61,475 bases of DNA from Synergistaceae bacterium (lineage in GTDB: Bacteria > Synergistota > Synergistia > Synergistales > Aminobacteriaceae). Every line of letters starts with the position of its first letter. Position 1 is the first letter of the stretch. Shown here piece after piece: positions 1 to 61,475 of this stretch. Under the pieces are notes generated by a model that had not been told where the DNA came from, did not search any database, and saw only the letters and a program-made list of their open reading frames with translations. A program made the position numbers and the translations under genes. Location: contig JAISLU010000074.1 of the NCBI GenBank assembly GCA_031277095.1, forward strand, positions 1 through 61,475, read 5' to 3'.

Positions 1-237
1 AAAGTTCTTTTTAATTTCTATTATAATTTTACTATTAATATAAGAAGGAACATCAAATATTAATTTGTAAATGATCTTTAATTGCAAGCATTTAGAGAGG
101 TGCGATGAATTTTTAGTAAAAAAGTATGAAAAACTCACATTGCAAGGAGTATTCTTCGTTATCCGAAATGAATCCTCTATCCGCGATATGATGAACATCT
201 GTAAATCGTTATCAATAAAGAGCTGAAAAGAAGCCAT
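1..237 (-). CDS. possible partial AT-rich ORF running off the left edge
   Basis: From an ATG at 237 the minus strand stays open for 79 codons to base 1, so the C-terminus lies outside the window. The frame is also open upstream of that ATG to about 390. In DNA this AT-rich an open frame of this size is not expected often, but the predicted product is rich in Ile, Phe, Lys and Asn and I recognise no motif in it. No clear ribosome binding site precedes the ATG. It could be the start of a foreign AT-rich gene, a pseudogene, or chance. Low confidence. Confidence 0.2.
   Translation of the reverse strand, partial: MASFQLFIDNDLQMFIISRIEDSFRITKNTPCNVSFSYFFTKNSSHLSKCLQLKIIYKLIFDVPSYINSKIIIEIKKNF
109..138 (+). 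repeat. 30-bp repeat, left copy (inverted partner at 61360-61389)
   Basis: This 30-mer, beginning ATTTTTAGTAAAAAAG, matches the reverse complement of 61360-61389 with 29 of 30 identities. The two copies face outward at the two ends of the window. They may be ends or internal parts of a dispersed element of which only the edges are visible here. Confidence 0.7.
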
Positions 238-382
238 CAATAAATTCGTTGCTCCGCCGGAAATTGAGGCGACATGAAGATGACGTCGAGGTGCGCATAC
301 CTCGCGCCGAAGGCAAAGCGTGAGGCGGGGGTGGGGTTGTGTTGTATAGGGTGAAGGGGATAGAAACAGACAGGATAACCTT

Positions 383-406
383 CTATCTATCTATCTATCT
401 ATCTAT
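383..406. repeat. tetranucleotide microsatellite (CTAT)6
   Basis: Six perfect CTAT units. The tract begins just beyond the coding part of the minus-strand gene at 403-657, whose TAG stop lies in its last copies. Copy-number change would therefore alter the 3' untranslated region, not the protein. Confidence 0.9.
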
Positions 407-657
407 AAATCTATCTGAGAAACAATATCGGATTTTGGATCAATTTCTATTTCTTTTGGCCATGCAGGCAGGGTGTTGTTTTTATATTTGCTTCCAAAAC
501 CCCAGACAATCAGTCCCACAATTTTATTAGTTGCAAAGTCGCGCATAATAGTAAAATCAGTGTCCGCTTCATCTCCAAAAGAATTGGAACGGTCCCCAAA
601 CCCAATATATAGGATGTCGTATTTTTTGTCATAATCAAGAAAGTTTGGTTTTAACAT
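403..657 (-). CDS. DUF2283-family small protein
   Basis: An 84-residue protein with the DUF2283 pattern: an early Y-D-x-x-x-D-I-L-Y-I strand (about residues 10-20), an acidic middle and a later I-V-G-L-I-V-W-G-F segment. Family function is unknown; members are small, often near toxin-antitoxin or mobile genes. I chose the ATG at 657 because a GGAGG sits 9 nt upstream; an in-frame ATG at 666 directly abuts the GGAGG and is unlikely. A TATAAT-like -10 lies near 714-719 with no good -35. The stop falls inside a CTAT microsatellite. Family assignment is by visible pattern only. Confidence 0.7.
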   Translation of the reverse strand: MLKPNFLDYDKKYDILYIGFGDRSNSFGDEADTDFTIMRDFATNKIVGLIVWGFGSKYKNNTLPAWPKEIEIDPKSDIVSQIDL

Positions 658-797
658 ATTTAACATCCTCCGGATTGATGTTCCCACGAATCCCTTTTTG
701 CATAAAAGCTGTAATTATAAACCCTCTATTTTTCGATGTGCGCACGACAACTTTTGTATGTATATCAGGGCTACAATATGCCTTAAAGTATACCTCT

Positions 798-1013
798 CTA
801 CGGGTTACACACCTTGCACGGCCTGTGCCCGTCTTTGATCGCCTCTTCGCGTGTGTTGTAGTACACGGCGTTAGAGGCGCTTATCTTCTCTGCCCACTTG
901 CAGGTCGTGAGGTGGAAGGGCTCTCTGAGGGCACTGGCGACGTACTGGGGCGCGGCGAGGGCGCAGGCGGCGAGGAGAAGGACAGTTAAAAGACATACGG
1001 CGATACGTTTCAT
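798..1013 (-). CDS. small exported protein with C-terminal Ada-like Cys motif
   Basis: A 71-residue product starting MKRIAVCLLTVLLLAACALA, a signal peptide ending near residue 20. The mature part has H-x3-C, an A-V-Y-Y-N-T-x-E-E-A segment and a final G-H-R-P-C-K-V-C-N-P. This resembles the small zinc-binding fold at the N-terminus of Ada proteins, which also occurs alone or attached to exported nucleases. Metal binding is inferred from the three Cys and the His. It lies 34 nt after the MFS gene on the same strand and may be cotranscribed. The start is uncertain: no strong SD precedes the ATG at 1013, and an in-frame TTG at 1034 is also possible. Confidence 0.65.
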   Translation of the reverse strand: MKRIAVCLLTVLLLAACALAAPQYVASALREPFHLTTCKWAEKISASNAVYYNTREEAIKDGHRPCKVCNP

Positions 1014-1047
1014 TGCATCTATGCCCATTTTCAAGATTTTCCCGTTT

Positions 1048-2253
1048 TCAAGATTTTTTCAGCAGCAGGCTCAGCGCGAATCCTGCCGCGCCGAAAAAGG
1101 CCATGACCACGGCGGCGCTGGTGAAAGAGCCGCTCATCGTCTGCAAGTTGCCGGTCAAAAAGGGCCCCAGGAAAGATGAAACGATCACGTGGAAGTTGAT
1201 GATGGAAACGTTCATGGCGTAGTTTTCGCTTCCGTAAAAGGAGTAACACACCGCGTTGTTGATGGGCACGATGCCGCCAAAAGAAAACCCCACACAGATG
1301 TATCCGGCGGTCAGGAGGGGCAGATTTTTCCCCTCCAGGGCCAGGATGATGAACGTGAACGCGGCGACGAGGGCGAGGCTGATGGTACACATGGATTTTT
1401 TACGCCCGATTTTATCGTAGAGCAAGCCTATGACTACCCGCCCCCCTCCGTTGAAAATGGACACCAACCCGGTGAGCAGCGAGGCGGTCTCGACGGAACT
1501 CCCCATGTCGATGGCCAGCGAGGAGGCGTTGCCGATCAACGCAAGCCCCGCGGCGGCGATCAACACCCCCCAGGAAAAGAGAATCAGAAAAGACGGCCTC
1601 TTGATCATCTGCGCCGTCGTCAGGTTCACCTGCTCTTCTCCTTCGGCGGTGAGCGCGGAGGATCGATCCTGTTTCGGCGGGGTCTTGATGAGGAAAGAGC
1701 AGCAGACGATGAGAACGGCAAAGGCGATGCCCAACTGAAGGAAGGTGGAGCGCCACCCGAAAGAAATGATCATGGCGGTACTCACGGTGCCCAGGGCCAT
1801 TCCCCCCAGCCCGAAGCCCATGAGGGTCAGGCCGGAAACAAACCCGGGTTTCTCGGGGAACCACTTGACGATGGTGCTGACGGTGCAGTTATAGCCCAAC
1901 CCGATACCCAAACCCACCAGCACGCCGTAGGTCATATAGAGCCCCGAAAGAGAAGTAAGCCGCGAAGCCAAAAGAAAACCGGAGGATACGCATATTGCGC
2001 AAAGGTACATCACCGGCCGCGTGGTATGGCGGCGCAAAATAAACCCCGAGACAAACCCTCCGAGGCAAAAGAAAGACATGCAAATGGAAAAAGCCAGCGA
2101 GGTTTGGGAACGAAGCCAGCCGAACTCCACCTCCAAAGGTTTGACAAAATTGGACCACGCGTAAACGAGTCCCAGAAATAAAAGCAGAACAGTGGAATCC
2201 ACCAGATACAACCATCTTTTGTTATCGATAGCCTGCGGCCTCATGCTTGTCAT
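1048..2253 (-). CDS. MFS transporter, oxalate/formate antiporter (OFA) family
   Basis: A 401-residue inner-membrane carrier with about 12 hydrophobic segments. The first helix carries the OFA-like G-L-V-Y-A-W-S and the cytoplasmic loop after helix 8 has an MFS-type D-K-I-G-R-K signature (near residue 280). A central loop of about 30 polar residues around residue 200 separates the two six-helix halves. OFA members exchange small monocarboxylates or dicarboxylates such as oxalate and formate; the substrate here cannot be read from sequence. A GGGAGG lies 13 nt before the ATG at 2253, so the in-frame ATG three codons in is an alternative. Gene 798-1013 follows closely. Confidence 0.85.
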   Translation of the reverse strand: MTSMRPQAIDNKRWLYLVDSTVLLLFLGLVYAWSNFVKPLEVEFGWLRSQTSLAFSICMSFFCLGGFVSGFILRRHTTRPVMYLCAICVSSGFLLASRLTSLSGLYMTYGVLVGLGIGLGYNCTVSTIVKWFPEKPGFVSGLTLMGFGLGGMALGTVSTAMIISFGWRSTFLQLGIAFAVLIVCCSFLIKTPPKQDRSSALTAEGEEQVNLTTAQMIKRPSFLILFSWGVLIAAAGLALIGNASSLAIDMGSSVETASLLTGLVSIFNGGGRVVIGLLYDKIGRKKSMCTISLALVAAFTFIILALEGKNLPLLTAGYICVGFSFGGIVPINNAVCYSFYGSENYAMNVSIINFHVIVSSFLGPFLTGNLQTMSGSFTSAAVVMAFFGAAGFALSLLLKKS

Positions 2254-2280
2254 ATTTATCTAACTTCCTCCCGACGTTAC

Positions 2281-2303
2281 AGTGAATTAAGATAAAAAGC
2301 CTA
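2281..2303 (+). repeat. single-end relic of the ~105-bp MITE-like repeat
   Basis: These 23 bases match the left end of the repeats at 20522, 52657 and 61057 (AGTGAATTAAGATAAAAAGC and the next three bases), after which similarity stops. No right end is present nearby. It lies in the spacer between the MFS gene and carA. Confidence 0.6.
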
Positions 2304-2392
2304 CACAGTATATACGCAAATCGCCCCACCCAACAAAATCTCCGACCCAACCTCCGGAAATAAAACCCAATAAAACCTTTTTTGCGGCGCTG

Positions 2393-2421
2393 TTGTTTTG
2401 TGATATTCTATGCTTTATTAT
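2393..2421 (+). promoter_or_regulatory. candidate sigma-70-type promoter of carAB
   Basis: TTGTTT at 2393-2398 and TATTAT at 2416-2421 are separated by exactly 17 nt. Initiation would fall about 75 nt before the carA start. The -10 lies in the first copy of a 19-bp direct repeat (2413-2431, 2432-2450), so a second -10-like sequence exists 19 nt downstream. Confidence 0.4.
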
Positions 2422-2543
2422 ATTTCCGTAACTTTATTATATTTTTGTAAGAAATTCTAACCAAATTTCACAAAATTTCATGGAGAAAGGGTTTCGATTT
2501 TCATGTTTTCCGATTTCGTGTTTTCTCATTTCATGTTTTCCCA
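2413..2543. repeat. two tandem arrays at the carA promoter and start
   Basis: The first array is a 19-bp unit repeated twice (2413-2431 and 2432-2450). The second is a 15-bp unit repeated three times (2499-2513, 2514-2528, 2529-2543), which contains the carA start codon and encodes MFSDF, VFSHF, MFSHA. A third small array (18 bp, two copies, encoding EVSKIH and EVSKAH) follows within carA. The units of the three arrays are unrelated in sequence. Confidence 0.85.
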
Positions 2544-3705
2544 TGCGGGTAACGTGCCTGAAGTCAGTAAAATTCATGAAGTCAGTAAAGCTCATGAAGC
2601 GGACGAGCCGGTAAAGAAAGATTCTCATGCTCCCCGCAAGGCGTCCTTGATACTGGAAAATGGCCCCGTTTTCCAGGGCTGTTCCTTCGGATACGAAGCG
2701 CCCGCCGCAGGAGAGGTCGTGTTCAACACCTCTATGGTGGGCTACCCGGAGAGTCTCACCGACCCCTCCTACGTCGGGCAGATCCTCACCGTCACCTACC
2801 CCCTGGTGGGCAACTACGGCGTTCCTCCCGACACGAGGAAAGACGGAGTGTACGATTATTACGAATCGGAAAAAATCCACGTCACCGGGCTGATCATCTC
2901 CTCCTACTCCGCCGGCTACAGCCACTGGAACGCCGCGAAAAGTTTGGGAGAGTGGCTGAAGGAACATCAGGTTCCCGGCATCTACGGCATCGACACCCGG
3001 ATGCTGACGAAATTTCTGCGGGAGCGGGGCGCCATGAACGGCAAAATCGTCTTCGAGGACCCCAACGAAATCCCCTTCGACGACCCGTCCCAGCGGAATC
3101 TCGTGGCGGAGGCCAGCTGCGGAGAAATAATACGTTACGGCAACGGCGAAAAACACGTGGTGCTGGTGGATTGCGGCGTCAAACACAACATCATCCGGTG
3201 TTTTTTGGCCCGGAACGTTCGGATAACCCGCGTGCCCTGGGACTACGACTTCAACCTTCTGGACTACGACGGGCTTTTCATCTCCAACGGGCCCGGCGAC
3301 CCCGCCCTTTGCCACGTGGCCGTTGAAAACCTGCGCGTCGCCATGAGGGGCGACAAGCCGATCTTTGGAATATGCATGGGGAATCAATTGATGGCCTTGG
3401 CCGCGGGGGCGAAGACCTACAAGCTGAAATACGGGCACCGCAGCCACAACCAGCCCGTGCAGGTCTACGGCACGAACAAGTGCTTCGTCACCTCCCAGAA
3501 CCACGGGTACGCCGTGGACACCGAAACCCTCCCCGGCGAGTGGGAGCCTCTTTTCGTGAACATGAACGACCAGACCAACGAGGGCATTCGCCACAAGACG
3601 AAGCCCTTTTTCTCCGCCCAATTCCACCCCGAAGCCTCCAGCGGCCCCACCGACACCGAATTTTTGTTCGACCGTTTCATGGCCGCAATGAATATGCAGA
3701 AATAA
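2503..3705 (+). CDS. carA: carbamoyl-phosphate synthase small (glutaminase) subunit
   Basis: CarA hydrolyses glutamine and passes ammonia to CarB for carbamoyl phosphate, the precursor of arginine and pyrimidines. The C-terminal class I glutamine amidotransferase domain has nucleophile Cys291 in GICMGNQ and the His375/Glu377 pair in HPE. The N-terminal CarA fold begins near residue 47 with A-S-L-I-L-E-N-G. The first ~45 residues are not typical: they come from 15-bp and 18-bp tandem repeats, so the real start may be internal, although GGAGAAAGGG lies about 12 nt before the ATG at 2503. carB follows after 102 nt. Confidence 0.95.
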   Translation: MFSDFVFSHFMFSHAGNVPEVSKIHEVSKAHEADEPVKKDSHAPRKASLILENGPVFQGCSFGYEAPAAGEVVFNTSMVGYPESLTDPSYVGQILTVTYPLVGNYGVPPDTRKDGVYDYYESEKIHVTGLIISSYSAGYSHWNAAKSLGEWLKEHQVPGIYGIDTRMLTKFLRERGAMNGKIVFEDPNEIPFDDPSQRNLVAEASCGEIIRYGNGEKHVVLVDCGVKHNIIRCFLARNVRITRVPWDYDFNLLDYDGLFISNGPGDPALCHVAVENLRVAMRGDKPIFGICMGNQLMALAAGAKTYKLKYGHRSHNQPVQVYGTNKCFVTSQNHGYAVDTETLPGEWEPLFVNMNDQTNEGIRHKTKPFFSAQFHPEASSGPTDTEFLFDRFMAAMNMQK

Positions 3706-3738
3706 AGGGGCACCCAAAGATAAAGATTCCGGGAAATG

Positions 3739-3794
3739 TGATCTGACAGATATGATCTGGCAAATATGATCTAGAAGATATGATCTGAAAGATA
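3739..3794. repeat. 14-bp tandem array (4 copies) between carA and carB
   Basis: Four back-to-back copies of a 14-bp unit (consensus TGATCTGAAAGATA) occupy 3739-3752, 3753-3766, 3767-3780 and 3781-3794. A fifth partial copy runs into the carB SD (AAAGGAG). The perfect register and the position directly before a start codon raise the question of an operator or spacing role, but similar unrelated arrays exist across the window. Confidence 0.95.
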
Positions 3795-3807
3795 TGAAAG
3801 GAGACCT

Positions 3808-6800
3808 ATGATGTCTTTCGATGTTCCAAACTTTCCGATTCTCAAAAAAGTTCTTTTGCTGGGCTCCGGGGCCCTCAAGATCGGAGAGGCCGGGGAGTTC
3901 GACTACTCCGGCTCTCAGGCTCTGAAAGCCCTTCGAGAGGAGGGGCTCTCCACCGTCTTGATCAATCCCAACATCGCCACCGTCCAGACCTCCGAGGGAA
4001 CGGCCGACAAGATTTACTTTCTGCCCGTGACCCCCTTCTTCGTGAAAAAGGTCATCGAAAAAGAGCGTCCCGACGGCATCCTTCTTTCCTTCGGCGGACA
4101 GACGGCCCTGAACTGCGGCGTGGAACTCTACCGCGAGGGTGTCTTCGAGAAATGGGGAGTGTCGGTGCTGGGAACGACCGTCCAGGCCATCATGGACACG
4201 GAAGACCGGGAGCTTTTCGTCGAAAAACTCGGAGAGATCGGGGTCAAGACCATCGAAAGCGTTGCGGCGGAGACGCCCTCGGCCGCTCGGGCGGCGGCGG
4301 AGTCCCTGGGCTATCCCGTGATCGTGCGCGCCGCCTACGCCCTGGGCGGCATGGGCAGCGGATTTTGCGACGACGCGGCCGAGCTGAACGAGACGGTGGA
4401 AAAGGCGTTCAGCTTCTCGAACCAGCTCCTGATCGAGAAATCTTTGAAAGGCTGGAAGGAGGTGGAGTACGAGATCGTCCGGGACCGCTACGACAACTGC
4501 ATCGCGGTCTGCAATATGGAAAATTTCGATCCTCTGGGAATCCACACCGGCGAAAGCATCGTGGTGGCGCCCTCTCAGACCTTGACCAACGACGAATATC
4601 ACATGCTGCGCGAACTGGCGATCCGCATCGTGCGCCACCTGGGGATCGTGGGGGAGTGCAACGTGCAGTACGCCATCGACCCGATGTCCGAGGACTACCG
4701 GGTGATCGAGGTCAACGCCCGCCTCAGCCGGTCTTCGGCCCTGGCCTCCAAGGCGACGGGCTACCCTTTGGCCTTCGTCGCGGCCAAGCTGGGGCTGGGA
4801 ATGGGGCTCCACCAATTGAAGAACTCCGTAACCAAGTCCACCACCGCCTTTTTCGAGCCCGCCCTGGACTACATCGTCTGCAAAATCCCCCGCTGGGATT
4901 TGGGCAAGTTCGAGGGGGTCTCCCACGAGATCGGCTCCAGCATGAAAAGCGTCGGCGAGGTGATGGCCATAGGCCGTACCTTCGAGGAAGCGATTCAGAA
5001 GGGTCTTCGCATGATTGCCCAGGGTATGCACGGCTTCGCCGCCGGGGCCAACAGTCGCCTGAAACTGGGGGCTGCCACTTTGGAGGAGCTGGAAACCGCC
5101 CTGGCGACGCCCACGGAAAACCGCATCTTCGTCATCGCCGAGGCCATGACCCGGGGCTGCTCCATTGACCGGATACACCAGCTGACCCGCATCGACCGGT
5201 GGTTTCTCCAGAGACTGTGGGACATCCACACCTGCGCCGAGCGCGTCGCGGATTGCGACGATCTGGAGGACCTGTCCCCGGACCTTCTGCGGGAGGCCAA
5301 ACAAAAGGGTTTTTCGGACTATCAGATCTCTAAGCTGATCTATAATCCCGACTACAAGCCCGGCAAGACCGTGGACGACCGCTTCAACGTGGCGGAAGAA
5401 AGACGGGGGGACGTGAGGAGCCTGCGCAAGCGGCTGGGAATCGTTCCGGTGGTCAAGCAGATCGACACCCTCGCGGCGGAATATCCCGCGCAGACCAACT
5501 ATCTCTACCTCACCTACAACGGCAGCGAGAGCGATTGGGTGGATAGCGGCGATTCCCGAAATTCCATCGGAAAGTCCATCATCGTGCTGGGGTCGGGGGC
5601 ATACCGGATCGGCAGCAGCGTGGAGTTCGACTGGTGCGGCGTCAACGCCCTGACGGTTCTGCGGAAAAAGGGATGGCGCGGCGTGATGATCAACTACAAC
5701 CCCGAGACCGTATCCACGGACTACGACGTCTGCGACCGGCTCTACTTCGAGGAACTGACCTTCGAGCGGGTCATGGACATCGTCGAGCTGGAGAACCCCC
5801 GAGGCGTCATCGTGTCCACCGGCGGGCAGATCCCCAACAACCTGGCGCTGCCCCTGCAGCGCGCGGGGGTTCCCATTCTGGGGACCTCGGCCATGAACAT
5901 CGACAAGGCGGAGGACCGGCACAAATTTTCCTCCATGCTGGACCGGCTGGGGATAGAGCAGCCCCGCTGGAAGGAGCTTCGCACCATGGACGAGATTCAC
6001 GCCTTCGTGGAGGAGGTGGGGTATCCCGTGCTGGTGCGGCCCTCCTACGTGCTTTCGGGGGCGGCGATGCACGTCTGCTCCAACGCGGCGGAGCTGGAGC
6101 GGTATCTGGGCGAGGCGTCCCTGGTTTCCCGGAGCCATCCGGTGGTGGTCAGCGAGTTCATCGAACACGCCAAGGAGCTGGAGGTGGACGCCGTGGCCTC
6201 GAAGGGCGAGCTGGTCGCCTGCGCGATTTCCGAACACATCGAGTTCGCGGGGGTACACTCCGGCGACGCGACCATCCAATTTCCCCCTCAGCGCCTTTAC
6301 GTGGAGACGGTCCGGCAGGTCCGGCGTACGGCGCAGCGCATCGCCTCGGAGCTGGCGATAACGGGCCCCTTCAACATTCAATTTCTGGCCAAGGACAACC
6401 GGATCAAGGTCATCGAGTGCAACCTCCGGGCCTCCCGCAGTTTCCCCTTCGTGTCCAAGGTTTTGAAGCTCAACTTGATCGAGCTTGCCACTTGGGCCAT
6501 GCTGGGGGAAGACGTACAAAAGCCCTCGACGAACGAGTTCGACCTCGATTACGTCGGCATCAAGGCGTCCCAGTTTTCCTTCTCCCGCCTCCAGAACGCC
6601 GACCCGGTGCTGGGCGTGGAGATGGCCTCCACGGGGGAGGTGGGCTGCCTGGGAGACGACTTTCACGAGGCGATCCTGAAGGCCGCCCTATCTGTGGGCA
6701 TGCGGGTGCCGGAAAAAGGAAAGGGGATTTTGATATCCAGCGGGACCCTGCGGTCCAAGGTAGACCTGCTGGACTGCGCGAAACGCCTTTACGAAAAGGG

Positions 6801-7152
6801 GTACCGCCTTTACGCGACGGAGGGCTCTTACGAGTTCCTGACGAAGAACGGGGTCTCCAGCATCCGCGCCTACCAGCCCAGCGAGGTGGAAGAGGACCCG
6901 AACAGGGCGCTCTTGGGCGCGATGGACCTCATTCGGGAAAAGAAGGTGGACCTGGTGGTCAATATTCCGAAAAACCTGACGGAGGACGAGTTGAACAACG
7001 GCTACAAGGTCCGCCGCTGCGCCGTGGACCACAACGTCCCTCTGTTCACCAACGCCCGTCTGGCCGGAGCCTTCATAGACGCCTTCTGCGAACTCGGCGG
7101 CGACGCCCTGTCCCGCCTCCCGATCAAGAGCTGGGACGAGTACCGGGTGTGA
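3808..7152 (+). CDS. carB: carbamoyl-phosphate synthase large subunit
   Basis: CarB phosphorylates bicarbonate, combines it with ammonia from CarA and phosphorylates the carbamate. The 1114-residue protein has the full duplicated architecture. The first synthetase half starts at L-L-G-S-G-A-L-K-I-G-E-A-G-E-F-D-Y-S-G-S-Q; the second repeats this as L-G-S-G-A-Y-R-I-G-S-S-V-E-F-D-W near residue 595. Each half holds an ATP-grasp domain. An MGS-like allosteric domain lies at about 960-1100. The length is a little above the usual 1060-1080. AAAGGAG precedes the ATG at 3808; a second ATG follows at once. It is cotranscribed with carA. Confidence 0.97.
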   Translation: MMSFDVPNFPILKKVLLLGSGALKIGEAGEFDYSGSQALKALREEGLSTVLINPNIATVQTSEGTADKIYFLPVTPFFVKKVIEKERPDGILLSFGGQTALNCGVELYREGVFEKWGVSVLGTTVQAIMDTEDRELFVEKLGEIGVKTIESVAAETPSAARAAAESLGYPVIVRAAYALGGMGSGFCDDAAELNETVEKAFSFSNQLLIEKSLKGWKEVEYEIVRDRYDNCIAVCNMENFDPLGIHTGESIVVAPSQTLTNDEYHMLRELAIRIVRHLGIVGECNVQYAIDPMSEDYRVIEVNARLSRSSALASKATGYPLAFVAAKLGLGMGLHQLKNSVTKSTTAFFEPALDYIVCKIPRWDLGKFEGVSHEIGSSMKSVGEVMAIGRTFEEAIQKGLRMIAQGMHGFAAGANSRLKLGAATLEELETALATPTENRIFVIAEAMTRGCSIDRIHQLTRIDRWFLQRLWDIHTCAERVADCDDLEDLSPDLLREAKQKGFSDYQISKLIYNPDYKPGKTVDDRFNVAEERRGDVRSLRKRLGIVPVVKQIDTLAAEYPAQTNYLYLTYNGSESDWVDSGDSRNSIGKSIIVLGSGAYRIGSSVEFDWCGVNALTVLRKKGWRGVMINYNPETVSTDYDVCDRLYFEELTFERVMDIVELENPRGVIVSTGGQIPNNLALPLQRAGVPILGTSAMNIDKAEDRHKFSSMLDRLGIEQPRWKELRTMDEIHAFVEEVGYPVLVRPSYVLSGAAMHVCSNAAELERYLGEASLVSRSHPVVVSEFIEHAKELEVDAVASKGELVACAISEHIEFAGVHSGDATIQFPPQRLYVETVRQVRRTAQRIASELAITGPFNIQFLAKDNRIKVIECNLRASRSFPFVSKVLKLNLIELATWAMLGEDVQKPSTNEFDLDYVGIKASQFSFSRLQNADPVLGVEMASTGEVGCLGDDFHEAILKAALSVGMRVPEKGKGILISSGTLRSKVDLLDCAKRLYEKGYRLYATEGSYEFLTKNGVSSIRAYQPSEVEEDPNRALLGAMDLIREKKVDLVVNIPKNLTEDELNNGYKVRRCAVDHNVPLFTNARLAGAFIDAFCELGGDALSRLPIKSWDEYRV

Positions 7153-7215
7153 CTTCGAGGCGTGTGACTATGGGAGTCCCGCCGGCTCAACATAGCGCGT
7201 TTTTGTTTTGCCGCC

Positions 7216-7695
7216 CTAAACAATTTCGATCGCGTCACCTTTTCCCACGCTTCCCCCCGAGAGTACCTTGGCGAAAATGCCCTCTCTCGGCATGATGCAA
7301 TCGCCGACTCGATCGAAAATTTGGCAGTGGCGATGACATTCTTTCCCGATCTGCGTCACCTCCAGCAGAGCGTCATTCACGCGCAACCTCGTTCCGACGG
7401 GCAGCGTGCGCAAGTCGATGCCGGCCACCACGACATTTTCTCCGAAGTCGCCGTTTCCAGCGCCTCCGCCCCGTTGGTTGAATTCCGTCACCTTCTCCTG
7501 GGACAAAAGGCTGACCTGCCGATGCCAGTTTCCTCCGTGGGCGTCACCCTCGATGCCGTAACCCTCGACGAGCCGGGCCCTGCCGCCGACCTCGTCTTTT
7601 TTTGTGCCCCGCGCATGGCTGACACAGACGGCCACAACCGTTCCTTTTATGTGCGCCTCTTTTATATTCGCATTCGTATTAGCATTCGTATTCAT
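7216..7695 (-). CDS. MOSC domain protein
   Basis: A 159-residue stand-alone MOSC (MoCo sulfurase C-terminal) domain, the family linked to sulfur handling and molybdenum cofactor chemistry. Residues 20-80 contain the V-G-G-R-A-R-L-V-E-G-Y-G-I-E-G-D-A-H block. Near residue 120 is G-K-E-C-H-R-H-C-Q-I-F, with the conserved Cys, then R-E-G-I-F. The N-terminus (NTNANTNANI) is encoded by a 12-bp tandem repeat. Immediately upstream on the same strand is a fragment identical in origin to the 3' end of moaA, so this gene was probably once third in a moaC-moaA-MOSC operon. A start a few codons further in is possible. Confidence 0.85.
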   Translation of the reverse strand: MNTNANTNANIKEAHIKGTVVAVCVSHARGTKKDEVGGRARLVEGYGIEGDAHGGNWHRQVSLLSQEKVTEFNQRGGGAGNGDFGENVVVAGIDLRTLPVGTRLRVNDALLEVTQIGKECHRHCQIFDRVGDCIMPREGIFAKVLSGGSVGKGDAIEIV

Positions 7696-7705
7696 TGTTA
7701 TGACA

Positions 7706-7796
7706 ACCTCGCCTTTTCAGCTTTTCAGCCGCCGATTTTGAACATCGTGCGGCCTCTTTTTGGGTCACAAAATCGTGACGTTCCGGTTTCTCCAGA
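7706..7796 (-). pseudogene. duplicated 3' fragment of moaA
   Basis: About 90 bp match the end of moaA and the bases after its stop (10847-10935) almost exactly, including the codons for the M-F-K-I-G-G terminus. Two short indels of about 9 nt separate the copies and break the moaA frame. Similarity stops sharply at 7796. It sits upstream of the intact MOSC gene, as the true moaA end would in the ancestral operon. Confidence 0.85.
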
Positions 7797-7831
7797 GGTT
7801 CGCATTACGTTATATGGTACTCCAATACGTA

Positions 7832-7860
7832 TTGCCTTTGATAGGTCCAAACGGTATACT
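7832..7860 (+). promoter_or_regulatory. strong candidate promoter upstream of the Panacea gene
   Basis: TTGCCT (7832-7837) and TATACT (7855-7860) are spaced by exactly 17 nt. Transcription would start near 7867, giving a leader of about 87 nt before the ATG at 7954. A terminator-like hairpin lies in that leader. Confidence 0.55.
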
Positions 7861-7887
7861 TTTTGCGTAAGGGTCCTGTCTATTCGT

Positions 7888-7928
7888 CCCTCCCGAAGAC
7901 TCAGAAGGTCAACGCGGGAGGGATTTTT
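7888..7928 (+). terminator. leader hairpin with T-run: attenuator or end of a small RNA
   Basis: CCCTCCCG (7888-7895) pairs with CGGGAGGG (7915-7922) around a 19-nt loop and is followed by ATTTTT, the form of an intrinsic terminator. It ends about 25 nt before the Panacea start. With the promoter at 7832-7860 it delimits a transcript of roughly 60 nt. Either the Panacea gene is controlled by attenuation or a short RNA is made here; sequence alone does not decide. Confidence 0.5.
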
Positions 7929-7953
7929 GTACAAAAATAAGGGGTTGATGTTT

Positions 7954-8457
7954 ATGCTTTCGGCTTCTAGAGTCGCTGAATGTTTTCTTTATCTATCGGG
8001 ACAACAAACTGAATGCGACATAACTCCGCTGAAACTCCAAAAGTTGCTCTACTACGCAGAGGGGCTTTCGCTCGCCTTGCGCGAAAAGTCGCTTTTCAGC
8101 GAGCCGATATTGGCGTGGAAATACGGCCCCGTAGTTCGCAACGTATACAAGGAATATGAATACGCCGGAAGGCAGTCAATTCCGTGCAATGCCGACATAG
8201 ACGAGAACGACATCCCGGAAGATGAACTCAACATTATAAAGACGACGATGCAGTTTTATGGAGACTACTCTGCCGAAAGGCTCGTCCGGATGACGCATGG
8301 AGAATACCCCTATATGAACACTCCAAGAGACCAAGAAATCAGTCGAAAAGATATGAAAAAATTTTTCGAAGAAAAACTAAATCCGTATGTCGAGCCTGGA
8401 GTCGAAGACGCTGCTTTCCAATCTTTGATCGCAGAAAACGCTTCGTCATGGCTGTAG
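7954..8457 (+). CDS. Panacea-domain (DUF4065/SocA-like) antitoxin-type protein
   Basis: A 167-residue cytoplasmic protein with the Panacea signature: I-T-P-L-K-L-Q-K-L-L-Y-Y-A-E-G near residue 30, W-K-Y-G-P-V-V-R-N-V-Y near 60, and a later S-A-E-R-L-V-R-M-T-H segment. Panacea proteins are hypervariable antitoxins that pair with many toxin families, usually in two-gene operons. Here the gene directly downstream, overlapping by 10 nt, is a truncated MazF-like toxin. AAGGGG lies 9 nt before the ATG at 7954; an ATG at 7948 is the alternative. The open frame continues upstream but that part only reads through the MOSC region and is not coding. Confidence 0.8.
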   Translation: MLSASRVAECFLYLSGQQTECDITPLKLQKLLYYAEGLSLALREKSLFSEPILAWKYGPVVRNVYKEYEYAGRQSIPCNADIDENDIPEDELNIIKTTMQFYGDYSAERLVRMTHGEYPYMNTPRDQEISRKDMKKFFEEKLNPYVEPGVEDAAFQSLIAENASSWL

Positions 8458-8603
8458 ACTTTTCAAGAGGGGATCTGGTACTGGTCAAGTTCCCGTTTGG
8501 CATACCAGTTATCTTTTGGCAAACCGTTTTCTTTTTGCTCCTCAAAAAACAATCTCAGCCGTGGGCAGTTTACACAGAGCGATTCAAATTCCTTTCACTA
8601 TAA
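8448..8603 (+). pseudogene. truncated PemK/MazF-like toxin remnant
   Basis: The ATG at 8448 lies inside the last codons of the Panacea gene. The first 18 residues, MAVDFSRGDLVLVKFPFG, are a very good match to the start of PemK/MazF endoribonucleases (R-G-D-L-V-L-V-x-F-P-F). The next 33 residues have no MazF features, and the frame stops at 8603 after 51 codons where the family has about 110. The downstream catalytic parts are missing, so the toxin is presumably dead. The antitoxin-first order with overlapping genes is typical of type II systems. Confidence 0.65.
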
Positions 8604-8691
8604 CATCGTCTTGCGCCAAAACAAAATCGCGCTATTTCATCTATCATTTTCGCCGATTATATCTGAAAAAGGCTAATAATGATCTAACATA

Positions 8692-8721
8692 GAAAAAAAG
8701 AGAGGGACGCTTGCCCTCTCT
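8692..8721 (-). terminator. intrinsic terminator of the LRR surface-protein gene
   Basis: Read on the minus strand, AGAGAGGG (8721-8714) pairs with CCCTCTCT (8706-8699) around a 7-nt loop and is followed by a run of T from the AAAAAAA at 8693-8699. It lies about 40 nt after the stop of the gene at 8761-10662. Confidence 0.8.
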
Positions 8722-8760
8722 CTTGAGTGATAGATTATAAAAATCGCTGTCTTCCCAAAC

Positions 8761-10662
8761 TTACCTCTTTCGACGCTTGTTTGTTACAAGCCCAGCCAAT
8801 AGCAACACAACCAAACCGTAGCCTACGTTGCAACCACCGCTACTACCTTTGCTGTCATCGTTGTTGCCGGGAGACGTGTCTGCGCCAGTGGCTTTCAGAG
8901 TAATTGATTCTGTTGTACCAACATATTTTTCATCTGCGTCAGCAAACTTAACAACATACGAACCCGCTGGTATGGAAGCCTTTGTTCCATCGGGATTCTT
9001 GAGATTGTCCACATTAATATTAAGAGTGCCCTTCATACTCTCTACCATGAACGGACCAATATGATCCGAAGCGGCTTTTGCGTTGACATTTTGGTTTCGG
9101 CTATTCTGGAAAAACAGCCAAACCTTGAACAGCACGTTAGCTGGTATAGGAATTCCGTCTTTTGTCGTTACGGAGACACTGACGACCTTACCATCGGAAT
9201 TGGAGTCGATATTGACTGTCGTGTTGTCGTCTCCTTCAGGCGGAGTGTTGTCGTTGATGCTGGAAATGGACACAGGTTGACCGCCATTGACAAAAATCCC
9301 CTCGTAGTTATCATACGCCGCCAACCATTCTTCATATTTGTCTTCCAGTTCTTTTTCTACTTCTTCGGGTGCTTCATTTTCAGGATCATTCCATATTGAT
9401 CGAAAGCGAATCAAATAATTGCCATCCTCAAGTGGGGTATTCAAGTTATATTCAGCAATCACCTTATCGGCATAATACTGTTCGGTATTAGATAGAATAC
9501 CAGGATAAACTTCACGGTGATCGGACGTTTCGATGTCGATTTTTACTCCCGTATATTTTTTGATAATAGGTTCATCCTCATTTGAGATAAGCGGAAAAGC
9601 GTCGTTTTTTTGTTCGTTAACGTAGAAAGAAAACTCCAATGTAAGGTGCTGCCGTGTATTATCTAATGTAGGAATGACCTCAATATCATAAGCCCCGTTC
9701 AGGTCCTCGTCGTCAAAGACAGCTGACGCAATAACATTACCACTGGCTTTGTGTTCGTAAGTTTCTCCAAGCAATGTAATTGGAGTGCTGTTAATCTGGA
9801 ATGAGTCGAGTTTATAGCCGGAGTTAGCTTTAACTGTGAACGTCACACTGTCGCCGTTGTAAATCTCGTCCCCTCCGTTTTTCGTTATCGTCCCATTCTC
9901 GGTAGCCAAGATTGTTATGGGGTATTGATTCAGAACTGGATTATCGTAAAGAACATTGGTACTATCAGGGTATGGCTCCAACTCCGATACTTTGACGTAA
10001 AAGCCTGACAGTTCAGTCAGCGCGCTGTTCTCTGTACACGTGAAATAAGCAAGTTTCGGAGACGGGGGAAGCGTGAGAGAGGTCACGCCCGTCCGAGTAA
10101 GCCTGAAAGCTGTGAGATTGGTAAGATTGGAAACGTCCACGTTCGTCACTGAGTTTCCAAAGATTTCCAACGCATACAAATTGTCCAGCTTTGGCAGTGC
10201 GATACTCGTGATATTTTGATCGGAATTAAATGTAATATTACTTAAAAAAGGCAAATCGCTCAATCGCGAAGCGTCGAAAGACGTGAGACTTTCACCCGAA
10301 ACGGTAAGATACATCAAACGCCACTCGCCACCGCTCTGTATCCAGAACAGAACGTCACCGGAATATTCGTCACTCAATGACGCGCCGTAGGGTAGCCATA
10401 TTTTTGCTGTTGCACCATGTACTTCTGGCGAAAATGGACCATCATCGGCCGTTATCAGGTAATCCTCTATTGTAGGATTGTCCAAGTCCAAATCCGCCAA
10501 CATTCCAGGATTGTCGCTTTTGAGAGTGCGAAGAACAGCTAAATCCTCCGTACTGTACTCGGCGGCTTGAGCTGGTTTTCCTTCCGTCAATACGGACATC
10601 AACGCCATCATTACTAATACAGCCGAAAGAAACATGACTTTGATACGTGCAAATAAGTTCAT
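8761..10662 (-). CDS. LRR surface protein with Synergist-CTERM sorting signal
   Basis: A 633-residue exported protein. A signal peptide covers residues 1-34 (ends A-Q-A-A). About 125-220 are leucine-rich repeats of the internalin/BspA kind. Near 260-330 is an InlB-type bacterial repeat (I-T-K-N-G-G-D-E-I-Y-N-G-D-S-V-T-F-T-V). The rest is rich in Asp, Asn and Ser, with beta-sandwich-like segments. The C-terminus is SSGGCNVGYG, then a hydrophobic helix and NKRRKR, matching the Synergist-CTERM signal read by an exosortase-like or rhombosortase-like system. GGGAGG lies 7 nt before the ATG at 10662. A TATAAT is at 10720-10725. It lies within the 3-kb insert that splits moaA from the MOSC gene. A role in attachment is inferred. 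Confidence 0.85.
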   Translation of the reverse strand: MNLFARIKVMFLSAVLVMMALMSVLTEGKPAQAAEYSTEDLAVLRTLKSDNPGMLADLDLDNPTIEDYLITADDGPFSPEVHGATAKIWLPYGASLSDEYSGDVLFWIQSGGEWRLMYLTVSGESLTSFDASRLSDLPFLSNITFNSDQNITSIALPKLDNLYALEIFGNSVTNVDVSNLTNLTAFRLTRTGVTSLTLPPSPKLAYFTCTENSALTELSGFYVKVSELEPYPDSTNVLYDNPVLNQYPITILATENGTITKNGGDEIYNGDSVTFTVKANSGYKLDSFQINSTPITLLGETYEHKASGNVIASAVFDDEDLNGAYDIEVIPTLDNTRQHLTLEFSFYVNEQKNDAFPLISNEDEPIIKKYTGVKIDIETSDHREVYPGILSNTEQYYADKVIAEYNLNTPLEDGNYLIRFRSIWNDPENEAPEEVEKELEDKYEEWLAAYDNYEGIFVNGGQPVSISSINDNTPPEGDDNTTVNIDSNSDGKVVSVSVTTKDGIPIPANVLFKVWLFFQNSRNQNVNAKAASDHIGPFMVESMKGTLNINVDNLKNPDGTKASIPAGSYVVKFADADEKYVGTTESITLKATGADTSPGNNDDSKGSSGGCNVGYGLVVLLLAGLVTNKRRKR

Positions 10663-10796
10663 TTCCATACCTCCCACTAATAAAATAAATTGCCAGTCGT
10701 TTAAGTGCATGATCCACAAATTATACGGCAATTTTCTAAAAATATACTGATTTCATCCTGAGTTTAAAGACTCGCTCCTTTTTCGTGGGCAAAAAA

Positions 10797-10851
10797 TATT
10801 TCCTCTGTGGGCGTCACGCCCTCGACGAGCCGGGTCCTGCCGCCGACCTCG
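10797..10851 (-). pseudogene. internally deleted MOSC gene fragment after moaA
   Basis: Directly after the moaA stop the minus strand continues with a copy of MOSC codons (the stretch around 7540-7590) carrying two deletions. One, between short CGAGG repeats, removes the MOSC start. The other, between two TCGAGGG sequences, removes about 15 nt. Similarity ends near 10797. It cannot encode a functional domain. Confidence 0.75.
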
Positions 10852-10856
10852 CCTTT

Positions 10857-11843
10857 TCAGCCGCCGATTTTGAACATCGTTCCGCGGGCGGCCTCTTTTT
10901 GGGTCACAAAATCGTGACGTTCCGGTTTCTCCAGAATCGCCCCGCGGATATCCGCAAACAGTCGGCTGTCGTTCAGGTCCGACAGGGCGGGCAGGAGGCT
11001 GACGCCGTCGGATCGGTTGAGGCAAGTGCGGAGAAGCCCCGTCGAGGTCAGCCGGATGCGGTTGCATTTTTCGCAAAAGCAGTCGCTGATGGGGCTGATA
11101 AAACCGATTTTCCCCTGAAACCCCGTCAAAGAACCGTATCGGGCCGGACCGTACCCAATGTTCAGGCTCTCCTTTTTCAAACTCTCTTCCAGCGGTGTCC
11201 AGTCTCCGTACTCCCGTTCCAGCCATTGCCGCAGCCGCCTGTTGTCTACGCCCACAAAAGCGGTCCCCGGACCGATGGGCATCATTTCGATGAAGCGCAC
11301 ATGAACCGCGCGGTCCCGTGCCAGAGCGGCGACCTGCAAAACGTCCTCCCGGCTGTCTTCGCCCAGCGGAACGCAGTTCACCTTCACCTGGGGAATCCCC
11401 GTTTCCACTGCTGCGTCGATACCCGCCAAAACCCGGCGAACGTCGCCTCCCCGGGTCAGACGGAAATAGGCGGACGGGTCCCGGGTATCCAGACTGATAT
11501 TGACTCCATCCAACCCCGCGTCCCGGAGTTCTCGGGCTTTTTCCGGCAGCAGAAGCCCGTTGGTGGTCAGAGTCACGGAGACTCCCTCCAGCTTCTTCAG
11601 GCTGGCGATCAGCCCCACCGCGCCCTTGCGGACAAGAGGTTCGCCGCCGGTGACCCGAAGTTTGCGGATTCCCAGCGCCGCAAAGACCCGGCAGATTCGC
11701 AGGATATTCTCGTAAGACAGAATGTCCGCGTGGCGCAAAGATTTTACGCCGGACTCCGGCATGCAATAGACACACCGAAGGTTGCAGCGGTCGGTGATGG
11801 AAATGCGGGCGTAGCCGATCTCTCGTCCAAATCGATCTCGCAT
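10857..11843 (-). CDS. moaA: GTP 3',8-cyclase MoaA
   Basis: MoaA is the radical SAM enzyme that starts molybdenum cofactor synthesis by converting GTP to 3',8-cyclo-GTP. The SAM cluster motif is C-N-L-R-C-V-Y-C at residues 20-27. The second cluster, which binds GTP, is C-E-K-C-N-R-I-R with a further Cys 14 residues on. The C-terminal Gly-Gly needed for activity is present (F-K-I-G-G). I chose the ATG at 11843 (328 residues) because M-R-D-R-F-G-R fits the family N-terminus; an in-frame GTG at 11867 is also open. moaC lies upstream on the same strand. A duplicate of the 3' end sits at 7706-7796. Confidence 0.95.
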   Translation of the reverse strand: MRDRFGREIGYARISITDRCNLRCVYCMPESGVKSLRHADILSYENILRICRVFAALGIRKLRVTGGEPLVRKGAVGLIASLKKLEGVSVTLTTNGLLLPEKARELRDAGLDGVNISLDTRDPSAYFRLTRGGDVRRVLAGIDAAVETGIPQVKVNCVPLGEDSREDVLQVAALARDRAVHVRFIEMMPIGPGTAFVGVDNRRLRQWLEREYGDWTPLEESLKKESLNIGYGPARYGSLTGFQGKIGFISPISDCFCEKCNRIRLTSTGLLRTCLNRSDGVSLLPALSDLNDSRLFADIRGAILEKPERHDFVTQKEAARGTMFKIGG

Positions 11844-11907
11844 GACTGTCTCACATGAATATTTCACGTAAATGAATATTTCGCGCGATGGGAATACACT
11901 GAATACA

Positions 11908-12429
11908 CTAAACTCTTTCCGGCGCTTTTTCCCGGTGTTCCGCCGTATAGTGGCCGCTTTTGCCGCCGCTTTTTTCCAAAAGACGTATTCCCGTTATCTC
12001 CATGCTTCTGTCGATCGCCTTGCACATGTCGTAAATAGTCAGCAGCGCGACGCTCACGCCCATCAAGGCCTCCATTTCCACGCCGGTCCGGCCGTTCACC
12101 CCCACGGTGCAGTGGGCGCGGACGGTTCCCGAGTTCGGGTCGGGCTCGAAATCCAGGGCGCAGTTTGTCAACTGCAGGGGATGGCACAAGGGGATCATGC
12201 TCCCTGTGTTTTTCGCCGCCATGATACCCGCGACCCGGGCAACGCCCAACACGTCACCCTTGGAAACGGTGCGGCGCAAAATGGCGTCCATCACGGCGCC
12301 GCTCACACGGATAAATCCCTCCGCGACGGCGGCGCGGCCGGTGACTTCCTTCTCGGACACATCCACCATGACCGCATTTCCATCCCGGTCGAAATGGTTC
12401 GATTCGAAGGGGTGCGATTCCTGCGTCAT
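11908..12429 (-). CDS. moaC: cyclic pyranopterin monophosphate synthase MoaC
   Basis: MoaC rearranges the MoaA product to cyclic pyranopterin monophosphate. The 173-residue sequence has [10 protein letters not shown] near residue 21, [13 protein letters not shown] near 75 and [21 protein letters not shown] near 120, which includes the catalytic Asp-Met-x-Lys block. It precedes moaA by about 65 nt on the same strand. The last ~10 residues are variable. A 33-codon ORF ends 10 nt before its start, so some coupling is possible. Confidence 0.95.
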
Positions 12430-12439
12430 CGGTCAAACG

Positions 12440-12541
12440 CTACCGCGCTTCGATGGGAATGCCGTCCGCTGCCTGGGCCAAACGCCGGTAGGCTGGTGTG
12501 AAAACAGCGGGATAAACGTACTTCTGTACCAGGGTATTCAT
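12440..12541 (-). CDS. 33-residue ORF with a HicB-like N-terminus (relic?)
   Basis: ATG at 12541, preceded by GAGGGGG about 9 nt upstream, opens a 33-codon frame that ends 10 nt before moaC. Residues 7-16 read K-Y-V-Y-P-A-V-F-T-P, which closely matches the first strand of HicB antitoxins. The following glycine-rich HicB segment is absent and no HicA is nearby. It may be a degraded hicB, or a short leader peptide of the moa operon. The SD suggests it could be translated. Confidence 0.35.
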   Translation of the reverse strand: MNTLVQKYVYPAVFTPAYRRLAQAADGIPIEAR

Positions 12542-12676
12542 TGTGGCATCCCCCTCGATTCGAGAGAATATATTTTGCTGTTTCCAAGGAGAGGGTACTC
12601 TCCAAAACTTAATAAAAACTATCCAAAATTCTTATTTTTTTCTTAATATCGGGCAAGGCGCACTATAAATATGCCG

Positions 12677-12934
12677 TCAACTCTTGTACACTTCCCGCCT
12701 GTGGGCGACGCGCACCACAAGCACGACGAGAACATCGTCATAAATCTCGTAGACTACCCGATAGTCGCCGACACGGATACGCCACGAGTCGCTGCCCTTC
12801 AACTTCTTGCAGCCGACGGGACGGGGGTTGTCGGCGAGGGCAAGAGCGGATTGGATGATACGACCCGCTTGAACTTGAGGCAGGCTCGCAATCTGTTTTC
12901 GGACCGAGAGCTTAAATTCAATCGAGTGGGCCAT
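12677..12934 (-). CDS. RelE/ParE-superfamily toxin
   Basis: An 85-residue protein with the RelE fold pattern: F-K-L-S-V-R-K-Q-I near the start, a central N-P-R-P-V-G-C-K-K-L-K-G, then W-R-I-R-V-G-D-Y-R-V-V-Y-E-I and a C-terminal V-V-R-V-A-H-R-R-E-V-Y. Most RelE proteins cleave mRNA in the ribosomal A site. The Arg/Lys and C-terminal H-R-x-x-V-Y residues expected for activity are present. Its start overlaps the antitoxin gene end by 17 nt, the usual antitoxin-toxin arrangement, so the pair looks intact. Confidence 0.85.
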   Translation of the reverse strand: MAHSIEFKLSVRKQIASLPQVQAGRIIQSALALADNPRPVGCKKLKGSDSWRIRVGDYRVVYEIYDDVLVVLVVRVAHRREVYKS

Positions 12935-13175
12935 ACTTATCCTCGTAATCTTTAATGACTTCGCTCAACGGGACTGTCGGTTCGTCCTTGTGAGCTTCGA
13001 TATACGCCATATCCTCTTCATCTTCCAGATCTTCCATCCGCTCTTCGTAGCGTAAGTAATCGACGTAGCTGGCAAGTTTCTCCAGGGCCGAGTCGGAGAG
13101 CCCATCGATAGCGATCTGAATATCGCTGCGTATATCCTTTCGTATGTCTTGCCGTTCTGCGGTCGCTGTCGTCAT
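12918..13175 (-). CDS. RelB-like antitoxin of the RelE pair
   Basis: An 85-residue acidic protein. The N-terminal third is basic and helical (R-Q-D-I-R-K-D-I-R), followed by L-S-D-S-A-L-E-K-L-A-S-Y-V-D-Y-L, a pattern seen in small antitoxins paired with RelE toxins. The acidic C-terminal half (E-D-L-E-D-E-E-D, ending D-K-Y-G-P-L-D) would be the toxin-wrapping tail. It is first in the two-gene operon, as needed for autorepression. The DNA-binding fold cannot be assigned with certainty. Confidence 0.75.
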   Translation of the reverse strand: MTTATAERQDIRKDIRSDIQIAIDGLSDSALEKLASYVDYLRYEERMEDLEDEEDMAYIEAHKDEPTVPLSEVIKDYEDKYGPLD

Positions 13176-13230
13176 ACGTGTTCACTCCTCTCTGTGGCGG
13201 ATAAGTCGCCCAACGGGGCACGTCCCAGGT

Positions 13231-14547
13231 TTACGTTCGCGTCATGCGGGCGGGGATGGTGTCGCCGCGCAGCAGGTCGTCGTAGGTTTGGCGGGCGACG
13301 ATCACGTCCGGGATGCCGTCTTTCACGAGAACCACGGCAGGGCGGGGAAGGCGGTTGTAATTGCTCGCCATGGAAAAATTATAGGCCCCGGTGTTGAATA
13401 CCGCCACGATGTCCCCCCGCTCCACGGGCGGCAGGGCGATGGATTCGATCAGAATGTCTCCCGTTTCGCAGCACTTGCCGGCGATGGTCACTTTTTCGGC
13501 GGGGAGCGCGTCGATTTTGTTTGCCAGGACACCCTCGTACACCGCCTGATAGAGGGCCGGGCGCGGGTTGTCGGGCATACCTCCGTCCACGCCCGCGTAA
13601 ATGACGCCGGGCAGGCGCTTGACCGTCTCCACGGAGTAAAGGGTGATCCCGGCCTCCGCGACGACCCATCGCCCGGGCTCGATGACAACGGAGGGGCGGG
13701 TCAAATGACGCCTCGCGCACTCCTCCGTCAGACTCTCCATCATCGCGTCGGTAAAAAGGCCAAGGGGAACGTGGGGTTCCCGCGGTTCCTCGAACTCTCC
13801 GGGGGCGGGAACGTCGGGGAGTTTTCCAACCCCGAAGCCCCCGCCCAGATTCAGTTCCTCCGCCTCGAACCCCAGGCGCGTCTTCAAATTTTCCAGCAGC
13901 GCGGCGGCTCGTCTCACCGTCTCCACGTGGAAAGAATTCTCGAAAATCTGCGAGCCGATGTGAAAGTGAAACCCCTTGAGATCGAGATAGGGAGAGGCCA
14001 GGGCAAACTTGACGGCGGGCGTCAGAAACTCGTCCTCGATGGGCAGGCCGAACTTGCTGCCCCTGTGGCCCGTGACGATGTGGGCGTGGGTGCGGGGGGT
14101 CACGCCGGGGGCGACCCGGATGGAGATAGGGACGCGCCGGCCCTCTTGGGCGGCCAGAGCGGCCAAAATTTCCAGCTCCATGACGCTGTCCGCAACGATG
14201 CGCCCCACACCGGCGGAAATCGCCCTACGAAGCTCTTCCTCCGACTTGGCGTTGCCGTGAAGTTCTATGCGGGAGGGGGGGAAGCCGGCCGAGAGCGCCG
14301 TGTGCAGCTCGCCGGAGGAGACGACGTCCAGCCCCAGCCCCTCCTGGCAGATTATGCGGGCCATGGTCTTCGTCAAAAACGCCTTGCTGGCGTAACACGC
14401 CGCCGTCCGGGGCCATTTCTCCAGAAAAGCGGAGCGTATCTCCCAGCAGCGCGCCCGAATCAAAGACTCGTCCATAACGTAAAGGGGCGTCCCGAACCTG
14501 TGCGCCAGCTCCACACAGTCCGCGTTACCCCACAAAAGATGCGACAA
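13231..14547 (-). CDS. lysA: diaminopimelate decarboxylase
   Basis: LysA decarboxylates meso-diaminopimelate to lysine, the last step of lysine synthesis. The PLP lysine is Lys55 in Y-A-S-K-A-F. The barrel carries H-F-H-I-G-S-Q near 195, the phosphate-binding glycine block G-G-G-F-G-V near 235 and E-P-G-R-W near 295. The C-terminal beta domain has C-C-E-T-G-D, with the Cys that closes the active site across the dimer. I use the TTG at 14547, 8 nt after GGGGG; the TTG at 14553 is too close to it. The ankyrin gene lies 64 nt upstream on the same strand. Confidence 0.93.
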   Translation of the reverse strand: MSHLLWGNADCVELAHRFGTPLYVMDESLIRARCWEIRSAFLEKWPRTAACYASKAFLTKTMARIICQEGLGLDVVSSGELHTALSAGFPPSRIELHGNAKSEEELRRAISAGVGRIVADSVMELEILAALAAQEGRRVPISIRVAPGVTPRTHAHIVTGHRGSKFGLPIEDEFLTPAVKFALASPYLDLKGFHFHIGSQIFENSFHVETVRRAAALLENLKTRLGFEAEELNLGGGFGVGKLPDVPAPGEFEEPREPHVPLGLFTDAMMESLTEECARRHLTRPSVVIEPGRWVVAEAGITLYSVETVKRLPGVIYAGVDGGMPDNPRPALYQAVYEGVLANKIDALPAEKVTIAGKCCETGDILIESIALPPVERGDIVAVFNTGAYNFSMASNYNRLPRPAVVLVKDGIPDVIVARQTYDDLLRGDTIPARMTRT

Positions 14548-14611
14548 ACACAATACCCCCTATATTGAGAAAGACATTAAAACCGTTTTCCGGCGTTTTT
14601 TCGATCCGGCT

Positions 14612-15850
14612 TTATCGATCCATGCTGTCGTTCATGGCAAAAAGAGTCGTGAACTCTTCGGGGATGTGAAATTCGCCAAAGCTGTCCGTCACGTTCACCC
14701 TCATGGCAAGAAGCGCCTGGAGCGTCACAAGCTCCTGGAGCATGTGGCTGCCGCGGCTGTCTGCGGCCAGGGAGTTCACCACCTTGAAGGGCTCGTCACC
14801 CAAAAGATTCATCCACTCTCCGGCTTTCCGCAAAAATTTGCTTATCAAGGCCAGCCAGCGCAAAATCTGGATGGACGGCAAAGAGGAAAGGGCGAAAAGC
14901 AGATACACGAAAATGGACTTCGACAAACTTTCGCGCTGAACGATCTCCCGGGGTATCGGTTTTTCGATATAGGACTCCAGCAGCGAGAAGTCGTCGGGTG
15001 TCCGGGCCTCTTCCAGCTTTACCATGCAGGCCATGTAGCCCACGGCCAGCGCCGGGACGACTGTTTTGCTCTCTCTTATGCGGAGTTTGACGTGCTGCCA
15101 TACCGTCAAGTTTTCGCCCAGAGAATAGCGCAGCGCCTTGGAGGAAAAAGGAAGGTAGTGCCCCTGCAGCATGTGGTCGATCAGGGCTTTGTCGATGATG
15201 TTCTGGTAAGGCCCGTTCTTGGGGATGACGGGAACCAGGCATAAGGGATACATAGGTTCGTAAGGAACGCTGAAATGACTCAGCACGCAGTCCTTGAAGT
15301 TGGCCAAAAGAGACTGAAAGGGGATTTTCTCGGTGTTGTAGAGATAAAAACGGGCCCCGTTCGTCCACCCTTTGAGGAGCTTGTAGGTGAAGTCGGTTTG
15401 GCCGAGGGCGTTGGACGCGAGAGGATTCGCCCCGTAGTACAGGAGCTTTTTCATGATCTCCGGGTCACGGGTACACATGAGAGGAGTGGACGCGCCGTAC
15501 CCTTGATTGTTGTAGTCCGCCTCCGCGCCCAGTTCCAGCAGCCGGGCGACAGACTTGGGAAGCCCGTGGCGGGCCATTTCCATCAGCAAAGTGTCCCGGC
15601 GCCCCTCCCCGAAGGCCGGCACGTCCCAGCGCCAGCCGCCCCGAGCCAGCTCCACACCCAGGTCAAAGAAAATATGGTCCTTGAGACCGTGAACTTCGGT
15701 GGGGTTCCACTGGGTGATCCCGAAAATGGGCAGAAGGCGAGACGCCGGAAGGCGCAGCAATTCCACCAGAAGGTCCCTTATCTCCGTGAATTCCTTCGCT
15801 CGGGCCATCTGACTTTTTATGTTGTCGACGCGGGGGACCCCATTTGCCAC
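14612..15850 (-). CDS. ankyrin-repeat protein of unknown function
   Basis: A 412-residue protein, apparently cytoplasmic. Residues about 85-155 form two or three ankyrin-like repeats (T-L-L-M-E-M-A-R-H-G, then L-L-E-L-G-A-E-A-D-Y, then K-K-L-L-Y-Y-G-A-N-P). The remaining two thirds are helical with several hydrophobic stretches (near 255-270 and 310-330) that could be one or two membrane helices. GTG start with GGAG 8 nt upstream. No catalytic motif is visible. Ankyrin proteins mediate protein contacts; the partner is unknown. It shares the strand with lysA and may be cotranscribed with it. Confidence 0.7.
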   Translation of the reverse strand: MANGVPRVDNIKSQMARAKEFTEIRDLLVELLRLPASRLLPIFGITQWNPTEVHGLKDHIFFDLGVELARGGWRWDVPAFGEGRRDTLLMEMARHGLPKSVARLLELGAEADYNNQGYGASTPLMCTRDPEIMKKLLYYGANPLASNALGQTDFTYKLLKGWTNGARFYLYNTEKIPFQSLLANFKDCVLSHFSVPYEPMYPLCLVPVIPKNGPYQNIIDKALIDHMLQGHYLPFSSKALRYSLGENLTVWQHVKLRIRESKTVVPALAVGYMACMVKLEEARTPDDFSLLESYIEKPIPREIVQRESLSKSIFVYLLFALSSLPSIQILRWLALISKFLRKAGEWMNLLGDEPFKVVNSLAADSRGSHMLQELVTLQALLAMRVNVTDSFGEFHIPEEFTTLFAMNDSMDR

Positions 15851-15950
15851 TCTCCCGTCTCCTTTCTCGAATCGTTTTTTTCGCTTTTTTTCTTTATTTT
15901 CTCTAGCGATTTTGTAAAAACGCAGAAATTATTATAACAACAAAACGTTT

Positions 15951-16009
15951 GCGATAATTTTATCGCGGTTCTCGAATATCGAGTCGGTAAAATAAGTATA
16001 CGGTATACT
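15951..16009. promoter_or_regulatory. divergent control region with three perfect dyads
   Basis: Between the divergent ankyrin and thioesterase genes lie three perfect inverted repeats. GCGATAA-TT-TTATCGC is at 15951-15966, CTCGA-ATA-TCGAG at 15971-15983, and AGTATAC-G-GTATACT at 15995-16009. The last also supplies a TATACT that could be a -10 for the thioesterase gene. The spacing and strict symmetry suggest binding sites for dimeric regulators; none is encoded next door. Confidence 0.4.
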
Positions 16010-16107
16010 GCTTTCTGAAATCGGAGCGATCTCGATCGAATTTTGGCGAGGTCCGGTGAAAGAGAAAAGCCAAAAAGAAAAGCCAAAAAAAGCCGAGGAG
16101 AAAAGCA

Positions 16108-16557
16108 ATGAAGATTGTCCCTTATGCCCGCAAAGCCCAATTTTACGAAACCGATCAGATGGGCGTGATCCATCACGCTCATTACATCCACTGGTTCGAG
16201 GAAGCGCGCGTGGATTTCCTGGCGCAGATCGGGTTTCCCTACGAGCGCGTGGAGTCTCTGGGTATCACCTTCGCCGTGCTGGAGCTGTCTTGCCGGTACA
16301 AGTCGCCGGTGCGGTTCGGGGATACGGTACACATTCTCGTCGGCCTCGCCGCCTGCAGCCACTCCCAGATGACCCTGGATTACCGCGTGACGGACGCGGT
16401 CACCGGCGAGCTTCGGACCACCGGGGAGACCCGTCATTATTTTTTCAGAAAAGAGGACGCGCGCCCTGTCTCTTTGAAAAAGGCCATACCGGATCTGTAC
16501 GATCTTTTTCGCGGCCTGAGCGGGGAGGCCCGGGGGCAAACGAGGGACGTTCCATGA
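16108..16557 (+). CDS. 4HBT-fold acyl-CoA thioesterase (YbgC/FadM type)
   Basis: A 149-residue hot-dog-fold enzyme. The YbgC-type active-site block is Y-E-T-D-Q-M-G-V-I-H-H-A-H-Y at residues 13-26, where the Asp is the expected catalytic residue. A second conserved stretch is Y-K-S-P-V-R-F-G-D near 70. Such enzymes hydrolyse acyl-CoA or acyl-ACP thioesters in the cytoplasm. The natural substrate is not readable. GGAG precedes the ATG. Its stop codon overlaps the ATG of the hybrid histidine kinase, so the two are translationally coupled, which is an unusual pairing. The last 10 residues are variable. Confidence 0.88.
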   Translation: MKIVPYARKAQFYETDQMGVIHHAHYIHWFEEARVDFLAQIGFPYERVESLGITFAVLELSCRYKSPVRFGDTVHILVGLAACSHSQMTLDYRVTDAVTGELRTTGETRHYFFRKEDARPVSLKKAIPDLYDLFRGLSGEARGQTRDVP

Positions 16558-18983
16558 TCAACAGACTGTACGGCGTATTTTACAAGTATATTCTGTCGAG
16601 GGAGATTCCCTTTTCCGTCAGAGTGTTCAATCTGCTCATAGGCTGCGTTTTCCTCGCGACGGTACTGGCCAGCGTCATCACCTATTTCCTCACTCCGGAC
16701 GTTCCCATGCTTCTCGTTTTGTCGGCGATGGAGATCATGATTGTCGGCATGTTCCATTTTTGCAACAAATACGGTATGCAGAGACTGGGCGCGCTGATGA
16801 CGGCGGCCTGCGGAGGGTTTTTGTTTTTTCCGGCGATCTTTTGGTTTTCGGGCGGCATCGAGAGCGGAATGCCGGCCTATTCCGTGATGGCCATCGTCGT
16901 CATGTTCTTCGTGTTCGAAAAAATCGAGTGCATGATCATGGTTTCGGTGGAGATCGTCATCGTCGCCCTCTGTTTGTACCTCAATTACCAATTCCCCGAG
17001 GCGATCCCCCTGCCCTTGTCCACTCTGCCCCTGAAGATCATGGACAACGCCCAGGCCATATTCATTTCCAGCCTCGCCCTCGGCATGACGATCAAATTCC
17101 AGACCCACGTGTACGAGGAAGAAAAGAAAAAGGCCGAGTCCGCGTCGAGAGCGAAAAGCGAGTTCATGGCCACCATGAGTCACGAGATCCGCACGCCCCT
17201 CAACGCCATCATCGGCCTCTCCGAGATACAGCTCCAAAAATCGCTGCCGACGGAAACCCACAACGACCTGGAAAAAATCTACAGCGCGGGTTCGAGCCTG
17301 CTGGCCGTCATCAACGACATGCTGGATATTTCCAAAATCGAGGCGGGCAGCCTGGAACTTGTTCGGGTGGAATACGGAACCCCCAGCCTCATCAACGACG
17401 CCGTGCAGTTGAACATCGTGCGCATCGGCTCCAAGTCCATCACCTTCGACCTGGACCTGGACGAAACCCTGCCCACCGGGCTGTACGGCGACGAGCTGCG
17501 GATGAAGCAGATTTTGAACAACCTTCTGTCCAACGCCTTCAAGTACACGAAGGCCGGAAACGTCTCCCTTCAAGTATCCTGGGAGGAGCGAAACGGCGAC
17601 GCCTTGCTGACCTTTGTGGTGCGGGACACGGGGGTCGGTATCCAAAAGAAGGACTTTGAAAAGTTGTTCTCCAAGTACAATCAGTTGGACGCAAAGGCGA
17701 ACCGCGAAATCGAAGGCACGGGGCTCGGGCTGTCCATTACGAAAAAACTTCTGGACATGATGGGCGGTACGATTTCCGTGGACAGCGTGTACGGCAAGGG
17801 CAGCGTTTTCACCGTGACCATTCCCCAAAAAATCACCGATGCGCGGCCCATTGGGAAAAACGTGGCCAAAAATCTCCAATCCCGGCGTTTCTCGAAGGTC
17901 CGCCACACCCGGAGCCGGAACCTGGTGCGGGCGTATATGCCCTATGGAAGGGTTTTGGTGGTGGACGACGTGGCGACCAATTTGGACGTATCCCGGGGGT
18001 TGATGCTGCCTTACGGCTTGACCATAGACTGCACCCTGAGCGGGCGGGAGGCCATAGAGAAAGTCCGCTCGGAGGTGGTGAAATACGACGTTATTTTTAT
18101 GGACCACATGATGCCGGAGATGGACGGCATAGAGGCCACCCGCATCATTCGCAGCGAAATCGGAACGGAGTACGCGAAAACCGTGCCGATTGTGGCCTTG
18201 ACGGCAAACGCCCTGGCGGGGAACGAAGAAATGTTTCTAGCCAACGGCTTCAACGGCTATATCTCCAAGCCCATCGACATCATGCGGCTGGACACGATTC
18301 TGAATCGCTGGGTGCGGGGCAAGCAGCGGGAAGAAACCTTGAGGAGCGTGGAACAGGAAAAAAGAAATTATATCGTCCCCAAAAACGGGCCTGTTCTGGA
18401 GAAACTGCGGGGAATGGAGGTAGAGGGGATCGACCTGGAGGCCGGGGCGGAGCATTACGGCAGGGAGGAGTCTTACCTGCAGATTCTCCGTTCTTACCTG
18501 AAGCACACGCCGGATCTGCTGGAAAACCTGCGCAACGTTTCGGCGGCAACTCTGGCCCAATACGCCATACAGGTCCACGGCTTGAAAGGCAGCAGCTACG
18601 GCATCCACGCCAACGAGCTGGCCAAGCGGGCGGAGGCGCTGGAGTTCGCGGCGAAAGGGGGAGACTTCGAGACGGTGAACGCCAGCAACGACGAACTTAT
18701 CGAGGACGCCTACCGGCTTTTGTCGGACCTCGGCGCGCTGCTGAAGGACAACATGCAGGAAAAGCCCCTGGAGAAATCTTTCGTGGCCTCTCCGGACAGC
18801 GGGTTATTGGAGAAAATGCTGAGGGCCAGCAAGCAGTACAACCTCACGGCAATGGAGTCCATTCTGTCGGAACTGGAACAGTACGAGTACTCGGACGAAG
18901 CCGATCTCGTCCCCTGGCTGCGGGAGCAGCTGGACAACCTGGAATACGACGCCATCCGCGCGAAATTGGAGAGCTTCTTTTAA
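16554..18983 (+). CDS. membrane-bound hybrid sensor histidine kinase (HK-REC-HPt)
   Basis: An 809-residue sensor. Residues 20-185 hold five or six membrane helices with no large extracytoplasmic loop, so the signal is probably sensed in or near the membrane. A short coiled linker leads to HisKA with phospho-acceptor His210 in S-H-E-I-R-T-P-L-N. The HATPase domain has N-N-L-L-S-N-A-F-K-Y, D-T-G-V-G-I and G-T-G-L-G-L. A receiver domain carries Asp517 in F-M-D-H-M-M-P-E-M-D-G, and an HPt domain carries His675 in V-H-G-L-K-G. Phosphate can thus pass His-Asp-His to an unlinked regulator. The ATG overlaps the thioesterase stop (ATGA). The start was set by that overlap. Confidence 0.93.
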   Translation: MINRLYGVFYKYILSREIPFSVRVFNLLIGCVFLATVLASVITYFLTPDVPMLLVLSAMEIMIVGMFHFCNKYGMQRLGALMTAACGGFLFFPAIFWFSGGIESGMPAYSVMAIVVMFFVFEKIECMIMVSVEIVIVALCLYLNYQFPEAIPLPLSTLPLKIMDNAQAIFISSLALGMTIKFQTHVYEEEKKKAESASRAKSEFMATMSHEIRTPLNAIIGLSEIQLQKSLPTETHNDLEKIYSAGSSLLAVINDMLDISKIEAGSLELVRVEYGTPSLINDAVQLNIVRIGSKSITFDLDLDETLPTGLYGDELRMKQILNNLLSNAFKYTKAGNVSLQVSWEERNGDALLTFVVRDTGVGIQKKDFEKLFSKYNQLDAKANREIEGTGLGLSITKKLLDMMGGTISVDSVYGKGSVFTVTIPQKITDARPIGKNVAKNLQSRRFSKVRHTRSRNLVRAYMPYGRVLVVDDVATNLDVSRGLMLPYGLTIDCTLSGREAIEKVRSEVVKYDVIFMDHMMPEMDGIEATRIIRSEIGTEYAKTVPIVALTANALAGNEEMFLANGFNGYISKPIDIMRLDTILNRWVRGKQREETLRSVEQEKRNYIVPKNGPVLEKLRGMEVEGIDLEAGAEHYGREESYLQILRSYLKHTPDLLENLRNVSAATLAQYAIQVHGLKGSSYGIHANELAKRAEALEFAAKGGDFETVNASNDELIEDAYRLLSDLGALLKDNMQEKPLEKSFVASPDSGLLEKMLRASKQYNLTAMESILSELEQYEYSDEADLVPWLREQLDNLEYDAIRAKLESFF

Positions 18984-19016
18984 AACATTCAAGCTCATAA
19001 AGCATTCAAGCTCAAA
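18983..19016. repeat. 17-bp direct repeat after the kinase gene
   Basis: Two adjacent 17-bp copies (18983-18999 and 19000-19016) with core CATTCAAGCTCA follow the kinase stop. It is one of many short arrays placed at gene ends in this window. Confidence 0.8.
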
Positions 19017-19086
19017 TGACTTTTTTAAATTGATCGAGGGTAATCGTAAATCCTCCGTTCCGGGTTACAATTCAAAAATTGGCTGA

Positions 19087-20448
19087 CTATTGCCGTTCCA
19101 TGAAGGCCACCGTTTCCACGTGGACGGTTTGGGGAAACATGTCGAAGGCCCGGAGCGATTGCAGGCGATACCCGCCCTCCCTCAAGATTTTCGCGTCCCG
19201 GGCCAGGGTCGCGGGGTTGCAGGAAACGTAAAGGACACCCTTGGGGGCGAACTCCAGAATTTTGTTCAGCACGGTACGCTGGCAGCCGCTTCGGGGCGGG
19301 TCTACCACGACCAGGTCGTACCCGCCGGGCAGGGCCGCCATGACGTCCTCCGCTCTGCCCCTCAGCCCTCGAACGTTGGCAATGCCGTTGTCCCTCATGT
19401 TCCGCTCCATCAAGTCCACGGCCCCGCTCCACTCCTCCACCGCGGTCACAAAACCCGCCCGCGCCAGGTAACAGGTCAGGGACCCCACGCCGCTGTAAAG
19501 CTCCAGGACGTTTTCGCCCTGGGCCAGACCGCCGGCGTAGCGGTAAAGCTGGGCTGCCTGGTCGGTGTTGATCTGAAAAAACGACGACGTGTCGCAGTGG
19601 ATTGTCCAGTCGTCGAGACCCTCGGCGATGAGGCCGTCCCCCCTGAGAGGCTCGGTCCGGTCTCCGAGAATGACGTTGCCGGGCCGCGAGTTGTGGTTCA
19701 GGGTCAGAGTGGTGGCCCCCACCGCGTCTCTCAAGAGCCGGTACAACCCGAGGATGCTCTTCACCTTCCGGGCGTTCAATCGCCCGTTGACCACCAAGGA
19801 CGCCAGGGTCTCCCCGGTGTGAAGCCCCGCCCTCAAAATCACGTGGCGCAGGGCTCCTTTGTGTTCCCGTTCGTCGTAGACGTCCAGCTCCAGCCCCGGC
19901 AGCTCCCTCTGGATCACGGCGAAAAGCCGATTCAGGGGCGCGGCGTTCACAGGGCACGTCTCAAAACACACCAGACGGTGGCTGTTCGCCTCGTAAAAGC
20001 CCGCCCTGGGCTTGCCCTTGATCTTGCGGACGGGGAAGGAAGCCTTGTTGCGGTATCCCCATTCTCGCGGGCTGGGCACGCACTCCAGGTCGGGAAGGTG
20101 GTCGAACCCTCCGATGCGCCCCAAGGCGTCCTTCACCATCTGGGCCTTGATTTCGAGCTGGAGCCCATAGGACGCGTGCTGAAGCTGGCAGCCTCCGCAG
20201 GCCTCGAAGACAGGGCAAGGGGGCGGGACTCTGCGGTCGTCGGTTTTTATCAGCTGAACCAGACGCGCCAGAGCGAAGTCCTTCTTCCGCTTGACGATCT
20301 CCGCCTCCACCACCTCCCCCGGCAAAGCTCCCTCGACGAACACGACCCCCTCCCGGGTGCGGGCAATGCCGCTGCCGTCGCTGGCTATTTTTTCCACGGT
20401 CAGCGTCCTGCGGTCTTCAAGATTGGACGACACGGCGATTCCCTCCAT
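19087..20448 (-). CDS. rlmD: 23S rRNA (uracil-C5) methyltransferase, RlmD/RumA family
   Basis: A SAM-dependent enzyme that makes 5-methyluridine in 23S rRNA. The 453-residue protein has a TRAM-like N-terminus (L-T-V-E-K-I-A-S-D-G-S-G-I-A). Its 4Fe-4S site is C-P-V-F-E-A-C-G-G-C near residue 78 with a fourth Cys in C-F-E-T-C-P. SAM is bound at E-L-Y-S-G-V-G-S-L near 317. The catalytic motifs are V-D-P-P-R-S-G-C near 387 and Y-V-S-C-N-P-A-T-L near 415, with the nucleophilic Cys. RlmD, RlmC and TrmA-like enzymes are hard to tell apart; the Fe-S site favours RlmD/RlmC. A MITE lies 74 nt upstream. Confidence 0.88.
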   Translation of the reverse strand: MEGIAVSSNLEDRRTLTVEKIASDGSGIARTREGVVFVEGALPGEVVEAEIVKRKKDFALARLVQLIKTDDRRVPPPCPVFEACGGCQLQHASYGLQLEIKAQMVKDALGRIGGFDHLPDLECVPSPREWGYRNKASFPVRKIKGKPRAGFYEANSHRLVCFETCPVNAAPLNRLFAVIQRELPGLELDVYDEREHKGALRHVILRAGLHTGETLASLVVNGRLNARKVKSILGLYRLLRDAVGATTLTLNHNSRPGNVILGDRTEPLRGDGLIAEGLDDWTIHCDTSSFFQINTDQAAQLYRYAGGLAQGENVLELYSGVGSLTCYLARAGFVTAVEEWSGAVDLMERNMRDNGIANVRGLRGRAEDVMAALPGGYDLVVVDPPRSGCQRTVLNKILEFAPKGVLYVSCNPATLARDAKILREGGYRLQSLRAFDMFPQTVHVETVAFMERQ

Positions 20449-20521
20449 AAGACAAGATGTCCCTTTCCTGCTTTAAGCATGATCTTACTCTGCAGATATC
20501 GGCGCTTGACATTATCGCATA

Positions 20522-20627
20522 TATAGTGAATCAAGATAAAAAGCCTAAAGTTAGCATAGCTAAAAAACAAGTCAATTGCTCTATTTAGCGAGTGTAAATT
20601 TAACATTTTTTAAGTTAAACGACTATA
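20522..20627. mobile_element. MITE-like repeat, copy 1 (106 bp)
   Basis: Non-coding element bounded by TATAGT and ACTATA, with imperfect terminal inverted repeats of about 21 bp. It is nearly identical to 52657-52761 and 61057-61160. TA at both ends fits the TA target of IS630/Tc1-type transposases; the link to IS630 is inference from the termini. An internal TTTAAC-N9-GTTAAA dyad lies near the right end. This copy lies between the divergent rlmD and 20733 genes and may carry their promoters. Confidence 0.85.
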
Positions 20628-20732
20628 CCCTTTAAATTCCATTTAAATTCTATGGTGCAGTTGACAGCTGCGCCTGTGGCAGCCTCCTATGGTAGAATGA
20701 AAAGGTTGGTATTGAGAAGGGGGAATGGCATC

Positions 20733-21164
20733 ATGCCTATGCAAATAGGTCTCGACGAACTGCTCTCCATGCTTTTGTCTCGGGTAGAGGGCATGGCGTT
20801 GGAGAGTGAAAACCAAAAAAGCCGCTTCAATATTATGTTCCGTATTCTTTACAAAAAAGGCCTTTTTTCCGATCAAGATATTGTCGACTCCGTCAGAGAA
20901 GAACATCGGCTTTTGAAAGAACTGGGGATGATCGAGGAGCTTCCCCCCGACGAGGCGTTGGAAAGCGTCGCCAAGGGACTTTTGCTCTGGATCAAGGGCG
21001 ACGTGGCGACCCTCAAAAAGACCATGCAGGAGTACGAAAAACGCGTGTCCGACGCCATGACGAAGCAGCAAAAACCCAAGATCGACGTGGCGCCCGCGGC
21101 GGTCCTGGGGCAGCTGGAACGACTGGGCGGCCAGCAGCAAGGCGGAAAAAAACTCATTCTCTAA
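20733..21164 (+). CDS. conserved-looking helical protein of unknown function
   Basis: A 143-residue protein beginning MPMQIGLDELLSML, with GGGGG about 9 nt upstream of the ATG at 20733. It is mainly helical and charged: I-L-Y-K-K-G-L-F-S-D-Q-D-I-V-D near residue 45 resembles a small helix-turn-helix, and residues 95-115 could be a short coiled coil. The tail is Gln/Gly-rich and basic. No signal peptide or membrane helix is seen. I do not recognise the family. It lies 42 nt before the nucleotide-sugar dehydratase gene on the same strand. Confidence 0.65.
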   Translation: MPMQIGLDELLSMLLSRVEGMALESENQKSRFNIMFRILYKKGLFSDQDIVDSVREEHRLLKELGMIEELPPDEALESVAKGLLLWIKGDVATLKKTMQEYEKRVSDAMTKQQKPKIDVAPAAVLGQLERLGGQQQGGKKLIL

Positions 21165-21206
21165 AAGACGAACCCGCGAGAACTGCGTTTCAGGTATCCG
21201 TTTCTC

Positions 21207-23102
21207 ATGCGCAACACGCTGGACAGCGTACTCGATGTTTGGAAAAAAGTGGCACACCACGGATTTTGCGTGGCGCTGCTGGATTTTGCTTTTCTGGTGT
21301 TTGCCGCCTATTTGGGCTACGCGATCCGGCTCACCCTCTTCATTCCTCGTGTCAATCTGGTGGATCTGATCAGTGTGGCCCTCGTTTTTTCGCTGTCGAC
21401 GGTTTTCATCTTCTTTCTGGAGGGGCAATACGGCACCCTCTGGACCCAGGCCGGCATGGAGGACTACGTCCGTTTTGCCCATCTTTACATTCTGAGTTCC
21501 CTTTTATTCTCGGTTTTGAGTTCCGTGTGGCATTTCGCCCTCCTGCCCCGTACCTCCCTGGCGATCATGCTCTTCTCCGGCATGATCTTTTGCGGCGGGC
21601 TGAGGATCTCCTGGAGGTTGGCCTATCATCTGCCCCTCGCCACCCTCGAAACCCGGCTCGAAACGTTGATCGTCGGAGCGGGGGAGACGGGCGTCCTTCT
21701 GGCGCGGGATCTGCGCCGCAACGGAGGGGAGCTGTCCTTGCGCGGTTTTGTCGACGACGACCCCCAAAAGGAGGGCAAACACATCGCCGGCCTGGCCGTC
21801 CTCGGGGACAGCAAGGCCCTGCCCTATCTGATACGCCAGCATCGCATCAAAGTCGTTCTGGTGGCCATTCCGTCGGCGAACAGCCGCAAAATACGCTCCC
21901 TTTACGACACTCTGGCTCCCTTGGGAGTGAGCGTGCGCGTACTTCCCAGCCTTCGGGAGCTGGCGGGGGGAAACATCTCCCTCAATCGCCTGCGGCACAT
22001 CCGTCTGGAGGACCTGTTGGGACGAGAGCCCGTGCAAATCGACGTTCACAAGATCGCCGCCTACCTGAATGGGCGCAGTATCCTGGTCACCGGAGCGGGC
22101 GGCTCCATCGGCAGCGAGATCGTCCATCAAGTGCTGCAAAACGCCCCCAAAGAAATCGTCCTGCTGGGCCACGGAGAGCAGTCCATTTACCTCCTGCTGG
22201 AGTCCCTGAGAAAATCTCTTCCCTTGGAGCGGCACTCTCTTTTGCACCCCGTCATCGCCGACGTGGCGGACGAAGAGGCCATGAGAGAGGTCTTCCGGCG
22301 TTGGCGGCCCCAGGTAATATTCCACGCCGCCGCCCACAAACACGTCCCCCTGATGGAGGGCAGCCCTCGGGAGGCCCTGCGCGTCAACAGCCTGGGAACG
22401 CTGATCATGGCGGAGCTGGCCGGGGAGCTGGGCGCCGAAAGAATGGTCCTGATCTCCACGGACAAGGCCGTCAATCCCTCCAGCGTCATGGGGGCGACCA
22501 AGCGCGTGGCGGAGCTGCTTCTGGGAAAGACCCAGAAGCGGTATCCGGGAACGGTCTACATGGCGGTGCGCTTCGGCAATGTGCTGGGAAGCCGGGGCAG
22601 CGTCATTCCCAAGTTCGAGGAGCAGATCGCAAGCGGGGGCCCCGTGACCATCACGGACCCCGCCATGAAACGGTACTTCATGTTGATCCCCGAGGCCGTC
22701 AGCCTGGTCATTCAGGCCGGAGCCATAGGGCAGGGCGGAGAACTTTTCGTGCTGGACATGGGGGAGCCCATCTCCATCCCTGAAATGGCGGAAATTCTCA
22801 TTCGCCTCCACGGCTACGAGCCGGGAAAGGACATCACCATCACCTACACGGGTATACGTCCGGGCGAAAAGTTGTTCGAAGAGCTTTTCTACAACCCCGA
22901 TACCGTCCAACCCACCTCGCACCCCAAGGTCTTCGCCTCGACCTTGACCACCCTGACCGCCGACACGCCGGATATCGTGTTGCTGCTGAAACGAAGCCTT
23001 GGCGACCCGGCCCAGGTCGTCCCTCTGCTGCAGGTCATGGTCCCCGAGTACGTCCCCCAAAATTTAAACGACTATAATCTACATCCGAGTCAGCTCCAAT
23101 AA
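21207..23102 (+). CDS. membrane nucleotide-sugar 4,6-dehydratase (WbpM/PglF/CapD type)
   Basis: A 631-residue inner-membrane protein for UDP-sugar modification in surface-glycan synthesis. Four membrane helices lie in residues 1-140. A CoA-binding-like Rossmann domain follows (L-I-V-G-A-G-E-T-G near 152). The catalytic short-chain dehydrogenase domain starts at V-T-G-A-G-G-S-I-G-S-E-I near 295. Its active site is I-S-T-D-K-A-V-N-P-S-S-V-M-G-A-T-K-R near 420, with Met in place of the usual SDR tyrosine, as is normal for this family of 4,6-dehydratases. The extreme C-terminus contains the 13-bp end sequence of the MITE. No strong SD is visible before the ATG at 21207. Confidence 0.9.
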   Translation: MRNTLDSVLDVWKKVAHHGFCVALLDFAFLVFAAYLGYAIRLTLFIPRVNLVDLISVALVFSLSTVFIFFLEGQYGTLWTQAGMEDYVRFAHLYILSSLLFSVLSSVWHFALLPRTSLAIMLFSGMIFCGGLRISWRLAYHLPLATLETRLETLIVGAGETGVLLARDLRRNGGELSLRGFVDDDPQKEGKHIAGLAVLGDSKALPYLIRQHRIKVVLVAIPSANSRKIRSLYDTLAPLGVSVRVLPSLRELAGGNISLNRLRHIRLEDLLGREPVQIDVHKIAAYLNGRSILVTGAGGSIGSEIVHQVLQNAPKEIVLLGHGEQSIYLLLESLRKSLPLERHSLLHPVIADVADEEAMREVFRRWRPQVIFHAAAHKHVPLMEGSPREALRVNSLGTLIMAELAGELGAERMVLISTDKAVNPSSVMGATKRVAELLLGKTQKRYPGTVYMAVRFGNVLGSRGSVIPKFEEQIASGGPVTITDPAMKRYFMLIPEAVSLVIQAGAIGQGGELFVLDMGEPISIPEMAEILIRLHGYEPGKDITITYTGIRPGEKLFEELFYNPDTVQPTSHPKVFASTLTTLTADTPDIVLLLKRSLGDPAQVVPLLQVMVPEYVPQNLNDYNLHPSQLQ

Positions 23103-23227
23103 CTCCAATGTGGATAAACTACGTCGAATATCCTGGACAAGCCCGGCGGCAACAAGGTAAAATAGAAATGACGAGAAGATACGAAATCTTGCCTTAAACT
23201 AAATCTAAGTTTTTGGTTTTCTTTCAG

Positions 23228-23242
23228 GTTCGAATTTCGAAC
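23228..23242. promoter_or_regulatory. 15-bp perfect palindrome, candidate operator
   Basis: GTTCGAA-T-TTCGAAC lies 56 nt before the start of the Cys-tailed small protein gene. The perfect seven-base arms in a 195-bp spacer suggest a dimeric repressor site. It shares GTTCG/CGAAC half-sites with Gram-positive LexA boxes but in a different arrangement, so I do not assign a regulator. Confidence 0.35.
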
Positions 23243-23297
23243 AATCTTCAGTGGATTTTCAAGTAATTTTTTAAATATTTTTTAAGGAGGCATTTTC

Positions 23298-23555
23298 ATG
23301 GATTGGGCTAGAGCGTCGGCAGCGACGGTGGTTTGTGAAGAAAAAGGCACGACCTTGCGGGACATCGTTCAGGGCATCATGGACGGGGCAGAGACCCCGG
23401 ATACGGTCATGGAGCTTCTGGGCATCCAAAACGAAGACAAGGGCGCGGAGAGCATACCCGATATTATGGAGGTCTTCGTCCCCGTGGTCAACGCCTGGAA
23501 AAACGGAGCTTGCGGAGGAGGATGCGCGGGCTGCGGCGGAAGCTGCAGTTATTGA
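23298..23555 (+). CDS. small protein with Cys/Gly-rich metal-binding-like tail
   Basis: An 85-residue product behind a strong SD (AAGGAGG, about 9 nt). Residues 5-45 are helical, with T-L-R-D-I-V-Q-G-I-M-D-G-A-E-T-P-D-T-V-M-E-L-L-G-I, a pattern reminiscent of BFD-like or DUF1858-like helical modules. The last 15 residues are G-A-C-G-G-G-C-A-G-C-G-G-S-C, four Cys in a row of C-x3-C-x2-C-x3-C that could bind iron-sulfur or zinc. It lies 12 nt before purN and is probably cotranscribed with it. Function unknown. Confidence 0.7.
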   Translation: MDWARASAATVVCEEKGTTLRDIVQGIMDGAETPDTVMELLGIQNEDKGAESIPDIMEVFVPVVNAWKNGACGGGCAGCGGSCSY

Positions 23556-23567
23556 CCGTATCGGTCG

Positions 23568-24155
23568 ATGTGCGAGCAAGAAAAGGGAAAAACGAGATTG
23601 CGGCTGGGAGTGCTTGTCTCTGGACGGGGCAGCAATCTTCAGGCGATTTTGGATGCCATCGCGGCGGGGGCGCTGGAGGCGGAGGTTTCGGCCGTCGTCT
23701 CGGACAAGCCCGATGCCCCCGCGTTGCAGCGCGTGGAGAAGGACGTGGCGGTCGTCGTGCCCAGGAAAGACCCGCGCTTCGAGGAAACCATCGCTTCGGT
23801 TTTGGAGGAGCGCGGCGTGGAACTCGTGGTTCTGGCGGGGTTCATGAAAATACTGAGCCCCTGGTTCCTGGAGCGTTTTGCGGGGAGAATCATCAACATC
23901 CACCCCTCTTTGCTGCCCTCTTTTCGGGGGCTGCACGCTCAAAGGCAAGCCCTGGAGCGCGGGGTGAAAATTTCGGGCTGCACCGTCCACTGGGTGGACG
24001 AGAACCTGGATGGAGGGCCCATCCTCGCTCAGACCGCCGTTCCCGTTCTCGGGGGCGATACCGAAGAAAGTCTGAGCGAGCGTATTCTGGCGGAAGAACA
24101 CCGTATACTGGTGGAAACCATCGCAAACATTACCCATACGAAAAAAAATTCATGA
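23568..24155 (+). CDS. purN: phosphoribosylglycinamide formyltransferase
   Basis: PurN transfers a formyl group from 10-formyl-THF to GAR in purine synthesis. The 195-residue protein has L-V-S-G-R-G-S-N-L-Q-A-I at the phosphate site, the catalytic N-I-H-P-S-L-L-P-S-F-R-G (Asn and His near 108-110) and a downstream D-E-N-L-D-G-G-P-I that supplies the Asp. No good SD precedes the ATG at 23568, so translation may be coupled to the gene just upstream, or may begin at a TTG slightly downstream. It converges on pgpA with 18 nt between the two stops. The one-carbon donor pool would be fed by fhs at 33467. Confidence 0.93.
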   Translation: MCEQEKGKTRLRLGVLVSGRGSNLQAILDAIAAGALEAEVSAVVSDKPDAPALQRVEKDVAVVVPRKDPRFEETIASVLEERGVELVVLAGFMKILSPWFLERFAGRIINIHPSLLPSFRGLHAQRQALERGVKISGCTVHWVDENLDGGPILAQTAVPVLGGDTEESLSERILAEEHRILVETIANITHTKKNS

Positions 24156-24173
24156 GGGAAAAGTGGAAAAAGT

Positions 24174-24662
24174 TCATGACAGCAGCCGATAAAGGGCCTG
24201 CAAAATCAAGTTGGTCATGATGCCCCCCACCACGTCGTCGGCCATGATGCCCCACCCTCCCGGCAATTTTTCCATCGTGGACACGGGGACGGGCTTTGTG
24301 ATGTCGATGATGCGGAAGAGCAGAAACGCCGGCAGGATAAACGTCCTGGGCAGGCCGGCAAGGGACAGCCACATGCCCACCACCTCGTCGATGACGACCT
24401 CGCTGGGATCGGGGATATTTTTCATCTTGGAGTAGACGTCGGCGCACCCCGTTCCCAAAAGAGCCGTCGTCAGAATGGCCCACCAGGGAACGGGAGAAAA
24501 AGCGCAGACCAGGCACGCCAAGGCGGAACCCACGGTGCCGGGCATTTTTGTGAAATACCCCGCTCCCCCGACGGTCGCGATCCAGGCGGCAAATTTCAAG
24601 AAAACCCTTTTTCCCATCCTCTCTTTTCCTATCCTCTCTTTTCCTATTCTCTCTTTTTCCAT
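24174..24662 (-). CDS. pgpA: phosphatidylglycerophosphatase A
   Basis: PgpA removes phosphate from phosphatidylglycerophosphate at the inner membrane. The 162-residue protein contains G-T-V-G-S-A-L-A, D-P-S-E-V-V-I-D-E-V-V-G-M-W and the final L-P-G-G-W-G-I-M-A-D-D-V-V-G-G-I, all typical of the family, with three or four hydrophobic helices. The first ~15 residues come from a 15-bp tandem repeat (R-I-G-K-E repeated). I use the ATG at 24662 because GGAG lies just before it; an upstream GTG (24689) and a downstream ATG (24617) are alternatives. It follows rimO on the same strand. Confidence 0.88.
   Translation of the reverse strand: MEKERIGKERIGKERMGKRVFLKFAAWIATVGGAGYFTKMPGTVGSALACLVCAFSPVPWWAILTTALLGTGCADVYSKMKNIPDPSEVVIDEVVGMWLSLAGLPRTFILPAFLLFRIIDITKPVPVSTMEKLPGGWGIMADDVVGGIMTNLILQALYRLLS
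24616..24660. repeat. 15-bp tandem array in the pgpA N-terminus
   Basis: Three copies of a 15-bp unit (24616-24630, 24631-24645, 24646-24660), with consensus ATCCTCTCTTTTCCT on the plus strand. A partial fourth unit follows at 24661. On the coding strand each unit contains AGGAAAAGAGAGG, so the array also multiplies SD-like sequences around the possible pgpA starts. Confidence 0.9.
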
Positions 24663-24692
24663 CCTCTCCTGCTTTCCGGCCAAACCCACCCA

Positions 24693-25994
24693 TTAGACCC
24701 GAGGCTTGGCGAAGAGGTCGTGTTCCGCGGCGTCGGCGATTGTCGCGTGTACCATCGCACCGGGGACGAGGGAACCTCCGGCCTCCAGGCAGACCATCCC
24801 GTCGACCTCGGGCGCGTCTCGATAAGAACGCCCCCAGGCCAAGTCGTTTTCTCCGTCGATTTCCTCCACCAGAACCGGCAAAGTCCGCCCCAGAAAAAGC
24901 TCGTTGCGCCGGCGGGAAATGCGAGACTGCAACGTCATCAGTCGGTCGTAGCGATCTTCTTTGACTCGGTCCGGGACCTGGTCGGGCAGCAAAGCGGCCT
25001 TCGTTCCCTCTTCGGGAGAATAGAGAAAGGCGCCCACTCGATCCAGCTCCGATTCCTCCAAAAAATCGAGAACACGCTGGAATTGCTGCTCCGTCTCGCC
25101 GGGGAATCCCACCATGATCGTCGTCCGCAGGGTGAAAAAAGGGTTTTTTGCCCGGGCGTAGGCGAAGATGTCGTTGATATGTTCGGAGGCGGGAGCGCGG
25201 TTCATGGCCGAAAGAATCTCGTCGTCGACGTGCTGTATCGGCACGTCCAAATAGGGAAGGACCGTTTTCGTCTCCGCGAGGAAATCCAAAAAACCGCGGG
25301 TGATGCGGTCGGGGTGCAGGTAGAGGAGGCGCACCCACGTCTCGGGCGGCAGAGCCCCGTCCAGGGCCGTCAGCAGGTCGCCGATAGCGGGTTTCCCGTA
25401 GAGGTCCCTGCCGTAGGCCGTCAGATCCTGCCCCACGAGACAGAGTTCCCTCGCTCCCGTTGCGCATAGCTCCCGGGCTTCCTCCACCAGGCGGGGGACA
25501 GGGGCGCTGCGCAGCCGGCCGCGAATCAGGGGGATCGTGCAATACGAACAAAAAGTGTCGCATCCCTCGCCCACTTTCAGGTAACGGGACCAGGGGCGAT
25601 TTTCCGGCAGCAACCCACGATGGGCGGTGTCCGAAAAGCAGTTGGCGGCCCCGTCTCCGAGGAAATTCACGATTTTGTCCCACTCCTCGGCCCTCGCCCA
25701 GAGGTCCACCGAGGGCAGCTCCTTGCGCAGTTCGGCCTCGTAGCGGTTGACGATGCAACCCGCCACGACAATTTTCTCGAGCTTTCCTCTTTCCTTCAAG
25801 AGCTCCAGATCGAGAATCGCGTCCACGTTTTCCTTGACGGCGTCCTGGATAAAGGCACAGGTGTTGATCACGCCCACTTGTGCGCCCTCCGCGCCGGGTA
25901 CGAGGGTATGCCCCGCGGCGGTCAGCAAGCCGATGAGACGTTCGCTGTCCACGCTGTTTTTTGCGCAGCCCATACTGACAAAATAAATATTCAC
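24693..25994 (-). CDS. rimO: ribosomal protein S12 methylthiotransferase RimO
   Basis: RimO is the radical SAM enzyme that methylthiolates an aspartate of ribosomal protein S12. The N-terminal UPF0004 domain has its cluster Cys in S-M-G-C-A-K-N, N-T-C-A-F-I and V-A-G-C-I-V. The radical SAM motif is C-D-T-F-C-S-Y-C near residue 147. A C-terminal TRAM domain follows residue 365. The start is a GTG at 25994 in the sequence S-M-G-C context typical of RimO. No clear SD is present, and an 11-bp direct repeat overlaps the start. Preceded by the RodZ-like gene (37 nt) and followed by pgpA. Confidence 0.95.
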   Translation of the reverse strand: MNIYFVSMGCAKNSVDSERLIGLLTAAGHTLVPGAEGAQVGVINTCAFIQDAVKENVDAILDLELLKERGKLEKIVVAGCIVNRYEAELRKELPSVDLWARAEEWDKIVNFLGDGAANCFSDTAHRGLLPENRPWSRYLKVGEGCDTFCSYCTIPLIRGRLRSAPVPRLVEEARELCATGARELCLVGQDLTAYGRDLYGKPAIGDLLTALDGALPPETWVRLLYLHPDRITRGFLDFLAETKTVLPYLDVPIQHVDDEILSAMNRAPASEHINDIFAYARAKNPFFTLRTTIMVGFPGETEQQFQRVLDFLEESELDRVGAFLYSPEEGTKAALLPDQVPDRVKEDRYDRLMTLQSRISRRRNELFLGRTLPVLVEEIDGENDLAWGRSYRDAPEVDGMVCLEAGGSLVPGAMVHATIADAAEHDLFAKPRV

Positions 25995-26031
25995 TGGATA
26001 TTCACTGGATGTCCGACGCGCCTCGTCCGCG

Positions 26032-26898
26032 CTACTGGACGCGCCGAGACGTTCCGTCCGTTTCGTAAAAATAAGTCTCCGCCGTTTTCGAGCCCTTGGG
26101 ATTGGGTACGCCCAGCGCCTTTCCGTTCAGAACGACCTCCACCGCGTTCGGGCGGCCATAGGTGACCTTTGCCCTGGAGGGAAGATCCCAAGACACCTCG
26201 GAGCCGGAGGGCAGCGTTTTGCTCAACACGACTTTGTCGTCGATGGTCACCTTCGTCCACACGTCCATCCTGGCTTTGAGATGGAGGTAGGGTTTTTGAG
26301 GTTTCGACTCGATTTTGGGCGTGACGGCGGCGGACACCGGGAGTATCGAAATGAAATTCGGGTCCCGCGATGTCGTAGACGATGCCGTGGGTATCGAAGA
26401 GAGATCTTTGGACGCGATTGCATCGGAGGACGTGTTCAAAGGGGGGACGCGGCCAATCATGGGGGACAAAATGGGCGGGCTGTTTGCCCAGGAGTACCAT
26501 ACATAACTTCCAGAGCCCGCCAGCACCAAGATCAGGACCACAAACAACCAGAAGTGGGAAACCGGCTTGAAACCCTTCGTCGGAGGCGTGCTTTTTCCCA
26601 AAACGTTGGTGGGCGGAATATTTTGCACCTTTATCACGGCGTTCTTGTTCAGCCACGACACGAACTCGTCTTTCAGGTCCTCGGCTCCGACCACGCCCAA
26701 ATACGTGCGGACAAACCCCTTGACGTAGACGATGTCGGGAAATCCCTGATAGTTCCCCTCCTCTATGCCCCGAAGAAACTCTACTCGCACCCTCGTTCTT
26801 TCGAAGATATCTTCGAGAGAAATGCGCGCCTCCTCGCGTCTCTCTCTGGCCATACGTCCGAGTTCCTTCAGGGCCTCGTCTCTATCGGAAGCGGACAT
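26032..26898 (-). CDS. RodZ-like protein: cytoplasmic HTH, one membrane helix, C-terminal beta domain
   Basis: A 288-residue protein with the RodZ layout. A cytoplasmic helix-turn-helix occupies residues about 8-75 (R-E-E-A-R-I-S-L-E-D-I-F-E-R-T and V-Y-V-K-G-F-V-R-T-Y). A single membrane helix is near 115-135. A Ser/Thr/Pro linker of about 60 residues follows, then a C-terminal DUF4115-like beta domain (V-W-T-K-V-T-I-D-D, then V-V-L-N-G-K-A-L-G). RodZ links MreB to the wall elongation machinery. The ATG at 26898 has GGAGG 9 nt upstream. rpe lies upstream and rimO downstream on the same strand. Confidence 0.8.
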   Translation of the reverse strand: MSASDRDEALKELGRMARERREEARISLEDIFERTRVRVEFLRGIEEGNYQGFPDIVYVKGFVRTYLGVVGAEDLKDEFVSWLNKNAVIKVQNIPPTNVLGKSTPPTKGFKPVSHFWLFVVLILVLAGSGSYVWYSWANSPPILSPMIGRVPPLNTSSDAIASKDLSSIPTASSTTSRDPNFISILPVSAAVTPKIESKPQKPYLHLKARMDVWTKVTIDDKVVLSKTLPSGSEVSWDLPSRAKVTYGRPNAVEVVLNGKALGVPNPKGSKTAETYFYETDGTSRRVQ

Positions 26899-27012
26899 CG
26901 ACAAAAGCCTCCTTTTTAGCTGCTTCAACTGCAAACATTTGCATTATCAATATCCCATAGCACCCAATCCCATACCACCGATACCCATACCGAATCACTG
27001 CCGACACTCCTA

Positions 27013-27699
27013 TCAGCATCGAGAACTCAGACACTTCTGCACCCGGCTTCTCACCTTCGCCAAATACTCCGCAGGGTTGGGGTCGCCGAAAACGGCGCTT
27101 CCCATGACCAGGACATCGCAGCCGGCGGCCGCAATCCTCTCCGCGTTTTTCAAGTTGATGCCGCCGTCCATCTGTATTCGATAGTTATAGCCCTCCACTT
27201 CCCGCAAACGGACCAAGTCTCTCGTTTTTTCCAGGGTTTCTTCGATGAAGCTCTGCCCTCCGAAACCGGGCGTTACGGACATCACCACCACGGTGTCCAC
27301 CATGGGGAGGACGAACCGGAGTTGTTCCACAAGGGTCACCGGCGCGATAGCCACGCCCGCTCCGATCCCCGCGCCGCGAATTCGGGAAAGACGGCTATGA
27401 AGCAGTTGAGGCTCCGTTTCCGCGTGGATCGAAATCTGGGAGGCGCCGGCCGCAACAAAAGAGGGCAGCAAGGCGTCCACCGGGTCTATCATCAAATGCA
27501 CGTCGAGAAAGGACTCGGGATATCTTTTGCGCAGCGCCCCCGCCATCGCGGCCCCGAAGGATATGTTGGGAACGAATCGCCCGTCCATGACGTCCACGTG
27601 AAGCCAGTCGAAGTTTCCTCCCAGGGAGTTCACCGCCGCGCCGACGTTCAAGGGGTCGGCCCCCAGAACGGATGGGGCGAAAAGCACCGTCCGGGTCAT
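27013..27699 (-). CDS. rpe: ribulose-phosphate 3-epimerase
   Basis: Rpe interconverts ribulose 5-phosphate and xylulose 5-phosphate in the pentose phosphate pathway. The 228-residue TIM barrel has A-P-S-V-L-G-A-D at the start, the metal site H-V-D-V-M-D-G-R-F-V-P-N, D-V-H-L-M-I and M-D-G-G-I-N-L-K near 176. The ATG at 27699 overlaps the stop of the PASTA gene (TAATG), so translation is coupled. Rpe also connects with the xylulokinase at 43306 through xylulose 5-phosphate, though they are far apart. Confidence 0.94.
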   Translation of the reverse strand: MTRTVLFAPSVLGADPLNVGAAVNSLGGNFDWLHVDVMDGRFVPNISFGAAMAGALRKRYPESFLDVHLMIDPVDALLPSFVAAGASQISIHAETEPQLLHSRLSRIRGAGIGAGVAIAPVTLVEQLRFVLPMVDTVVVMSVTPGFGGQSFIEETLEKTRDLVRLREVEGYNYRIQMDGGINLKNAERIAAAGCDVLVMGSAVFGDPNPAEYLAKVRSRVQKCLSSRC

Positions 27700-29051
27700 T
27701 ACATGTACCTGTCCTGCCAGACAAATTCGCCGCCCAGGTAAATGGTGACGATGCACTCTTTGGAGTAAGGCGCGTCCAGGGAGATGTACTCGCCGCTTTT
27801 GGCCGCTCGCTCGACAAGGACCTTGGTCCCCGCCGGATCCACCAGTTCTATTTTGAGCTGCAGCGGGCGCGCCAAAGGCGGGACTTGATAACGGATGCGG
27901 GCCACCTTCCCCCCTACAGGCTGCAAGTTGAGGGGCTGAGATGTTCCCGTCCTTCCTTGAGTCCCGGGTGGCGAAACTTGGGCGTTGGTCTGCGGGTTTG
28001 CGGGCTGAACGGCAGCGGACGCCGAAGTCCCCGGTGGAGGTGAGGGAGTCGCGGGGCCGGAAGAAGGAGCGGCATTGGGATTGTTGGCGGCATCAGGATT
28101 ATGGGTGCCATTGGGGTTATTGGTGGAATTGGGAATGGAAATGACTCGCGGCCGCTGATCGAAGACGCTGATGTTCGTATCCACCGGACGAGAGGGTACA
28201 GGCGGCGAGTTGGGGTCGATCCCCTCTCCGACGAAAATGTCCCCGTGTCCGGGAACCGTAACGACGATGGCGGACCTTCCCGGCCCGGCGTCAGGGGTGG
28301 GCGGCACAGGCGCCGGCGGTTCGGGGACTCCCGCGGGCCGTTTTGCGGTGGCGACCCGGAGACGTACACCGTCCCCTACGCGCGCCGTGGTCCCTGCGGC
28401 GGGGCGCGTGCCGATGACGTAACCGTCCGCCGCGTTGGGGCTGTAGACGGGATCCACCGTCGCAACCCTCAAACCGCTGGCGATGAGCAGTTCGCGTGCT
28501 TGACGTTCCGACATCTGCGCCACGTCGGGCACCAGGATTTTACCGTCCGCCCCCGCCCCCGACTGGTTGACCAGAAGGTCGATTTTTTTGTCGCTGGGAA
28601 TGTTGGCGGGAGCGGCCGGGCTTTGGGCAATGACGGCCCCCACCGGCCGGGAGTCGTCCTTGATGTAGATCACGTCTCCGATGCCGAATCCCTGCTCCTG
28701 AATGACGTTTTGAGCCTGGGCCACAATCAGCCCCCGCACGTCGGGGACAGGCCGGCGCGTTCCTCCTTTGCTGACCTGCAGCAGCACGGTTCTTTCTTTA
28801 CGCACTTTAAGCCCAGCCTCGGGGGACTGAGCCAAAACGCGGCCGGGAGGCAGAGAGGAAACGACTTGTTCTACCTTCACGGTGAAACCCAGACGCTCGG
28901 CTTCCGCCACAGCCTCTATGACGGACATCTCGCGCAGCGGAGGCATGGTGACATCGTCGGACGCGCTGAAAAACACCGTATAAACCGCCACGCAGCCCGA
29001 GGCGAAAATCACCAAAATCACGATCAACAAAGCCCAGCGCACTACCCTCAT
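27699..29051 (-). CDS. membrane-anchored PASTA protein lacking a kinase domain
   Basis: A 450-residue protein with an N-terminal membrane anchor (residues 7-30) and no cytoplasmic domain. Three PASTA domains follow at about 35-95, 98-165 and 170-235, with phrases such as G-R-V-L-A-Q-S-P-E-A-G and G-A-V-I-A-Q-S-P-A-A-P. PASTA domains bind muropeptides or lipid II. A long Pro/Asn/Ser-rich linker (240-375), partly encoded by an 18-bp degenerate repeat, leads to a C-terminal beta domain (380-450). It sits between rsmB and rpe, where Firmicutes keep the PASTA kinase PrkC. No kinase motifs are present, so it may be a stripped relative or an independent wall sensor. Confidence 0.88.
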   Translation of the reverse strand: MRVVRWALLIVILVIFASGCVAVYTVFFSASDDVTMPPLREMSVIEAVAEAERLGFTVKVEQVVSSLPPGRVLAQSPEAGLKVRKERTVLLQVSKGGTRRPVPDVRGLIVAQAQNVIQEQGFGIGDVIYIKDDSRPVGAVIAQSPAAPANIPSDKKIDLLVNQSGAGADGKILVPDVAQMSERQARELLIASGLRVATVDPVYSPNAADGYVIGTRPAAGTTARVGDGVRLRVATAKRPAGVPEPPAPVPPTPDAGPGRSAIVVTVPGHGDIFVGEGIDPNSPPVPSRPVDTNISVFDQRPRVISIPNSTNNPNGTHNPDAANNPNAAPSSGPATPSPPPGTSASAAVQPANPQTNAQVSPPGTQGRTGTSQPLNLQPVGGKVARIRYQVPPLARPLQLKIELVDPAGTKVLVERAAKSGEYISLDAPYSKECIVTIYLGGEFVWQDRYM

Positions 29052-29057
29052 GTCAAC

Positions 29058-30482
29058 TCATCGACCCTCCGCTCTTTTCATGATGACGGCCACATAAAAA
29101 CCGTCCAGCCACGGGAGAATTGGCCAAATATACGTTCCCCAGGGACGCCCGGGGCGTATGTGAGGCCCCTTCCAGGGCACGTCCAAAACGACGCTTTCCG
29201 GATGTTCGGACAAGGCGTCCGCAACTATATTTTCATTTTCCTGACGAAGAAGACTGCACGTCACGTAAATTATAATACCACCAGTCTCGGCGAGAGTTAA
29301 CGCCCTTTTCAACAAACTCCTCTGCAGCGCGCGCGTTTTATCCAATTTCGCCCAGGAGAGCTTCCATTTCGATTCGGGTTTCCGATTCCACGTACCGCTG
29401 CCGGTGCAGGGAGCGTCCAGCAACACCACGGAGGGCTTTTCCGGCGGTACCAGAGACAGGGCGTCGCCCACGCGCAGGCCGACGCGTCCCCCCGTCTTCA
29501 ATTTCAATCGCGCCATTTCCCCCAGGGCGGCGCCGTGGCGGCCTGGAGAAAGCTCCCAGCACTCTATGGGGGCGGAGTTCAAAGCCTGGGCGACTTGCCC
29601 TCCTTTGACGCCCCGTCCAGAACACATGTCCAGAACCAGTCCCTGCCGCCAAAAATCCGAGACTAAAGAGGCGGCCAGCATGGAACTTTCCGTCTGCACC
29701 GTCGCCAGCCCTTCCTGAAAACCCGGTACGAGGGTCGGCAGCACCGTGGAGGAGAGGCGGATCGATTGTGAGAAGAGATCGGAGGGAACGCCCTCCATGC
29801 CCTTGCCCCTCAGCAGGTCCATCACTTCGTCCCTTTTGCCGGGCGAAGCGCGAAGGGAGGCGCAGGGAGGGATCTGCATCCATTCGAACAGATCGAACAA
29901 CTCCTCGCTGGTCCAGGATTTTTTCCATGCTGCCAGCGTCCACACGGGGAACCCCGCCCAAAGAGCGCGGTCTTCCAGATTGGGGCTGCGGCGGAATTTT
30001 TCGAGGAGCGCCTCGCCGTCTCGGGCAATATTGCGGAGGACGGCGTTTGCCATCGGCACGGCTTTCTCCTGCCCCCTGGCCTTTAGAATTTCCAGCAGCC
30101 CGTTGACCAGCGCGCCCTTGGCGAAGTGTCTAAGCTCCAGAATGCCCGCCGTTCCCAACAAAAGACAATCCCAAAGCACGGGGGCAAGTTTCTTCTGTTT
30201 TTCGGAGCGGTTTTTTTCGATGTAAGAACCGAAGATCTTTTCCCAAAGAGCCTCGCGGCGCAGCACCCCATAGGCGAGAGACGAGGCCAAAGACAGCTCC
30301 GGCATCGTCATTTCCTCTCCCGATCCTTCTTTTCCGGATCCTGCTTTTTTTGATCCTGCTCTTTCAGGTCCATCTTTCAGCGCACGCAGCGCCGAGCCTA
30401 CAAACTTTCCCTCTCGAACGCTCTGCAGCGCCAAGAGCGCCCCCTCGATTCCACGCAAGGCATCTCCCTCGATTCCACACAT
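29058..30482 (-). CDS. rsmB: 16S rRNA (cytosine-C5) methyltransferase, RsmB type
   Basis: A 474-residue enzyme with the RsmB two-part layout. An N-terminal NusB-like helical domain covers about 1-150, and a SAM methyltransferase domain follows 245. SAM motif I is L-D-M-C-S-G-R-G-V-K-G-G. The two essential Cys are in L-D-A-P-C-T-G-S-G-T-W and Y-V-T-C-S-L-L-R-Q-E-N-E. A Lys/Gly/Ser-rich insert near residue 45-60 is repeat-derived. I use the ATG at 30482 with GGGAG just upstream; a GTG at 30509 is also open. The PASTA gene begins 6 nt after its stop, so they form one operon. Confidence 0.9.
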   Translation of the reverse strand: MCGIEGDALRGIEGALLALQSVREGKFVGSALRALKDGPERAGSKKAGSGKEGSGEEMTMPELSLASSLAYGVLRREALWEKIFGSYIEKNRSEKQKKLAPVLWDCLLLGTAGILELRHFAKGALVNGLLEILKARGQEKAVPMANAVLRNIARDGEALLEKFRRSPNLEDRALWAGFPVWTLAAWKKSWTSEELFDLFEWMQIPPCASLRASPGKRDEVMDLLRGKGMEGVPSDLFSQSIRLSSTVLPTLVPGFQEGLATVQTESSMLAASLVSDFWRQGLVLDMCSGRGVKGGQVAQALNSAPIECWELSPGRHGAALGEMARLKLKTGGRVGLRVGDALSLVPPEKPSVVLLDAPCTGSGTWNRKPESKWKLSWAKLDKTRALQRSLLKRALTLAETGGIIIYVTCSLLRQENENIVADALSEHPESVVLDVPWKGPHIRPGRPWGTYIWPILPWLDGFYVAVIMKRAEGR

Positions 30483-30644
30483 GTTCTCCCGCGAAAACGG
30501 AGTGTTCACTATAGCAGGCCGCCCGTTTTTTGTAATCTATATCTGCAATGAAGATATCCGATGTGGGGCGAAGACTGTGAGGTATAATCTTTATAACCGT
30601 TTGCAGATCGATTGTCCAGTCGTTGGGAGAAAGGATCACAAAAG

Positions 30645-31712
30645 ATGGATAAAGTTCCGGTGGATGAAATTCTATTAGTGGATGAAATTTTAATGAATGG
30701 AACCTTAATGGGTAAAACTTTAATGGGCAGAACTTTGATAGTTAAATTTTTAATGATTAAATTTTTGATGTTTAAATTGCTATGGGGAACTTCGGCAAAA
30801 AGGACTTCAGCGAAGATTTTTTTGCTTCTCGCCGGTGGGCTGATGTGCTGGCCGGGACCCGCGTATGCCGCCCCCGTCATCTCGGCCTATCAGGAGCCCT
30901 ACGCCATGAATTTCGAGATCTGCTGGATGGCGGAACTTCCGGCGGGTTGGTACGTTACTTTCGACGGATATCCCGTGGCGCAGATCGCCCCCAACCGTTG
31001 GGTGTACGGGCGCGTCAGGCGACAGAAGAATATCGTCCCCACAGAGGTTCTCGTGGGCGCCGTGGTGCCCATGGACGTGCCCGAGTTGGCGCGGGTCGCC
31101 ATCCCTTCGCCCCGCAGCTGCGTGTACCAGACGAAGGCCTTTCAATCCATAGCTCTTTCCGGCCTCGACAACATGGGGGTGCTGGACGACCCTCTGGCCT
31201 ACACCCCCGTGGCCTGGAAGACCGGTGTGGCGGGCCTTCGCATATGGCTGGGCAACCGATGGCACAGTATCGTCCCCGCTTCGGGACAGACCACTTCTCA
31301 GGCACTTTTGGCTAAACATCCCTACATCGTGAAAACCCTGCGCAGCAAAAACCTCTGTTGGAAGCAATCTGACACCCAGGACCTGGCGGACTTGGCCAGA
31401 GAGTGGGGCTATATTTGGCGCGGAGCCATTCCCTTCGCCTCCTTCACCGGACGACGGGACGACAATGGGGCGGGGGGCGAAAGAGAAAGTTTTGCGGGTT
31501 CCAGCGGCGCGGCCGGCGTGGCCGGTACCGTAGGCGGGGGAGACTGGGACGTGGGTGGCGGCGCTTCTCCTGCTGCCGGAGGCGGTGGCGGTGGCGGCTG
31601 GGACACGGGAGGCGGCTCCAGCCCCGGCGGGGGAAACGGGGGCGGAGGCTGGGACTCCGGAGGGGGCGGTGTTTCCCCCGGGGGCGGAAACGGCGGAGGC
31701 TGGGACAAATGA
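30645..31712 (+). CDS. exported protein with Gly-Trp-Asp-rich C-terminus
   Basis: A product of up to 355 residues. A signal peptide (A-K-I-F-L-L-L-A-G-G-L-M-C-W-P-G, cleavage after A-Y-A) ends near residue 64, preceded by a five-residue repeat (G-T-L-M-G, K-T-L-M-G, R-T-L-I-V, K-F-L-M-I) encoded by 15-bp units. The true start could thus be an internal ATG near 30768. Residues 65-270 are a folded-looking domain with several Trp and Cys (E-I-C-W-M-A, S-C-V-Y, N-L-C-W-K). The last ~75 residues are Gly-rich with G-G-G-W-D motifs. Function unknown; a surface or adhesion role is a guess. Its stop overlaps the next ATG. Confidence 0.7.
   Translation: MDKVPVDEILLVDEILMNGTLMGKTLMGRTLIVKFLMIKFLMFKLLWGTSAKRTSAKIFLLLAGGLMCWPGPAYAAPVISAYQEPYAMNFEICWMAELPAGWYVTFDGYPVAQIAPNRWVYGRVRRQKNIVPTEVLVGAVVPMDVPELARVAIPSPRSCVYQTKAFQSIALSGLDNMGVLDDPLAYTPVAWKTGVAGLRIWLGNRWHSIVPASGQTTSQALLAKHPYIVKTLRSKNLCWKQSDTQDLADLAREWGYIWRGAIPFASFTGRRDDNGAGGERESFAGSSGAAGVAGTVGGGDWDVGGGASPAAGGGGGGGWDTGGGSSPGGGNGGGGWDSGGGGVSPGGGNGGGWDK
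30660..30785. repeat. degenerate 15-bp array in the Gly-rich protein N-terminus
   Basis: About eight degenerate units of 15-18 bp (typical unit GGTAAAACTTTAATG) cover the codons before the signal peptide. At least four in-frame ATG codons fall inside it, so unit number could change which start is used and how long the N-terminal region is. Confidence 0.75.
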
Positions 31713-32614
31713 GTACGGAAGATATTTACGAACTGCTGGACAGGGCTTACGAATCGGACGATATGGACGAGGTGGGGAAACTCGTTCAGCAGGCGCTCGA
31801 TCTGGATCCGGACAATCCTGAGGCGCTTTTGCTCAAATCCGACTTTGTCGAGGACGACGAAGAGAGGCTCCTCTTGCTGGAAAAGGCGCTGGAGGAGGCA
31901 AAATTTTATTTTCAGGAAGAGAACCTCTCCGGAGAGGACATCCTGGAGGACGACATGGGTCTTGTGTACCTGGGGTTGCTGCAGCGCGCCGCCTACACCC
32001 TTTTTTTCATGGAGCGGGATGACCGCGCCATGGAGATGGTGGAGGAGCTTCTGCGCTACGACCACGAGGATCTGGCCCTGGCGAAGACCTTGTACTATCG
32101 TATTTTGCTGGACCGGGAAGAGTGGACCCGCGTTCTCGAGGAGACCATGCAGGAAACGATACGGGGGCTGGGCTGGGCTTACGCCAGGGTGATCGCGACC
32201 TTCATGCTCTCCATCGATCGGGAAAAAAACAGAAAACGACCCTCCGACGGATATTCCGACGGTCTGAACAAAATGCTTTGGGATGCGGTGCGTATGGCTC
32301 CCAACGTGCCTTTTTACATGCTGGGCTACATTCCCGACCCCGTGGACGAATCCGAGGACGAGGACTACCACTTCGCCGTCCTGTTCGAAAACGCCTGGTC
32401 GTCCTCTCACGACCTGTTGATGTGGTTTTCCAAGGCGACGATCCTTTTTGGATTGCTGACGGATCGTTTCGGAGCGGAAAAAGACGATATGCGGGAGATT
32501 CTGGCCTCGTTGGGCGGCGTCCCGGACCTGGAAGAACTGGAGTTCCGGGTGACGGACTCCTCCGACGATATGATACTGGAGGCCCTTACGTCGGGGAACT
32601 ACCCGAAACCCTAA
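31709..32614 (+). CDS. TPR-like cytoplasmic protein of unknown function
   Basis: A 301-residue acidic helical protein. Residues 1-45 and 90-145 contain TPR-like helical pairs (D-P-D-N-P-E-A-L-L-L-K, then F-M-E-R-D-D-R-A-M-E-M-V-E-E-L-L). The middle resembles bacterial proteins related to the ST7/TPR group, with W-D-A-V-R-M-A-P-N-V-P near 200. No signal peptide. GGAGG lies 9 nt upstream. The ATG overlaps the stop of the Gly-rich protein gene (ATGA), so the two are coupled although one product is exported and the other is not. Confidence 0.7.
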   Translation: MSTEDIYELLDRAYESDDMDEVGKLVQQALDLDPDNPEALLLKSDFVEDDEERLLLLEKALEEAKFYFQEENLSGEDILEDDMGLVYLGLLQRAAYTLFFMERDDRAMEMVEELLRYDHEDLALAKTLYYRILLDREEWTRVLEETMQETIRGLGWAYARVIATFMLSIDREKNRKRPSDGYSDGLNKMLWDAVRMAPNVPFYMLGYIPDPVDESEDEDYHFAVLFENAWSSSHDLLMWFSKATILFGLLTDRFGAEKDDMREILASLGGVPDLEELEFRVTDSSDDMILEALTSGNYPKP

Positions 32615-32646
32615 ATTTGGGGGGAAATTTGAGAAAACGATTGTTT

Positions 32647-32685
32647 GATTGTGTGTTTCGATTGTTTATTTCGATTGTGTATTTC
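32647..32685. repeat. 13-bp tandem array (3 copies) in a 219-bp spacer
   Basis: Three adjacent 13-bp units (32647-32659, 32660-32672, 32673-32685), consensus GATTGTGTATTTC, follow the TPR gene. Nothing else but the promoter at 32749 is seen in this spacer. Confidence 0.9.
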
Positions 32686-32748
32686 GAGGCGCCGCCCTCA
32701 CGAACTCATCGATGGAAATCGATAAAGATAGTTCTAAAAGCCTATATG

Positions 32749-32777
32749 TTGCGATTAAAAAGTATTAATAATATTAG
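32749..32777 (+). promoter_or_regulatory. candidate promoter of the pseudopilin gene
   Basis: TTGCGA (32749-32754) and TATTAG (32772-32777) are 17 nt apart in an AT-rich stretch about 50 nt upstream of the pseudopilin start. Confidence 0.4.
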
Positions 32778-32833
32778 GGAGATGAGAATTTCTTACAGAA
32801 TTTTATCCTACGATAGAAAAGGGGAAGGCTGTA

Positions 32834-33334
32834 ATGGCTGTAACAGAGGAACGCCAAAAGAAACGGCGCGGATTCACGTTGGTGGAGGTCCTGATCGTCA
32901 TGGTGATCATGGGGCTTATAGCGGGGTCCATGCTTCTGGCTCAACAGGGCGGCGAGTCTCTCGCGGAAGCGACAGGTATCATCAACGACCTTCGCATCAT
33001 GAAAGCCGGAGCCATGGTGTTCATGCTCGAGAGCGGCGATCTCATTCCCGTGGAGGGCGAAAACTACGCGGAGCGCTTAGGCAAGTACATGGATCATGGA
33101 CGCATCATCAACGATCCGGTTCGTTACTCCTTTTTTATAAAGGACGGCATGTGGTGGGTCGGCGTGCGCCTCAAAGGGAAGTCCCGCGTAAACGAGATTA
33201 TCGAGGGCAAAGCCGCTTCCCATTACACGATGCCTCTTTACGGTACCGACAATGTCCTGACCCCACCTGCGAGCCCCACCGCCGACCACCTTTTCAAGAA
33301 AGACAATACCGTGGTCTGGACGCGGGCGAGATAG
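32834..33334 (+). CDS. type II/IV pseudopilin with class III signal
   Basis: A 166-residue prepilin-like protein. The leader MAVTEERQKKRRG is followed by F-T-L-V-E-V-L-I-V-M-V-I-M-G-L-I-A-G: the Gly-Phe cleavage site, Glu at mature position 5 and a hydrophobic helix that packs in pilus-like fibres. A prepilin peptidase elsewhere would cleave and methylate it. The soluble part has Trp-Trp and a Lys/Arg-rich region and no Cys pair. AAGGGGAAGG precedes the ATG. No other secretion or pilus gene is adjacent, so its machine (type II secretion, competence or type IV pilus) cannot be told. Confidence 0.88.
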   Translation: MAVTEERQKKRRGFTLVEVLIVMVIMGLIAGSMLLAQQGGESLAEATGIINDLRIMKAGAMVFMLESGDLIPVEGENYAERLGKYMDHGRIINDPVRYSFFIKDGMWWVGVRLKGKSRVNEIIEGKAASHYTMPLYGTDNVLTPPASPTADHLFKKDNTVVWTRAR

Positions 33335-33466
33335 TCGAGATAGTATAGTTGAACGGGACAACCGACAGCGGCGTCGGCGTCGGCTTTGATAAGGCTTTGA
33401 CGCAAAGGCTGATGTATAGGCTTTGACGTAAATATGACGGTTGTCACAGGGATGGAGTGATCTGGA

Positions 33467-35140
33467 ATGGCAATACCGAGCGACATAGTTATCGCCCAAG
33501 CCGCCCACATGGAGCCGGTTATCGACATCGCCGCGAAACTTGGGATCGATGAGGACGACTTGGAGCTGTACGGGAAGTACAAAGCCAAAGTACAACCGAG
33601 AGTTTTGAAACGACTCGCAAACAAACCCGATGGGAAACTCATTTTGGTGACGGCTATCACTCCTACTCCGGCGGGAGAGGGCAAGACGACCACCAGCGTC
33701 GGGCTTGTCCAGGGTTTGGCCCATATCGGGAAAAACGCCTGCGTGGCTCTTCGAGAGCCTTCGCTGGGCCCCAGCTTTGGGGTCAAGGGCGGAGCGGCGG
33801 GAGGAGGGTACGCCCAGGTCCTTCCTATGGAGGACATCAATCTGCACTTCACGGGGGATCTCCACGCCATCACCACGGCCCACAACCTCTGCGCGGCCAT
33901 GATCGACAACCACATCCAGCAGGGAAACGACTTGAATATCGATCCGCGGCGGATCGTTTTTCGCAGAGTGATGGACCTGAACGAGCGCGCGCTGCGCAAA
34001 ATCGTCATCGGGCTGGGAGGGAAAACGGAGGGCGTCCCCCGCGAAAGCGGCTTCGACATCACCGTCGCGTCCGAAGTGATGGCCATCCTCTGTCTGGCGA
34101 TGGATTTGGCGGATCTCAAGGCCCGCCTTGCCAAGAACGTTCAGGCTTACTCTTACGACGGAAAACCCGTCACAGCCGCGGATATCGGCGCATCGGGGGC
34201 TATGGCCGCACTTTTGAAGGATGCCGTCAAGCCCAACTTGGTTCAGACGCTGGGGGGCGTTCCCGCTTTCATTCACGGCGGGCCCTTCGCCAATATCGCC
34301 CACGGCTGCAACAGTGTCCAGGCCACCCGGCTGGGCCTTAAACTGGCGGATTACCTGGTAACGGAGGCAGGGTTCGGCGCGGACTTGGGGGCGGAGAAGT
34401 TCCTGGACATCAAGTGCCGTTCGGCCGGGTTGAAGCCCGACGCAGTGGTGGTGGTGGCCACGGTGCGCGCTCTCAAAATGCACGGCGGCAGAAAAAAGAC
34501 GGAACTGACCGGCGAAGATCCGGAAGCCCTTTTGGCGGGCATGCCCAACCTGGAAAAACACATCGAGAATATCAAAAAATTCGGCCTTCCCGTGGTGGTT
34601 GCCATCAACAGATTTCCCCTCGACACCGAGGGCGAGCTGGCCCTCGTCGAAAAAAGATGTTCGGAGCTGGGGGCGAGTTTCGCCTTGTCCGAGGTTTGGG
34701 AGAAAGGCGGCGAAGGAGGCGCGGCTTTGGCGCAAAAAGTTGTCGAAGCCTGCGAAAAACCCTCTCAACTGAAGTTCGTTTACAGGCCGGAGATGAGTCC
34801 CAAAGAGAAAATCGACGCCATCGCCCGGGAAATTTACGGCGCGGAGGGCGTGGATTACACCCCTCAGGCCGAAAAAGATCTGGAATTGATCCATTCGATG
34901 GGCAAGGACGACCTCTTGATCTGCATGGCGAAGACCCAGTACTCCCTTTCCGACGACCCGTTGCGGCTGGGGCGTCCCAGTGGTTTCCGCATCACGGTGC
35001 GCGAGGTGCGTCTGTCCGCCGGAGCAGGGTTCTTGGTGGCGGTGACGGGCGCTATCATGACCATGCCCGGACTTCCCAAGAAACCTGCGGCCCTTTCCAT
35101 CGACGTGGACGAAAACGGAAAAATCACGGGGTTATTTTAA
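33467..35140 (+). CDS. fhs: formate-tetrahydrofolate ligase
   Basis: Fhs joins formate to THF using ATP, making 10-formyl-THF, in the one-carbon pathway of many anaerobes. The 557-residue protein has its P-loop [11 protein letters not shown] near residue 65, [20 protein letters not shown] and the D-L-N-I-D-P-R-R-I block. Length is normal. GGAG lies 9 nt before the ATG. The 130-bp spacer upstream holds a degenerate repeat of AGGCTTTGACG; I see no THF riboswitch. It would supply purN (23568). Confidence 0.97.
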
Positions 35141-35171
35141 AAAAACTGTTTTTTTCAAGGAGGTTTTTGTG

Positions 35172-35567
35172 ATGAAAGCAAGTAATGTCGATTTTGTGGT
35201 CCAGTCGAGGGGAGAAGATTTTTTCGGCTACAATTTCGGTTACAATGAAACGGACAGGCTGCGCAAAGCGGTCGGCTCGGAAATACACGCGGTAATACAA
35301 GTGAAAGAAGCGGAAAAAGAGGAAGCGGCCCTTCGAAAAGTCGAGGAAGCCCAAAGCGGCAACACCGACGCGACGCTGAAGATGATGGACCGCCACAACG
35401 AAATGGTCAAGAAATCTCAAGAACTCTACAAAGCGAAGGCCAAGCAGCGCGCGATCGAGCGCCAGAACACCCAGCGCCGGGAAGAGCACAGCGAAATTCT
35501 GGCCGAGATGGCGATCCGCAACGCAGAGCGCCGCGATTTGCTGGAGGCCGATCGTCTGGCACGATAA
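35172..35567 (+). CDS. basic coiled-coil protein of unknown function
   Basis: A 131-residue protein with a strong SD (AAGGAGG, 8 nt before the ATG at 35172). Residues 1-35 look globular. From about 40 on the sequence is highly charged, rich in Glu, Lys, Arg and Ala, with heptad-like spacing (V-K-E-A-E-K-E-E-A-A-L-R-K-V, then A-K-A-K-Q-R-A-I-E-R-Q-N), and should be a long coiled coil. No signal peptide or membrane segment. It lies in the 450-nt gap between fhs and the purine permease on the same strand. I do not recognise the family. Confidence 0.65.
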   Translation: MKASNVDFVVQSRGEDFFGYNFGYNETDRLRKAVGSEIHAVIQVKEAEKEEAALRKVEEAQSGNTDATLKMMDRHNEMVKKSQELYKAKAKQRAIERQNTQRREEHSEILAEMAIRNAERRDLLEADRLAR

Positions 35568-35588
35568 AAACAAGGGAAGGTGAACATA

Positions 35589-36896
35589 TTGTCTTTGCTG
35601 GAAAAACAGTTCAAGCTGGCTGAAAACCACACGACGGTGAAGACGGAGGTCCTGGCGGGCGTCACGACATTTATGACGATGGCCTACATCATTTTCGTCA
35701 ACCCCAACATTCTCTCTCAAACGGGGATGCCTGTGGGGCCTTTGATGGTGGCCACCTGCGTGTCCGCCGCTTTTGCCACACTTTTGATGGCATTTTGGGC
35801 CAATTATCCTATCGCATTGGCCTCCGGTATGGGCCTCAACGCGTTTTTCGCTTTCAGCGTCGTTTTGAACCCCGAAATGGGCATGACGTGGCAGTTGGCC
35901 TTGGCCGCGATTTTCATCGAGGGCATTGCCTTCGTGCTGCTGACGCTCACCAAACTGCGGGAAACCATCGTCAACACCATCCCCAAGTCCTTGAAAATAG
36001 GGATCGCCAGCGGCATAGGCCTGTTCATAGCCTTCATCGGCCTGCAGGGAGCGGGGATCGTCGTTGACAACCCGGCTACCCTGGTGGGACTGGGCAGCAT
36101 AAAGAACAACTTTGCCATCGTTTTGGCCCTGGGCGGCCTGATCCTGATAGGGGCGCTGGAGTACTTCAAAGTCAGCGGATCTCTTTTGATCGGTATCATA
36201 GCCGTCACCGGCGCGGGAATCCTTTTGGGCAAGGTGCCGATGCCGGAGAGCGTGATTTCCGCGCCGCCGTCCCTCGCGCCCATTTTCCTGCAGCTGGATT
36301 TTTCCGGGTTGGGCAACCCCAACTTCTGGATCGCGACGTTCACCTTCTTTTTCGTGGATTTTTTCGACACGGTGGGGACGCTGGTGGGCGTCTGTAACCG
36401 CAGCGGGCTCCTGGACGAGCAGGGGCGGCTGCCCCGGGCGAGAGAGGCGCTCATGACCGACGCCGTCGGAACCGTGGCGGGGGCCTTGCTGGGAACGTCC
36501 ACGGTCACCTCTTACGTGGAAAGCGCCAGCGGCATCGCCCAAGGAGGCCGTACAGGACTCACCTCGGTGGTGGTGGGAATTTTGTTTCTGGTCTCGATTT
36601 TCTTCAGCCCTCTGGTGGGTATCGTCCCCGTCTACGCGACGGCCCCGGCTCTTGTCATGGTGGGCGTTTATATGATGATGGGGCTCCGCGACCTGAATTT
36701 CGACGACTGGACGGAGTTGCTGCCCGCCATGCTGGCCTTCTTCATGATGCCTATGGCCTACAGCATCGCCATAGGGATCGAGTTCGGCATCGCCTCCTAC
36801 GTTATCCTCAAAGTCGTGACCGGTAAGGCGAAAGACGTGAGCTGGGTGATGACCGGGCTCGCGGTTCTGTTCGTTTTGAAGGAATGCTTTGCCTGA
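35589..36896 (+). CDS. NCS2-family (AzgA/PbuG-like) purine permease
   Basis: A 435-residue inner-membrane carrier with about 13 helices, including M-T-M-A-Y-I-I-F-V-N-P near residue 35, A-S-G-M-G-L-N-A-F-F-A-F near 80 and F-F-F-V-D-F-F-D-T-V-G-T-L-V-G near 255, all hallmarks of the AzgA-like hypoxanthine/guanine/adenine:H+ symporters. The later T-S-T-V-T-S-Y-V-E-S-A-S-G is also typical. Substrate within the purines is not certain. I use the TTG at 35589 because AAGGTGA lies 5 nt upstream; a GTG at 35580 is also open. The ABC operon begins 34 nt after its stop. Confidence 0.9.
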   Translation: MSLLEKQFKLAENHTTVKTEVLAGVTTFMTMAYIIFVNPNILSQTGMPVGPLMVATCVSAAFATLLMAFWANYPIALASGMGLNAFFAFSVVLNPEMGMTWQLALAAIFIEGIAFVLLTLTKLRETIVNTIPKSLKIGIASGIGLFIAFIGLQGAGIVVDNPATLVGLGSIKNNFAIVLALGGLILIGALEYFKVSGSLLIGIIAVTGAGILLGKVPMPESVISAPPSLAPIFLQLDFSGLGNPNFWIATFTFFFVDFFDTVGTLVGVCNRSGLLDEQGRLPRAREALMTDAVGTVAGALLGTSTVTSYVESASGIAQGGRTGLTSVVVGILFLVSIFFSPLVGIVPVYATAPALVMVGVYMMMGLRDLNFDDWTELLPAMLAFFMMPMAYSIAIGIEFGIASYVILKVVTGKAKDVSWVMTGLAVLFVLKECFA

Positions 36897-36930
36897 TGGT
36901 CCTTTTCTCATAATACTGTCAAAAACCGTC

Positions 36931-38784
36931 ATGAAACGTTTTTATCGCTGTTCTTTGCGGCTCCTGTGGGCAGCTCTGGCGTTCTTCCTATGGGGGTCCG
37001 AAGTGTTGGCCGCGCCCTCCGGCTCCGATAAGTTCAACATTTTTGACTTTAAAGGGCCGAAGATGAAGGACCTGTATTACGTCATCGTGAGGGACATGGA
37101 CGCACAGCTCTTGGCGATGTCCACGGGAAAGCTGGACGTGCTGTCGGACCTCTACCGCCCGGCGGACGTGGAGCGTCTGGCTGTTTCGGGGGTGGCGGAT
37201 CTGTCTTTGGCCTCGACCTTTCACGGTTTTTTCATTACCTTCAACGTCCGCAAGTTCCCGTGGGATCAAAAGACGCTTCGTCAGGCCGCCTCTCAGGTCG
37301 TGGAGAGGAGAAAATGGGTCCGCGACCTGTTCTCTGGATACTGCGAACCCCTGACGAGTTTTTTGCCTCCCGTTTCGCCTTACCACTATCGAGTGGAAAC
37401 ATCCCCGGTAGAAACTCTTGCATCTGAAACACCCTCATCTGAAACACCTTCATCTAAAACACTTCTATCGGGGGTTGCGGGGGCACGGAAGCGCCTGGCC
37501 GACGAGGGATGGACCTGGAACTTGGCGGGGTGGCTGGTGGCGCCGGACGGGCGGGCGGTGCCCCCGGTGAGGATTTTGTGCCCGCCTTCCTCCGTGGCGG
37601 CGACCACCACCGAGATCGCTCAATTGATGGCCGAGGCCCTGCTCTCCATCGGAGTCCCGGCGGAGGCGGAGCCCATGGACTTTCAGACCATGCTGGCCCG
37701 AGTGGACGCCCGTGACTTCGACGCCTGCACCAACGCCTGGACCATGTCCCGAGACCCCGACGTCCTCCATTCCTTCTATCACTCGTCCATGGACGTGGAA
37801 GGCGGGTACAACCTGAGCGGCATCGCCGACCCCGAGCTGGATCGGGTGCTGCACAACCTGCGCTACGCCCCCGACGAGGCCACAGCGCGGATTATGGCCT
37901 CGGAAGCCCAAAAGCTCCTTGCGGACCTCGTGCCTGTGATTCCTCTTTACAGCCGCTACTCGATTTCCGCCGTACGCAACGATTGGGAGGGCGTCTTCAC
38001 CACCGACCGATCCACGGCGGACAATCTGCTGACCCTCATTTCCATGACACCAAAAACAAAAGAAGAAAAAAGTGAAAAAAGTGAACGGCCCATCTACTGG
38101 AACATTCCCGAGGAGATTCGAACCCTGAACCCCCTCGTCTCCTCCACGGCCTACGACTGGACGGTGTTGGGCACGGTTTACGACACGCTGCTCTCCACCG
38201 ACCCCTACACCTTCGAGGACATTCCCTGGTTGGCCGAGAGCTGGAGCATCGCCCAGGGAGAAATGGGCTCGGTTCTGACCTTCACCCTGCGCCCCGGCCT
38301 GAAATGGCAGGACGGCCGTCCCCTGACTGTGGAGGACGTGGCTTTTTCCCTCCAGTACATCAAGGACAACAACGTCCCGCGTTTTTACGACAGCGTAAAG
38401 GACATCGCTTCCATAGATGTGAAGGCGGTAGACGTGAACGCGGCGGAGCGGACTCTGCGCATATTCATGGCGAACACCAGCTACTGGCACCTGCACAACA
38501 TCGGAGGAATGCTGGTCTTGCCCAAACACATTCTGGAGAACGTACCGGATTGGCGGGGGTGGCAGCCCACGAACCGGCCGCACCTGGCCTTGGACGGGAC
38601 GGTCATGACGGAGCTGGTGGGCACAGGCCCCTTCACCTTCCGGGAATCCCGGACGGGGGAGTACGTACACATGACCCGCAACCCGCACTACATGCTGCTG
38701 CACTCCGAAAGCGAGAAAAATCTTGGAGAAAATATCACGGATAATATGACGGATAATATCATGGAAAACAGGATGGAAAATTAG
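36931..38784 (+). CDS. peptide-type ABC solute-binding protein with swapped halves (circular permutation)
   Basis: A 617-residue exported binding protein of the SBP_bac_5 (DppA/OppA) family, first in an operon with two permeases and two ATPases. A signal peptide covers residues 1-28. The order of the family halves is reversed. Residues about 35-375 are what is normally the C-terminal half: D-L-Y-Y-V-I-V-R-D-M-D-A-Q-L-L-A, F-I-T-F-N-V-R-K, R-D-P-D-V-L-H-S-F-Y, V-P-V-I-P-L-Y. Residues 388-597 are the usual N-terminal half: R-T-L-N-P-L-V-S-S, V-Y-D-T-L-L, L-A-E-S-W, L-R-P-G-L-K-W-Q-D-G-R-P-L-T-V-E-D-V, V-G-T-G-P-F-T-F, T-R-N-P-H-Y. A Lys/Glu linker joins them. Start codon uncertain (TTG at 36889 is open; no SD). 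Confidence 0.9.
   Translation: MKRFYRCSLRLLWAALAFFLWGSEVLAAPSGSDKFNIFDFKGPKMKDLYYVIVRDMDAQLLAMSTGKLDVLSDLYRPADVERLAVSGVADLSLASTFHGFFITFNVRKFPWDQKTLRQAASQVVERRKWVRDLFSGYCEPLTSFLPPVSPYHYRVETSPVETLASETPSSETPSSKTLLSGVAGARKRLADEGWTWNLAGWLVAPDGRAVPPVRILCPPSSVAATTTEIAQLMAEALLSIGVPAEAEPMDFQTMLARVDARDFDACTNAWTMSRDPDVLHSFYHSSMDVEGGYNLSGIADPELDRVLHNLRYAPDEATARIMASEAQKLLADLVPVIPLYSRYSISAVRNDWEGVFTTDRSTADNLLTLISMTPKTKEEKSEKSERPIYWNIPEEIRTLNPLVSSTAYDWTVLGTVYDTLLSTDPYTFEDIPWLAESWSIAQGEMGSVLTFTLRPGLKWQDGRPLTVEDVAFSLQYIKDNNVPRFYDSVKDIASIDVKAVDVNAAERTLRIFMANTSYWHLHNIGGMLVLPKHILENVPDWRGWQPTNRPHLALDGTVMTELVGTGPFTFRESRTGEYVHMTRNPHYMLLHSESEKNLGENITDNMTDNIMENRMEN
37396..37470. repeat. 15-bp tandem array (5 copies) inside the binding-protein gene
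   Basis: Five 15-bp units (37396-37410 through 37456-37470), typical unit GAAACACCTTCATCT, encode E-T-S-P-V, E-T-L-A-S, E-T-P-S-S, E-T-P-S-S, K-T-L-L-S. They replace the loop that normally follows the Y-G-x-P-x-x-S-F-x-P-P segment of this family. Confidence 0.95.
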
Positions 38785-38800
38785 GATGGAAAACAGGAGG
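38731..38800. repeat. 12-bp array across the end of the binding-protein gene
   Basis: Four 12-bp units from 38731 to 38778 (for example AATATGACGGAT) encode the tail N-I-T-D, N-M-T-D, N-I-M-E, N-R-M-E. The array continues past the stop codon and its last variant contributes the GGAGG SD of the next gene. Confidence 0.9.
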
Positions 38801-38811
38801 AAAGACAGTCG

Positions 38812-39777
38812 ATGAACGCCCTGGCCAAAAGGGTTGCGGGCTCCCTGGTGGTGCTGGTGGTGGTGCTGGTACTCAACTTTTTCCTTTTCCGCATCATGCC
38901 CGGAGACCCCATGACCGGCATCATGGACCCCCGGTTTTCTCCCGAGGCCAAAGAGCGGCTTGCCGCCCAGTGGGGCCTGGACAGGCCGCTGGGGGAGCAG
39001 TTTGTGGTCTATCTTCGGGAGATGCTTTCGTTCCGGTTCGGTCTGTCGATGATGACGGGCGTGCCCGTGTGGGACGAGCTGAAAAACCGGGTGCCCAACA
39101 CCGTGGCGCTTCTGCTTCCGGCGCTGCTTTTATCGGCGGCCCTGGGGCTGTGGCTGGGGGTGAAGGCCGCCCTGAGGCGGGGCTCGAAGGTGGAGCGGCT
39201 GGTCCTCCTGAGCGGCGCCGTTTCCTTCTCGTTCCCCTCGTTTTTCATCCAGCTTCTCCTTCTTCTGTGTTTCGCCTACGCCTGGCCCATTTTCCCCCTG
39301 CGGGGAACGACGTCCATTCCCCCTCCGGAGGGGGCGGCGGCCCTGCTGGACTACCTGTGGCACCTGGCCTTGCCGCTTTTTTCCCTGGTGATCCTGAGTT
39401 TTGGCGGGTGGGCCCTCTACATTCGCAATATGATGGTGAAGGCCCTGGGCGAGGACTACGTTTTGATGGCTCGAGCCCGCGGCCTGCCCCGCAGTCGTGT
39501 GGTGTGGAACCACGGATTCCGCTCCATCCTGCCCCCGGTACTCACCCTCTTTCTGCTCTCTCTGCCTGGGGTGGTCAGCGGAGCCGTCATCACGGAGACC
39601 GTTTTTTCCCTGAACGGGGCGGGACGGTTTTTACTGGAGGCCACCCATTCCCACGACTATCCCTCGGCCGGGGCGGCGTTTTTTCTGCTGGCGCTCCTGA
39701 CAGTCTCCTGCAATCTGTTGGCGGACCTGATCTACGTCATGGTGGATCCCCGCGTGAGAAGGGAAGGCGCCCGATGA
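38812..39777 (+). CDS. peptide-type ABC transporter permease (DppB/OppB-like)
   Basis: A 321-residue inner-membrane permease with six helices. It has the DppB N-terminus (F-F-L-F-R-I-M-P-G-D-P), an extracytoplasmic segment with A-Q-W-G-L-D-R-P-L and the EAA-type ATPase-contact loop L-M-A-R-A-R-G-L-P-R-S-R-V-V-W-N-H-G-F-R near residue 225. The SD GGAGG lies 11 nt before the ATG. The stop overlaps the next ATG (ATGA). It pairs with the 39774 permease, and uptake of oligopeptides or similar amides is expected. Confidence 0.92.
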   Translation: MNALAKRVAGSLVVLVVVLVLNFFLFRIMPGDPMTGIMDPRFSPEAKERLAAQWGLDRPLGEQFVVYLREMLSFRFGLSMMTGVPVWDELKNRVPNTVALLLPALLLSAALGLWLGVKAALRRGSKVERLVLLSGAVSFSFPSFFIQLLLLLCFAYAWPIFPLRGTTSIPPPEGAAALLDYLWHLALPLFSLVILSFGGWALYIRNMMVKALGEDYVLMARARGLPRSRVVWNHGFRSILPPVLTLFLLSLPGVVSGAVITETVFSLNGAGRFLLEATHSHDYPSAGAAFFLLALLTVSCNLLADLIYVMVDPRVRREGAR

Positions 39778-41036
39778 CCCGGAGCGCGGTCTGCTTGGCC
39801 CTTCTGGCGCTTTTGGCTCTGGTCGGCCCCGCGCCCTTCGGACTGAAAGACGGCCCTCAAGCGCCCCCCTACTCCAAGCCCGCCTGGCTGGACCGGTCTA
39901 TCGCGCCGACGGTGGTTCTGCGGGTAAGCGCCGCTTCTCATATCGCTTCTTACGATTGGAACTACGCGGCGCCTTTGCGCGTCGCTCTGACGGGACGCCT
40001 TGAAGGAGGCTCTATTCACTGGACCACACCCAAGGGCGAATTTGTGCTGGCGAACGGGCCTGAGACCGGGTCGGAACCCGTTGTTCTGGACTTGGACGCC
40101 CGGGACATTCCCTTCAAAAGATCAGTGGGGATGAAGCCCTTCGACAACATGCCCGCCCTGCTTTTCCCGTCGAAGGGAGAGTACCGTCTTTCCCTTCTGG
40201 GGAGCGGGGACGTGGTCATGAGGATCGAGGGCGGACGCTGGGGCTGGCTTGGAGCGGATCAGCGCGGGCGGGACGTGGCGGCGCTTTTCCTCCGGGGCAT
40301 ACGCATCTCCTTGATCGTAGGGATCGCCTCCACCTTGATCGCCATGCTTCTGGGGCTTTCTCTGGGGTTGCTTTCAGGGTACGCGGGAGGGATGACCGAC
40401 GCCGTGATCATGCGCGGGGTGGACGTGCTTCTTTCCATTCCGACCCTGCCGATTTTGATGGTGATCGCCGGGATGTGGGGCAAGGGGCTTTGGAACCTGG
40501 TCCTGATCCTCTCGGTTTTTTCATGGATGGGGACGGCCAGAACGGTGCGCGCCATGACCCTCTCCCTGAGGGACGCCCCTTGGGTGGACGGCCTGCGCGC
40601 TCTGGGGGCGAAGCGAAACTACATTCTCTTCCGGCATTTGGTTCCCGAGGCTCTGCCCCTCTTGCTGGCGAACGTGGCTTTGGGGGTTCCTGGGGCGATT
40701 TTGGCCGAGGCCGGGCTGGCCTTTTTGGGGTTGTCGGACCCCCGCCTGCCCTCCTGGGGGCGTATGCTTCACGAGGCCCACGTTTTCGGGGCCTTTACCA
40801 ACGGGGCCTGGTGGACGATTCTGCCGCCGGGGCTGGGCATTTCCCTGATATGCCTGGTTTTCATGGACATCGGCCGCAAACTCGAGGAGCGCGCCGACCC
40901 GCGCCTCAAACAAGCGGGAGCCTTACTAACTGAAGTTCCACGAACTGACGTTTCTCAAATTGAAGTTTCAAAAATTGAAGTTTTAAAAACCGAAGTTTCG
41001 CAATCGGGGGCTTCGTCGAGGGAGGATTCCCGATGA
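39774..41036 (+). CDS. peptide-type ABC permease (DppC-like) with large extracytoplasmic insert
   Basis: A 420-residue permease. After a first hydrophobic segment (residues 3-18) there is an extracytoplasmic insert of about 140 residues (25-165) before W-G-W-L-G-A-D-Q-R-G-R-D-V, the sequence that normally starts soon after helix 1 in DppC. The membrane domain (170-390) has five helices and the EAA loop G-L-R-A-L-G-A-K-R-N-Y-I-L-F-R-H near 280. The C-terminal tail carries five repeats of the T-E-V-x-x type from a 15-bp array. ATGA overlaps exist at both ends of the gene. Confidence 0.9.
   Translation: MTRSAVCLALLALLALVGPAPFGLKDGPQAPPYSKPAWLDRSIAPTVVLRVSAASHIASYDWNYAAPLRVALTGRLEGGSIHWTTPKGEFVLANGPETGSEPVVLDLDARDIPFKRSVGMKPFDNMPALLFPSKGEYRLSLLGSGDVVMRIEGGRWGWLGADQRGRDVAALFLRGIRISLIVGIASTLIAMLLGLSLGLLSGYAGGMTDAVIMRGVDVLLSIPTLPILMVIAGMWGKGLWNLVLILSVFSWMGTARTVRAMTLSLRDAPWVDGLRALGAKRNYILFRHLVPEALPLLLANVALGVPGAILAEAGLAFLGLSDPRLPSWGRMLHEAHVFGAFTNGAWWTILPPGLGISLICLVFMDIGRKLEERADPRLKQAGALLTEVPRTDVSQIEVSKIEVLKTEVSQSGASSREDSR
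40929..41003. repeat. 15-bp tandem array (5 copies) in the DppC-like gene tail
   Basis: Five adjacent 15-bp units, typical ATTGAAGTTTCAAAA, encode T-E-V-P-R, T-D-V-S-Q, I-E-V-S-K, I-E-V-L-K, T-E-V-S-Q just before the stop codon. The permease domain ends before the array, so it only extends the cytoplasmic tail. Confidence 0.95.
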
Positions 41037-41869
41037 CAGGGGGCGCAAAATCGGCGATAGAGCTTCGCGGCCTCTCCGTTACGTATGGAAGCAGGGGAAA
41101 AAACGATAAAGAAGTACGCGCCGTGAGAGATTGCTCCTTTTCTATCGCCCGGGGAGACATCGTCGGGCTGGTGGGCGAATCGGGCAGCGGCAAATCCAGC
41201 GCCCTCATGGCGATCCCCCGGCTGCTGCCGGCGGGGACGAAGGTGTCCGGGCAAATTTTCTGCGACGGAGAGGACATCTCGGCCCTGGGAGAGGAGGCCA
41301 TGAACCGCTGGCGTTGGCGCCGCATCGCTCTGGTCCCCCAGGGGGCGATGAACTCCTTCACCCCCCATCTTTCCGTGGAACGGCATATCACCGAAGTTCT
41401 GACCCACCACATGAAAATGACCCGGCGGGAGGGCCGCGAATGCGCCGCCGAACTCCTGAAAACCGTGGGTTTGGAGGCTCAGGGGGCATCCTCGGTTCTC
41501 GACCGGTATCCTCACGAGCTGTCGGGCGGACAGAAACAGCGGGCGGCTCTGGCGACGGCTCTGGCCTGCGGGCCGGACTTCCTTCTGGCGGACGAGCCAA
41601 CGACGGCCTTGGACGTCATCACGCAAAAAGAGGTGCTGGATATGACCGCCGCCCTGGTGCGGGAGCGGGGCATGGGGCTTTTGCTGGTAACCCACGACCT
41701 GCCCCTGGCGGCCGGGCTCTGCGACGTGCTGATCGTGATGAAAGAGGGCTCGGTGGTGGAAATCGGCCCCTCCCGGACGGTGGTGGACGCGCCGCGGCAC
41801 CCCTACACCCGGAAGCTGATCCAGGCGATCCGCAGTTTGGAAGAGCGGACAGAAACGGAGGGCGAATGA
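41033..41869 (+). CDS. ABC transporter ATPase (DppD/OppD-like)
   Basis: A 278-residue nucleotide-binding subunit. Walker A is G-E-S-G-S-G-K-S-S near residue 45. The Q-loop is at V-P-Q-G-A-M-N-S-F, the signature L-S-G-G-Q-K-Q-R-A-A-L-A near 163, Walker B L-L-A-D-E-P-T-T-A-L-D near 183 and the switch His in V-T-H-D-L. The C-terminal oligopeptide-type extension (H-P-Y-T-R-K-L) is present but short, and I do not see the Cys cluster of some OppD proteins. It is coupled to the genes on both sides by ATGA overlaps. Confidence 0.93.
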   Translation: MTGGAKSAIELRGLSVTYGSRGKNDKEVRAVRDCSFSIARGDIVGLVGESGSGKSSALMAIPRLLPAGTKVSGQIFCDGEDISALGEEAMNRWRWRRIALVPQGAMNSFTPHLSVERHITEVLTHHMKMTRREGRECAAELLKTVGLEAQGASSVLDRYPHELSGGQKQRAALATALACGPDFLLADEPTTALDVITQKEVLDMTAALVRERGMGLLLVTHDLPLAAGLCDVLIVMKEGSVVEIGPSRTVVDAPRHPYTRKLIQAIRSLEERTETEGE

Positions 41870-42726
41870 CTCTGCCGAACGCGCTTTTAAACGTAAAAGA
41901 ACTGAGCGTACACTTTAAGTTGAAAGGCTTTGACTTGAGCGGACACCTGGGCCTCTCTAAAAGACGGGAAGAGGGAGTCTGGGCCTTGAAGTCCGTTTCT
42001 TTTTCCCTGGGGAAAATAGCCGCGCCTGAAGGAGCCATGCTCAAGGGAGCTACGCTCTCGATCGTGGGGGAGTCCGGAAGCGGGAAAACGACCCTTTTGC
42101 GCTCGCTGCTGGGGCTCGTTCCCCCTACGGGCGGGGACGTGGAGCTTTGGGGACGGTCTCTGAGGGCCATGACCGACGAGGAGCGACTGGCGGTACGGCG
42201 TCGGTGCGGTTACGTGCCCCAGGATCCCTACAGCTCCCTGCCGCCCACCTTGACCGTTCTGGGCGCCGTGACGGAGCCCTGGAACGTGGTGCGCGGCGGA
42301 GAGCGGGAGAAGGGCCTCGCCAAGGCCAAGGAACTCCTGGCCGAACTCAAATTGCCCGAGGAACTCTGGGGCGCCCGGGTGCGTTATTCTCTGTCCGGCG
42401 GCCAGCGGCAGAGGGTGGCCGTGGCCCGGGCGCTGGTTCTCGACCCGGAGCTTCTGCTCTGCGACGAGCCCACGGCCATGCAGGACGTCTCCACCCGGGG
42501 CGAGGTGCTGGAGGTTTTGAACCGCCGAGTGGCCGCGGGAATGTCCATGATCCTGGTGACCCACGACCTCCTTCTGGCCCGGTACGCCTCGACCCGAGGG
42601 GCTGTGCTCTACAAAGGGGAGATCGTGGAGTCCGGGGACACGAGAGAGCTTCTGGAGCGCCCGACCCACACCTATACCCGGGCACTGCTGGCGGCGCTGC
42701 CGAAACTTCCGCCCCGGGGCGAGTAG
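41866..42726 (+). CDS. ABC transporter ATPase (DppF/OppF-like)
   Basis: A 286-residue second ATPase. Walker A is G-E-S-G-S-G-K-T-T, the Q-loop is Y-V-P-Q-D-P-Y-S-S, the signature is L-S-G-G-Q-R-Q-R-V-A-V-A-R-A and Walker B is L-L-L-C-D-E-P-T-A-M-Q-D. The last reads A-M-Q-D where the usual D-loop is S-A-L-D, a change also seen in some OppF-type proteins. V-T-H-D-L supplies the switch His. A polar insert of about 20 residues (25-55) follows the first strand. It is the last gene of the operon; a G/C hairpin follows at 42758. Confidence 0.92.
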   Translation: MTLPNALLNVKELSVHFKLKGFDLSGHLGLSKRREEGVWALKSVSFSLGKIAAPEGAMLKGATLSIVGESGSGKTTLLRSLLGLVPPTGGDVELWGRSLRAMTDEERLAVRRRCGYVPQDPYSSLPPTLTVLGAVTEPWNVVRGGEREKGLAKAKELLAELKLPEELWGARVRYSLSGGQRQRVAVARALVLDPELLLCDEPTAMQDVSTRGEVLEVLNRRVAAGMSMILVTHDLLLARYASTRGAVLYKGEIVESGDTRELLERPTHTYTRALLAALPKLPPRGE

Positions 42727-42757
42727 AGAAAACCTTTTTTTCGCGCCTTTACTGAAC

Positions 42758-42776
42758 AGGGGGGAGGCTCCCCCCT
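42758..42776. terminator. GC-rich hairpin between convergent genes
   Basis: AGGGGGGAG-G-CTCCCCCCT forms a perfect stem between the end of the ABC operon and the minus-strand gene at 42805. No T-run follows in either direction, so it may be a weak terminator, an mRNA-stabilising stem or a REP-like palindrome. Confidence 0.4.
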
Positions 42777-42804
42777 GAAATTCTCAGCAAAAACACTCCC
42801 CGCT

Positions 42805-43083
42805 TCAGTAGCGGTAATAATATCGAGGATGACCACGCCTGTGATGACGCGGGCCCCCCCACCTTCCTCTTTCGTAGCCTCGATCCCAGTGCCTTCTGCC
42901 GCCTCTCGGAAAAGGCAGCGTGAGCCACGTTCCGAACCCATAGCCCCGCCCTCTGTATTCTACGTATACCTTCCTGTCGTGAGGCGGGCAATGCCTATAG
43001 GCCATCGCTTCATTCGCGACACCCAATGTCCCCAGAAGAACCATCGCCGCAACTAACTTTTGCATCGCAACTAACTTCCCCAT
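42805..43083 (-). CDS. small exported Arg/Tyr/Gly-rich protein
   Basis: A 92-residue protein with a signal peptide ending near residue 28 (N-E-A-M-A). The mature part is extremely basic and aromatic: R-G-R-G-Y-G-F-G, R-G-G-R-R-H-W-D-R-G-Y-E-R-G-R-W-G-G, ending R-Y-Y-Y-R-Y. It would be a disordered, strongly cationic envelope protein, perhaps binding acidic polymers; this is inference. GGAGAGGG sits 5 nt before the ATG. It is convergent with the ABC operon. I do not recognise a family. Confidence 0.6.
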   Translation of the reverse strand: MGKLVAMQKLVAAMVLLGTLGVANEAMAYRHCPPHDRKVYVEYRGRGYGFGTWLTLPFPRGGRRHWDRGYERGRWGGPRHHRRGHPRYYYRY

Positions 43084-43240
43084 TACATCCCTCTCCTTTC
43101 ATCCTCAAAGTGCGTTCTCGAATTGCGTTCCGCCTCTCGCCGAACGGGAAAAATTATATTCTTCATAATTTAACTATTCAGGTGAGACTATTAATAAATT
43201 TAGGCGATAACTATTAATAAATTTTAAATTGCAATTCTCA

Positions 43241-43282
43241 CAGATCGGAAGCAGGCGGAGACAGATCGGAAACAGAACGGAG
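43241..43282. repeat. 21-bp direct repeat after xylB
   Basis: Two adjacent degenerate 21-bp units beginning CAGATCGGAA (43241-43261 and 43262-43282) follow the xylB stop on the minus strand. Between 43187 and 43225 a second repeat, ACTATTAATAAATTT, occurs twice. Confidence 0.8.
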
Positions 43283-43305
43283 GCAAATCGAGCAGCGGTT
43301 ATTTT

Positions 43306-44778
43306 TTACCCATTCAGCCCGGCTACGGCGTCGAAACGCTGTTTCAGGTCGATGTAGAGCGCCTTGAATTGACCGTAGACGGCGTCGTATTTGGGGTAGT
43401 CCGCCGCGTCTGGGTCAGTCGCCGAGGCTTCTTTCACCCAGGCCTTCACCGCCGCGACCTCCCCGCCGCCCCCCAGGGCCGCCAGCATGGCCGCGCCGTA
43501 AGCTCCGCCCTCGTCCACGGCCGGAACGGTGACGGGGACTTTCAGGTTGGTGGCCAACATTTTACGCCAGATCCTGTTCTTGGCGCCGCCCCCCACCAGG
43601 AAAACTCGCTTTATCGGCATCCGCTCCCTCAGGAGTTCAAAAGAATCCCGCAATCCGTAGGTGATACCCTCCATGATCGCGCGGAAAATCCGCATCTCGT
43701 CGCTCATGGTGGAAAGTCCGAAAAGAACTCCTCGGGCGTTGGGGTTGCGGTGCGGTGTTCTCTCCCCCTGAAGGTACGGCAGCCACAGCAGCCCGTCGCT
43801 TCCGATGGGAGTTTCCCCGATCCCCTTCTCGATTTCATCCCAGGTAAGGTGGCGTCCCATTTTTTCTTTGAACCAATTCAACGATGACGCCGCCGACAAC
43901 ATGACCCCCATGTAATACGAAAGACCCGGCAGCACGTGATTGAAAAAGTGCAGTTTGCCGGTTTTGTCGGAAGCCGTCTGTGCCGTCGCCCCCACCACCG
44001 TTCCCGAGGTGCCGATGGACACCATGCAGTCGCCCTCTTCGCAGACCCCGACTCCCAGGGCCGAGACCGCGTTGTCCGCTCCCCCGGCGACGACCTCCAC
44101 ACCGTCCCAGGAAAACTTTCGGGTCAGATCTTCCCGCAGCCGCCCCCGCACCTCGAAGGAACCCTGTATGGGCGGCAGCAGTTTTTTGTCGATATTCAAA
44201 ACTTCCAGCAAAGGCTCGCTCCATCGTCTGCGGACGACGTCGTACATGGCGCTTCCCGAGGCGTCGGAGGGGTCGCAGCCCAGGGCGCCGGTCAGTTTGT
44301 AAGCGATGTAGTCCTTCGCGATGAGGCAAACCGCGATTTTCTCGTATATTTGGGGCTCCTGGCTGCGCAGCCACAAAATTTTAGGCAAGGTGAACCCCGG
44401 ATAGACCGGGTTTCCGGTCAACGCGATGACCCGCTCTTCCCCGCCCAGCTCCCGGGTCGCGGCCTCGCACTGGGAAGCCGTCCGCTGGTCGCACCAGAGA
44501 ATGGCGTTGCGGAGAACGTTGCCGTCTTTGTCCAGGGGCACGAGGGTGTGCATCTGGCCGGACAGCCCGATACGCTTCACCTTCATGTTCCTGGGAACGG
44601 CTTGGAGCAGAGACAGCACTCCCTCCCACCAACTCTCCGGGTCTTGTTCCGCCCAGGCGGGATGAGGGGTCAGAAGAGAAAGAGGATGAGAAAAATTCCC
44701 CACCACATTGCCCGACCCGTCCACAGCAAGGACTTTGATCCCCGTCGTGCCCACGTCGATGCCCAAATTTACGTCCAT
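43306..44778 (-). CDS. xylB: xylulokinase (FGGY family)
   Basis: XylB phosphorylates D-xylulose to xylulose 5-phosphate. The 490-residue protein starts with the phosphate-binding D-V-G-T-T-G-I-K. It has L-S-G-Q-M-H-T-L near 75, typical of xylulokinases, and G-G-A-D-N-A-V-S-A-L-G-V-G with the catalytic Asp near 235. The FGGY signatures are G-R and F-L-V-G-G-G-A-K-N near 395. SD GGGGGTG precedes the ATG. It is last in a minus-strand run that starts with a TRAP transporter and contains a Zn dehydrogenase, so it probably handles a ketopentose made in this pathway. Confidence 0.92.
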   Translation of the reverse strand: MDVNLGIDVGTTGIKVLAVDGSGNVVGNFSHPLSLLTPHPAWAEQDPESWWEGVLSLLQAVPRNMKVKRIGLSGQMHTLVPLDKDGNVLRNAILWCDQRTASQCEAATRELGGEERVIALTGNPVYPGFTLPKILWLRSQEPQIYEKIAVCLIAKDYIAYKLTGALGCDPSDASGSAMYDVVRRRWSEPLLEVLNIDKKLLPPIQGSFEVRGRLREDLTRKFSWDGVEVVAGGADNAVSALGVGVCEEGDCMVSIGTSGTVVGATAQTASDKTGKLHFFNHVLPGLSYYMGVMLSAASSLNWFKEKMGRHLTWDEIEKGIGETPIGSDGLLWLPYLQGERTPHRNPNARGVLFGLSTMSDEMRIFRAIMEGITYGLRDSFELLRERMPIKRVFLVGGGAKNRIWRKMLATNLKVPVTVPAVDEGGAYGAAMLAALGGGGEVAAVKAWVKEASATDPDAADYPKYDAVYGQFKALYIDLKQRFDAVAGLNG

Positions 44779-44844
44779 TTCACCGCACCCCCTTTTGATA
44801 GAGGCTGAACGCCTGAACGCGAAGCCGGGACCACCCGCCGTTCA

Positions 44845-45450
44845 TTAGCCGATCATTGCCCGAATGATCTTTACCGCCCCGTCGATACCGGTAAAACTGG
44901 TGTTGATGGCGAGATCGTAGGATTTGACAGATCCCCATTTTTCGTTTGTGTAGTGTTCATAATAGTTGGCCCGCCCTTTGTCGATCTTTGTCATCGTCGC
45001 CCTGGCCTCTTCCTGGGGGACGCCGTACTGCTCCACGATGCGCCGCAGTTTGTCCTCCGCCTCGCCGTAGACGAACACCCTCGCAAGCCGGGGAAGATTG
45101 CGCAGAATATAGTTGGCGCACCGTCCGATGATGACGCAGCTGCCTTGGCTGGCGATCTCCTCCACGGCTTTCGACTGGGCGAAAAAGATCTGGTCGCTGA
45201 TAGGCACGTTGACTTGGGAAAAAACCCCCGTCGCGGCATAACCTCCTATGGCGAGGTTGAACAAGAATTTGCTGGTGGCCTCTTCTTCCGCTTTTTCGAT
45301 CGTCGCGGGGTCGAAGCCGCTTTTGGCTACGGCCAGATGAATCAGGGATTTGTCGTAAAAAGAAATCCCCAGTTCCCTTGCAAGCTGCTCGCCCACCTGC
45401 CTGCCGCCGCTGCCGAATTCTCTGCCGATGGTGATCACCAAGCCGCTCAT
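44845..45450 (-). CDS. cytidylate-kinase-like P-loop protein
   Basis: A 201-residue protein starting V-I-T-I-G-R-E-F-G-S-G-G, the P-loop variant of the cytidylate kinase-like family (Cmk2 group), followed by L-A-R-E-L-G-I-S-F-Y-D-K. Later I-I-G-R-C-A-N-Y-I-L and the basic lid region R-A-T-M-T-K-I-D-K-G-R-A-N-Y-Y fit. Members lack a firmly known substrate and are often linked to sugar or transport operons. GGAGG lies 7 nt before the ATG at 45450. It lies between the PPC-domain gene and xylB. A small-molecule kinase role in the pathway is inferred. Confidence 0.82.
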   Translation of the reverse strand: MSGLVITIGREFGSGGRQVGEQLARELGISFYDKSLIHLAVAKSGFDPATIEKAEEEATSKFLFNLAIGGYAATGVFSQVNVPISDQIFFAQSKAVEEIASQGSCVIIGRCANYILRNLPRLARVFVYGEAEDKLRRIVEQYGVPQEEARATMTKIDKGRANYYEHYTNEKWGSVKSYDLAINTSFTGIDGAVKIIRAMIG

Positions 45451-45553
45451 GTCCAATCCTCCTTGATAACAATCTGATAGCAACGTGATAACACTGTGAT
45501 CGCAATGTTTTCGTCGAATGGCCTTTATTGGATTGCTTTTATATTAATTCATT

Positions 45554-46036
45554 TTAATTTACGTCGAAAATGGCGACCTCGCACTCTTCGTCGACGGCAC
45601 GGGTGATTTCCACCCCGTCGAAGCTCTGGATGACGATCTCCATGGTGCAGCAGACCGGGTTCCCTTCCTCCTGAATATGCCCGGACAAGGTCACGCCTTT
45701 GTCGTCGGTGACGGCGATGTGCATGTGGACGCAGAGTTCTTCTCTGTTGTCCTTGAGGGTTCCGATGGTCCCCTGAGCCGCGATGAACTCCAGCGGACCG
45801 GCGATGACCGCCGGCTCTCCATATTTGAATCCCAGCTTGGCAAAGGGGTTCGGCGTGGCCCATACGAAGCGGGCGAAGTTGAGACTGCCGATACAGGACA
45901 CGATAACCCCGTTTTTGACGTTATGCTCCCGGCATATGGCCTTGATGCCGGCGATCAGCTCCGTTTTGGGGAAAAGCCTGCCCACGATGGTGCGCACGCC
46001 CCCCACCTCTTTGGATTTTTGACGTACCTGATTCAT
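45554..46036 (-). CDS. PPC-domain (DUF296) protein
   Basis: A 160-residue stand-alone PPC (plants-and-prokaryotes conserved) domain. It has the family start R-T-I-V-G-R-L-F-P-K-T-E-L, then V-K-N-G-V-I-V-S-C-I-G-S-L, G-T-I-G and the metal-site-like H-M-H-I-A-V near residue 104, then L-S-G-H-I. In plants the domain is fused to AT-hooks; in bacteria it stands alone, forms trimers and has unknown function. GGAGG precedes the ATG. It lies 59 nt after the dehydrogenase gene in the TRAP/XylB run and may act on a pathway intermediate or as a regulator. Confidence 0.85.
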   Translation of the reverse strand: MNQVRQKSKEVGGVRTIVGRLFPKTELIAGIKAICREHNVKNGVIVSCIGSLNFARFVWATPNPFAKLGFKYGEPAVIAGPLEFIAAQGTIGTLKDNREELCVHMHIAVTDDKGVTLSGHIQEEGNPVCCTMEIVIQSFDGVEITRAVDEECEVAIFDVN

Positions 46037-46095
46037 AGACTGCCTCCTTCACTTAAAGCACTTAAAACACCGGGCGCCGCTCTCGCGAACCGCGT

Positions 46096-47139
46096 TCAGT
46101 CCCCCGGAACCAGAAGAATTTTGCTGGCGTCCTCGCCTTTTTCCAGCATCTCGAAGGCCCTCTCCGCCTCGGAAAGGGGCATCCGATGGGAGATCATCGG
46201 GTCGAGGTCTATTTTTTTCGACTCCAGCAGCGCAATCATTCTTGTCCAGGTTTGAAACATTTTGCGCCCGTGATAGCCGTGGATGGTGGCCTCCTTGAAT
46301 ATCACGTCCGGCGCCAAGTCGATGGACGTGGGCGCGGAAGGAAGGCCCAAAAGGTGTACGCTTCCGCCCTTGCGCAGATATTTGAAGGCGCCCGCTATGG
46401 CGGCGGGGTTTCCGGAGGCGTCGAAAATCACGTCGGCCCCCACTTTTCTTGTTTTTTCGCCAATGAAGGCGGCAGGGTCGGTTTTGGACGGGTTTATGGT
46501 GTAGCAGGCGCCGCATTTCGAGGCGAGGCCCAGCCGATATTCGGAAATATCCAGGGCCGTAATGGTCCCCGCCCCCATAGCCTGGGCCGTGGAGATAATT
46601 CCCAGGCCGATGGGGCCGCTGCCGATGACCACCACGTTCCCCCCTGACACCTGGGCGTTCTCCACCGCGCTGACGCCAACGCCCAGAGGTTCCATCAGAG
46701 CGCCGTACTCCACGGGGATGGACGGGGGAAGTTTGACGAGGCAGGCTTCCGGGTACGTCATGTATTCGGCGAAGGACCCGTTTCGGTGAACCCCCGGGAG
46801 TTCCAGGTTGAAACAGATGTGGGGCGTCCCGTTGCGGCACTGATAACACTGCCCGCAGGGAATGTGGGTCTCGCCGGAAACGACGTCGTTCACCTTCAGC
46901 AGGCGGCAGCCGGGCCCCGTCTCCACGACCTCGCCCACAAATTCGTGCCCCATGATGAGGGGAACCTTTTTGATGTTCGCCTGCGCCCAGGCGTTCCATG
47001 CGTAAATGTGAATGTCCGTCCCGCAGATGGCCGTACTCTTGATTTTGATCAAAACTTCTCCGTCCGAGGGCTCGGGAATCGGGATTTTTTCATAAGACCC
47101 CCCATATTTGCGATCTTTTTTCACAAACGCGTTCATCAT
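46096..47139 (-). CDS. zinc-dependent medium-chain dehydrogenase (TDH/sorbitol dehydrogenase-like)
   Basis: A 347-residue MDR enzyme. The catalytic zinc ligands are Cys in T-A-I-C-G-T-D and His in G-H-E-F-V-G-E-V. The structural zinc site is C-G-Q-C-Y-Q-C-R-N-G-T-P-H-I-C. The NAD site is V-I-G-S-G-P-I-G-L-G. The stretch D-I-H-I-Y-A-W-N-A-W-A resembles threonine 3-dehydrogenases, but the operon (TRAP uptake, xylulokinase) fits a polyol dehydrogenase making a ketose such as xylulose. The ATG at 47139 has GGAGG 10 nt upstream. Confidence 0.87.
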   Translation of the reverse strand: MMNAFVKKDRKYGGSYEKIPIPEPSDGEVLIKIKSTAICGTDIHIYAWNAWAQANIKKVPLIMGHEFVGEVVETGPGCRLLKVNDVVSGETHIPCGQCYQCRNGTPHICFNLELPGVHRNGSFAEYMTYPEACLVKLPPSIPVEYGALMEPLGVGVSAVENAQVSGGNVVVIGSGPIGLGIISTAQAMGAGTITALDISEYRLGLASKCGACYTINPSKTDPAAFIGEKTRKVGADVIFDASGNPAAIAGAFKYLRKGGSVHLLGLPSAPTSIDLAPDVIFKEATIHGYHGRKMFQTWTRMIALLESKKIDLDPMISHRMPLSEAERAFEMLEKGEDASKILLVPGD

Positions 47140-47187
47140 CGCAAGTCCACCTCCTAAATCCAATACCGACAACTCGAGTAAAAGCTG

Positions 47188-47226
47188 TGGGGCTCTGCCC
47201 CATACCCCGCAGGGGACTCGTCCCCT
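47188..47226. repeat. pair of GC-rich REP-like hairpins between dctM and dehydrogenase
   Basis: Two stem-loops lie in the 94-nt gap: TGGGGCTCTGCCCCA (47188-47202) and AGGGGACTCGTCCCCT (47211-47226). The gap is within a same-strand gene run, so they may set relative expression by mRNA processing or partial termination. Sequences of this form are common dispersed palindromes in GC-rich bacteria. Confidence 0.7.
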
Positions 47227-47233
47227 GACCCCA

Positions 47234-48511
47234 TCAGCGCAGATATTGAGGCAGGAAGAGGGTGAGCCACGGGACGAAAGTGATGAGCAGCAGGGCGGCG
47301 ATTCCCGCGATCACGAAGGGGCCGATTTTCTTGCAGACGTCCATGACCGAGACCTGCCCGATGTTGCACCCCACGTAAAGATTGATCCCCACAGGCGGAG
47401 TGATCAGCCCTATGGCCATGTTGACCGTGACGAACACGCCGAAATGCACAGGATCGATATGAAACGCCGACACCACCGGCATCATGATGGGGATCAGGAT
47501 ATAGAACGCGGAGTTCGCGTCGAGGAAGCATCCGGCGATCAAAAAGATGAGGTTGATGATCAGGAGCATCAGCGTTTTGTTGACTCCGAATCCCAGCAGG
47601 AGGCTCGAAATATCCCCCGCGATGTGTGTGGTACTCAACAGCCATGCGAACACGCTGGCGCCCGCGATAATGAACATCACGACGCCGGACGAAATCGCCG
47701 CCTCCACCAGGAGCCTCCAAAGATTTTTGATCTTGATCTCCCTGTAGATAAAGACTCCCACGAACAGCCCGTACACCACCGCCACACCCGCCGCCTCAGT
47801 GGGGGTGAATACCCCTCCGTAAATGCCGCCGAGGATGATGACGGGCGTCATCAGCCCCCAAGAGGCGTCCTTGAAGGCCTGCCATTTTTCGGCGGCGCTG
47901 GCTTTCGGCTGCTGGACGATGTTCGTGTCGTTTCGGGCGGAGTACATGGCCGCCGCGATGTAGGCCAAACCCAAGAGAATGCCGGGAATGATGCCGCCGC
48001 TGAAAAGAGCCCCCACCGACACGTCGGATATGGAGGCGTAGACGACGAAAGCGATGCTCGGCGGAATGACGATGCCGATGGCCCCCGAGGCGCTCATTAG
48101 AGCCGTGCCCATAGCTTTGTCATACCCGGCGTCGCTCATGGCGGGAATCAAGATGCTCCCCAAGGCGGCCACCGTGGCCGGCCCCGAGCCCGAAATAGCG
48201 GCGAAGAAGCACGACACGATCACCACCACGGAGATAAGCCCGCCCTGCATGTGCCCCACACAGACGGAGGCAAACCGGATGAGCCGCTGAGAGATGCCGG
48301 CGTACTCCATGATAATGCCCGCCAAAATGAAAAAGGGGATCGCCAGAAGGGCAAATTTACCAATGGCCGTGTAAATGATGCTGGGAAACATCAAGAAAGA
48401 AAAATCGGCCATATACAGACCCATCAGAGAGGAAAGCCCCAAGGAAACGGCGATGGGAACGTTCAGGAAGACCAACGCGAAAAAAAACGTGAACAGGAGT
48501 ATCCCTAGCAT
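47234..48511 (-). CDS. TRAP transporter large permease (DctM-like)
   Basis: A 425-residue protein with about 12 membrane helices, the energised channel subunit of a TRAP (Na+-coupled) uptake system. It has the DctM N-terminus (L-F-L-N-V-P-I-A-V-S-L-G), S-G-S-G-P-A-T-V-A-A-L-G near 100, M-S-A-S-G-A-I-G-I-V-I-P-P-S near 135 and the C-terminal M-A-I-G-L-I-T-P-P-V-G-I-N-L. The ATG at 48511 overlaps the end of the small permease gene by 7 nt, so their synthesis is coupled. Substrate depends on the binding protein at 49237. Confidence 0.94.
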   Translation of the reverse strand: MLGILLFTFFFALVFLNVPIAVSLGLSSLMGLYMADFSFLMFPSIIYTAIGKFALLAIPFFILAGIIMEYAGISQRLIRFASVCVGHMQGGLISVVVIVSCFFAAISGSGPATVAALGSILIPAMSDAGYDKAMGTALMSASGAIGIVIPPSIAFVVYASISDVSVGALFSGGIIPGILLGLAYIAAAMYSARNDTNIVQQPKASAAEKWQAFKDASWGLMTPVIILGGIYGGVFTPTEAAGVAVVYGLFVGVFIYREIKIKNLWRLLVEAAISSGVVMFIIAGASVFAWLLSTTHIAGDISSLLLGFGVNKTLMLLIINLIFLIAGCFLDANSAFYILIPIMMPVVSAFHIDPVHFGVFVTVNMAIGLITPPVGINLYVGCNIGQVSVMDVCKKIGPFVIAGIAALLLITFVPWLTLFLPQYLR

Positions 48512-49026
48512 CCGGAAGCGCCTCCTTTTTCGGAGGTTTTTTGAATTTGAGCGAGCCTTTTGAACTCCGTCCACCCCGCGACAAGAATTCTTATGCCGAT
48601 AAACAGGCCCCCCACCGGTATGGCGAGACCTTGCACCGCCAGAGGCAGCTGCAGCGCCGGGGTTTTGGCTTCGAGCATGATTTGACCGTCCACCATCTCT
48701 ATGCCCTCGTAAATCATGACGGAAATCATCGTCAGGGAACAGAACATGGAGAACAGCATCATGGGGATATGCATTTTCGAGGGCATCAGCTCGACAAAGT
48801 AACTCATGCCCAAGTGAGCCATGCGCTTGAATCCGGCCGCAATGCCGAACATACTCACCCATACGAAGGCCATAATCGTAAGTTCTTCGGTGAAAGAAAA
48901 GGAATTGGTGAAACAATAACGGCTAACCACGTTGACGAAATTCATGACCGTCATGAAAACAAGGCCGATGACGATCAGCGTTTCTTCCAAATAATCAAAG
49001 GCTTTCCCCAGCATTTTCTCCGCCAC
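48505..49026 (-). CDS. TRAP transporter small permease (DctQ-like)
   Basis: A 173-residue protein with four membrane helices, the DctQ partner that links the binding protein to DctM. V-V-S-R-Y-C-F-T-N-S-F-S-F-T-E-E-L near residue 35 is a classic DctQ segment, followed by F-V-W-V-S-M-F-G-I-A-A-G-F. The start is either GTG at 49026 or the ATG at 49014, which has GGAG close upstream. The gene overlaps dctM by 7 nt. A 210-nt repeat-filled gap separates it from the binding-protein gene upstream. Confidence 0.9.
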   Translation of the reverse strand: MAEKMLGKAFDYLEETLIVIGLVFMTVMNFVNVVSRYCFTNSFSFTEELTIMAFVWVSMFGIAAGFKRMAHLGMSYFVELMPSKMHIPMMLFSMFCSLTMISVMIYEGIEMVDGQIMLEAKTPALQLPLAVQGLAIPVGGLFIGIRILVAGWTEFKRLAQIQKTSEKGGASGC

Positions 49027-49049
49027 CTCGGCTTGGACCCGTTGGAATC

Positions 49050-49135
49050 ACGGTTCTCGGGATTCTCGGGATTCTCGACATTTTCTACATTTTTTTCTAC
49101 ATTTCCTACATTTTCTACATTTCTTACATTTTATA
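49050..49135. repeat. degenerate 9-12 bp array between TRAP binding-protein and permease genes
   Basis: Two GGATTCTCG-type units are followed by about six variants of TTTCTACATT. The array occupies much of the gap upstream of dctQ on the minus strand. On that strand it is A-rich and would be unstructured in the mRNA. Confidence 0.75.
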
Positions 49136-49236
49136 TCACTCTGCAAAAAAAGAGAGGAGCGAAGTTCGCGCCGAAAGCCTCGCTTTCATTGAAAGCCTCG
49201 CTCCGGAAACCTCGCTTCTCTCCGTTTTTGCTGCCT

Positions 49237-50280
49237 TTATTTGAAGGTGTATCCGAACGCGTTGAAAAGGTCCTCTCCGATGGTGTCTTTATACTTTTCG
49301 TAGATGGGGGAGGCTGCTTTCTGAAACTCCGCGATTTTCTCGGGCAGCACCTCCGTAACCTCCATGGCACTCTTGAAGGAATCGAGAATCTCTTTGTCCA
49401 GGGCCCGGGAAGCGTCTACTTGGGCCTTCATGGCAATCTTGCCCGCATCGTCGAAAATCTTTTTATCCTCGTCGCTGAGGCTGGCCCACACTTTTTTGCT
49501 GACCGAAAGAGCGATGGGATCGTAAGAGTAGTTCCAAATGGAGAGGTATTTCTGAACCTCCTGGATTTTTGCGCTGCGGATGGTGTCGAGAGGATTTTCC
49601 TGGCCGTCTATGGTCCCCTGCTGAAGGGCGGTGAATACTTCCGAATAACTCATTACCGTCGGGTCCGCGCCGAAAAGTTTAAAAAGGTCCAGGTACATGG
49701 TTATGGGCGGGGTCCGTATTTTGAGCTGTTTCATGTCTTCGAGTCCGGTTATCGGGCGGACGTTGTTGGTGATCTGACGAAATCCGTTTTCCCCGAAGGC
49801 GATGACGTGGGCCCCTTTATTCTCGATCAGTTCCCGAATACGGTTTCCCCCTTCTCCGTTGAAGAGAATCTCATCCACGCTCTGGTATCCGTTGGGGAAA
49901 AGCCAAGGCATCGTGACGACCGTCAACTTCGGCTCGAAACCCGTCATGTTGATCGCCGAGTGGATGTCCACGTCGGTCACGCTGGTAAACAACATCTCCA
50001 CGCCCTTGACCAAGTCTCCGCCCGAAAGCTGCTCGTTGGGGAAAATAGCGATCTTGTACCTTCCCTCGGTTTTTTCTTCGACCAAACGTTTGAATTCTTT
50101 GGCCCCCACCATCCACACGCTGGATTCCGAGGTGGTCACGTTCATTTTAAGCTCTTTTGGCGCCGAATACCCGGCGTCACTGCAGACAAGAAGCATTGCA
50201 AACAGCAGAGCCGCCACTACAAACGCTTTTTTCGCAAACGATTTCTTCACAAACAATTTCCTCACAACCAATTTCTTCAT
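49237..50280 (-). CDS. TRAP transporter solute-binding protein (DctP family)
   Basis: A 347-residue exported protein. The N-terminal region is K-K-L-V-V, R-K-L-F-V, K-K-S-F-A, K-K-A-F-V, a 5-residue repeat from a 15-bp array, leading into a signal peptide that ends near residue 40. The mature DctP fold includes G-G-D-L-V-K-G-V-E-M-L near 90 and the specificity region I-R-T-P-P-I-T-M-Y near 190, whose conserved Arg usually salt-bridges a carboxylate of the ligand. That suggests a sugar acid or other organic acid, which complicates the polyol reading of the operon. GGAGG lies 8 nt before the ATG at 50280. Confidence 0.92.
   Translation of the reverse strand: MKKLVVRKLFVKKSFAKKAFVVAALLFAMLLVCSDAGYSAPKELKMNVTTSESSVWMVGAKEFKRLVEEKTEGRYKIAIFPNEQLSGGDLVKGVEMLFTSVTDVDIHSAINMTGFEPKLTVVTMPWLFPNGYQSVDEILFNGEGGNRIRELIENKGAHVIAFGENGFRQITNNVRPITGLEDMKQLKIRTPPITMYLDLFKLFGADPTVMSYSEVFTALQQGTIDGQENPLDTIRSAKIQEVQKYLSIWNYSYDPIALSVSKKVWASLSDEDKKIFDDAGKIAMKAQVDASRALDKEILDSFKSAMEVTEVLPEKIAEFQKAASPIYEKYKDTIGEDLFNAFGYTFK
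50218..50277. repeat. 15-bp array (4 copies) in the TRAP binding-protein signal region
   Basis: On the coding (minus) strand four 15-bp units, such as AGGAAATTGTTTGTG, directly follow the ATG and encode K-K-L-V-V, R-K-L-F-V, K-K-S-F-A and K-K-A-F-V. They lengthen the basic part of the signal peptide. Confidence 0.9.
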
Positions 50281-50493
50281 TGCTTGCACCTCCCTCAGTT
50301 ATTTGGTACTGGTATTGGGTACTGGCAAACCCGAAATTCCGAAACCTCAAAAACTCGCCGAACTCGATCCTCCCTCCAATACGGCTCCAACGCGACTCCA
50401 ATCCGCCCTCTCGCGTCATATCCCCTCGCATTAAAAGCAATTCGCCTCGTCGAAGTGTTAAATGATTTTATCACATTATCGTGAATACTCGCA

Positions 50494-51498
50494 TTACCAG
50501 TGCAAGAGGGTGCCTCCCCAGGAGAGCCCTACGCCGAAGCCCATGATCATCACCTTGTCGCCCCGTCTCAGGCGGCCTTCCCGCTCCATATCCCGGAGGG
50601 CAAGGGGAATGGTGCTGCTGGTGGTGTTTCCGTAGTTCTCGATGTCGATGACAAATTTTTCTTCGGGAATGTGAAGGACGTCCCGCACCCTTTCGAGCAG
50701 CATACGGCTGGCTTGGTGCAAAACCACCAGCTTGACCTGGGAGAGGCTCACCCCGTTGATATTCAATACCTGGTGAAAACAGGCAGGAGCCACATCCAGG
50801 GTGAACTTCAGGACCTCCGGCCCGTCCATGTAGAGATTTTCCGGCGTGCGCACGTTGCCCCAGCGGTTGGTGGTTTCGACGCGGGTCTCGGGGGACGAGG
50901 GGTGCGCCCAGGCCCCGGCGGGGATCATCAGCTTGGCGGCGCCGCTTCCGTCGGTGCCCAGCGAGAAATTTCCCACCCCTTCCCTGTCGGAGGCCTCCAG
51001 CAACGTGCCCGCCGCGGCGTCCCCAAAGATGGCCCGGGTACTTTTGTCCCCGGGATGAATGGTTCGCGTGATGGTATCCGCGGTAATCAGGAGGACCTTG
51101 CGCGCCACGCCCCCGGCGATCAACCCCTTGGCCAGCGCCAGGCCGTACACATACCCGGAGCATCCCAAATTGTAGTCCAGGGCTCCGCAATCTTTCCTCA
51201 AGCCCAGACGGTCCTGAACGATGCAGGCCGTGGAGGGCAGGAAGTGGTCGGGGCACTCCGTGCAGAGCAGCAAAAAATCCACCTCCTCGGGCCGGACTCC
51301 GTGTTCTTCAAAGAGGGTTTTTCCAGCGCCCGCCGCCAGGTCGGAGACCAGTTCTCCCTCCACCACGCGGCGCCGGGCGATTCCCGTTTTGGAGAAAATT
51401 TTGTCCTCCGTCCAGGTCTTGAACTGCCGAACCAGCTCCGCGTTGTCCAGGACCTTCTCCGGCAGGTAGGTGGATAGGGCACGAACAGCGGCGTTCAT
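50494..51498 (-). CDS. 3-oxoacyl-ACP synthase III (FabH-like ketosynthase)
   Basis: A 334-residue thiolase-fold enzyme. The catalytic triad is Cys in Y-N-L-G-C-S-G-Y (near residue 113), His in V-L-H-Q-A-S and Asn in N-Y-G-N-T-T-S-S-T-I-P. G-F-G-V-G-L-S-W-G ends the protein. FabH starts fatty-acid chains from acetyl-CoA and malonyl-ACP; no other fab gene is here, so a specialised role is possible. The ATG overlaps the stop of the small TPR-like gene (ATGA). GGGGGG precedes it by about 9 nt. Confidence 0.88.
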   Translation of the reverse strand: MNAAVRALSTYLPEKVLDNAELVRQFKTWTEDKIFSKTGIARRRVVEGELVSDLAAGAGKTLFEEHGVRPEEVDFLLLCTECPDHFLPSTACIVQDRLGLRKDCGALDYNLGCSGYVYGLALAKGLIAGGVARKVLLITADTITRTIHPGDKSTRAIFGDAAAGTLLEASDREGVGNFSLGTDGSGAAKLMIPAGAWAHPSSPETRVETTNRWGNVRTPENLYMDGPEVLKFTLDVAPACFHQVLNINGVSLSQVKLVVLHQASRMLLERVRDVLHIPEEKFVIDIENYGNTTSSTIPLALRDMEREGRLRRGDKVMIMGFGVGLSWGGTLLHW

Positions 51499-51878
51499 GG
51501 ACGTTTATCCCCCCAAAACCAAGCCAAACGATCCGTCACGTGGAGAAGCCACCGGGACGAAGGGTAACGCTTCACGAACCGCTCCAGGATTTTCCGGGCA
51601 TCGTCCTCTCTCGGGTCCTCGAAATCGTCCAGGTAAAGGTTCGACAGAGTCCAGTGGGCCCTTTCCGCGGCCTCGGTCTCCGGGCACTCTTCTATCAGGC
51701 GAAGGTAGAGCGCCTCCCTTGCGGCCGGGTCAGAGGTGCGGTCGATTTTCCATCGATACTCCAACGCCAAGGCCTCCTGCCGCTGGAACTCCGCGGTTTC
51801 GTCAGCAGCCGCAGAAGTGACGGCGAGCCCCAAGGCCAAAACAAGCCCCGGCAGCACGCCCTTCTTCAGTTTACACAT
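51495..51878 (-). CDS. small exported TPR-like protein
   Basis: A 127-residue protein with a signal peptide (MCKLKKGVLPGLVLALGLAV, cleavage near A-A-A). The mature part has helical pairs of the outer-membrane TPR kind seen in YbgF/BamD-like proteins: E-A-L-Y-L-R-L-I-E-E-C-P-E-T-E-A-A-E-R-A-H-W-T-L, then A-R-K-I-L-E-R-F-V-K-R-Y-P-S-S. The start is uncertain because codons 1-10 of the longer GTG start (51905) are repeat-like and no SD is seen. It is coupled to the fabH-like gene. Confidence 0.68.
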   Translation of the reverse strand: MCKLKKGVLPGLVLALGLAVTSAAADETAEFQRQEALALEYRWKIDRTSDPAAREALYLRLIEECPETEAAERAHWTLSNLYLDDFEDPREDDARKILERFVKRYPSSRWLLHVTDRLAWFWGDKRP

Positions 51879-52153
51879 TTTGAATTCACGCATCTTGCAT
51901 TTCACACATCTTTCGCATACGTATCACCAACGTCTCCAATGCTTGGTTTTAAAACCAGGTGCCATTTTATCCGTTTCTCCAGAAATCGGCAACGTCACGA
52001 AAAGCGTAAACATCGAAACACATAGGGCAGTGCCGGGAATTGGAAAACAGGGGCGCTGGGTCGATGGTTAAAAACAAATAAAGGCGCCTTCATCGTAAAT
52101 GAGACGCCCCTGGGGTCTGTTCTTTTGAGTGTACTGTCAGCTGAGTGCCGCTG

Positions 52154-52615
52154 TCAGCGCGAGTAGGAATTTGTTCCGGCCGGCACCACCACCACGTGAC
52201 AGGTGGCATAGGTGCCGCTGCTGTCGGAGACAACCACGTCCGTTTCTCCCACCGCGAGAGCCACCACTCTGGCCGCCGTGCGGTCCGTGGGGTAGACGGC
52301 GACGGACTCGTTTTGCGCGGTCCACTCCAGAGAGCCCTGGATGTTGTAGGCCATGATCGACTCCGTTTCCCCAATCTTGAGGAAGAGACTCAGCGGCGTC
52401 ACCGCCAAATGTTCCTCTTCCACGGGCACTTCCTCGGGCGGCAAAGGATAAGGGTCATATGGGTCATATGGATCGTATGGATCATAAGGGTCGTAAGGAC
52501 CGGGAATGGGCACTCCGCCGTCGTCGAACTTGCTGCCGCCGCCGCAGCCGCCGGTCATGAGCGCGAAGGTGAAAAGAAACAGAAACGTCCAATAGGCCCA
52601 ACGTTTCTTCCGCAT
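52154..52615 (-). CDS. lipoprotein with Tyr-Asp-Pro repeats and Ig-like (BIG2) domain
   Basis: A 153-residue predicted lipoprotein. A signal peptide ends in L-M-T-G-G-C (lipidated Cys near 24). Residues 40-57 are five to six Y-D-P repeats from a 9-bp array, a stiff spacer. The C-terminal ~85 residues fit a bacterial Ig-like group 2 domain (L-F-L-K-I-G-E-T-E-S-I, W-T-A-Q-N-E-S-V-A-V, V-V-A-L-A-V-G-E-T-D-V-V-V). A strong SD (AAGGAGG) precedes the ATG. It likely displays the Ig domain at an envelope membrane. The MITE lies 42 nt upstream and may carry its promoter. Confidence 0.8.
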   Translation of the reverse strand: MRKKRWAYWTFLFLFTFALMTGGCGGGSKFDDGGVPIPGPYDPYDPYDPYDPYDPYPLPPEEVPVEEEHLAVTPLSLFLKIGETESIMAYNIQGSLEWTAQNESVAVYPTDRTAARVVALAVGETDVVVSDSSGTYATCHVVVVPAGTNSYSR

Positions 52616-52656
52616 CGTAAAACCTCCTTAGGGAAACGCACTAAAATTTGGCTTTT

Positions 52657-52761
52657 TATAGTGAATTAAGGTAAAAAGCCTAAAGTTAGAATAGCTAAAA
52701 ACAAGTCAATTGCTCTATTTAGCGCGTGTAAATTTAACATTTTTTAAGTTAAAGGACTATA
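52657..52761. mobile_element. MITE-like repeat, copy 2 (105 bp)
   Basis: Same element as 20522-20627, again with TATAGT and ACTATA ends and a few substitutions. It lies between the lipoprotein gene and the cstA terminator. Confidence 0.85.
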
Positions 52762-52835
52762 TCTTGTTTTCTGAGAGAAATTATAACGCCCTTTCGGCGC
52801 TGTAGTTCAATTTTTTCCCTGCACTCTTCTGCGCC

Positions 52836-52860
52836 AAAAAAAGCCGCTCGAATGAGCGGC
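52836..52860 (-). terminator. intrinsic terminator of cstA
   Basis: On the minus strand GCCGCTC-ATTC-GAGCGGC is followed by seven T (AAAAAAA at 52836-52842 on the plus strand). It begins 34 nt after the cstA stop. A perfect 7-bp stem with a 4-nt loop makes this the clearest terminator in the window. Confidence 0.92.
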
Positions 52861-52893
52861 CTTCTGTCGCGAGCGTAAAACAGACGAGATAGC

Positions 52894-54660
52894 TCAGGCG
52901 TCCTTTTTGCTCAGGGCGCTGAATGCCTGCTGCACCATCAGAAGCGCCAGGACCAACAGAACCACGGACAGTCCGCCCAGAAGGTAATTGGGGGTCGCGG
53001 CGGAAACCAGGGTGTTTTTGATCATGAAGCCCAGAGCGGCGCAGGTGGTCACCAACATGAACCACATGGGGTACATCAGCCAGTCGTTGCGTTTCTTCAG
53101 AGCGCGTTTGACCCACACGGCGACGCCCAGAAGAACGAGAGCGCCTACGAGCTGGTTCGCCGAGCCGAACATCGGCCACAATGCCGACCAGGCCGGAATG
53201 GCCTTGCCGCTGGGGTCGGTGGTGGGGATCAGGAGAAGGGCCATCGCCGCCACGACAACGACGGCCGTGGCCGAGTAGCGGTCGACCTTCATATCGAACA
53301 GCTCCTGAATCAGGTAACGGCCCAGACGGGTCGCCGTGTCCAGGGACGTCAGAAGGAAGCTGTTGATGGCCAAAAGCCCAAGGGACTTGCCCACAACGGG
53401 ATCGATGCCGATGATCATGCCGAACTGGCCGAATCCCGTGGCGTAGGTGTTCATGGGGTCGCCCAGCATGGAGCCGGAGACCATGATCGTCCCGATGGCG
53501 ATGACCGCCACCACGCCCTCCAACAGCATTGCGCCGTAACCCACAGGAAGGGAATCTTTTTCCTTGCGGATTTGCTTGGAGGTGGTGCCGCTTCCCACCA
53601 AGGCGTGGAAGCCGGAAAGAGCGCCGCAGGCCACGGTGATGAAGAGCATCGGCCACAGCCAGTCGCCGTTTCCTGCCATGAAGCTCTTGAACGCCGGAAG
53701 TTTGACTTCGAGGCCGGAGCTGGAACCCATGACCATGCCGATACCTCCGATGATGACGGCGAAATAGAGGAAATAGGAGGCCAGGTAGTCCCTGGGCTGG
53801 AGCAGCAGCCACACCGGCAGAATGGAGGCCAGAATGATATAGCCCACCAACAGATACCGCCAGATTTCCATGTTACGGGTGTTCAGGGCTTTTTTGGCCG
53901 CCGTGTACGCCTCGAAGCTCTCCACGTCCTTCAATACTTCGTCGGTGGCCTTGGCGGTCTGGAACGTCGCCTCGTCGGTGACCCCCGTGTGGAACTCCAG
54001 GGCAGGGTTGCCGGAGAAGGAGAACAAATGGGAGATCTCCTTGTGCTCGTTCCCGAACCAACAGGCGTAGATGATGACGGGAACCATAATGACCGTCATC
54101 AGCCACAGAGGGAAGTTCAGGCGGTAAATCAGGATGCCGAACACCACCGCCATCAAGACATAAAGCGTGGCGGAGAAGGCCACGGCGGGGTCTATGGCGA
54201 AGGAGTTGGCCGAAAGCTGGAGGAAAACGGCGACGACCAGAATGATGGTGAGAATCGTAAACAGCAGGAAGAGGACCTTGCCTCTGCGGCCGATCCAGCG
54301 GTCGACCACCTCTCCCACGGATTTGCCCTCGTGCCTCATGGATGCCACCAGCGCCCCCATGTCATGGGGTCCGCCCAGAAACGCCGATCCAATGACGCAC
54401 CATAGGTACGTGGGGAGCCATCCGAACATGTTGGCCGCCGCAATAGGGCCGGTGATAGGGCCTGCGCCGGCAATGGAGGAAAAGTGGTGTCCCAAAAGAA
54501 CGGCAGGATGTGCCGGACAATAGTCCACGCCATCGAACATGGCTTCGGCGGGGGTCTTCTTGTCGTCGCTGAGTCCATAAATGCCTGCCATGAATTTTCC
54601 GTAAGTATAGTAGGCGATTACAAAAACCACAACAGCCGCTGCAAACAATCCTAGTAACAT
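52894..54660 (-). CDS. cstA: carbon starvation protein A (CstA family transporter)
   Basis: A 588-residue protein with about 15-16 membrane helices. The CstA N-terminus (Y-C-P-A-H-P-A-V-L-L-G-H-H-F-S-S-I-A-G-A-G-P) is near residues 47-70, then G-P-H-D-M-G-A-L near 98 and S-G-T-T-S-K-Q near 365. CstA-family members take up peptides or pyruvate; which one applies here is unknown. It is a single-gene transcription unit with its own terminator. The 248-nt upstream region is AT-rich with a TTTAGGTTGATT-type repeat. Confidence 0.93.
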   Translation of the reverse strand: MLLGLFAAAVVVFVIAYYTYGKFMAGIYGLSDDKKTPAEAMFDGVDYCPAHPAVLLGHHFSSIAGAGPITGPIAAANMFGWLPTYLWCVIGSAFLGGPHDMGALVASMRHEGKSVGEVVDRWIGRRGKVLFLLFTILTIILVVAVFLQLSANSFAIDPAVAFSATLYVLMAVVFGILIYRLNFPLWLMTVIMVPVIIYACWFGNEHKEISHLFSFSGNPALEFHTGVTDEATFQTAKATDEVLKDVESFEAYTAAKKALNTRNMEIWRYLLVGYIILASILPVWLLLQPRDYLASYFLYFAVIIGGIGMVMGSSSGLEVKLPAFKSFMAGNGDWLWPMLFITVACGALSGFHALVGSGTTSKQIRKEKDSLPVGYGAMLLEGVVAVIAIGTIMVSGSMLGDPMNTYATGFGQFGMIIGIDPVVGKSLGLLAINSFLLTSLDTATRLGRYLIQELFDMKVDRYSATAVVVVAAMALLLIPTTDPSGKAIPAWSALWPMFGSANQLVGALVLLGVAVWVKRALKKRNDWLMYPMWFMLVTTCAALGFMIKNTLVSAATPNYLLGGLSVVLLVLALLMVQQAFSALSKKDA

Positions 54661-54852
54661 TTAGCTGCCCACCTTCCTTGAAGTTTTGTCGCGTACTCTT
54701 TTCGAGAACATCGACAGATTATGTGTATCCTCGGGTTCACCTATACGCAAATTTCCGATATTTTCGCCCCCCCTGAAGCGCGCGCGTCTTTAAAGAGCAC
54801 TCCCCCCCTTCCGAAATATTTTCAAGTTATTATAACTTAAAAATGCCCTCAT

Positions 54853-54912
54853 TTTAGGCTGGTTGTTTAGGTTGATTGTTGATTGTTTAGGCCGATTATT
54901 TAGGTTGATTAT
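54853..54912. repeat. degenerate repeat of TTTAGGTTGATT units
   Basis: About five variants of a 10-14 bp unit fill the end of the 248-nt spacer between the 54909 gene (minus) and cstA. The last variant reaches the stop codon of the 54909 gene. Nothing else is recognisable in this spacer. Confidence 0.75.
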
Positions 54913-55370
54913 AAAGAACGCGCTTCGTTTTTTGGGGTTTCGTCGGCCTTCCACGCCAGGTCCACCGGCGGGATCAGGTCTTTAATTTGGGCGTGATAGT
55001 CTCCGCCGGGGATGTAGGAATAGATTTCCAGAAATCCTCTGAACCCCAGCCAATATCCTTTTATCTTGCGCTTGGGGGAGGGAGACCCCACCAGCAAAAA
55101 TCGCTGGGTCATCACGTCGGGCATGGGCTTCCACTCTCCAGTGAGGTACTCGGCGGCGTTTTGGTGGGACCAGATGACGTAATCCCACACGTAATATTTT
55201 GCGATGATCCCAACCACGCTGCTTTTCACCAAGGTGATCTTTCGGGTCACCCCCTTCAGAAAGCCGACCGTGGAGTCTTTTGCCGTCCCGCGGTGTTCCC
55301 AGGGTTCGAAACCCAGATAAGTCCACATTTCCATACTCTCCCCCAGCTTCGAACAGTCCAGCGTATTCAA
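54909..55370 (-). CDS. unknown 153-residue protein downstream of pbpC
   Basis: A TTG-started ORF with GGTGAGG a few nt upstream. The product is rich in aromatic residues (W-T-Y-L-G-F-E-P-W-E, Y-Y-V-W-D-Y-V-I-W-S, G-Y-W-L-G-F-R-G-F) and has no signal peptide. I-T-L-V-K-S-S-V-V-G-I-I-A near residue 45 could be a buried strand or helix. No known motif is recognised. It lies 70 nt after pbpC on the same strand, so a role near the envelope is possible but unproved. Confidence 0.6.
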   Translation of the reverse strand: MNTLDCSKLGESMEMWTYLGFEPWEHRGTAKDSTVGFLKGVTRKITLVKSSVVGIIAKYYVWDYVIWSHQNAAEYLTGEWKPMPDVMTQRFLLVGSPSPKRKIKGYWLGFRGFLEIYSYIPGGDYHAQIKDLIPPVDLAWKADETPKNEARSL

Positions 55371-55440
55371 TTTTCCTCACCCTCCCGTAACGTCATTCTA
55401 TAATGAACCGGATGAATCTGGCTCGAACACAGGGGTTTGT

Positions 55441-57798
55441 TTACAGGGATTCTTCCTGGGGGCCCCTGCCCGGCAAAACCACGGTGATGCGGGTGGCGGC
55501 GGTGCGGCCCTCGCCGTCGGAGGCGGAAACCAGGTGGCGGCCGCCGGGAAAACTGTAAAAAAACGTTTCGTCGGGCTGGGCGTTTCCGATATACTGCCCG
55601 TTCAGGTACCACCAGACCTTGCCCTGGGCTCCCTCCGCCCGCAGGGGGATCTTTTGTTCCTTGGCCAGGGGGGCCAGGTAATACGTGGCCTCCGCGATGG
55701 GCGAGGAGATGACGATGTCGGGGCGTTTTCGGACCTCCGAGGGGAAAGAGCCCCCGGCAGAAAGCGAGCCCTGAGTGACCAGCTCCGCCGGCAGCGACAA
55801 AACCCTTTGGCCCCTGCGGATGACATGAATGTCGCAGGGGGTGTCTCTTGTGACGCCCTCGATGCTCCAGTCCAGGCGCGTCGAAAGGCAGGCCGCGGTG
55901 GGGGGGCGGCCGGAGAGGGCGCAAACTTCCCGCAGCGCCAAACCCTCGGGCCGGGGGTACCAGCGCGAGCGGGGAGACAGAAGCCTCAAGGCCGAAAGCG
56001 CCACGGGTGCGGCCACATGGGCTCCCACCAACCCGGGCCAGGCTTCGCCGCTGGGGTCCCCCACCCATACCACGACGGTGGTGTCGGGGGTCCAGGCGGC
56101 CGTCCAGGCGTCCCGCAGGCCGTAAGACGTCCCCGTTTTGAAGGCCGCGTGCCAATCGCTGCCCAGCGTCTCCCGGGTAAAGGCCGAGAGCCGTCCTTTG
56201 TCATCCAGGATGTCGGCCACCATCCAGGCCGCCGCCGCGGAGACAAGCCGGGTCCCCTCCTCCGGGTTTTTCTCCCGGTCTTTTTTCAAGTCTTTTTTGA
56301 AAAGGGCTATGGGGCGGTGAACGCCTCCGTTGGCCAAAGCGGAGTAGGCCGAGAGAGCCTGGAGGACGGAAATTTCACAGCCCCCGAGAATGAGAGAATC
56401 GCCGTAGTGGGAGGCCGGTTCGTTCAGCTCCAGCCCGAAACCGCGCATCAACTGCAGCACGTTCTCCGGTCCCGTCATGCGCAAAACGCGGACGGCCGGG
56501 GCGTTGAGAGAATCCGAGAGCGCCACCCGGGCGCTGACCGCGCCTCTGTAGGTCAAGTCGAAGTTGCGCGGGGCCCGCCCCGAAAAGGCCAGAGGGGAGT
56601 CCGCCAGTAAATAGCCGGGGGTCAAAAGGCCACTGTCGAAGGCCGCCAAATAAGCAAAGGGCTTCAGCGCGGACCCGGGGGAGCGGAGAGCGAGGCCGCA
56701 GTCCACCCACGCCCCCGGGTTTCCCTTGCCGAAGCGGGCGTTGCCCACCCAGGCGGCCAAACCTCCGGTCCGGTTGTCCACCACCCCCGCGGCGATGGTT
56801 ACGGTTTCGGGCAGGGTCGCCACGGCCCGGCTCAGAATAGCCTCCAGCTTCGTTTGGACCTCCAGGTTCAGGGTGGTCTCTATGCGCCCCGCGTACAGAT
56901 CGGGCTCTGTGTGTAGATCCGGCTCTGTGTGCAAAACTGGTTCTGCGTGCAGCACCATTTCCGCGAAGTGGAAGGCGCGCAGGGGGGGCTGCACCCAACG
57001 GGAGGGAAGGTCCTCCAGCAGGGCCAGCCGGGCCTCGTCGGCGGTGAAGACCCCCTTTTTCTCCAAGAGACGGATGATGAAGTCCCTGCGCCGTCTGGCC
57101 GCCTCGGGGTGCCTGTCCGGCCGGTAAAGGGACGGCCCCTTCAACATGCCCACCAGGAGGCACGACTCCCCGGGGGAGAGTTTCGACGCGGGCTTGCCGA
57201 AGTAGATCAACGCCGCCGCCTGCACCCCTCGGATGTTGCCGCCGAAGGGCGCGCGGTTGAGGTAGTTTTCCAGAATCGCGTCCTTTCCCATGACCCGCTC
57301 CAGCTTCAAAGCCTGGATGAACTCCCGCGCCTTGAGAGTCAGGCGCCGCCGCCTGTCTTTGGGTTCGGGGGCGCGTTCGGAAATGGCAAGCCGGATCACC
57401 TGGCTCGTCAGTGTGGACGCGCCCGAGACGACGCGGCCGGCGGCTGCGTTCTGCCACAGGGCACGCAGGACGGCCAAAGGATCCACCCCTATGTGGCTGT
57501 AGAAACGGCGGTCCTCCACCTGGACGGTGATCAGGGGCAGCCACTTGCCCATCTCCGCAAGAGGAACCGGCGACGACCACTCCGAGTCGAGGGAGAGCCT
57601 CATGTGAAAAAGTCGTCCCTGGGAGTCGTAAAGAGCGGGGGAAACGTCTCCGTCGGTGATGGCGTTCAAGGGGAGGGGAATGAAAAACGCAAGGGCGAAA
57701 AAGGCGGCAAACAACAGGAAAAGGGCGGCAGCCGCCGGCAAGAGAAAGACAGCCGACCGCGCCGGGAATCGTCGGGTTCGTCGTCTGACCTCGGTCAT
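55441..57798 (-). CDS. pbpC: penicillin-binding protein 1C
   Basis: A 785-residue bifunctional peptidoglycan synthase of the PbpC group. One membrane anchor is near 15-45. The glycosyltransferase domain has E-D-R-R-F-Y-S-H-I-G-V-D-P, V-S-G-A-S-T-L-T-S-Q and N-R-A-P-F-G-G-N. The transpeptidase domain has the serine motif R-S-P-G-S-A-L-K-P-F near 400, S-D-S-L-N near 452 and K-T-G-T-S near 560. A C-terminal PbpC Ig-like domain follows 690. An 18-bp repeat encodes the linker H-T-E-P-D-L. Its ATG overlaps the stop of the Na/Pi gene (ATGA), and I chose the start on that basis. Confidence 0.94.
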   Translation of the reverse strand: MTEVRRRTRRFPARSAVFLLPAAAALFLLFAAFFALAFFIPLPLNAITDGDVSPALYDSQGRLFHMRLSLDSEWSSPVPLAEMGKWLPLITVQVEDRRFYSHIGVDPLAVLRALWQNAAAGRVVSGASTLTSQVIRLAISERAPEPKDRRRRLTLKAREFIQALKLERVMGKDAILENYLNRAPFGGNIRGVQAAALIYFGKPASKLSPGESCLLVGMLKGPSLYRPDRHPEAARRRRDFIIRLLEKKGVFTADEARLALLEDLPSRWVQPPLRAFHFAEMVLHAEPVLHTEPDLHTEPDLYAGRIETTLNLEVQTKLEAILSRAVATLPETVTIAAGVVDNRTGGLAAWVGNARFGKGNPGAWVDCGLALRSPGSALKPFAYLAAFDSGLLTPGYLLADSPLAFSGRAPRNFDLTYRGAVSARVALSDSLNAPAVRVLRMTGPENVLQLMRGFGLELNEPASHYGDSLILGGCEISVLQALSAYSALANGGVHRPIALFKKDLKKDREKNPEEGTRLVSAAAAWMVADILDDKGRLSAFTRETLGSDWHAAFKTGTSYGLRDAWTAAWTPDTTVVVWVGDPSGEAWPGLVGAHVAAPVALSALRLLSPRSRWYPRPEGLALREVCALSGRPPTAACLSTRLDWSIEGVTRDTPCDIHVIRRGQRVLSLPAELVTQGSLSAGGSFPSEVRKRPDIVISSPIAEATYYLAPLAKEQKIPLRAEGAQGKVWWYLNGQYIGNAQPDETFFYSFPGGRHLVSASDGEGRTAATRITVVLPGRGPQEESL
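56895..56952. repeat. 18-bp array (3 copies) in the PbpC interdomain linker
   Basis: Three 18-bp units such as GCTCTGTGTGTAGATCCG (plus strand) encode L-H-A-E-P-V, L-H-T-E-P-D and L-H-T-E-P-D between the glycosyltransferase and transpeptidase domains. Confidence 0.9.
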
Positions 57799-59435
57799 AG
57801 CTTCGGCTGGGCAGCCCGGGACAGGGTGACGATGTCGTAGGTGAAATAAGCGATATTGTGGCTGTGATCGCCGATACGCTCCAAGTTGCTGAGGATGTCG
57901 ATGAAGGACACTCCCTTTTCGGGGTCGCACTCGCCTCGGTTCAATCGCTCGATGTGATTTTTGCGGTACTGTTTTTCCTGGGCGTCGATCTGCATTTCCA
58001 GCTCGTTGATCACATAGCCCGCCTTCTGCAGGTCCTCGTTTTTGAGGGAATCCAGCGCGTAGTTCAGGGCTTTCTCCACGGTGCCGTACATGTTCCAGAA
58101 TTCGTCGGCGGCCTGGTCCGAAAAATGTTTTCCGTCGTTCAGGCGGGTTTCGCTGAGTTCCGTCAAATTCTCGAAATGATCCCCCACCCTTTCCAAGTCC
58201 CCCGCGGCGTTGACGTAACATCCCAAAACCGTGGAGACCTCGCCGGACAGGCCCCTCTGCCATATTTCGGAGGCGTAGGAGGAAATGGCTTTGTTGATGG
58301 TGTTGATTGCGTCTTCGGCCTCGGCGAACTCCGTCAAGATGCGCTCCGTCCCCTCTTCCGAGTAACATCTGCGGACAAGGTCCACCATGTTCAAGGTGAT
58401 GTCCCCCATGTGGATCAGCTCGTCTTTGACGGCCTCCACGGCCGCCGTGGAGGATGCCTCGATGAGCTTCTTGTCCAGGTAGATGGGGGTCCGCGCCTCA
58501 CGGGTGTCGTCGCCGGGGATGAGCTTTCGTATCAGATTGGCGAAAAGAGCCGTGAAAGGCAGGAAAAGGATGGTGTTGGTGACGTTGAAAATCGAGTGGG
58601 CGTTGGCCATCTGACGGTTGAGATCGGAGGCGGAGAACAGGACGACTTCTTTGTAAAAAGGCAGGAAAATCATAAAAATGATGACCCCGAAGAGGTTGAA
58701 GAGTACGTGGGCCGCCGCCGCCTGTTTGGCCGAGCGGTTGACCCCGATGGTGGCCAAAACCGCCGTAATGGTGGTGCCGATGTTGTCCCCCAGAATGATG
58801 GGAATGGCCGCGTCGAGGTTCAGAAGCCCCTGAGAGCCCATGGCCATGGTCAGCCCGATAGTGGCGGCGCTGGACTGGACGATCATGGTGACGAACGTCC
58901 CCGCCAGCACGCCCAGTATAGGGTGCTGACTCAAGGTGATGAAGAGTTCCTGGCGCGTGGCCAGAAACGCCGTGGCGCTTTCCATCGTTTGCATTCCCAT
59001 GAAGAGCAGGCCGAACCCCACAACGCCGTTGCCGGCGTAACGCTGTTTTTTGGACTTGCTGAACATCACCAAGGCGACGCCCACGGCGATGAAGGGAAGG
59101 GCAAAGTCTTTGATTTTAAACGCGATGATTTGGGCCGTGACGGTGGTTCCGATGTTCGCCCCCATGATGACGCCGATCGCCTGATTCAAGGTCATCAGGC
59201 CCGCGTTGACGAAGCTGACGGTCATGACGGTGGTGCCGCTGCTGCTTTGGATGAGAATAGTGACCAGAATCCCTACAAACACTCCCCTCAAGGGGGTCTG
59301 CGTCAAAGTGCCGATCAATTGACGCATGCGATCGCCGGCTATGAACTGCAACGATTCGCTCATCAATTTGATGCCGTAAAGAAAAAGGCCAACGCCCCCC
59401 GCTACCTGTAGTGCTGTGGTCCAATACACGCGCAT
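57795..59435 (-). CDS. Na/Pi cotransporter family protein (NptA-PhoU fusion type)
   Basis: A 546-residue protein with two inverted membrane halves, each with the signature Q-S-S: I-L-I-Q-S-S-S-G-T-T near 62 and I-V-Q-S-S-A-A-T near 190. G-A-N-I-G-T-T and G-D-N-I-G-T-T complete the two sites. Residues about 330-540 are a cytoplasmic PhoU-like helical domain (L-E-R-V-G-D-H and L-E-R-I-G-D-H). The family moves phosphate with sodium, or acts in phosphate balance. GGAGG lies just before the ATG; a GTG two codons on is better spaced. Coupled to pbpC downstream. Confidence 0.93.
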   Translation of the reverse strand: MRVYWTTALQVAGGVGLFLYGIKLMSESLQFIAGDRMRQLIGTLTQTPLRGVFVGILVTILIQSSSGTTVMTVSFVNAGLMTLNQAIGVIMGANIGTTVTAQIIAFKIKDFALPFIAVGVALVMFSKSKKQRYAGNGVVGFGLLFMGMQTMESATAFLATRQELFITLSQHPILGVLAGTFVTMIVQSSAATIGLTMAMGSQGLLNLDAAIPIILGDNIGTTITAVLATIGVNRSAKQAAAAHVLFNLFGVIIFMIFLPFYKEVVLFSASDLNRQMANAHSIFNVTNTILFLPFTALFANLIRKLIPGDDTREARTPIYLDKKLIEASSTAAVEAVKDELIHMGDITLNMVDLVRRCYSEEGTERILTEFAEAEDAINTINKAISSYASEIWQRGLSGEVSTVLGCYVNAAGDLERVGDHFENLTELSETRLNDGKHFSDQAADEFWNMYGTVEKALNYALDSLKNEDLQKAGYVINELEMQIDAQEKQYRKNHIERLNRGECDPEKGVSFIDILSNLERIGDHSHNIAYFTYDIVTLSRAAQPKL

Positions 59436-59635
59436 CTACCTCCAATAGGTCGTCTCCCTGCTGCATGCAAGTATAACATTCTCTCCCTTCTTTCAATTAG
59501 TGTTAAACTAGTTTTGCAATTTGCGGTCAGGCTCGGACGACGCCGGGCGGGACGACGCCGGTCGTTCAAGACGAACTTCGCCGGACCCGAGAGCTTGAGC
59601 GCTACGTGAAATTTTCCCAGGGGAGAGTCGATATT

Positions 59636-61051
59636 TTGGCAGACACTGTGTTGGCGAGCGGCGCGGGCGACAGCGAACGGGACGAAAAATACGCCCGTAT
59701 GATCGACGCGCCGGTGGAGCGTTTGGTGTGCGAATTGGCGATTCCCACCATTTCGATCATGTTGATTTCCGCGTTGTACAACATGGCCGACACCTACTTC
59801 GTGGGGTCCATCGGCACCAGCGCCACGGGAGCGGTGGGGATTTCCTTCTCGCTGATGGCGTTTATCCAGGCGGTGGGCTTCTTTTTCGGCCACGGGTCCG
59901 GCAACTACATTTCCCGGCAGATGGGGGCCAAGAACTGGGGCAGGGCGTCTTCCATGGCCGCCACCGGGTTCCTGTCCGCGATGATCACAGGCGCTTTGAT
60001 GGCGGTGTTCGGCCTTTCCCGCCTCGTGCCCTTCGCCCGATTCTTAGGCGCCACGGAGACCATTCTTCCATACGCCTGCGACTATCTGTTCTATATTTTG
60101 ATCGGGGCCCCCTGGATGACGGGCTCCCTGGTACTCAACAACCTCCTGCGTTTTCAGGGAAGCGCCTTTTACGGCATGATCGGGATGATCTCCGGGGCGG
60201 TGCTGAACCTCGCCCTGGATCCTCTTTTCATCTTCGTTTTCGGCATGGGGGTGGGGGGCGCGGCCCTGGCGACCATCATCAGCCAGTTCGTAAGCTGCGC
60301 GCTCCTGTTGGTGGGCTGCACCCGCAAGGGGAACATCAGCATCGACCCCAGAAATTTTTCCCCCGGTTTTTCCGCCTACAAAGAAATCCTGCGAGGCGGG
60401 CTTCCCTCCCTGTTTCGTCAGGGGTTCGCCAGCGTGGCCTTCATCTGTATGAATCAGGCCGCCGGGGGCTACGGGGACGCGGTGATCGCGGCAATTTCCA
60501 TAGTACATCGGGTGTTTCTTTTCGCGAGTTCCGCGCTGGTGGGTTTTGGCCAAGGGTTCCAGCCGGTCTGCGGGTTCAACTACGGGGCAAGGCGTTACGA
60601 CCGGGTGAAAAAGGGATTCTGGTTTTGCGTGAGGACGTCGTCTTTTGTGCTGTTGGCGCTTGCAGGGGTGGGGTATTTTTTTGCCCCTGGGATCGTCGCC
60701 CTGTTCCGCGACGACGCGGAGGTCATTCGCGTCGGAACGTTGACCCTCCGTCTGCAGTGTTTCACCTTCCCCTTGATGGGATGGGTGCTTTTGAACAACA
60801 TGATGATGCAGACCATCGGCAAAGCGGTGAGGGCAAGTATTCTCGCCCTTACACGGCAAGGACTTTTTCTGGTTGCGTTTCTCTGGATATTGACGCCGCC
60901 TCTGGGGGTACTGGGCATCCAGCTCAGCCAGCCCGCCTCGGACCTGGCGACCTTTCTCTTGGCCATTCCCCTGAGCGTCAGCGTCCTGAAGGAAATGAAA
61001 CCTGGAGAGACGTCTCTCCGGGAGGTCAGCGCATACGACGATTCGATCTGA
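59636..61051 (+). CDS. MATE-family efflux transporter
   Basis: A transporter of about 470 residues with 12 helices in two repeats. The first helix region, L-A-I-P-T-I-S-I-M-L-I-S-A-L-Y-N-M-A-D-T-Y-F-V-G, is classic MATE, and G-F-N-Y-G-A-R-R-Y-D-R-V near 315 is the matching cytoplasmic loop. MATE proteins export cationic drugs or metabolites using Na+ or H+. Start uncertain: TTG at 59636 has GGGGAG 10 nt upstream, GTG at 59606 and ATG at 59699 are also in frame, the last giving a typical family length. A MITE begins 5 nt after its stop. Confidence 0.9.
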   Translation: MADTVLASGAGDSERDEKYARMIDAPVERLVCELAIPTISIMLISALYNMADTYFVGSIGTSATGAVGISFSLMAFIQAVGFFFGHGSGNYISRQMGAKNWGRASSMAATGFLSAMITGALMAVFGLSRLVPFARFLGATETILPYACDYLFYILIGAPWMTGSLVLNNLLRFQGSAFYGMIGMISGAVLNLALDPLFIFVFGMGVGGAALATIISQFVSCALLLVGCTRKGNISIDPRNFSPGFSAYKEILRGGLPSLFRQGFASVAFICMNQAAGGYGDAVIAAISIVHRVFLFASSALVGFGQGFQPVCGFNYGARRYDRVKKGFWFCVRTSSFVLLALAGVGYFFAPGIVALFRDDAEVIRVGTLTLRLQCFTFPLMGWVLLNNMMMQTIGKAVRASILALTRQGLFLVAFLWILTPPLGVLGIQLSQPASDLATFLLAIPLSVSVLKEMKPGETSLREVSAYDDSI

Positions 61052-61056
61052 TGATC

Positions 61057-61160
61057 TATAGTGAATCAAGATAAAAAGCCTAAAGTTAGAATAGCTAAAA
61101 CAAGTCAATTGCTCTATTCAGCGCGTGTAAATTTAACATTTTTTAAGTTAAACGACTATA
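61057..61160. mobile_element. MITE-like repeat, copy 3 (104 bp)
   Basis: Same element as copies 1 and 2, beginning 5 nt after the MATE stop. Bounded by TATAGT and ACTATA. Confidence 0.85.
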
Positions 61161-61475
61161 TTTATCCGGGCCTCGATCCGGCTATTCCTCGAAGGAGTGA
61201 TCTTCGTTGTCCATCGCTTGAATATCAGTGAGAGACCGGCTTTAATGATCCCGTTGTTCGTTCGGCCGTATCGAACCATGGAGAGGTGATTTCTCGTGCG
61301 TAAAACGACGCCCGGTAATGATCTTTAACATTGTCAATACCTACTTTACCTGTTTTTACGTGAGTTTTTCAGACTTTTTTACTAAAAATCCCACTCGACC
61401 GATTTTTTCGGCCGGCGGCCTCGTTTTCGCTTGGATTTCTGACGCGATGTATAGGCAGGGGCACAACCTTCCGGT
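61161..61475. other. right edge without a recognisable gene
   Basis: About 315 bases follow the third MITE. A GAAGGAG at 61191-61197 precedes only a very short frame. I see no long open frame, tRNA or terminator. The 30-bp repeat shared with the left edge is at 61360-61389, and AATGATCTTTAA (61317-61328) also occurs at the left edge (70-81). This may be the flank of a dispersed element continuing outside the window. Confidence 0.5.
61360..61389 (-). repeat. 30-bp repeat, right copy (inverted partner of 109-138)
   Basis: The reverse complement matches 109-138 at 29 of 30 positions. The two copies face outward. Confidence 0.7.

Follow-up and report, generated by a model that had tools for sequence, protein, structure and literature searches.

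The window analysed here, a stretch of 61,475 nucleotides from a Synergistaceae bacterium, contains an uninterrupted open reading frame (36931-38784, + strand) that encodes a protein of 617 amino acids and is followed on the same strand by genes for two permeases and two ATPases. The sole Pfam family matched by the protein is PF00496 (SBP_bac_5), whose very numerous members serve as receptors for bacterial importers and are usually recognised by segment order, and the score of 175.9 bits lies above the curated cut-off of 32.4 bits. All PF00496 segments are present once and do not follow the canonical N-to-C order, with profile positions 144-363 matched first (37051-37785, E 1.9e-24) and positions 3-141 second (38221-38694, E 4.7e-26). 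Each of the nine other SBP_bac_5 genes in the same genome has the canonical order, covering profile positions of about 1-365. When the window protein was re-joined canonically, a single PF00496 stretch was obtained (57-472, corresponding to profile 3-363 of 368) and the score was 188.3 bits, compared with 175.9 bits in the native order. Given the swapped profile order, the protein is classed as a permuted variant rather than an ordinary SBP_bac_5 member. An earlier sequence-only reading of this DNA had claimed both a swapped block order, to be checked by aligning each block to PF00496, and an unbroken gene, and the two reversed matches within an intact frame bear out each claim.

The new N-terminus carries a putative signal peptide that is clear by eye (36931-37011), looks to be of the SPase I type, ends in ...EVLA and is without a lipobox cysteine. 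Behind it lies the old C-terminal two-thirds of the protein (residues 33-372, 37027-38046), comprising PF00496 profile 144-363 plus the old C-terminal end, then a linker, TPKTKEEKSEKSER, running from the old C- to the old N-terminus (38047-38088), and last the old N-terminal third (residues 387-592, 38089-38706; profile 3-141), which finishes with RNPHY; all of these features are on the + strand. The cut point after RNPHY is equivalent to residue 233 of 535 in the Escherichia coli DppA precursor and places the new termini in the loop that follows the RNxxYW motif. Mapping of 12 canonical proteins to one profile puts the equivalent point likewise behind an RNxxYW-type motif, in agreement with the break originally proposed at this position. 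Members of the group share these boundaries, as 21 aligned proteins begin, downstream of a putative signal peptide, just ahead of a GPxxxxLY motif and terminate a short way past the RNxxYW-type motif, in some cases with a small tail. The Lys/Glu linker described in the earlier reading is present in the window protein but is a local feature, as it exceeds most relatives' linkers in length and most relatives fuse the old ends by few residues; the long linker and the C-terminal tail are traits of the window's own lineage. No lipobox is present in the window protein; one relative (L077) may carry one.

The downstream genes, all on the + strand, encode permease 1 of the DppB/OppB type (38812-39777), permease 2 of the DppC/OppC type with an extra insert (39774-41036), ATPase 1 of the DppD/OppD type (41033-41869) and ATPase 2 of the DppF/OppF type (41866-42726), so that BPD_transp_1 permeases and oligo_HPY ATPases stand beside the binding protein. 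ATGA overlaps, described in the earlier reading for the permease and ATPase genes, occur between permeases 1 and 2, between permease 2 and ATPase 1 and between the two ATPases, but the binding-protein gene is instead followed by a 27-nt gap, which contains an AGGAGG site. Nearly all of the families sampled retain this gene order, from the binding protein through permease 1, permease 2 and ATPase 1 to ATPase 2; the exceptions are occasional relocations and losses at contig ends. In one genome (G067, L088:6646-10527), permease 2 and both ATPases lie in one reading frame as an apparent triple fusion, and in another (G009, 86% complete) the locus L052 holds the permuted gene and permease 1, with permease 2 and the ATPases not found nearby.

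No gene outside the five was conserved beside the operon in the neighbour-gene search, and the genomic context therefore gives no hint of the substrate. Within the window, a Xan_ur_permease (PF00860) gene lies just upstream of the operon (35580-36896) and is not kept at that place in the relatives, and an FGGY carbohydrate kinase gene lies downstream on the opposite strand (43306-44778, minus). Short LacI-type HTH ORFs are located directly 5' of the operon in two genera of the family f4 (L084:4431-5045 and L083:9725-10318).

With the full-length protein as query, 44 of 61 relatives showed the permuted order, as did 108 of 188 Synergistota genomes, these 108 coming from all ten families of the order; the same order had been proposed as something to seek in Synergistetes. 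A single match extends across both halves in 102 of the 108 genomes, the others being pieces at contig edges or splits. The permuted gene is single-copy, is present in six single-contig genomes (G006, G033, G049, G057, G142 and G143) and occurs on 27 public contigs, all labelled Synergistaceae or Synergistales, where it is in some cases cut at the contig end. Searches of about 204 genomes from other phyla and of four genomes from f11, the other family of the window's own phylum, gave no window-type permutant. Window-type permutants form one clade in the tree (SH-aLRT 100), and codon comparison of three pairs gave dN/dS values of about 0.17, 0.22 and 0.09, indicating purifying selection. A single origin in a Synergistales ancestor, with vertical inheritance from then on, is the most likely history of the permuted order. 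Since the swap has been kept across a whole bacterial order, the window protein very probably still folds and works. In a two-contig genome (G127, L081:4896-6649) the permuted gene appears as two overlapping ORFs split near query residue 420, which may be a frameshift or a real break.

Structure prediction with AlphaFold2 from permuted sequences only gave a pLDDT of 59.1 and a pTM of 0.52, and this model was dropped as too weak. The alignment was deepened by adding 24 canonical half-fragments, each half on its own row, and the resulting model had a pLDDT of 84.9, a pTM of 0.83 and one compact fold; the outcome is dependent on the alignment. Whether the halves would close into one SBP fold had been raised in the earlier reading, and the second model predicts that they do. 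Of the four scans of viral contigs performed to deepen the alignment, three were without matches and one gave canonical members. The best 50 Foldseek matches were Cluster C binding proteins, aligned over about 300-370 columns with a TM to target of up to 0.52 over one block, a coverage that would be expected of a sequential aligner given a permutant. The Cluster C fold is thus a prediction by AlphaFold2 and Foldseek. When a junction-spanning profile was compared with PDB chains, none of the 60 best matches listed extended over the junction.

Taken together, the profile order, order-wide conservation, purifying selection, operon conservation and AlphaFold2 model argue, with a probability of about 0.9, that the gene, which heads a five-gene Opp/Dpp importer operon, codes for a natural circular permutant of a Cluster C (SBP_bac_5) protein, and they support the working permutant at the head of an intact operon that the sequence-only reading had put forward. 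The window protein shares all PF00496 segments and the predicted fold with DppA, OppA, NikA, SapA and Opp4A, as well as a PepT-type operon of two permeases and two oligo_HPY ATPases, at the head of which it stands. It differs from DppA-type Cluster C proteins in being permuted at the RNxxYW loop, in not keeping the residues equivalent to R383 and D436, and in having a partner permease 2 with an insert. Annotation by segment order can misread such permuted SBP_bac_5 proteins as fragments. A natural and functional circularly permuted ABC binding protein, TpMglB-2 (Tp0684) of Treponema pallidum, has been described as 'Type Ic / Cluster Bc' with relatives in other bacteria, and its lipoprotein tether has been suggested as a reason for the permutation (PMC4990184). 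This protein is a precedent from a different binding-protein class, having a Cluster B sugar-binding fold and being a lipoprotein, whereas the window protein matches PF00496 only, gives Cluster C fold matches and is without a lipobox. In agreement with the earlier reading, the open-access literature yielded no account of SBP_bac_5 permutants occurring in nature, a weak sign of absence because most subscription journals fall outside such a search.

To look for other permutants, a profile across the old-end junction was run on 208 genomes and yielded one further case, L146:1213-2973 in G307. This protein is OppA-like and lipoprotein-like, is cut ahead of the LxLLYN strand and heads a full opp-type operon, and its type (with L153-L158) is conserved in six of the seven genomes of its phylum, which is another than the window's. 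A similar cut is present in P0002 (L093:3117-4799, minus), found only in G037, a Synergistales genome that also carries the window type. These type-2 permutants (L146 with five relatives, and P0002) belong to the same family as the window protein, have their old termini joined and head an Opp/Dpp-type operon, but are cut elsewhere. The tree places L146 with canonical relatives of OppA (99), and this protein therefore arose separately from the window type. P0002 and the canonical protein L103 fall close to the window type (98), which is compatible with P0002 and the window type deriving from one fused duplicate; because L103 is canonical, has a long branch and shares their group, this common origin is no more than a possibility. 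From these positions, SBP_bac_5 proteins have been permuted independently at least twice and possibly three times. An order-wide permutant and an independent one in another phylum imply that the fold tolerates moved termini in nature, and they offer natural templates for permuted binding proteins, a design used in biosensors. Plasmid tblastn matches with more than 80% query coverage were interpreted as presumably canonical genes that align with the query in two segments rather than as permutants. A search of G313's phylum (149 genomes, E <= 1e-22) gave no match, a negative of little weight in view of the missing positive control.

The family and operon type indicate a putative importer of the peptide/nickel class. 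In an ordinary cycle of such an importer, the window protein would be exported to the periplasm, would capture its ligand through Venus-flytrap closure of the lobes and, once loaded, would dock on the permease pair and hand over the ligand, with ATP-driven import completing the cycle. Residues R383 and D436 of DppA (precursor numbering), which hold the peptide ends (a role also taken from the title of PDB entry 8z1z), are not kept, their places being occupied by V in most cases and by T, S or G, respectively, in 19 aligned permutants. A peptide substrate should therefore not be assumed; many canonical SBP_bac_5 members also differ at these positions.

The insert in permease 2 comprises about 130 residues (39855-40241, + strand) placed after the first hydrophobic segment and ahead of the permease core, and gave neither a Pfam match nor a credible PDB match by sequence search. 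Its profile has matches in 106 of 392 genomes, with insert and permuted protein both present in 105 and both missing in 283; the permuted protein occurs without the insert in G008, G009 and G021, and the insert without the permuted protein in G118. For G009, no insert-bearing permease was found in the 86% complete genome. The permease beside P0002 lacks the insert, as does, by gene length and match, the one beside L146, and in the permease beside the canonical L094 it is not recognisable. Unlike the window type, L146 combines a lipoprotein-like receptor of independent origin with a permease 2 that has no insert. The co-occurrence could be explained by operon inheritance alone. In G025, however, the insert-bearing permease lies 13.5 kb off within the binding protein's contig, and G016 has it on a separate contig while permease 1 still adjoins the binding protein; these relocations, few as they are, suggest an association that exceeds linkage. 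We infer more weakly that the insert, specific to the partner permease, may contact the permuted protein, and the pair is a testable case of receptor-permease co-adaptation. A broader proposal, that Cluster C proteins have been permuted at least three times at two cut sites and that the Synergistales protein and the insert form a co-evolved docking pair defining a distinct Opp/Dpp subtype, is tentative and somewhat less likely than not.

Several explanations other than a functional permuted receptor were weighed. If misassembly or deletion had brought two pieces of canonical genes together, the gene would be an assembly artefact or a decaying gene; the window is from a 113-contig assembly, single relatives such as G127 show splits, and the relative at L052 is without the remaining operon genes nearby. 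The same order is nonetheless present in more than 100 independent assemblies from ten families, six of them single-contig, and the reading frame is intact and under purifying selection. On these grounds misassembly and pseudogene status were ruled out, and such an artefact carries next to no weight. It is also quite improbable that the permuted protein has become a sensor or chaperone that no longer feeds the importer, since it heads a complete and conserved importer operon and is co-retained with a special permease, despite the loss of the DppA peptide-terminus residues and the LacI-type HTH ORFs directly upstream in two f4 relatives.

An origin of the permuted receptor from tandem genes by loss of their outer halves is plausible. 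The intermediate expected, a fused double-copy SBP_bac_5 gene, was not present among 169 SBP ORFs; long ORFs in G007, G076, G313 and G316 were considered as fused double copies and each holds a single copy. If the tandem genes were unlike, the retained inner halves would give a chimera with blocks from two different paralogous binding proteins. Trees of the separate halves, at modest resolution and with partial sampling, both put the permutants next to P0002 and the canonical L103; they therefore give no indication that two unrelated paralogues were combined, and we regard a chimera as unlikely, although a tandem SBP_bac_5 pair in a Synergistaceae-type genome could yield one. This pair (G007, L174:1841-5152) consists of two canonical SBP_bac_5 genes with about 10 nt between them, and genes so arranged could give rise to a permutant.
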